Virus record (IMG/VR): IMGVR_UViG_3300024520_000508
Location: 1-23,310 of that record
Strand: one strand, 5' to 3'
Origin: a virus
DNA length: 23,310 bases
The first letter of the stretch is position 1; each line of letters starts with the position of its first letter. Shown one piece after another: positions 1 through 23,310 of this stretch. The notes under the pieces were generated by a model. It was not told where the DNA came from. It made no database searches and was given only the letters and a program-made list of their open reading frames with translations. The position numbers were made by a program, and so were the translations under genes.

Positions 1-801
1 AAGGGCAATCTTGCCGCCAGAAACCGGATCACCAAAAAAAGTTTTGCCGATTGCTTGTCTTAGCGTTTCGCCAAGTGCGCCACCAGCACCAGCAGCAGCC
101 GCACTTGCAACAGGTCCACCAGCAGCGCCCAAAACAGCACCAGCCGTGCCGCCTGCAATCGCCGGAAGTTCACCCGGTATTTCTGCAATGAATTTTTTTA
201 TTTGCTGTGGCGAGCCCTTCGGTATTTCCCTGTAAACTCTGTTATCATTGCCCAAATACACAACGGCCCCGCCCGGTATCTCTTCACCGGTTGCCGGGTC
301 TGTTTTCATGATTCCATAGCGCTTTCGGGCTTCTGCCAGTGGCGTTGATGGAAAACGCGAGCGGGCAAAAATCTCAATTTTCTTTTCGGGGTCTTCCACA
401 AAACCGGTTTTTGCGATTGCGCCAAATCCTGCCGGTTCTTGGCCTGTTGGAGCGAATTCGGTCAGTGGTTTCCCTGTAATTGTGCTGATTGCGCCTGTGG
501 GCTGTTGTGCTTCGACTATGCCCTGACCGCTCAAGAGCTCGCCGCCTTCTTCGATTCGTGCAGGCACCCCGGCTGTTGTCCCGGCTTTTAAATCGGAAAT
601 AGCTTTTGCATACATGCGCTTTTGAAGCTCTGCAAGTGCTCCTTGCCGGATTGGGTCAATGGCTGGCTGCTCTGCCTGTGGGGCTGCGGTAGCGTCGGGC
701 TGTATAGGTTCTTGCTGGCCTTCAACGGGTACGCCGCCAAATCTGCCGCCGCCCCCCGGCGTATCCTGTTCTATCGGTATTCCACCAAAGTTATTAGCCA
801 T
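1..801 (-). CDS. P22 gp16-like internal/ejection protein, 3' end outside window (partial)
   Basis: The frame starts with ATG at 801, directly after the TAA of the upstream gene (TAAATG), and stays open for 267 codons to the left edge, so the C-terminus is missing. The N-terminal half is Gly/Pro/Gln/Glu-rich and looks disordered. Around residues 205-250 there is a long Gly/Ala run (AGGTAGAVLGAAGGPV) resembling glycine-zipper membrane-insertion segments. P22 has gp16, an internal protein ejected with the DNA that helps it cross the envelope, in this position after gp7 and gp20. The assignment rests on gene order and this membrane-active composition, not on a recognised domain. A peptidoglycan-degrading domain could lie in the missing part. 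Confidence 0.6.
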   Translation of the reverse strand, partial: MANNFGGIPIEQDTPGGGGRFGGVPVEGQQEPIQPDATAAPQAEQPAIDPIRQGALAELQKRMYAKAISDLKAGTTAGVPARIEEGGELLSGQGIVEAQQPTGAISTITGKPLTEFAPTGQEPAGFGAIAKTGFVEDPEKKIEIFARSRFPSTPLAEARKRYGIMKTDPATGEEIPGGAVVYLGNDNRVYREIPKGSPQQIKKFIAEIPGELPAIAGGTAGAVLGAAGGPVASAAAAGAGGALGETLRQAIGKTFFGDPVSGGKIAL

Positions 802-2226
802 TTACGGTTTCCTGTACTGTACGCCGTCATCAATATAAACTGATCCTGGAGCCAAAGCGTCAAATTCGCCTTGTGTCGTTACGGTTGGGGGCGTTGCCGG
901 GTCTTTTGCACCGCCGACGTAGCCCTTTAGCTCATCCGAAAAAATAGATATTCCTTTAGGGTCAAGGCTGTTGTCTTTCGCGTATTGGTATCGTCCCATC
1001 ATCAACCGGCCTTGCTGCAGCACATCATCCATCTTTTGCTTAAACACCGTCGGCCCGTCGGCCATGGACGGCATAGATTCTTTAAGGCGTTTCATCTCGT
1101 GTTCATTCACAGCTGCGCCCGACACTTCAGACAAGAACATATTCAGGTTGTCAAATGTGCGCCGCCTGAATTTTGAATACTCTTGTTTTGCTCTTGTTTG
1201 CTCCGGCGATAACGACCCGCCAGCCTTTTCGAATACATCTTGCCCCCATTGCGTAAGCTGCTCGCCATATGTCAAAAAATCATCATTGTAAGATTTTTCT
1301 ATAAGGTCAGCGCGTGCAACCAAGTTCTGGGCATCAAAAATTTTCGCTTCAATCTTGCTTTTCGTCGCTCGCTGCAGCCCTATACTTTTCCCTGCGTCCG
1401 GCCCTTGTATGATCGTTGTCGAGCCGTCCGAGTTCGTTCTTATGGCAAAACCGCTTTTTTTAGCCTTTGCAAGCTCGGCTTTTTTTATTAAAATTTGCTG
1501 TGCATCGGTTGGCGAAATGTCAGATTTTGGGTCGATCCCTAAAGACCTCGCAACTAGGGCATTTTCTCCCGACATCCCGCCGCCTTTTTGGAGCGCACCC
1601 GCCGCAAATTCTGCCGCCTCTGCTGGGCTAGTCTTTTTAAGCCCTTGATAGTATTCATAATTTTGGATATCGGCCGTCTGCTTCTGCGCCGTTGGCCCGC
1701 TAATAGCACTCTGCAAACTTTTAAATTTAGCCGGATTCATCACGGCAAGTTCTATCCCGGCAGCTTTTCGCCGCTCATCTGGAGTCGTAAACCGATCCAT
1801 AAAGCCGTCTGTTTGAACGGATCCGTCAGGCTCGACCCCTTCTTCTTGTAAAATTGCTTGTCTCTCGCCAACAATTCGGGCGGCGTTTTCGTCTGATGGA
1901 TCGGCGTAGATACCGGCCAAAGAATTTATGTAATCGTCTTCAGTTCTTTGGCTTTTAAAGCCGACTGCGTCTTTCATTGCTTGCCGGAATTCAGGATACT
2001 TAACCGAGACTCTCATCATCTCGTCCACATCATTTGACTGATACGCTCGGCCCACTTCGCCCTGGATTTCCTCAACCCTCTTGACGGTTCGGGCTGCGGC
2101 CGCTTCTTTATTTTGTCTCGCAATTTTTCGTTCGCGTAAATCACCGGCCTGCATCATGAGGCTAGAAAGCCCCATAAGCGTTCCGCTTGTCGCCTGTGAA
2201 GGCGTGATAGAAAAACGATTTGCCAT
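802..2226 (-). CDS. P22 gp20-like DNA ejection/internal virion protein
   Basis: This 474-residue protein is almost the same length as P22 gp20 (471). It lies in the same place, after the gp7-like genes and before the gp16-like gene. The ATG at 2226 follows an AAGGTAA ribosome site. The sequence is mostly helical and charged: a Lys/Arg/Glu-rich stretch at about residues 30-60, then several short helical blocks with Asp/Glu-Pro turns, and no transmembrane segment. In P22, gp20 is packed in the head and ejected to form part of the trans-envelope DNA conduit. I see no diagnostic motif, so the call rests on size, position and composition. Confidence 0.6.
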   Translation of the reverse strand: MANRFSITPSQATSGTLMGLSSLMMQAGDLRERKIARQNKEAAAARTVKRVEEIQGEVGRAYQSNDVDEMMRVSVKYPEFRQAMKDAVGFKSQRTEDDYINSLAGIYADPSDENAARIVGERQAILQEEGVEPDGSVQTDGFMDRFTTPDERRKAAGIELAVMNPAKFKSLQSAISGPTAQKQTADIQNYEYYQGLKKTSPAEAAEFAAGALQKGGGMSGENALVARSLGIDPKSDISPTDAQQILIKKAELAKAKKSGFAIRTNSDGSTTIIQGPDAGKSIGLQRATKSKIEAKIFDAQNLVARADLIEKSYNDDFLTYGEQLTQWGQDVFEKAGGSLSPEQTRAKQEYSKFRRRTFDNLNMFLSEVSGAAVNEHEMKRLKESMPSMADGPTVFKQKMDDVLQQGRLMMGRYQYAKDNSLDPKGISIFSDELKGYVGGAKDPATPPTVTTQGEFDALAPGSVYIDDGVQYRKP

Positions 2227-2239
2227 GATATTACCTTGA

Positions 2240-2782
2240 TTAAAACATGTCTTTTATTCGGCCAAGTGTGCGGCCAATATCTGCGGACGGCATCGCCAGC
2301 GAATGCAACCCCATCAAAACGTTCGACGTTCCGCTGCCCTCTTTGACTCCGAGCTTCGGGAGCCATCTTTTGCCAAGATCCTGCGCCGCTACTTCACCGG
2401 TCACGATATCCTGATAATGTTTTTTTCCACCGCGCCGATATTTATCTTTTGCGCTCATTTCATTGGCAAAGATCACCGCCGCAAGTGCTGCCCATGGGCC
2501 CGCCGCGGCTGCCGCTCCACCGATACCGCTACCGCTCGCTGCCGCTGGTGCTGCGCCAACTCCAGCCCCAGCGCCGGACGCTGCCCCCGCTGCTGGTGCC
2601 GCTGTTGCTGCTGCACCACCTGTGCCGCCTGCGCCCCCAAATGATTTCATGAGTGGTAAAAGCGACTGCAGCCCACCTAATGGCGATTGCTGCTGTTGCC
2701 CTTGCGCTGGCCCTGGATATTGCAATCCGCGCTGGTAGTCCGGTCCCTCCGTGCGTCTCTGTGAATGGGTATATTTAAACAC
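2240..2782 (-). CDS. Ala/Gly-rich internal virion protein
   Basis: This protein has 180 residues. It starts at GTG 2782, which overlaps the stop of the gp7-like gene as TAGTG, so translation is probably coupled. A Gln/Pro-rich N-terminus (about 1-45) is followed by an extremely Ala/Gly-rich central block (about 48-105) ending in a hydrophobic patch (PWAALAAVIFA). The C-terminal part is soluble and includes KHYQDIVTGEV. The Ala/Gly block resembles the flexible, membrane-active parts of podovirus ejection proteins. P22 has no separate gene here, so it may be an extra ejection protein or a split-off part of gp7 or gp20. The high GC and repeated GCT/GCC codons make the block locally low in complexity. 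Confidence 0.6.
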   Translation of the reverse strand: MFKYTHSQRRTEGPDYQRGLQYPGPAQGQQQQSPLGGLQSLLPLMKSFGGAGGTGGAAATAAPAAGAASGAGAGVGAAPAAASGSGIGGAAAAAGPWAALAAVIFANEMSAKDKYRRGGKKHYQDIVTGEVAAQDLGKRWLPKLGVKEGSGTSNVLMGLHSLAMPSADIGRTLGRIKDMF

Positions 2783-3711
2783 TAGGCGGCCTCCTTCAAT
2801 ATTTCGGGTAATATCCCAAGCCTGGAATAATCGACCAGCAAAAAGTGGTTCCTTAAACTTACAGCTTCAGGAGCTTTCTTCAGCACTTCATCAGCCATAA
2901 CACCAACGGTTTTTCCGGTCAGCCCCATTTTTTGGGCAATCGGATTCCATGCAAAGCTGTAAATGTTTTGACCCATAAAATACCCGATTTTCTTGATATT
3001 TGTTTTTAAACGCCGATCTGAAAACATGCTGTATGCTGAAAGACCAAGTGCGCCAAGGCCAAGAAGATTTTGAGAGTTTGCAGAAGCGCCTTGCTGGTAT
3101 GCTTGCCCCGCCGCAACTTGCCCCTGTGCCGTTGCTGTCCCTGCGCCAAGCCGACCAGACGCCAAGGTTTGCCCGACTCCCGCCGTTTGTTCTGCAATCA
3201 TCGGAGCCAATGATGGCAACCCGGCAAGGCCCTGCAATCTATTCATTTGTTGATTATATAGACCCAGCATCGACCTGTTTTGAAGTTGCGTATTATAATC
3301 ATAAAGATTTTCTTGCACGTTTCCGGACCTTAAGCCACCGGTTGCTGAGGCATTTCTTAAGATCGCCTCCTCCCCGGCGTCGCCCCCGCTTATCAATGCC
3401 GCATAAAGCGGTGAGGCTGTAATCCGGTCAATCTCTGCCTGTTCAATTTCTGCCCGCGGCTGATCTTTGATAAGGCCAGACACACCAGAAAGACGCGTTA
3501 TTGCGGCCTCTCTTGCTGCCTGGGGGACTTGCTCCCGTTCTTTGAGGTATTCGAGCGACTCGCGCTGTGACTGCGCTGCAATCTCGGCAGCGTCGGTAGT
3601 CGCTCCGGCCTGTGTCGCTGCTGCCTGCGTGGATTGCTGCGCTGCCTGTTGCGCCGGTTCATTGCTACCACCGCCGAATATGCTACTGACTGCATCGCCT
3701 ATAAATCCCAT
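2782..3711 (-). CDS. P22 gp7-like ejection protein with C-terminal S74-type chaperone/protease domain
   Basis: This protein has 309 residues; ATG 3711 overlaps the preceding stop (TAATG). Residues 1-230 resemble P22 gp7 (229 residues), an internal protein ejected with DNA: Ala/Gln-rich helices with an ATGGLRSG motif at 123-130 and QQ/QG-rich repeats at about 150-215. Residues 231-309 look like an intramolecular chaperone (peptidase S74) domain. It opens with SDRRLK (Ser231, Lys236, the S-D-x-x-x-K spacing of the catalytic pair), followed by VGVMADEV (269-276) and LVDYSRL (292-298). S74 domains normally end phage fibres and tailspikes, trimerise them and cut themselves off before the Ser. Cleavage here would leave a 230-residue, gp7-sized protein. 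The domain is recognised by motif; its activity is inferred. Confidence 0.8.
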   Translation of the reverse strand: MGFIGDAVSSIFGGGSNEPAQQAAQQSTQAAATQAGATTDAAEIAAQSQRESLEYLKEREQVPQAAREAAITRLSGVSGLIKDQPRAEIEQAEIDRITASPLYAALISGGDAGEEAILRNASATGGLRSGNVQENLYDYNTQLQNRSMLGLYNQQMNRLQGLAGLPSLAPMIAEQTAGVGQTLASGRLGAGTATAQGQVAAGQAYQQGASANSQNLLGLGALGLSAYSMFSDRRLKTNIKKIGYFMGQNIYSFAWNPIAQKMGLTGKTVGVMADEVLKKAPEAVSLRNHFLLVDYSRLGILPEILKEAA

Positions 3712-4043
3712 TACTTGAACCTCGAATATAGAGTGAATTCATTAAAAACCGCTATTTTATCAAAACCAAAATGCTTTATCAGTTTTCCGACTGACTTTTT
3801 CGTTATTTTAGCAAAAATCACTTTGCACCATTCCCATTCGGTAAAAATAAACTCGCACCATTCCGGGATAGCTCGGCGCAATGCCATCGGTGTTTTTGTG
3901 GCGAAATGTGTTGTTATTGCAAGCCCTTGCCGCGCTGCTGAAAAAAATACCGTGGATTTCGTGGCATGCCACCGAAAAACTTTGTGGTTTTCATTTGTCG
4001 GCAAGCCGATGTTTTTATTTATATTTTGGATGATTTCAATCAT
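3711..4043 (-). CDS. P22 gp14-like (DUF2824, GNAT-fold-like) protein
   Basis: This 110-residue protein starts at ATG 4043, overlapping the preceding stop (ATGA). The pattern of a C-terminal GNAT-like half is visible: an ALRRAIPEWCEFIF stretch, then WCKVIFAKITKKSVGKLIKHFGF, in which a strand, a helix with KSVGKL and a final GF match acetyltransferase-like folds. P22 has gp14, a head-completion protein of the DUF2824 family, in this position between the needle and gp7. P22 gp14 is longer (172 residues), so this is a shorter version. A catalytic acetyltransferase role is not supported; a structural or assembly role is more likely. Confidence 0.6.
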   Translation of the reverse strand: MIEIIQNINKNIGLPTNENHKVFRWHATKSTVFFSAARQGLAITTHFATKTPMALRRAIPEWCEFIFTEWEWCKVIFAKITKKSVGKLIKHFGFDKIAVFNEFTLYSRFK

Positions 4044-5794
4044 ATAAGTTCTTTAAAATTAATCGTGCCGCGGTAGTTTTCGGCCTGACCGATTGCCGTG
4101 ACGATTAACCACATCTCATCGACATTCCCCAGCAAGTCCTTGCCTATTTTCAGCACACTTTCTATTTTCTGTGTTAACGAATCGGTATTATTTGAAAAAG
4201 AACCACGCCCCAAAACGATTCCGTCATCGGTAACAGTGTTATTATTATTTTCGGCGTACTCTACCACGCTGTTTGTCACGCTGTTCCACGTAACGGTCCC
4301 CGTATAGGTTGGATTTATAACGATTGCCCACAGCGTATTGCTATTTGACGTTGAAATAATTGACAGTTGTGCGGGCTCAATTGTATATTCAAAATTGTCT
4401 TCTGCTAGGCGAATTCCAATGAGCAACTCCGTAACATCTTTTGAACAGTTTATATCTGTTGAATTCTGCACGCCGTTCGGTATGCCATTTGGATTAAACC
4501 CCCCGCCGGAAACAACGCTTGAGCACATAGCCGACATACTGCCGCCGCCGCTGGTAGACGTGATTTCATAAGCGATTCCAAGGTTGGCAGTTCTCATATA
4601 AATTTCAGTAAACCCGCTGACGCTCGCATGTTTAAACGCATGTACATAATCTACCGTACCTTCAGGCGTGACAAATCCGACCAGGACGACACCAACACCA
4701 AGCCATTCCAGCTGCCCGGTGAGTATGTTGGTCGCGTCGATATCAAGCTCGAATCCAGTTTTGCCCGTTCCATCAGCAATATCAAGGTTCCAATTGGCTT
4801 GTGTCGCTGTCTCGGTGATTACGCCATTGTTTACAATATTCCAAGATAATATACCGGCGTTATTCTCAAAGAATACGCCGTTTTGTGGAGCGTTGGTTAT
4901 AGTAACCAACCCGACATCATCATAATCAACGAGGCCACCTCTTTTGCGTTGCCCTACTTCGGTAGACCACATGCCAGTCATAAAAAACTCATGACTTTTT
5001 GCAGGCTGATATTTAAACCGCTGTTTTGTCTGCCTGACTACATAATCGCCCGGCGCAACCGTCGTTAGTGTTTTCTTTGACTCGCTTCGCGAATAAGCGC
5101 TTGTAGCCGTGCCATTTAATAATTCAGCCCAAAAAAGATCGTCAGAAATTCCAATTGTCAATGAGTTGTCAAATATTGAAAAAGGTTCTGCAGTTTTTAG
5201 ACGTCCAAAGGCGTCCTTCTGCTCGTCAAGGGACACAAGGAGATTCCCAAATGGGGATGTATTTATGTTTGTAAATTTGCCCGCTGGCGTTTTTCCGGTC
5301 AAAACTGCCTTTGTCAATGTGGCATCATCATCGGCAAATATATCATCTTGTATCCGGTGTGAAGAAGCCTTGAAGCCGCTTTTTTTAAGTACCGGCTGAA
5401 GTGTGAAACTCGTTTGAGCAATCAGCCCGTTCGTGTATTTAATCCGCACATATCGCGCTTTTGGGCTAAACGTAAGCTGCTTCCCTATATCCGCCGTTAT
5501 TGCAAACGGGTCAATTTTCAATACTGTCGAACCGTCAGCGCTCCATTGTATTTCAAGTCCATCGTCGACACTCGTCTCGTCTGAGAATACGCCGACTAAC
5601 AAGGTGCCATAATTTAACGTATCCGTCCACACACCAGTAAAAACGCCCGATATACCGAGTGGCGTACTTGTCGAATTAGCAACGTCAACAATATTTTCCT
5701 GAATGATTTTAAGCTGTTTCGACGCATCAACATCGGCCAGGTTTCCGCTTGAACCACTTTGTATCTTTACTTGTCGGATTAAAGTCATTACCAC
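4040..5794 (-). CDS. Large virion tail/fibre protein with beta-rich N-terminal domain
   Basis: This 584-residue protein overlaps the previous gene by 7 nt. Its N-terminus (about residues 5-135: RQVKIQSGSSGNLADVDASK, then TSTPLGISGVFTG, GLEIQWSADG and ARYVRIKYTNG) matches a domain I recall from many phage structural proteins, a beta-sandwich often followed by a KxSSHRI segment (here residues 141-147) and a DDDATLTKAVLTG segment. The rest is Asn/Thr/Ser/Gly-rich beta-type sequence typical of receptor-contacting or baseplate proteins. P22 has its needle, gp26, in this interval. I see no gp26-like coiled coil, so this protein and its neighbour may form the tail tip or fibres instead. No S74 domain or lectin-type variable region was seen at the C-terminus. 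Confidence 0.7.
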   Translation of the reverse strand: MVMTLIRQVKIQSGSSGNLADVDASKQLKIIQENIVDVANSTSTPLGISGVFTGVWTDTLNYGTLLVGVFSDETSVDDGLEIQWSADGSTVLKIDPFAITADIGKQLTFSPKARYVRIKYTNGLIAQTSFTLQPVLKKSGFKASSHRIQDDIFADDDATLTKAVLTGKTPAGKFTNINTSPFGNLLVSLDEQKDAFGRLKTAEPFSIFDNSLTIGISDDLFWAELLNGTATSAYSRSESKKTLTTVAPGDYVVRQTKQRFKYQPAKSHEFFMTGMWSTEVGQRKRGGLVDYDDVGLVTITNAPQNGVFFENNAGILSWNIVNNGVITETATQANWNLDIADGTGKTGFELDIDATNILTGQLEWLGVGVVLVGFVTPEGTVDYVHAFKHASVSGFTEIYMRTANLGIAYEITSTSGGGSMSAMCSSVVSGGGFNPNGIPNGVQNSTDINCSKDVTELLIGIRLAEDNFEYTIEPAQLSIISTSNSNTLWAIVINPTYTGTVTWNSVTNSVVEYAENNNNTVTDDGIVLGRGSFSNNTDSLTQKIESVLKIGKDLLGNVDEMWLIVTAIGQAENYRGTINFKELI

Positions 5795-6648
5795 CAGCCC
5801 TCAGTGACTCCAAAGTTTATATCAATTATCTCAGCATCATACATTGGAAATGGAGATGTATCGCCGAATAGTTTTTCTGCGCCGCTCGGCGTGGGCAACA
5901 GGCTATTCCCACTGGTTCCTGTGTTTGTTAATTTATACCGCTTACCACTTGATCCAGCCGGAAGGTTTGCAATAATCGCCCCTCCGTCTGTGTCGGCAAA
6001 TATAATCTCATCGGTTGCAAGTACCGTGTATGGCGAATCCGCAAAAACGATTCTTTTCGTTGCTGGCGGGTTGGTTACGATCCCTGTTACGACTAGATTT
6101 CCGGTAATCGTGAGAGTCACCCCGTCCCACAATAAATTTGCATCACCGATGATATACCCACCAGAAACAAACGTCACCCTATCATTCGGTATAACCGTCT
6201 TATATGCTTGTGGAAATACTTCACCATTTATATTTAGTGCCGGTGTCGCCTTGTCCCACTGAAAATTTACATCCTCTGCAAACTCTGTCCCGTCAACATA
6301 AATAACCGACTTATCAGATAAAATTGTTTTATACGTTTGCGGGAAAACCGATCCGTTGATCAAAAGTGTTTTGGTAGCGTTTATCCATTTAAAATCTAAA
6401 CTGCTTGTCGCATACTTTGGTGCTCCGCTGGATACATACAGCACCGTTGTCGCCTGTAGATCCGTTTCAAAATTTTCAAGTTTTTTATCCCCAGTTTCGT
6501 CTACTGCTTCGGCAAGGGTAATCTCGTTGGCTTTTATGTTTAGGTAGTCTTCTATCAGCGCCGCTGGCCACCGCCCATCAGTTGACCTGTTCAACTCATC
6601 AGCGCTCAAAACAACTTGATTTTCTCTTATTTTCTGTGTTGTAGCCAT
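5788..6648 (-). CDS. Tail fibre/needle-like protein with ~42-residue beta repeats
   Basis: This protein has 286 residues; its ATG at 6648 directly follows the gp10-like gene. The N-terminal 60 residues are helical. Three related segments follow (about 67-108, 109-151, 152-184), recognised by FKW/FQW/LLW at 87-89, 129-131 and 172-174, LLINGSVFPQTYKT against LNINGEVFPQAYKT, and a third short copy TLTITGN. These resemble the beta stalk repeats of phage fibres. The last 90 residues (YTVLATDEIIFADTDGGA, NLPAGSSGKRYKL and so on) match a common phage fibre C-terminal beta domain. By position it may take the place of the P22 needle gp26, but the architecture is fibre-like rather than a coiled-coil needle. 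Confidence 0.65.
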   Translation of the reverse strand: MATTQKIRENQVVLSADELNRSTDGRWPAALIEDYLNIKANEITLAEAVDETGDKKLENFETDLQATTVLYVSSGAPKYATSSLDFKWINATKTLLINGSVFPQTYKTILSDKSVIYVDGTEFAEDVNFQWDKATPALNINGEVFPQAYKTVIPNDRVTFVSGGYIIGDANLLWDGVTLTITGNLVVTGIVTNPPATKRIVFADSPYTVLATDEIIFADTDGGAIIANLPAGSSGKRYKLTNTGTSGNSLLPTPSGAEKLFGDTSPFPMYDAEIIDINFGVTEGWW

Positions 6649-8076
6649 TTAGCTTACGTCCATGATCATCAATCCGAAAGCCATCCGTGAGCGTGTCTCC
6701 CCGCGGAAACGAAAACCGACCCACTCGCGCGCATAACCCAGCACCCGCCGTATAAATCTTTGATTTAAATCGCCCGGATTGCTGTATAGCTGGAACCATT
6801 CAGCCACATAATTTGCGCCATCATAAGTTAACGCTCCATACAAATATGCATCGCTCAATGTGTTGCGGCCGCGAATGGTTTTGAGTTCGACTTTGTTTAT
6901 AGAAAGCGTTTCCAAATTAATCAGCGGCGTATAGAGAAAAAAGCGGTTTAGAGCGTCATAATTTGCGAAAAGGTCATTGTTGATTGCGCCAACCCGGCCA
7001 TCTATTTTATCACCATAAAGCCATTGTTTATTATCGGATATCCGGCTATCCACCACGCCATTTATGCCTCTATAGTTTGCCCCGGTACTGTCACTCTCAA
7101 GAATAGTCCAGGCTGCGGCCTTCCCCAGTCTTTCCCCTATGCTGGCGTTGAAACACAGCGTTTCATTTGGTAAGTGTACAAGAATAAAAGAAACGTCCTC
7201 ATCCGTTCGGGACTCCATGCGCATGCCCGCAAGTTCCGGTTCACTGTAAGCATTTATAATTTTGTCAATTTCCCGCGTTGATATCTTCACAGACTTACCG
7301 ACATCAAGAATATGGACACCCACGTCAGATTCACGTATCCCGCCTGTTATATAGAAGGTCCCGCCCGATTCACATTTGGCATGAGTTGCAACGATTCCAA
7401 TTTTTTGTGCTCTGCTTTTTATTCTCTGAAATGCAAAGTTGTCAGTTGCCACATTTTCAAAGTATTCGGTAGAATATCGGCCAAAGACGACAACCTGATT
7501 AAATGTTGTCTTCATCAGCCCGAGCGACGGATCCGGCATAAACTCAGCCGTTGCGAATTTTAGCGGATCAATGGCCGTTTCGTCGGCCAGGTCCGTATGG
7601 TAAAGATATTCGCCATCCGTAAGGAAGTAATAACCGTCAATCCATACGCCGTCTATAGGGCTTCCTAAATCCGGGTCAGTGACTTCGACAAAACCACCAC
7701 CAGGAGAATAAAGAAAAAATTTTCCGTCGGCAATTATGCCCTGTGTATTGAAGCTGTAAAAATCTTTCATCCTGCATTGAGACGATCCGGGAACTGTACC
7801 GAGCGTAACCACGGTTCCGGCAGAAGAGATTTTGACTAAACTCGTTCCGCTCACCCGGTAATGATCACCAAATCTTTCGTTGTAACTCCCCGCACGGTCA
7901 ATGCCCGGAACAGTGGCGAACTGCTCAAGCCCCGGCCAAGATAACAAATAGCCCTTTGCGCCGAGTATTTGCTTTTCCACGGCGTACATGTTCACCGACA
8001 GAGCGTCCCGGTAGTCCGTCTCCGGGGTGTCTGGTATTCTGTCGCCTTTTATGAGGGTTATGGGAAATTCAGGCAA
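6649..8076 (-). CDS. P22 gp10-like tail stabilization (hub) protein
   Basis: This protein has 475 residues against 472 for P22 gp10. Recognisable conserved blocks include the N-terminal YRDALSVNMYAVEKQILGAK followed by GYLLSWPGLEQF (P22: VNMLATPKEIL and GYLRSFPGI), STEYFEN, IDKIINAYSEPELAGMRMES (P22: IEKIIRSYTAEEMATGVMET), ILVHLPNETLCFNAS and WVGFRFRG near the end. This is the Phage_stabilise (gp10) family. In P22 it forms a hexameric beta-propeller-like ring below the gp4 ring and plugs the packaged head. It overlaps the preceding small gene by 8 nt, and the next gene begins immediately after its stop. Confidence 0.93.
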   Translation of the reverse strand: MPEFPITLIKGDRIPDTPETDYRDALSVNMYAVEKQILGAKGYLLSWPGLEQFATVPGIDRAGSYNERFGDHYRVSGTSLVKISSAGTVVTLGTVPGSSQCRMKDFYSFNTQGIIADGKFFLYSPGGGFVEVTDPDLGSPIDGVWIDGYYFLTDGEYLYHTDLADETAIDPLKFATAEFMPDPSLGLMKTTFNQVVVFGRYSTEYFENVATDNFAFQRIKSRAQKIGIVATHAKCESGGTFYITGGIRESDVGVHILDVGKSVKISTREIDKIINAYSEPELAGMRMESRTDEDVSFILVHLPNETLCFNASIGERLGKAAAWTILESDSTGANYRGINGVVDSRISDNKQWLYGDKIDGRVGAINNDLFANYDALNRFFLYTPLINLETLSINKVELKTIRGRNTLSDAYLYGALTYDGANYVAEWFQLYSNPGDLNQRFIRRVLGYAREWVGFRFRGETRSRMAFGLMIMDVS

Positions 8077-8275
8077 TTAATCGCCTCTCAATCGTTTCAG
8101 TTTGTCCGCAACGCGGACATAGTCCGAGCCAGTTGGTACTCTCTAATACGACTCTAACGTCTTCATAATCCGATCCGGCAATTGCGGCATATAGAAGCTG
8201 CTCGACCGAAAGGCCACAAAATATTTCGCTTTCGTTCTGTAGATCTAGCACTATTTTTTTATCATTTTTTTTCAT
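8069..8275 (-). CDS. Small CPRCG-containing protein of unknown function
   Basis: This 68-residue protein starts at ATG 8275, just 10 nt below the gp4-like gene, and overlaps the gp10-like gene by 8 nt, so it sits tightly inside the tail operon. The N-terminus is Lys-rich (MKKNDKKIVLDLQ) and there is a C-terminal LGLCPRCGQTET. One CxxC pair alone would need to dimerise or use other ligands to bind zinc. The ribosome site is weak (AGG 12 nt upstream), which fits coupling to the upstream gene. P22 has no gene here. It could be an adaptor between gp4 and gp10 or a non-structural passenger; I cannot tell. Confidence 0.65.
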   Translation of the reverse strand: MKKNDKKIVLDLQNESEIFCGLSVEQLLYAAIAGSDYEDVRVVLESTNWLGLCPRCGQTETIERRLIA

Positions 8276-8285
8276 GCAAAATCGC

Positions 8286-9839
8286 CTAAACTGTCAAGTC
8301 AACGCCGCCATGAGCCTGCAATAAGAAGCCATCCGCAGAAATAAGATTAAATCCATCCGCAGAAATAAGATTAAAAAGATTACCCTCTGAAGTTGAGATT
8401 TCCGCCGATTCTGTAATCGCAAAATTGATATTTCGGGTTATAATCCTGCCAGCTGATGTTGTGACGGTGATCTCAACTTGCTGGAATGAATTGCACCCAG
8501 CGGAATTGTCGGCCCTTATGCGATAATAAATATCCGTGGTGGAAGTGGGCCAATTGCTTACAATCGTCAGGCCATCGTCTGATCCGATATTGTATGTTGA
8601 TATCCGCTCTCCCGCCTCAAGATAATATTCGAAATGCTCCGTAAAGTCCTGAACATCCCCAACAAACATTTTATTGGTGGCGCATTCTTGTGGCGCTCTG
8701 GCTGCAGGGGTATAGAACCGTCTGAATTGTCGCCCGTACCGGTTCCCAGATCCGAGGGGCATTCTTGCAGAATATTGTGTTGTCCTTACAGTGGCGCTCT
8801 GAGATAACAGAAATGCGTATTGTGCGCTGCTTTGGGCGCGTCGGTCGGGGTCAACGGGTAGTTTAAAGTTTGGCATGAGGCGAACGCCAAGTATTGCCTC
8901 AAAAGCAAATTGATATTCTGGTTTTAACCCGGATAACGAGTTTTCATCTGGTGTGTCTTCAAAGTGGTATCCGACGCATACGCCACGTCCAAAAAATTCG
9001 CTCGCCATCATTTCAAGGCGGCGCAATGCAAGCATGTTTTCGGATGGAGTGGCATCGGATATTAAATCAGTTATCCCCATAAAAGAATATGCACCATTGA
9101 TAATATCAAGCTTTCTTGTCGGAAACTGGACGTCGCGTGTAAGTGGCGAGCGTATTGCTAAAAGTGATGATAATTCCTGCTGTTCTTTTAAAAGGGCGGC
9201 ATCCGGTTGCTCGCCTTTCCCGAAATTCGAAAACAGTCTGACAGCAAGGTTAACCTCAAAGGCATATTTATATTTGCGAGCAATCCCAGCGGCTGAGCTA
9301 ACACTCGGATTTACTTCAAAATTGTATCCTATCTTGATATTTTGCGCTTCGAAAAGCTCTGCCATATCTTCAAGGCGGTTGAGGGCAAGAATATTGTCGG
9401 TCGAACCTGGATCAATCATAAGCTGTGACGCATTCAGCAGGCTGTACGCTCCGTTGAGTAGATCAAGCTTTCGAAATGGGCTTTGTATTTCACGTAGAAG
9501 CGGGGTGTGTGGAAGGAGAAAAGAAAAAGATTCTTGCTGTTCTTTTGCCAGATTTCCGTCAGGAGCTGCACCTTTTCCAAAGTCGGAAATAAGGCGAACC
9601 GCTAAATTTGTTTCGAATGCGTATTTATATTTTAGTGCGATTCCAGCGACTGAGCCGATAAGCGGCGTTGCTTCAAAGTTATAATCAACGGCTATATTCT
9701 TGCGCTTCCACTCTTCGGCCATTGCTTCGAGCCGGGAAAGCGCAAGGGTATTCTCGTCCGTTGACGGCGTTACCGTAATTCCGGATATCCGCATCAATGA
9801 ATATGCGCCGTTGATTATATCGCTTTTTAAAACAGCCAC
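8286..9839 (-). CDS. Triplicated P22 gp4-like tail accessory factor fused to an Ig-like domain
   Basis: This protein has 517 residues, about three times P22 gp4 (166). Three copies of one domain begin at exact 119-residue steps: KSDIINGAYSLM (5), KLDLLNGAYSLL (124) and KLDIINGAYSFM (243). Each has the ALxRLExMA helix, a (G/D)YxFE motif, a YKYAFExNLAVRL helix and an FGKG-type turn. The third copy runs into SARMPLGSGNRYG (358-369), matching P22 gp4 SRMPTGSGN. Residues about 395-478 look like an Ig-like beta domain (YYRIRADNSAG, VEITVTTSAGRIITRNI). The tail carries two copies of NLISADGF. P22 gp4 attaches under the portal, completes the head and has peptidoglycan hydrolase activity. The family call rests on motif and position; what the extra copies do is inference. 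Confidence 0.88.
   Translation of the reverse strand: MAVLKSDIINGAYSLMRISGITVTPSTDENTLALSRLEAMAEEWKRKNIAVDYNFEATPLIGSVAGIALKYKYAFETNLAVRLISDFGKGAAPDGNLAKEQQESFSFLLPHTPLLREIQSPFRKLDLLNGAYSLLNASQLMIDPGSTDNILALNRLEDMAELFEAQNIKIGYNFEVNPSVSSAAGIARKYKYAFEVNLAVRLFSNFGKGEQPDAALLKEQQELSSLLAIRSPLTRDVQFPTRKLDIINGAYSFMGITDLISDATPSENMLALRRLEMMASEFFGRGVCVGYHFEDTPDENSLSGLKPEYQFAFEAILGVRLMPNFKLPVDPDRRAQSSAQYAFLLSQSATVRTTQYSARMPLGSGNRYGRQFRRFYTPAARAPQECATNKMFVGDVQDFTEHFEYYLEAGERISTYNIGSDDGLTIVSNWPTSTTDIYYRIRADNSAGCNSFQQVEITVTTSAGRIITRNINFAITESAEISTSEGNLFNLISADGFNLISADGFLLQAHGGVDLTV
8331..8378 (-). repeat. 24-bp tandem duplication at the 3' end of the gp4-like gene
   Basis: Two near-identical 24-bp units lie head to tail (8331-8354 and 8355-8378, core atccgcagaaataagatta on the plus strand). 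They are in frame and encode NLISADGF twice. This looks like a recent slippage or duplication event in a surface-exposed C-terminal tail. Confidence 0.9.
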
Positions 9840-9842
9840 TTG

Positions 9843-10100
9843 TTATGCCTTCGGGTTAACTTTACTTGTTATCGCTCTGTTCGGCTTCGTGTCTTCGGTC
9901 TTCGTGTCAAGAGACCCTGCCAAGTCTTTCAAATCTTCAAGGGCTGTTCTTTGATCACCGATCCTAACGCCCTTCAACGCTTCTTCCGGTGAAAAGGAAT
10001 ATTTTGCGTATGTATCTTTGTTAAAATGTAAGGGGTCAATGCTCTGTGCTTTGTACCCTGCCTCCTCACTGTCATCTTTTATATATACCATCACTGACAT
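9843..10100 (-). CDS. Small conserved-position protein between coat and gp4
   Basis: This 85-residue protein has an almost perfect ribosome site (AGGAGGTGATAAA before ATG 10100). It is hydrophilic and charged: MVYIKDDSEEAGYKAQSIDP, then YSFSPEEALKGVRIGD and a Lys/Asp/Thr-rich tail. There is no membrane segment or cysteine. It lies between the coat gene, with its downstream hairpin, and the gp4-like gene, only 3 nt before the latter. This slot often holds head decoration or head-completion proteins in other phages, but nothing in the sequence proves that role here. The strong ribosome site suggests abundant synthesis. Confidence 0.75.
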   Translation of the reverse strand: MSVMVYIKDDSEEAGYKAQSIDPLHFNKDTYAKYSFSPEEALKGVRIGDQRTALEDLKDLAGSLDTKTEDTKPNRAITSKVNPKA

Positions 10101-10118
10101 TTTATCACCTCCTGAAAA

Positions 10119-10145
10119 GCCGGGACGGAAACAAACCGTCCCGGC
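10119..10145 (-). terminator. Perfect 10-bp stem-loop after the coat gene
   Basis: GCCGGGACGG (10119-10128) and CCGTCCCGGC (10136-10145) form a perfect GC-rich stem with a 7-nt loop. In the minus-strand transcript it lies about 36 nt past the coat stop and is followed by only TTTT, then the ribosome site of the next gene. It could be a leaky terminator or an mRNA end-protecting/processing hairpin that raises coat over downstream tail genes. The short T run argues against full termination. Confidence 0.65.
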
Positions 10146-10156
10146 GTACTGTTTAT

Positions 10157-10184
10157 TATTGGTTGCTTAATATTGGTTGCTTAA
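10157..10184 (-). repeat. Two 14-bp tandem repeats spanning the coat stop codon
   Basis: TATTGGTTGCTTAA (plus strand) occurs twice in immediate succession at 10157-10170 and 10171-10184. The second copy contains the coat TAA (10181-10183). In the transcript the unit reads TTAAGCAACCAATA. It is probably a slippage duplication; no function is evident. Confidence 0.85.
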
Positions 10185-11458
10185 TATTTTACAGCAACTC
10201 CGCAGTTCCCCGGATCGTTGATCACCACCCCCCATCGCGCCGTAATACGAAAATCAAAATCAAGCGTAATGATATCGCCCTTGTACATGCAATACAGGGT
10301 CAACCCGTTTGATAGCGTTTTCGTAAGCACGTTAGCGGCTTGATATGACTGAAAAAGTTCACTCGGTATCGTTCCCTTGACCACGGTAACCGCGTCCTTT
10401 TCCCAGAAAAGATTTGTCTTTGCGGATGCGTCGATATTCATCCGGTCCATTGTGGCCCCGGCTAAAATCCGAGTGTTTACAGTGGATGAAGGTTTTTCGG
10501 CCACACCGAGCGCCGGATCGTCAAATGCAATCGGTTTCGGAAAAATTGTCACGTTATTGCCGTTGATATCCACAATTGTGGCCGTGAACGGCTTCTGCGT
10601 GGTGACTTTCGTGTCACGACCGATCCACTCGACAGGAACCGCAGCGTTTGCAAACTGCACCTTATCACCTACGGCATACCCGGACGCATCAACCACAGGA
10701 ATGATGGCTTGCCTGTAATCAATCGGCGTCCTTGCTCGCGTCGCCGGGTTGTAAATAGTACCTTCGGGAATAAACGATTGAGTGCCGACGACCGTCGTTG
10801 CCGGATTCGCCCCGCCCGTAATCAGCGGAAGAAAAGAACCGGATAAAATATCATAGTCGGCCACATCCGTTCCAACCATTCCCTTTTTCCATGCGTATTC
10901 CTCCGGTCGCCCGGTAAGATTGTCTTTATTCGCCAAATCGCTGGCGTAGGCTCTTTTTGTCGGGTTGTTAAGTAAAAAATACCGCTTTAAGTTCACGGCC
11001 TGTAAATCGTCCTGGAGTTCCTGCCCCCGGCTGATGAAGTCGAAGCCGTTTGCATCGTTTGCCCGGATATAGTGCGCACCGTGTGCGGCAATGGTGTTCG
11101 CAATCTCGCTATTTAAATGCGACGCCATTTTTTTTACAGACGCTCTCTGTGTCTTGCGCCAGTATTCCTCTGTCCGCAAGTCAAGGGCTTTCTGGTTGAC
11201 CAGATCATTTTTTAATGTTCCGAGTGTGTACGGACACTGTTGTTCTACAATGCCGCGCGCCTGTCCACTCAGGTCATCGCCCTCGATAATGCGTCCGTCC
11301 TGCTGGACCGGTACCCAATATTCATCATTGGATTTTTGCATCATGCCCGGGTCCGGAGTATTCGAATCGCACATATCAAGAAGTAAGTCTTGAGTCTCGA
11401 AAAATTCAAGCGTCGATTCCCATATCACTTCAATCGTTTTCGCTGCCGTTAATGCCAT
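10181..11458 (-). CDS. P22 gp5-like major coat protein
   Basis: This 425-residue protein (P22 gp5 has 430) follows the scaffold gene, as in P22. The shared pattern is clear: N-terminal MALTAAKTIEVIWESTLEFF; DEYWVPVQQDG...EGDDLSGQA, like P22 WMPVEQE...EGWDLTDKA; and LRTEEYWRKTQRASVKKMAS, like [20 protein letters not shown]. An inserted beta domain follows TQSFIP, and the C-terminal block has ITIFPKP-type NVTIFPKPIAFDDPAL, TNLFWEKDAVTVV and FDFRITARWGVVINDP. This is the P22_CoatProtein family (HK97 fold with an insertion domain), building the icosahedral shell with the scaffold. The ATG at 11458 has an AAGGTGA ribosome site. The downstream hairpin and tandem repeats are annotated separately. 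Confidence 0.95.
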   Translation of the reverse strand: MALTAAKTIEVIWESTLEFFETQDLLLDMCDSNTPDPGMMQKSNDEYWVPVQQDGRIIEGDDLSGQARGIVEQQCPYTLGTLKNDLVNQKALDLRTEEYWRKTQRASVKKMASHLNSEIANTIAAHGAHYIRANDANGFDFISRGQELQDDLQAVNLKRYFLLNNPTKRAYASDLANKDNLTGRPEEYAWKKGMVGTDVADYDILSGSFLPLITGGANPATTVVGTQSFIPEGTIYNPATRARTPIDYRQAIIPVVDASGYAVGDKVQFANAAVPVEWIGRDTKVTTQKPFTATIVDINGNNVTIFPKPIAFDDPALGVAEKPSSTVNTRILAGATMDRMNIDASAKTNLFWEKDAVTVVKGTIPSELFQSYQAANVLTKTLSNGLTLYCMYKGDIITLDFDFRITARWGVVINDPGNCGVAVKY

Positions 11459-11478
11459 TTATTTTCACCTTTTTCCTT

Positions 11479-12465
11479 TTACCATGCGGAAGTGTCTGCC
11501 CCTGCTGCCTTTGCCCGGTCCTTGAGGTCAAACGCCTGCTGGGTATAACCATTGTTTTTGATTATATCGGCGTATTCCCTTTTTTGGCCCCCAGCGTTGG
11601 CACCTTTCGTGCCATCGCCGCCGTGAACCGTTGCTGGGGGAGGGGCATTGCTTCGTGGTATTTTTATATTTGTTAATTGCGCTTTCAATTCGCCAAGATA
11701 CATCGCGGCCCTTATGCCGCTTTTATCCTCTCTTAACAGATTTGAAAGCATTGCTTTTTTTCCGGCGCTCACCCCGACCGCGAAAAAAACTTTTTCCGAT
11801 CCTTCACCTGTCTTAGATATGAGCGCATTCGTTATTCCATCACCACCACCTGGCACAACCTCATCAATAGCAGCCCTTACGGCCATATCGGCGCTTTCGT
11901 ATTTCTCCGGGCTGATTTTATGTTTTGTAAAAAGAGCGGTTTTTCTCGTTTCGTGAGCAGCTAAATCTGCTTGGAGTCGCTCGTTCGCTTTTTGCTCTTC
12001 TCGCTGTGCCGTGTTCGCCGCCGTATGCCCATTTATACCCGCCGATACTTGACTGTCTATATACTTGGCCATTGCCGCCTTGTAATCAAGCCCATCATGA
12101 AAATCATCAGGGTCAGGAACGTCGGTAGTGGCTGCACTTTGCGGTGGAGCGATTGCCCCAGCCCTCAAGGCTTCGTTTTCAGCCCTCAGCCGGTCGCTTT
12201 CGGCGGTGGTTTCATTCAATTTTTTTTTCGCAGACGATAGTTTTCCGGTCACGGCGTATAGTTGTTGTTCAACCGATCCTTTTGCTGGTGCCGGTGCTTG
12301 CTCATCGGCTTCATCTGCTTTCATCCATTCAGGGACTCCTATTTCTTCTTCTTCACTATCGGATTCGTCAGCTGCTTTGCCGCTCTCATCCGCTGCATCC
12401 GGCAATACCGGCGTTTTGTCCCCTTGTGGTTTTTCTTTTTCCTCAAGATTTAAATCGTCGCCCAT
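11479..12465 (-). CDS. P22 gp8-like scaffolding protein
   Basis: This 328-residue protein (P22 gp8 has 303) lies immediately upstream of coat with a 20-nt gap. The first 65 residues are very acidic, with SDSEEEEIGVPEWMK, followed by a coiled-coil segment at about 65-103 (LSSAKKKLNETTAESDRLRA and the next heptads), Ala/Gln/Lys-rich helices, and a C-terminus ending in DLKDRAKAAGADTSAW. Elongated, acidic, coiled-coil proteins in this slot are scaffolds that direct coat assembly and leave the head before DNA enters. ATG 12465 has an AAAGGA ribosome site 9 nt upstream. The leader in front of this gene carries a repeat shared with the leader of the neighbouring Acb2-like gene. Confidence 0.88.
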   Translation of the reverse strand: MGDDLNLEEKEKPQGDKTPVLPDAADESGKAADESDSEEEEIGVPEWMKADEADEQAPAPAKGSVEQQLYAVTGKLSSAKKKLNETTAESDRLRAENEALRAGAIAPPQSAATTDVPDPDDFHDGLDYKAAMAKYIDSQVSAGINGHTAANTAQREEQKANERLQADLAAHETRKTALFTKHKISPEKYESADMAVRAAIDEVVPGGGDGITNALISKTGEGSEKVFFAVGVSAGKKAMLSNLLREDKSGIRAAMYLGELKAQLTNIKIPRSNAPPPATVHGGDGTKGANAGGQKREYADIIKNNGYTQQAFDLKDRAKAAGADTSAW

Positions 12466-12510
12466 GATTTTTATCCTTTCATGTAAGGCGTTTATCTGCT
12501 TCCCGCAGCG

Positions 12511-12537
12511 GGTTGCATTTAGTCAGTTTGCTTCTGC
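12511..12537 (-). repeat. Leader element copy 2 (upstream of scaffold)
   Basis: This 27-nt segment on the transcript strand matches copy 1 (12915-12941) at 21 of 27 positions, and all six differences are transitions. Similarity continues weakly downstream to a shared GATAA...TACA. It ends 45 nt before the scaffold ATG. Just downstream, CCCGCTGCGGG can form a small hairpin. No coding frame is apparent in this 80-nt gap (12466-12545). Confidence 0.8.
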
Positions 12538-12545
12538 ATAGTACC

Positions 12546-12866
12546 CTAATCAGCTTCGTGCGTTCCTTCTGTCCCTGCTTCCTCGCGCCTACTGGTTCTG
12601 GCATTAAGCCAGTGAAGCGCCTCGTCAAGCTTAGTTATTGCTAAAGCATTTTCTCTACAGGCAAATTTTGTTTGATAATATTCAATTCGCTGTTTCGCTG
12701 CATAAATTACCGATTCAACAAAAGCGCCATTAGGCTCTTCCCTTTTCTCACCTCTACCCAGCGGCCCATTCTGCCACACGATATCCAGCATATTCCCGGA
12801 GACATTCCCGCCTGCGGGGTGCCCTTTTTCATCGTAAACGTTTTTCCATTGTGGAATTATTAGCAT
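12546..12866 (-). CDS. Acb2/Tad1-type cyclic-nucleotide sponge (predicted anti-CBASS/anti-Thoeris)
   Basis: The protein has 106 residues from ATG 12866, preferred because GGGGGG lies 4 nt upstream; ATG 12878 adds four residues and has no ribosome site. The C-terminal half carries the Acb2/Tad1 hairpin-domain signature: WQNGPLGRG (31-39), NGAFVESVI (46-54), then FACRENALAITK and LDEALHWLNART (68-91), ending with GTEGTH (98-103). In characterised phage Acb2 proteins (including T4 Vs.4) two helices pack into a hexamer that binds cyclic di- and trinucleotide signals and so blocks CBASS; related Tad1 proteins bind Thoeris signals. It is not part of the P22 morphogenetic set, and it sits between portal and scaffold with related leader elements on both sides. 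The family call is strong; the ligands are unknown. Confidence 0.85.
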   Translation of the reverse strand: MLIIPQWKNVYDEKGHPAGGNVSGNMLDIVWQNGPLGRGEKREEPNGAFVESVIYAAKQRIEYYQTKFACRENALAITKLDEALHWLNARTSRREEAGTEGTHEAD

Positions 12867-12892
12867 CGTTCCCCCCATTGTATTAAGTATTG

Positions 12893-13035
12893 TATCCGGT
12901 TATCCTCCCGGCAAGGTTGCGTTTAATCGGTTCGCCTCCGCTATGTGCTGCGTGGGTGGCTGGGGCTTATTTTATCCCGACTTTTAGCTCTCACGGCCTC
13001 ACGACCGCAAGCACCCCGCAAGATATAACCGGATA
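12893..13035 (-). ncRNA. Predicted structured leader RNA upstream of the Acb2-like gene
   Basis: This 163-nt gap (12879-13041) has no coding frame I trust but much base-pairing potential. TATCCGGTTAT (12893-12903) and ATAACCGGATA (13025-13035) form a perfect 11-bp closing helix. Inside it, 13012-13021 pairs with 12948-12958 (about 10 bp with one bulge), 12993-13008 forms a 6-bp hairpin with a GUGA (GNRA) tetraloop, and 12963-12978 forms a short GGG/CCC hairpin. Nested helices suggest a cis-acting RNA in the transcript between portal and the sponge gene. I do not recognise a known riboswitch or Rfam family. The structure was found by eye without energy calculation. Confidence 0.45.
12915..12941 (-). 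repeat. Leader element copy 1 (upstream of Acb2-like gene)
   Basis: This is the partner of 12511-12537, with 21 of 27 identical positions and only transition differences. It lies in the 3' part of the structured leader, ends 36 nt before the upper ATG of the sponge gene, and ends with the shared GCAACC. Confidence 0.8.
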
Positions 13036-13041
13036 GGCCAA

Positions 13042-15213
13042 TCATACACCCACCTCCGGCATAGCCATGCCAAAAAGCTCGTCATCGCTCATCGCCGCAA
13101 AATCCGGAAGCACAATTTCTTTTTCTTTCAATAAGTTATCAAGCTGCACGCCGGTAGTCTCAGCGCCAGCCTTATCAATGGTCGCACCTGCTTTTTGTGC
13201 TTCAATTTGTAATCTCATGCGCTCATTGATTAGTTTCTGCTCTTCGATCCTCAGCTTTGCCTTGGTGTTGGCGTCGTCGAGCTGCATTTTTATACCGGCC
13301 TGCTCCGAATCCATCATATCTGATTGGCCCTTTAGCAGCTCAGCTTGTCCTACAAGAGTAGCCGCGTCGGGCTGTTGCGCCTGCTCTGCCTGCTGTTCAA
13401 GCAGCGCTTTTTCTTCGTCTGTGTCCGGCTCTGTGATGCCGTCAAGGATTAATTGTTTTCTCGCATGCTTGCGGATATCGTCGAAGTTTACGCCGTCTAT
13501 CAATTCAAGACGCTTTAACATCAGCGCTCGCCGCATCGGATCATCCGGCGGCATAGCAAGAAGCATTTCGCCAATCTCTGATGATGTTTGTTCTTTTTGG
13601 CTGGTATATGATTTCCCAATTTCTGAACGAACATCAAAAGCAACGTTTCTCAGGTCATTAAGGTAAACAATATCGCCACTATCTTCATCAATAACGGCTT
13701 CCATGATTTCAATCTCTTTTTCTGTACCATCCGGTGCCATGCCTTTGACTTTTCGCGGCACATCATAGATTCGGGACGCCATTGATATATAAATCTCGGC
13801 GTCCCGCCTTTTTGCATATTTAAAATGCCGCTGAAAGAATGCCGTCTGCTTATCAAGCTTCGCCGTAAGCGCGTGGATAGCCTTTCCTGAAACGTCGGGA
13901 TCGGCTATATCTTGCGGGACGCCGGGGTCTGCAACGTCTGAGATTGCTTCCGTAGCGAGCGGGAGCAGCGCCGCCACTGCTGGCGGGATTTCAGCGCTTG
14001 TTGTTTTGCCTACAGGTCCACCCGGCAAAGGGCTGCCATCTTCAGCCAAACGATTTTGCTTTGCATATGGGTAATTGTCATCTGGCCCGTTTATATCGAA
14101 ATATTTTTCTTGCCCTGCTATCTGCTCTTCCAAATAAATGTCTTTCGCCCTCGGCGCTCTGGCTGCTAAGTCCGCAAGGTATGAATACAAAAGGTTCCGC
14201 AGCATAGCCGGGTCTTTAGCGCATCGCACAAGCCCGCGTGTTACCGGCTCACCTTCAACATACGCATACTCCCCATAATACGGAATTATCGGTATATGGT
14301 CGCATGCGATCACCGACTCATCGAGAATAGCCGCTCCTGATGCGATATATTTTGTGACCTTCCAGCTTTCAACTTTTTTCTCGTCAACCACCTTGTATCC
14401 AAGCTGGTCCATATCATCAAGGACGTGCTCAAGCTCTGACTCTCGCAAAATCATTTCTTGCCCGAAAGGGTTGACCATCGTCAAGATCGTTTCTTTTGAT
14501 TTTTCCCTGTAATAAAAATCAACTACATATATTTTTTCTGACTCCCCGCCGTAGCTCCAGGGGAATTGATAGGAGTGTTCAGGATATGCAAAGTCGGCGG
14601 CGCTTAGTTTTTTGTGGCCGTCGTAGCTGTCGATATCCTCGCCGGTTAACTCTTTGACAAGGTCTTTGTATCCCTCGCTGCTGTATGGCTTGAGTACAGA
14701 TACATATTTTGCGTCTGACTTATCAATCATTTTGGCGTTAGGATCCCAATAAACATTATTATTTGCTTCGTATATTGGGTATCTCCGGATAACTTGCGCT
14801 TTGTCATCCGTGAAATTCGATTCATATTCGTGCCTCAACTCCCACGCACCAGTGCCGCAAATTACAGTTTCCTGTCTTGCGTTCTCATATGCAAACAATG
14901 ATGTGTTGTGATTGTCGTCAGCCCTATATATTTTATCCGCTGTTTCTCCAGCGTCTTTGCGGTCTTCATCACGTGGAGAAAAATCAATCTGTATTGGGTT
15001 GGCCTCTTGCCCTTCAATAGCATCCTTAACAGCCTTTCCTAGCGTGTCAAACTCACCTTTAAAGGCAAGCGGACATTCTTCGATGAAGTTCTCCCACTGG
15101 CCGCCAACGACAAGCTTGAAAACCATATCATGGGCACCGTCACGCCGGTTTGTCTGGCCGTGCTCAAATGCTTTGTCGTGCAGTTCTTTGAGTTTTGTTA
15201 AATCCATTGACAT
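13042..15213 (-). CDS. P22 gp1-like portal protein
   Basis: This 723-residue protein (P22 gp1 has 725) lies in the expected place after the terminase genes. P22-type portal features include the N-terminal helices (about 20-60), FSPRDEDRKDAGETADKIYR (79-98) followed by ARQETVICGTGAWELRHEY, the WDPNAKMIDKSDAKYV segment and the region around GLVRCAKDPAMLRNLLYS. A long helical C-terminus has a Gln/Ala/Glu-rich coiled coil (EQQAEQAQQPDAAT onward), equivalent to the P22 barrel. Dodecameric portals form the DNA entry ring, dock terminase and later the gp4 ring. ATG 15213 directly follows the TAA of the preceding 57-residue gene; a second ATG lies two codons in. Confidence 0.95.
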   Translation of the reverse strand: MSMDLTKLKELHDKAFEHGQTNRRDGAHDMVFKLVVGGQWENFIEECPLAFKGEFDTLGKAVKDAIEGQEANPIQIDFSPRDEDRKDAGETADKIYRADDNHNTSLFAYENARQETVICGTGAWELRHEYESNFTDDKAQVIRRYPIYEANNNVYWDPNAKMIDKSDAKYVSVLKPYSSEGYKDLVKELTGEDIDSYDGHKKLSAADFAYPEHSYQFPWSYGGESEKIYVVDFYYREKSKETILTMVNPFGQEMILRESELEHVLDDMDQLGYKVVDEKKVESWKVTKYIASGAAILDESVIACDHIPIIPYYGEYAYVEGEPVTRGLVRCAKDPAMLRNLLYSYLADLAARAPRAKDIYLEEQIAGQEKYFDINGPDDNYPYAKQNRLAEDGSPLPGGPVGKTTSAEIPPAVAALLPLATEAISDVADPGVPQDIADPDVSGKAIHALTAKLDKQTAFFQRHFKYAKRRDAEIYISMASRIYDVPRKVKGMAPDGTEKEIEIMEAVIDEDSGDIVYLNDLRNVAFDVRSEIGKSYTSQKEQTSSEIGEMLLAMPPDDPMRRALMLKRLELIDGVNFDDIRKHARKQLILDGITEPDTDEEKALLEQQAEQAQQPDAATLVGQAELLKGQSDMMDSEQAGIKMQLDDANTKAKLRIEEQKLINERMRLQIEAQKAGATIDKAGAETTGVQLDNLLKEKEIVLPDFAAMSDDELFGMAMPEVGV

Positions 15214-15387
15214 TTATTTAACTCTATACCATCGCGTTGTTTTCTGGATCCCCTCGTCAAATATGGCCGTAATGGTCATAAGTATGTGTGTATCTGTGTC
15301 GTACCAAAAACAATCTTTTTCCGGCAATTCTTTTTCATTTAAAATGGCCTGCGCGTCGCTCATCGCTTTTTTTAACTCGGCTTTCAT
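15214..15387 (-). CDS. 57-residue protein between large terminase and portal
   Basis: This frame is short but well supported. ATG 15387 overlaps the terminase stop (TAATG), and its TAA (15214-15216) abuts the portal ATG, so it exactly fills the 173-nt space between two firm genes. The protein begins MKAELKKAMSDAQAILNEKE and includes DCFWYDTDTHILM and a C-terminal TTRWYRVK. The first 20 residues are probably helical, the rest beta-like with aromatic residues. I do not recognise the family. The position suggests a packaging or head-assembly helper, but a neutral passenger is possible. Confidence 0.8.
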   Translation of the reverse strand: MKAELKKAMSDAQAILNEKELPEKDCFWYDTDTHILMTITAIFDEGIQKTTRWYRVK

Positions 15388-16862
15388 TATCTTCTTGCCC
15401 CTGATCCCATTCGGCCTAATGTTTTCGGTGTGATTACTGGTCGTTTGATTCCAATATTTCCGATTGGCACGGCAAACCTTCTCATCATGTAAGCATATCT
15501 TGCAGCATCAAGCATATCATCCATAACCTTTACTATCTTTACTTTCTCAGCGCCTTCGCTTGTTCGCACAAGCGCCCTATGATATTGCCGGTGCTCCTGC
15601 ATGTATTCGGGTTGCCCGCGAAAAACCTTATAAGTTCCATTGCCTTGTCTGGTACTTATCTCATATAGCCCATTGCCGACAGACACACCACCATTCGGCC
15701 ATGTGGCATGCTCATGAAGAAGAGAAAAGCCCGCATTTATCCAGTTTTGTTTCTGCTGCATGGCAACATCTTTGCCTTTTTCGCCATTCAATCCGTCAGC
15801 GGGCCACGCTACAGGGACAGCCGCCGCCCAATGCTTAATCGCTCCCCATGCGTTATTAGCGCTACACCGTGATTGTTTCCACGAATTAATAACATAGATT
15901 ATATCATTATCCGGGTTAATCGCCAATTTAACAAACGCTTGCGGGTGGTGGTCTCCGAAATCCATGCCGATAATCACCGGCCAAAATTCAGGAATCGGAA
16001 ACGGAGCACACAGTATATAATCATCGGCTATATCGTATATGCGCCCATGTCCGAGCATGGGTTCGCCCTCTGATCTCATTTTGCGTTGATACGCTGGATA
16101 TTGAGCGAGAACCCTCTCTTTTTTCTCTTCCGTCATGTGGGGGGCTTCATTCCACCCCACTTGCATATATGATTGAGCTTTTGACGGCGTATCACTAAAT
16201 TGAATAACGAGTTCGGTACGGCCATTCTCAGGCGTAAATGTATAAATTATTCTACCGCCCTTGCCATTGTCACCGTTAATTGTCCGGGTCAATAGCTGCG
16301 GTCTTATGCTCTGGTCTTTTGGCTCTTCATCAACATGCACCCAATCAACAACATCACCCATGATTGCGTGCTGGCCCTGCGTGTATGACCAAAACTGAAC
16401 GACTGATGTTCCGCCCTTATGCTTAACGCGCACCGTCCGCATGGCATTGACTGTACCCTGTGCGGACTCCCAGCTTATTATCTTGTCGGCTGATATCAAC
16501 CCGCCGTCAAAACCTTGCTGCGGTGTGTATGCCCCGAATAAAGCGTTTTGCAACAGGTCTCTTGATTTCTCCATAGAGTAACCAAGGCACCAAATAACCG
16601 GTGGACTATCAAATTTATAGCCGGGGTAATCTTCAGGGTATTCGCCGGTTAGGTGATAAGCGTCAATCGTTGTGCCTACTCTGGTCTTGCCGATCTGATT
16701 TGCTGCACACAGACAGCTTTCAAAATAGTTGGCTGTGTTCTCGCAAAATTTGCGCTGCCAATCGTACCACGCGCTGTAATATCGTGACAGCTTCGCCGCT
16801 TCGTATCTGCGCTCTTTCTCCTCAAGTAGCTGTATGAGTTCTATTTTATCAGCCTTCGTCAT
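15387..16862 (-). CDS. terL: Terminase large subunit (P22 gp2-like)
   Basis: This 491-residue protein (P22 gp2 has 499) is the packaging motor and headful nuclease. The N-terminal ATPase shows Walker A AANQIGKT (53-60), Walker B WVHVDEE (174-180) with the catalytic Glu pair, and a coupling motif TFTPE (208-212). The C-terminal RNase H-like nuclease shows IGMDFGDHHP with Asp301 and DDMLDAARYAYM with Asp452 as likely metal ligands. ATG 16862 lies inside the end of the small-terminase gene (14-nt overlap), typical of co-translated terminase pairs. By homology to P22, headful packaging from a pac site is expected. A pac site would often lie within or near the small-terminase gene, but I could not identify one. 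Confidence 0.95.
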   Translation of the reverse strand: MTKADKIELIQLLEEKERRYEAAKLSRYYSAWYDWQRKFCENTANYFESCLCAANQIGKTRVGTTIDAYHLTGEYPEDYPGYKFDSPPVIWCLGYSMEKSRDLLQNALFGAYTPQQGFDGGLISADKIISWESAQGTVNAMRTVRVKHKGGTSVVQFWSYTQGQHAIMGDVVDWVHVDEEPKDQSIRPQLLTRTINGDNGKGGRIIYTFTPENGRTELVIQFSDTPSKAQSYMQVGWNEAPHMTEEKKERVLAQYPAYQRKMRSEGEPMLGHGRIYDIADDYILCAPFPIPEFWPVIIGMDFGDHHPQAFVKLAINPDNDIIYVINSWKQSRCSANNAWGAIKHWAAAVPVAWPADGLNGEKGKDVAMQQKQNWINAGFSLLHEHATWPNGGVSVGNGLYEISTRQGNGTYKVFRGQPEYMQEHRQYHRALVRTSEGAEKVKIVKVMDDMLDAARYAYMMRRFAVPIGNIGIKRPVITPKTLGRMGSGARR

Positions 16863-17352
16863 CGCTCTTTGACTGTAAAACTTTTATTCGTTCGTCAAGT
16901 TCTTCGGTTGTCGCTGAATTGAACTTATCTTTGTTTGTTGTCTCGCTCCTATCTTTCAGCCCTAAATCACGGGCAATAATGCTTGAATTATAAAGCCCTA
17001 CCGCCGCCATATCGTACTTCTGCTCATATATAATATCTTCTACGTGTGTGACGATATTAATAAAATCTTGTTTTATTTTAAGGTCTTCGTTCTCTTTCAG
17101 CTTTTCAATCACAGTCCAATTGCAAACACCGCAAAATCGCGCAAACTCATTTTTTTTGAATGGTCTTGGTATCTTATAAAAAACTGTGGCGGCGTCTTTT
17201 CCCTTAAAATCCATCTTTTCAATGGGGTTATCAACACACCACTGAAAATACTCATCCGCAGCTTTAACCAGGAATTTAGGGTCTTGGATGATCTTTCCGC
17301 GGCCATGCTTCGACCGTGCTTTCCAGAATTGATTGCCTTTAGGTGCTACCAT
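16849..17352 (-). CDS. terS: Terminase small subunit (P22 gp3-like, GP3_package family)
   Basis: The protein has 167 residues from ATG 17352; GTG 17361 would add three. The N-terminus MVAPKGNQFWKARSKHGRGK closely follows the P22/Sf6-type start APKGNxFWxARSxHGRxPxF. Further matches are DEYFQWCVDNPIE (family EYFEWVEANPLWE), the HTH-like EFARFCGVCNWTVIEKLKEN, VTHVEDIIYEQKYDMAAVG and the hallmark NSSIIARDLGLKDRSE (family NANIIARDLGLK). The C-terminal tail EELDERIKVLQ probably contacts the large subunit. In this family a ring of about nine subunits recognises pac and regulates gp2. The start overlaps the preceding short gene, consistent with coupling. Confidence 0.95.
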   Translation of the reverse strand: MVAPKGNQFWKARSKHGRGKIIQDPKFLVKAADEYFQWCVDNPIEKMDFKGKDAATVFYKIPRPFKKNEFARFCGVCNWTVIEKLKENEDLKIKQDFINIVTHVEDIIYEQKYDMAAVGLYNSSIIARDLGLKDRSETTNKDKFNSATTEELDERIKVLQSKSDDEG

Positions 17353-17518
17353 TCCAACCACTCACTATTTTTATATTTTTGGCTGGGAATGCATGGGCTG
17401 TCATGTCGTTCTCCCTAAACCATTCGTTTGCCGCTTTTATACCTCTTGCAATCGCCGCTTCAACGCTCTCAAACTTCAATGGCCTACCGCCTGCGTGCTT
17501 TTCTTTAGGTGCTTCCAT
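17339..17518 (-). CDS. 59-residue GGRP-motif protein upstream of small terminase
   Basis: ATG 17518 overlaps the previous stop as TAATG, and the gene runs slightly into the small-terminase start. The protein begins MEAPKEKHAGGRPLKFESVE and continues with a helix AAIARGIKAANEWFREND. GGRPxKF followed by a helix is typical of the N-terminal arm and first helix of small-terminase or other phage HTH proteins, yet the protein stops soon after, without a full HTH. It may be a truncated terminase-like DNA-binding protein or a small regulator. Coupling on both sides argues that it is really translated. Confidence 0.65.
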   Translation of the reverse strand: MEAPKEKHAGGRPLKFESVEAAIARGIKAANEWFRENDMTAHAFPAKNIKIVSGWNGST

Positions 17519-18015
17519 TATTCCCACATATGCCGACAAAGTCGAATAGTTATATCCATAAAACCCTCACCATCGCCTAAAAAATCAAGTCCGATATCTG
17601 ATTCTATCCCGTCATAATACCCGCATAGGCAATAGTTGTTGTCGTATTCTCTTCCGCATTCGGGACACACTGCTTTACTATAAGAAAAATAATTCAAGTG
17701 GCTCATCTCAAGCGGCAAGGCGTTTTGTAAGGCTTTAAACTTTTCCCTTGATTTAACATTTCCGTAAAAGCATAACCGACATTGTAATGCCTGTTCGTAT
17801 GGACTTTCTCCGTGTACATCGAAAACGACAACAGCATCGTGAGGTATGGAATAATCGTTTGCCGTAGTCTGTAGGGCGTCACGTATGTGTTGTGTGAGTT
17901 CGGCTTTCACCTCAGACACGGGCAGATATAACAGCAAATTCCACAAGTCATCCTTGTCGCCTGTTCCATGATTTGTGATATCGCCACCGTATACTATTTT
18001 AGGGTAACGTCTCAT
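17518..18015 (-). CDS. Unknown protein with C-terminal zinc-ribbon-like cysteines
   Basis: This protein has 165 residues. The start is ATG 18015 because it overlaps the stop of the membrane-protein gene (ATGA); an upstream start would read through that gene. The N-terminal part (RRYPKIVYGGDITNHG) is followed by helical and mixed sequence. The C-terminal third has CPECGREYDNNYCLCG (CxxC...CxC), which could bind zinc, then an acidic GDGEGFMDITIR tail. I do not recognise the family. It lies between a possible holin and the terminase genes, where P22 keeps lysis genes, but nothing suggests an endolysin. Confidence 0.7.
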   Translation of the reverse strand: MRRYPKIVYGGDITNHGTGDKDDLWNLLLYLPVSEVKAELTQHIRDALQTTANDYSIPHDAVVVFDVHGESPYEQALQCRLCFYGNVKSREKFKALQNALPLEMSHLNYFSYSKAVCPECGREYDNNYCLCGYYDGIESDIGLDFLGDGEGFMDITIRLCRHMWE

Positions 18016-18170
18016 TTCAAATAGCTCCAAACAGTAAGCCCAGCAACCCCAGCCCCGCAAACAACGCCGCTTATTGTCCACCCCACAAACAGCAATATCC
18101 CCATAATGAGAATCAGGAACATGTGGATTGTGAAAACGACCGGCCTTTTAATTTTCTTTTTGTTTTCCAC
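18012..18170 (-). CDS. 52-residue membrane protein, holin-like position
   Basis: This frame starts with GTG 18170, preceded by GAGAGG seven to eight nt upstream, and ends in a TGA that overlaps the next ATG (ATGA). The N-terminus is MENKKKIKRP (positive), followed by hydrophobic residues 11-30 (VVFTIHMFLILIMGILLFVG) and 33-51 (ISGVVCGAGVAGLTVWSYL), suggesting two tight transmembrane helices or one long one. Small two-helix membrane proteins just before terminase are often holins or antiholins, and in P22 the lysis cassette is located here. No endolysin or spanin is next to it, so a holin role is only plausible. The gene is below common length cut-offs and easily missed. Confidence 0.7.
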   Translation of the reverse strand: MENKKKIKRPVVFTIHMFLILIMGILLFVGWTISGVVCGAGVAGLTVWSYLK

Positions 18171-18248
18171 GACCTAACCTCTCTTTTCAAACGAAAAAGA
18201 ACGTAATCGGCTTCAAGCTCGACCACGTTTCTTTTCGATCCAACTTTT

Positions 18249-18347
18249 TTATTTTTTATAGGATACTGGATAATAAGACCGCTTTTTGCCAGGTTTTTTA
18301 TTGCTGGTTTTCTTTCCTTGATGCCCTTTTTTCTTACCGTAAGCCAT
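18249..18347 (-). CDS. 32-residue Lys-rich basic peptide, first gene after the late promoter
   Basis: ATG 18347 has a GGAGAG ribosome site 5 nt upstream, and the frame ends at TAA 18249-18251. The peptide begins MAYGKKKGHQGKKTSNKKPG and ends KRSYYPVSYKK. About 40 percent of residues are Lys or Arg, with Gly and Tyr. Short MAYGKKK-type peptides are familiar in phage genomes, but their role is unknown; nucleic-acid binding is a guess from charge. It is the first frame with a good ribosome site after the promoter at 18495-18524. Confidence 0.65.
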   Translation of the reverse strand: MAYGKKKGHQGKKTSNKKPGKKRSYYPVSYKK

Positions 18348-18418
18348 GATTCTCTCCATTTTTTATTGTTCGCAGGGCTTTGACTCCACAACCAGCGGTT
18401 CAACCGTTCTAACTGATT

Positions 18419-18462
18419 AAAAAACAAACGCTGGACGCTGCCCGGTTCTTGCACCCCACAGC
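18419..18462 (-). promoter_or_regulatory. Terminator-like hairpin in the late leader (possible antitermination site)
   Basis: In the minus-strand transcript GCUGuG (18457-18462) can pair with CCAGC (18430-18434), with a further inner GGU/ACC pairing. The hairpin is followed at once by UUUGUUUUUU (18429-18420). This lies about 30-70 nt after the predicted start of transcription and before the first gene. The stem is short and bulged, so termination would be partial. Lambdoid phages including P22 terminate late leaders this way until a Q-like protein acts; no Q homologue is recognisable here. The rest of the 206-nt gap (18348-18553) shows only this leader and the promoter. Confidence 0.35.
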
Positions 18463-18494
18463 CTGATTTAACAGGAGTTTGTAATGACAAAGCG

Positions 18495-18524
18495 ACTATA
18501 ACACGAAATTACTTTTAAAGTCAA
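18495..18524 (-). promoter_or_regulatory. Sigma70-type late promoter
   Basis: On the minus strand, TTGACT (-35, 18519-18524) is separated by 18 nt from TATAGT (-10, 18495-18500). Shifting the -10 by one gives TTATAG with 17 nt. Transcription would begin near 18488 and run left through the lysis/packaging/head/tail genes. It lies directly after the last middle gene (stop at 18554) and before the first late one. This is the best promoter I see in the window. Confidence 0.75.
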
Positions 18525-18553
18525 GGGCTTTCCCATCCTGCTTCCCTAACACG

Positions 18554-18775
18554 CTAAATAGTGAAGCCCAAATGATGGTTGAAGACATACCCGGTCGGCA
18601 ATTTTTCTCTTGTTTTCACCGCCTTTCCGCCCGTATCCTTTCTCATCCATGCCCTGTGTGTTATCTCCGCGTTCGGCACTTTCGCATAAAATCCACACGT
18701 TGCCACATATCCAACATCGTCGGCCATACAACACCCCTGCTGCCCCTTACGGCACGTCCTACATTTCTTGAGCAC
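18554..18775 (-). CDS. Small Cys-rich protein of unknown function
   Basis: This 73-residue protein has its start fixed by AAGGAGG (18783-18789) placed 7 nt before GTG 18775. The N-terminus MLKKCRTCRKGQQGCC has CxxC and CC, with a further Cys at residue 27, so metal binding is possible. The remainder is basic and polar, ending in VFNHHLGFTI. Another frame over the same bases (start at 18734) has no comparable ribosome site and I discount it. The function is unknown. It is the last gene before the late promoter. Confidence 0.6.
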   Translation of the reverse strand: MLKKCRTCRKGQQGCCMADDVGYVATCGFYAKVPNAEITHRAWMRKDTGGKAVKTREKLPTGYVFNHHLGFTI

Positions 18776-18842
18776 TCCTTTACCTCCTTATGTGTACCAT
18801 GCTGCCAACACCAGCAAAATGGTTCAGCACTTATTTATATTA

Positions 18843-19055
18843 TTATATCAATCCTTTATCAATAGCCAGCCATTCAGGTATAGATATTTCCGTGTTAAAT
18901 TCTCCCGCGTTTTCACTTACCGTAATTTCAGATACCTGTGATTCCGGAAGCCACATTTCTTCTCCGGTTGATTCCTCGTGAAAAAGAATCGCCATATCAG
19001 TCTCCCGTACGATCTTGCCCATAAAAAGGTGCTCGTCCCTATCGTTGTAACCCAT
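18843..19055 (-). CDS. Small acidic conserved-type phage protein
   Basis: This protein has 70 residues. ATG 19055 is preceded by AAAGGAG about 7 nt upstream. The pattern KIVRETDMAILF...GEEMWLPESQV, an acidic strand, then ISIPEWLAIDKGLI at the C-terminus resembles a small beta-barrel-like phage protein that I have seen in many phages (motif WLPxSQ ... PEWLAxxKGLI), with no known function. It is probably soluble and is transcribed with the replication-side genes. Confidence 0.75.
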   Translation of the reverse strand: MGYNDRDEHLFMGKIVRETDMAILFHEESTGEEMWLPESQVSEITVSENAGEFNTEISIPEWLAIDKGLI

Positions 19056-19114
19056 CTTGCTACTCCTTTCACTATGTTATTTCAAGCCTTTTAGCTGGAC
19101 GGAGCAAAAATCCG

Positions 19115-19648
19115 CTAATCTGGCACACCCGCCGCCGAATCCGGCACAGAATCAAGAATAAACTTTACAAATTCATCCCCACCGGCAACATGCGCCCACC
19201 CTTCAAATAAGCCATCAAAGCTATCCCGCGGATAAATCGGCATACCTTCAGGGTTGCCCCACATTGCCCCGATACCGCCGATCCCGTTAGTTTTATGATA
19301 TTCAGGGAATATGGCACCACCCGGCAGCAAGGTATATTGCCTTATAACTAGTCTGCTCCCGCATTCGACTACAGCACAAAATTGCACGCCAAAATAGGTT
19401 TTTCCCTGTTTACACACTTGCATTCCATTTTCTACGCTCACCACTTCCCCCGCACTATTTATCATAGCTTTGCGGGTACGGTCTCCAAAGTTTTGAATTT
19501 TCGGATCGTGCATTTGTTTCGTGAGGAGCAGAGAACCAGCGGGAATTGTTGCACCACACATTTGATAATAAAAATCGTCCACGCCATCAGCCCCCGCAAG
19601 GGCGATAGGAACCAAAAACACCAGCAATACAAAAATCAACTTTTTCAT
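19115..19648 (-). CDS. Secreted or periplasmic protein of unknown function
   Basis: This 177-residue protein starts at ATG 19648, overlapping the resolvase stop (ATGA). It has a classical signal peptide: MKK, a hydrophobic core LIFVLLVFLVPIA, and a likely cut after ALA at residue 18. The mature part has four Cys (31, 79, 91, 96), which could form two disulfides outside the cytoplasm, and is rich in Gly and aromatic residues, with no second membrane segment. I do not recognise a family. No lysozyme, peptidase or lipoprotein motif is visible. Export from a phage early or middle gene suggests host-envelope modification such as exclusion or a lysogenic trait, which is inference. Confidence 0.75.
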   Translation of the reverse strand: MKKLIFVLLVFLVPIALAGADGVDDFYYQMCGATIPAGSLLLTKQMHDPKIQNFGDRTRKAMINSAGEVVSVENGMQVCKQGKTYFGVQFCAVVECGSRLVIRQYTLLPGGAIFPEYHKTNGIGGIGAMWGNPEGMPIYPRDSFDGLFEGWAHVAGGDEFVKFILDSVPDSAAGVPD

Positions 19649-20124
19649 GATAGAACCCTTTCTTTTTTGTTAACATCCGGCAACCCAAAAACCAGCCCCC
19701 ACGCATCCCGTTTATGCTGGTTAGTGTTGCCACCTTTCCACCCTGTACACCCGACGAAATCTTTATGGCCCACGTTGACCAGGCTATATTTTGTTGGCCT
19801 AATTAACTGATATTTAACTTGATTCATCTCGAAAAACTCAGCCCACAGCGAGCAATCACGCTTAACCGATCCAACATTTTGAGAACGCCGGTCACGCTCC
19901 GCCCCTCTCAATATTCCAAAAGTCGGTTTATTTTTCCGTGCGTCTTCTATCCTCACTTCTCTAATCATCCCGATCCGTTCGGAAAAAAAAGCGCATGCCT
20001 GCCAAAATGTGAGGCTGTGTAACTCGAATTCTGACTGGGAATAATATAAACAAATCCCAGTACTTACGCCGGGATCGACCCCAATAATACACTTTCTGTC
20101 ACTATATTTTGCTTGTTTTTCCAT
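19645..20124 (-). CDS. RuvC-like Holliday junction resolvase
   Basis: The protein has 159 residues from ATG 20124, which has GGAGG 10 nt upstream; a TTG at 20133 would lie almost on the ribosome site. The RNase H-like fold of phage RuvC-type resolvases is visible: strand IIGVDPGVSTGICLY with Asp17, Glu60/Asp61 in VRIEDAR, a helix SVKRDCSLWAEFFEMN leading to the LIRPTK strand, and the final NQHKRDAWGLVFGL helix with Asp140. These acidic residues are the expected metal ligands. The enzyme would cut branched DNA during recombination or before packaging. It replaces the RusA-type resolvase found in some lambdoid phages. Confidence 0.88.
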   Translation of the reverse strand: MEKQAKYSDRKCIIGVDPGVSTGICLYYSQSEFELHSLTFWQACAFFSERIGMIREVRIEDARKNKPTFGILRGAERDRRSQNVGSVKRDCSLWAEFFEMNQVKYQLIRPTKYSLVNVGHKDFVGCTGWKGGNTNQHKRDAWGLVFGLPDVNKKERVLS

Positions 20125-20146
20125 GCCTCTCAAACCTCCCCAAATT

Positions 20147-20185
20147 CACCACACGCAGCGTTTATCTTTTTTGCTGTGCGTGGTG
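20147..20185 (-). promoter_or_regulatory. 13-bp inverted repeat upstream of the resolvase gene
   Basis: CACCACACGCAGC (20147-20159) and GCTGTGCGTGGTG (20173-20185) pair with 11 Watson-Crick pairs, one G-U and one mismatch around a 13-nt A-rich loop. No T run follows on either strand, so a simple terminator is unlikely. It sits 23 nt before the resolvase ATG and could be an operator or an mRNA structure near the ribosome site. The rest of the 190-nt gap holds only an open frame without a start codon (20229-20342). Confidence 0.6.
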
Positions 20186-20314
20186 GATAAAAATTGTTTG
20201 CGTTTAACTGTGAAAACCTCACGCACTACCTGAGACCGTATTCTCCTATAGTCTCCCATGAGTCGTAAACAAATTCTTTTTCATCTTCAAAAACTTCGAA
20301 CCCATCTCCTTTCC

Positions 20315-21082
20315 CTATTCTGTGGGAACAGGTCCGATCCCATCAAGGCTATGATATATATAGTTGGTCAGACTCATCCCTTTTCGCCCTATCCGATTTA
20401 CCCCGCCATCCCGGAACGCCGTATACTCGGCAACCGATACAGGCACCTTTGTTCTCGGCTCTGTCTCGCGAATAAAAGCGTACCTGCATTTTTGTTGGTC
20501 CCCTACGCGCCGATGGTAGATATCCCCGCCGGTTTTATAATTTCCAAAATCATAAGAATATGTTTCTCTATCCGTAAAAAATTCTCCGTCAAATTCTTTA
20601 TTTACCTGGACTACCTCGGAGAATTCTTTTTTTGTCGGCAGCCGATAAATATATTTACTACACTTCGACAATTCCGCAGCAGCTTTCACAACACAGCCGT
20701 ATGACATTCTTTCAGGATACGGCCAACACTGGCCCGGCTTTGGGAAACACCACACTTTTCCGGTCTTATTATCCCTGTGATACCTCCCGTTTTCGTCGAT
20801 GGGTTGAAAGCGGTTAGCTTCGGACTCCTCTTCGTGTCTAATCATAGCCTCCTCGACGCCCCAACACACACAACTTTCCGGGCATGTTAAGACGTCTCCT
20901 CTGTGTGTTTGAACCGCCGCCGATAGCGATGCATATAATTTTTTTACTGATATCTCTGATTTGTCAGCGGGTATCGCCCCCGGCTTTTCATCATCCGGAT
21001 ATTCATCAATCATCGTATCTATCATGGCTAACAACCCCGCCACACCCTGCCTACATGCAATAATTTTTTCAAGCTCAGTCAT
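20315..21082 (-). CDS. Large unknown protein of the replication-side operon
   Basis: This 255-residue protein starts at ATG 21082, which overlaps the preceding stop (ATGA) and has GGAG 10 nt upstream. A helical N-terminus (about 1-60) is followed by CPESCVCWGVEEAM (68-81) with three Cys, then GRYHRDNKTGKVWCFPKPGQCWPYPERMSYGC, dense in aromatic and Cys residues. A mixed C-terminal half contains KTGGDIYHRRVGDQQKCRYAF and GGVNRIGRKGMS. The middle could be a metal- or sugar-binding fold, but I cannot assign a family. No membrane segment is seen. The C-terminus may be altered by a frameshift, because a protein-like frame continues past its stop (see findings). Confidence 0.65.
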   Translation of the reverse strand: MTELEKIIACRQGVAGLLAMIDTMIDEYPDDEKPGAIPADKSEISVKKLYASLSAAVQTHRGDVLTCPESCVCWGVEEAMIRHEEESEANRFQPIDENGRYHRDNKTGKVWCFPKPGQCWPYPERMSYGCVVKAAAELSKCSKYIYRLPTKKEFSEVVQVNKEFDGEFFTDRETYSYDFGNYKTGGDIYHRRVGDQQKCRYAFIRETEPRTKVPVSVAEYTAFRDGGVNRIGRKGMSLTNYIYHSLDGIGPVPTE

Positions 21083-21348
21083 GGTTTATTAACTCCTTCC
21101 TTTGCGGCAAGGTATAAAACCAAATACCCCGCCAAATCTTTTATTGTGTCGTCTGTGGGCTGTGCGCCCTTGATTATACGGGCCAGCTTGTCGTCGATCC
21201 TAACCCGTATCTGTTCCGTTGTGTCTGACTTTGCAAATATACGTACAGGCTCAAAGATACTTGATCCATACCCCTTGTTTTTTTCTACAAGAAAATTTGC
21301 AAGCTCCTGGCATGCATTTCTTATTTTTTGCTCGTCTGGTGAACTCAT
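21079..21348 (-). CDS. DUF1599/Nmad1-like protein (nucleotide-modification associated)
   Basis: The protein has 89 residues from ATG 21348, which overlaps the upstream stop (ATGA); a GTG ten codons earlier is less likely. The family signature is clear: EKNKGYGSSIFEP (22-34), IRVRIDDKLARIIKG (47-61) and DDTIKDLAGYLVLYLAAKEG (66-85). Members are small helical proteins related to MazG-type nucleotide-binding folds, found with phage base-modification or nucleotide genes. A role handling nucleotides during replication is plausible, but no modification enzyme is seen in this window. Confidence 0.82.
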   Translation of the reverse strand: MSSPDEQKIRNACQELANFLVEKNKGYGSSIFEPVRIFAKSDTTEQIRVRIDDKLARIIKGAQPTDDTIKDLAGYLVLYLAAKEGVNKP

Positions 21349-21578
21349 TTTGCTTCTTTCTCCATTGATTTCAAGCACCGCTTACAAACCGCATACCACG
21401 GATCCGGTGAAGCCGACACACGGCTATTTTCGTTCCATATCGGCTCGAATCGGATGGCGCCGCAATAGCTGGACACCTTTTTTTTAAACAGTGCCTTGGC
21501 TATGTGGCTGCGTTTTGTTTGGTGCAGGTTGATATACATTGTGTACGTGTCGCTGAAGTCTGCGCCGGGGCTAGTCAT
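21345..21578 (-). CDS. Small basic Cys-containing protein
   Basis: This 77-residue protein starts at ATG 21578, overlapping the preceding stop (ATGA). It has a Lys/Arg/His-rich first half (QTKRSHIAKALFKKKV), then SSYCGAIRFEPIW and a C-terminal WYAVCKRCLKSMEKEAK with CxxC. Three Cys in a short basic protein suggest a treble-clef-like or HNH-like zinc site, but one ligand is missing from an obvious set. The family is not recognised. Coupling on both sides supports it as a real gene. Confidence 0.65.
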   Translation of the reverse strand: MTSPGADFSDTYTMYINLHQTKRSHIAKALFKKKVSSYCGAIRFEPIWNENSRVSASPDPWYAVCKRCLKSMEKEAK

Positions 21579-21988
21579 TTTGATTGCTCGCTTTCTCGCT
21601 CAGATTTCTTTTTCACACAAAAACAACACGATTCACACAATGGTTCGTGTTTTTGCCCCACCTCGTGGCGCATCCAAAGTGCGTCTTTTACGGCATCGCC
21701 GCTTAACAGCCTATAAATAATGTCTTCTCTTTTTGTTGTCTCGCCGGACACCTCATCAACAAACCTAACACACTTCACGTCAACATTTCGGATTTCTCCC
21801 TGATCATCAAGAATCAACGCAGTCGAAAAAGAAATGCCCGCCTCATCTGAATATTCACCGTCTATCCCAAAATCCAAAAGTCGTCCCGTTTTTTCGTTTT
21901 TCCTATCCGTTACCAGCCTTCCGTCATCGTTTTCGTATGAGTGGTTTTCCCAGTATAAGACTTTTTTTAAAAATAATTCTTTATTCAT
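21575..21988 (-). CDS. Unknown soluble protein with C-terminal Cys cluster
   Basis: This 137-residue protein has an excellent ribosome site (GGAGG, then 7 nt, then ATG 21988). It has a helical N-terminus (MNKELFLKKVLYWENHSYEN), then an acidic beta-type region (GRLLDFGIDGEYSDEAGISF, LILDDQGEIRNVDVKCVRFV), a helix at about 90-110, and CESCCFCVKKKSERESEQSK at the end. The terminal Cys cluster with a basic tail could bind metal or nucleic acid. I do not recognise it. It begins a tightly coupled run of four genes ending at 20315. Confidence 0.7.
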   Translation of the reverse strand: MNKELFLKKVLYWENHSYENDDGRLVTDRKNEKTGRLLDFGIDGEYSDEAGISFSTALILDDQGEIRNVDVKCVRFVDEVSGETTKREDIIYRLLSGDAVKDALWMRHEVGQKHEPLCESCCFCVKKKSERESEQSK

Positions 21989-22015
21989 TTTTTATCCTCC
22001 GCGAGCTTAAATTGT

Positions 22016-22207
22016 TTACATCCACCTCGATTTTTCTGTCGGCTTTTTAAAACTGCCACAAAATCCGTGCTTTCTACCACATTTACAAGCATAACCGTGC
22101 ATTCTACGCAGTATTTCCGGGTTGTCGGAATAACGACCGCAGTATGAGCACTGACCATGAGCGCCCGCATCATGAAAATCTGTTGCTTTTATTTTTTCGC
22201 CTCTCAT
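22016..22207 (-). CDS. Zinc-ribbon-like small protein
   Basis: This protein has 63 residues. ATG 22207 overlaps the preceding stop (TAATG), with GGAG 7 nt upstream. Cysteines at 20, 23, 41, 43 and 50 (CSYCGRYSD, YACKCGRKHGFCG) with His at 11, 17, 37 and 47 suggest one zinc site in a ribbon or knuckle. A frame starting at 22173 over the same bases lacks these ordered pairs and its own ribosome site, so this frame is preferred. It may be an adaptor or DNA-binding protein; there is no more specific evidence. Confidence 0.65.
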   Translation of the reverse strand: MRGEKIKATDFHDAGAHGQCSYCGRYSDNPEILRRMHGYACKCGRKHGFCGSFKKPTEKSRWM

Positions 22208-22713
22208 TATTTCACTCCAATCTGTAATTTATCCCCTCCACCAACCCTCACCCGATCACCACCATCCAAAGCCGGGAGGTTGTCAGATTCAGCGGCGGCA
22301 AGGTAAAACCTTTTAAAATCATTAACAAAAAATGACGTATTTTCTACTTTAAAATTGCGGCAAAGATTTTCCCAGCCAAACCGGCGAACGTATGCCGCTG
22401 TTGAAGCATCGGAAAATTTTGGTTCGTCGATGTAGCCCCTAACCCTAATTTGTGTAATTATTATATGCGCTTGGAGTTCTGCCTTTTTGCCGTCGTCTGT
22501 TTCCGCCCTGCTGATGATATCCGCTGGAAGTGGCATTTGACCCCAAAATTTCCACTCTTTCACAAGCCGGACTTTTGCCCGGTTAAACTGCTCTGTTGTT
22601 ATCATATTGCACAGCGCTTGATAGTAGCCAGTTTGCATAACCTCGTCGCACTCAGCCCTGAAGATTGCGGATAGCTCTATAAGGCCTTTTAGAAAATCAG
22701 CTTTATCCAGCAT
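22207..22713 (-). CDS. Probable replicative helicase loader
   Basis: This protein has 168 residues. ATG 22713 has GGAGG 7 nt upstream and overlaps the end of the replication initiator gene by 11 nt. The N-terminal helices KADFLKGLIELSAIFRAECD, GYYQALCNMITTEQFNRAKV and LVKEWKFWGQMPLPADI resemble the start of G39P-type helicase-loader/inhibitor proteins and other phage proteins found right after an initiator. The C-terminal part has WENLCRNFKVENTSFFVNDFKRFY and a polar Gly-rich tail. No Walker A site is visible, so it is not a DnaC-type ATPase loader. Initiator followed by loader matches the lambda O-P and P22 18-12 order, although P22 12 is a helicase. Confidence 0.6.
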   Translation of the reverse strand: MLDKADFLKGLIELSAIFRAECDEVMQTGYYQALCNMITTEQFNRAKVRLVKEWKFWGQMPLPADIISRAETDDGKKAELQAHIIITQIRVRGYIDEPKFSDASTAAYVRRFGWENLCRNFKVENTSFFVNDFKRFYLAAAESDNLPALDGGDRVRVGGGDKLQIGVK

Positions 22714-23310
22714 TGTCGGCCTCCAGTTTTCCTAAATAGGCAAGTGCTTTTTCGCCTGCAGCCATATTTCGCTCGATTAGTTGTATATTTTTAGATTTAT
22801 ATGGCTTTTTGCCATTCCCGTTATTTTCATAATCAGCGAGAATATTCGTGAACTTAATCAGCCCGTTTTTCCCTTTAACCCTCAATGATGCCAAAGATAA
22901 AAGATTTGATTTCCAAAAGTCACTATCAAAAGTAAACATTACAACTTTTTCAATTAAATCATTGGGGTATTCGTCTATCCGTGAAAGTTTGTGAAGAGTT
23001 TCGGCCCATTTCTGAGCGTTAAACTGTAATTTTGCTTTTGTGTGCTGTTTTTTCTTTTGGTAAAATCTAGTGGCTAGGTCTTGAAAAAATTTGGGGGGTT
23101 CTTTTTTAATTTTAGGATTAGGATATGGATTAGGTTCTATAGGATTTATAGTAGTGTCCCCTGATCTGTCCCCTATCTGTCCCGTTTCTGTCCCGTTTCT
23201 GTTCTGGCCAGTCTGTAAGGTGCTAGGATTAATCAATCTTATCTGTTCCTTATCTGTCCCCTTTCTGTCCCTTATCTGTCCCCTTATCTGTCCCTTTTGG
23301 TTCTGTTTTT
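22703..23310 (-). CDS. Phage replication initiator/replisome organizer, 5' end outside window (partial)
   Basis: The frame is open to the right edge with no stop, so the N-terminal DNA-binding part is missing; a TTG at 23236 is only internal. The visible portion starts with a Gln/Arg/Thr/Asp-rich linker (QIRDRKGTDKEQIR, TGQNRNGTETGQIGDRSGD), then a Pro/Asn segment (NPIEPNPYPNPKIKKEPP). It ends in a conserved C-terminal domain with FNAQKWAETLHKLSRID, FTFDSDFWKSNLLSLASLR and GLIKFTNILADYENN. The FWKxNLLSxxxLR...GxxKFxNI pattern is the usual C-terminus of phage replisome organizers (Phg_2220_C type). The linker is encoded by phased DNA repeats, listed separately. Confidence 0.8.
   Translation of the reverse strand, partial: KQNQKGQIRGQIRDRKGTDKEQIRLINPSTLQTGQNRNGTETGQIGDRSGDTTINPIEPNPYPNPKIKKEPPKFFQDLATRFYQKKKQHTKAKLQFNAQKWAETLHKLSRIDEYPNDLIEKVVMFTFDSDFWKSNLLSLASLRVKGKNGLIKFTNILADYENNGNGKKPYKSKNIQLIERNMAAGEKALAYLGKLEADNAG
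23154..23310 (-). repeat. 11-bp-phased CTGTCCC repeats (iteron-like, candidate replication origin)
   Basis: CTGTCCC occurs exactly seven times (starting at 23166, 23177, 23188, 23254, 23265, 23276, 23288), with CTGTTCT/CTGTTCC variants at 23199 and 23243 and further weak copies toward the edge. Steps are 11, 11, 11, 44 (4 x 11), 11, 11, 11 and 12 bp. They lie inside the linker of the initiator gene and are followed at 23100-23150 by an AT-rich stretch with repeated AGGATTAGG-like words. Lambda and related phages carry their origin iterons plus an AT-rich unwinding region inside the initiator gene. Confidence 0.7.

Follow-up and report, generated by a model that had tools for sequence, protein, structure and literature searches.

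What is a small protein with the features of an anti-defence nucleotide sponge doing between the portal and scaffold genes of a P22-ordered head operon, and when would it be produced? The window analysed here is the whole of IMG/VR record IMGVR_UViG_3300024520_000508 (23,310 bases), which is probably a fragment of a single phage genome. All of its recognised genes are encoded on the minus strand, in the order replisome-organizer-like gene, Holliday junction resolvase, terminase small and large subunits, portal, sponge, scaffold, coat, and head-completion and ejection genes (Table 1). A preliminary description had announced a predicted Acb2/Tad1 sponge at this position without giving a strand. 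The open reading frame is real, lies on the minus strand and contains all four of the motifs quoted for it, and its insertion into the head operon is borne out by the flanking matches to PF16510, phrog_8865 and PF11651. Its ATG at 12866 is preceded by a Shine-Dalgarno-like GGGGGG run, which a second in-frame ATG at 12878 overlaps, and 175 nt separate the gene from the portal gene. A nucleotide search with the operon against the phage collection returned no match. As a separate observation, the head-completion adaptor of the window consists of three tandem copies, 37–58% identical, in one open reading frame, whereas it is single-copy in the relatives with a detectable gene.

Table 1. Features of the window and of the loci compared with it
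Feature	Source	Positions	Strand	Basis
Tad1-type nucleotide-sponge gene, 106 aa	window	12546..12866	-	PF24729, PHROG 2428, PDB Tad1 by sequence and predicted fold
P22-type portal	window	13042..15213	-	P22_portal PF16510, E=5e-110
Head scaffolding protein	window	11479..12465	-	phrog_8865, E=1e-6; position; tblastn to the equivalent place in relatives
Major coat protein (P22 gp5-like)	window	10181..11458	-	PF11651, E=2e-49
Terminase large subunit	window	15387..16862	-	PF03237 and PF17289
Leader RNA copy A, two consecutive H-type pseudoknots	window	12896..12940	-	parsed stems; window-free model
Leader RNA copy B, fold as copy A, other stem sequences	window	12496..12536	-	parsed stems; window-free model, first half
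Head-completion adaptor (P22 gp4/Ad3-like)	window	8286..9839	-	
HNH endonuclease in portal–scaffold gap	L167	8188..8748		
LPD23 protein in portal–scaffold gap	L150	5210..6349		
LPD23 protein in portal–scaffold gap	L157	8136..9665		
ART-PolyVal protein in portal–scaffold gap	L084	2864..4757		weak match
ART-PolyVal protein in portal–scaffold gap	L102	8171..9910		weak match
HNH-like in portal–scaffold gap	L171	2931..3500		by eye only
Small opposite-strand genes in portal–scaffold gap	L130, L165, L167			
Further leader RNA example	L086	4320..4366		
Further leader RNA example	L083	4548..4590		
Terminator-like hairpin and T-run	L085	4190..4230		
Terminator-like hairpin and T-run	L089	7910..7950		

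Profile searches place the protein in the hairpin-domain sponge family, as had been proposed. PF24729 (Acb2_Tad1_hairpin) matched it at E=8e-6 with 26.3–26.5 bits, marginally below the gathering score of 27; the homolog alignment comprises this protein and 26 others from IMG/VR, and each of the 27 matched PF24729 at E≤0.001. The protein also matched phrog_2428 (E=6e-18) and, with phmmer, the solved Tad1 8kbb (E=8e-10); NCBIfam and PADLOC gave no match. When the 27-homolog profile was run against the PDB, the matches consisted only of Tad1 chains and phiKZ gp184 (CmTad1 8kbb, E=8e-27; CbTad1, 2e-18; gp184, 1e-10), and no Acb2 sequence was matched by this profile. Relatives of the sponge are encoded by 78 IMG/VR loci, with identities of up to 73%. 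A CREN-A-ITK core is invariant and R, R and G positions are common to the homologs, and most of these residues also occur in ligand-bound Tad1 structures.

The structure predicted for the single chain (mean pLDDT 84.9) has strands at residues 6–11, 17–24 and 27–31 and helices at 50–67 and 71–97; its N-terminal part, which diverges from CbTad1, is predicted only moderately well, in blocks at pLDDT 75–90. This fold agrees with those of CmTad1 and CbTad1 across 97–99 of the 106 residues. Foldseek returned only Tad1 below E=0.001 (E=3e-5, TM 0.73), and VIA-align superposed 97 residues on CmTad1 with Z 9.3 (rmsd 2.2, 33% identity), whereas none of the other helical proteins listed exceeded Z 7.2. 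Acb2 relatives ranked low in the second structure comparison, a ranking that by itself was not counted as evidence. An Acb2-type fold, with an N-terminal helix and two further helices and no beta-sheet, was rejected because N-terminal strands are predicted and no Acb2 profile match was found. Given profile hits confined to Tad1 and gp184, the predicted strands and helices, and the Foldseek and VIA-align results, the sponge is of Tad1 type; of the double label "Acb2/Tad1" in the preliminary description, the Tad1 half stands and the Acb2 half does not. The 106-aa protein is thus a new member of a known family, in the Tad1 branch of the Acb2/Tad1 sponges.

Comparison with the known sponges shows where this member departs from them. 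Tad1 (CmTad1 8kbb/8kbc, CbTad1 7uav/8kbf, SBSphiJ7) combines a beta-sheet with two long helices, as predicted here, and shares with our protein the CREN...ITK core and a GT tail; CmTad1 has also been solved with cA3, and SBSphiJ7 Tad1 is 38.6% identical over 98% of the query. However, the present sponge is shorter and its N-terminal part has diverged, and its gene follows a scaffold-type leader in a head operon, whereas the genes around SBSphiJ7 tad1, in a myovirus of 153 kb, are unannotated. Acb2 (PaMx33 gp24 family, T4 Vs.4) has the helical hairpin and the Pfam domain in common with the sponge (T4 Vs.4, Z 6.4 over 55 residues) but carries an N-terminal helix and no beta-sheet (PMC12043709). 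The gene for one Acb2, PaMx41 ORF24, is on the strand opposite the structural genes and adjoins replication genes, while the sponge gene here is on the operon strand. A third relative is phiKZ gp184 (8y6v chain I), whose C-terminal domain is homologous to the sponge.

The sponge gene is flanked by two copies of an RNA element of about 45 nt, which include a 27-nt direct repeat with 78% identity between copies A and B over 27 nt. The fold, worked out with 80 portal relatives, consists of two consecutive H-type pseudoknots with compensatory changes. Copy A forms the stems CGG/CCG, GCG/CGC, CCT/AGG and CCGG/CCGG, and copy B forms CAG/CUG, GCA/UGC, CCC/GGG and CUGC/GCAG; both pseudoknots are kept despite mostly different stem sequences. 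Measured from the end of its last stem, copy A lies 29 nt ahead of the sponge ATG and copy B 30 nt ahead of the scaffold ATG (12465). In the first pseudoknot, S1 is 100% paired, with its middle pair occurring as UA, AU and GC, and S2 is 87–90% paired, as GCG/CGC and also as AUG/CAU and GCA/UGC. Its covariation was 0.381 against 0.139 after shuffling; none of 500 shuffles reached 0.381 and sliding abolished the signal. Once the window rows were left out, the score was 0.362 against 0.134. In the second pseudoknot, 32 sequences contained 22 different 5' half-stems for each of S3 and S4, nearly all of which pair with their own 3' half and rarely with those of other sequences (7% and 13%). Since the S3 and S4 stems were chosen as the best parse, a shuffle test with equal freedom is the fairer control; there the parser scored 17.5 against 2.8 shuffled for the first pseudoknot and 21.3 against 8.3 for the second. 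A model built without the window sequences recovered copy A (E=7e-9) and, of the diverged copy B, only the first half (E=0.0016). When Rfam covariance models were run on the window and on four relatives, no match overlapping the leader appeared at E≤5, and a literature search found nothing on the element.

In the portal relatives without a sponge, the leader is single-copy and lies upstream of the scaffold gene in the portal–scaffold gap. Searched as a DNA pattern against all of IMG/VR, it occurred in seven contigs, each time in this gap. The leader search across 79 sources gave one match each in 49 (E from 2e-11 to 0.8, with the weakest dozen at 0.1–0.8). The distance from leader to scaffold ATG was 20–29 nt in 11 of 12 relatives checked; in the twelfth, the leader is 13 nt from the first possible scaffold start. 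Four relatives in bacterial genomes had no detectable copy. Translational control of scaffold synthesis is one possible role of the leader. In some relatives a terminator-like hairpin with a T-run directly follows the portal gene and precedes the leader (Table 1), and in some, -10-like boxes lie closely upstream of the leader; these features hint at a separate scaffold transcript in some relatives. Scaffold synthesis in P22 is autoregulated, and our literature search found no paper on this autoregulation. The leader was not found in P22, IME10, HK620 or MW202475, so nothing ties it directly to the scaffold system of P22.

In this phage clade, the portal–scaffold gap serves as a cargo site. The interval from portal stop to coat start is about 1.0–1.15 kb in most relatives and longer in about a dozen distinct loci with accessory genes, which include HNH, LPD23 and ART-PolyVal genes and small genes on the opposite strand (Table 1). 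The LPD23 and ART-PolyVal proteins share the insertion site with the sponge, but they are unrelated to it, larger, and not accompanied by a second copy of the leader; in those cargo-carrying relatives for which a leader was found, it is single and adjoins the scaffold gene. The sponge gene itself occurred in none of the 97 portal-relative loci, and doubling of the leader, with one copy per gene, was found in the window only. The idea that the leader travels with the sponge gene was rejected, because none of 34 sponge-homolog loci has it. Two other origins of the flanking repeat, as the remnant of a coding repeat (AEANRLNAT) or as a plain insertion-site duplication, were dropped in view of its single copy in sponge-less relatives and its compensatory base changes. 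As relatives have a single leader and no sponge, the sponge probably joined the head operon by insertion into the gap, together with duplication of the scaffold leader.

The place of the gene in a P22-ordered head operon means that the sponge is probably expressed late, as had been surmised. Such timing had been called unexpected for an anti-defence factor, a view that is not borne out: capsid proteins trigger Thoeris, and homologs in several phage groups adjoin terminase, portal or coat genes. In the Thoeris systems of staphylococci and streptococci, the activator is the major capsid protein (PMC12578639), and according to the discussion section of PMC11312562, CBASS is triggered by a prohead protease or through capsid changes. 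L054 and L008 have the sponge homolog immediately upstream of terminase, and L012, L017/L019 and L003 have it no more than about 2 kb upstream; in L042 it lies between terminase and portal, and in L041 between portal and coat. In other loci, such as L002, L010 and L060, it is far from terminase. In the L041 region (1937–9641), which comes from a distant phage, the homolog follows SprT-like and PhoH-like genes, both named by eye from sequence alone. A sponge made alongside the capsid would meet the alarm signal as that signal arises.

These results lead us to favour, as a reasonably probable explanation, a Tad1-type sponge that is encoded in the head operon behind a duplicated scaffold leader, made late together with the scaffold, and sequesters alarm signals. 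By analogy with Tad1, the 106-aa protein would assemble as a hexamer made of three dimers and sequester cyclic trinucleotides of CBASS and type III CRISPR systems, and it would probably also take up gcADPR-type or dinucleotide signals. The tandem-pseudoknot leader, which in relatives belongs to the scaffold gene, is present in a separate copy ahead of the sponge gene. Late production under scaffold-type control would follow from this copy; the sponge would probably share both the timing and the leader-level control of the scaffold protein, and may thus be present while the capsid triggers of Thoeris and CBASS build up. A broader proposition, to which we give slightly less than an even chance, is that an undescribed family of tandem double-pseudoknot RNAs controls scaffold synthesis throughout a widespread P22-type clade and was duplicated before the sponge gene, thereby timing the sponge with the capsid.

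The preliminary description had offered two ways around the supposedly odd timing, namely carriage in the virion and a promoter of its own. In the first, the sponge would be loaded into the procapsid with the head proteins, injected with the DNA, and act at the start of the next infection. The precedent for such carriage is phiKZ gp184 (PHIKZ184), which is annotated as a virion structural protein, has been shown to be packaged and injected (PMC10449902), and ends in the domain of the sponge (40.7% identity over query residues 46–103, in addition to the profile match above). In a review, orf184 of CBASS-resistant phages is named as coding for a Tad1 (PMC12043709), and we take it to be the same gene as PHIKZ184; given this statement together with the structural annotation and the injection, a virion-borne Tad1 probably exists. 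Lactococcus phage 1706 (orf71) and Klebsiella phage Eowyn likewise have sponge matches that are annotated "structural protein", and the LPD23 and weak ART-PolyVal proteins of relatives occupy the same portal–scaffold site; phage polyvalent proteins have been inferred to be packaged and injected (PMC5512222). However, the domain of gp184 starts near residue 140 of 230, behind a long N-terminal extension, whereas the 106-aa sponge has neither such an extension nor a fusion to a head or ejection protein. Virion carriage of this sponge is therefore possible but unsupported, and we regard it as unlikely.

The second way around would make the gene an independent moron, expressed early or constitutively from its own promoter, with its operon position incidental. 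The HNH endonuclease and opposite-strand genes among the other accessory genes of the site are in keeping with this, and the 175-nt gap is big enough for a promoter. Yet a search for sigma-70-like promoters, the type covered here, found matches in the region at no more than chance level and none in the gap, and the gene is on the operon strand with a scaffold-type leader at scaffold-type distance, which makes independent expression decidedly unlikely. Finally, a Tad1-fold protein could have taken on a role in head assembly or head structure and be devoid of sponge activity, a scenario suggested by the head-operon location and by the structural annotations of some distant homologs. We consider it highly improbable, as the protein retains the conserved core of ligand-binding Tad1 proteins, and the lack of the sponge gene in the portal-relative loci argues against a general assembly factor of the clade.

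The sponge family was known already; what is new is the doubling of the structured leader and the wiring of the gene into the head operon. Many phages, among them the isolates Pseudomonas phage AH02 and Vibrio phage 1.275.O, carry this leader in the scaffold gene, and it seems to be a structured RNA that has not been described before; it is the most novel element of the locus and merits separate study. Were the sponge indeed coupled to the scaffold leader, the counter-measure would be timed to the appearance of its capsid trigger. It would also be silent early in infection, at a stage when it might be detected by systems such as Panoptes, which respond to sponge activity (PMC12657218).
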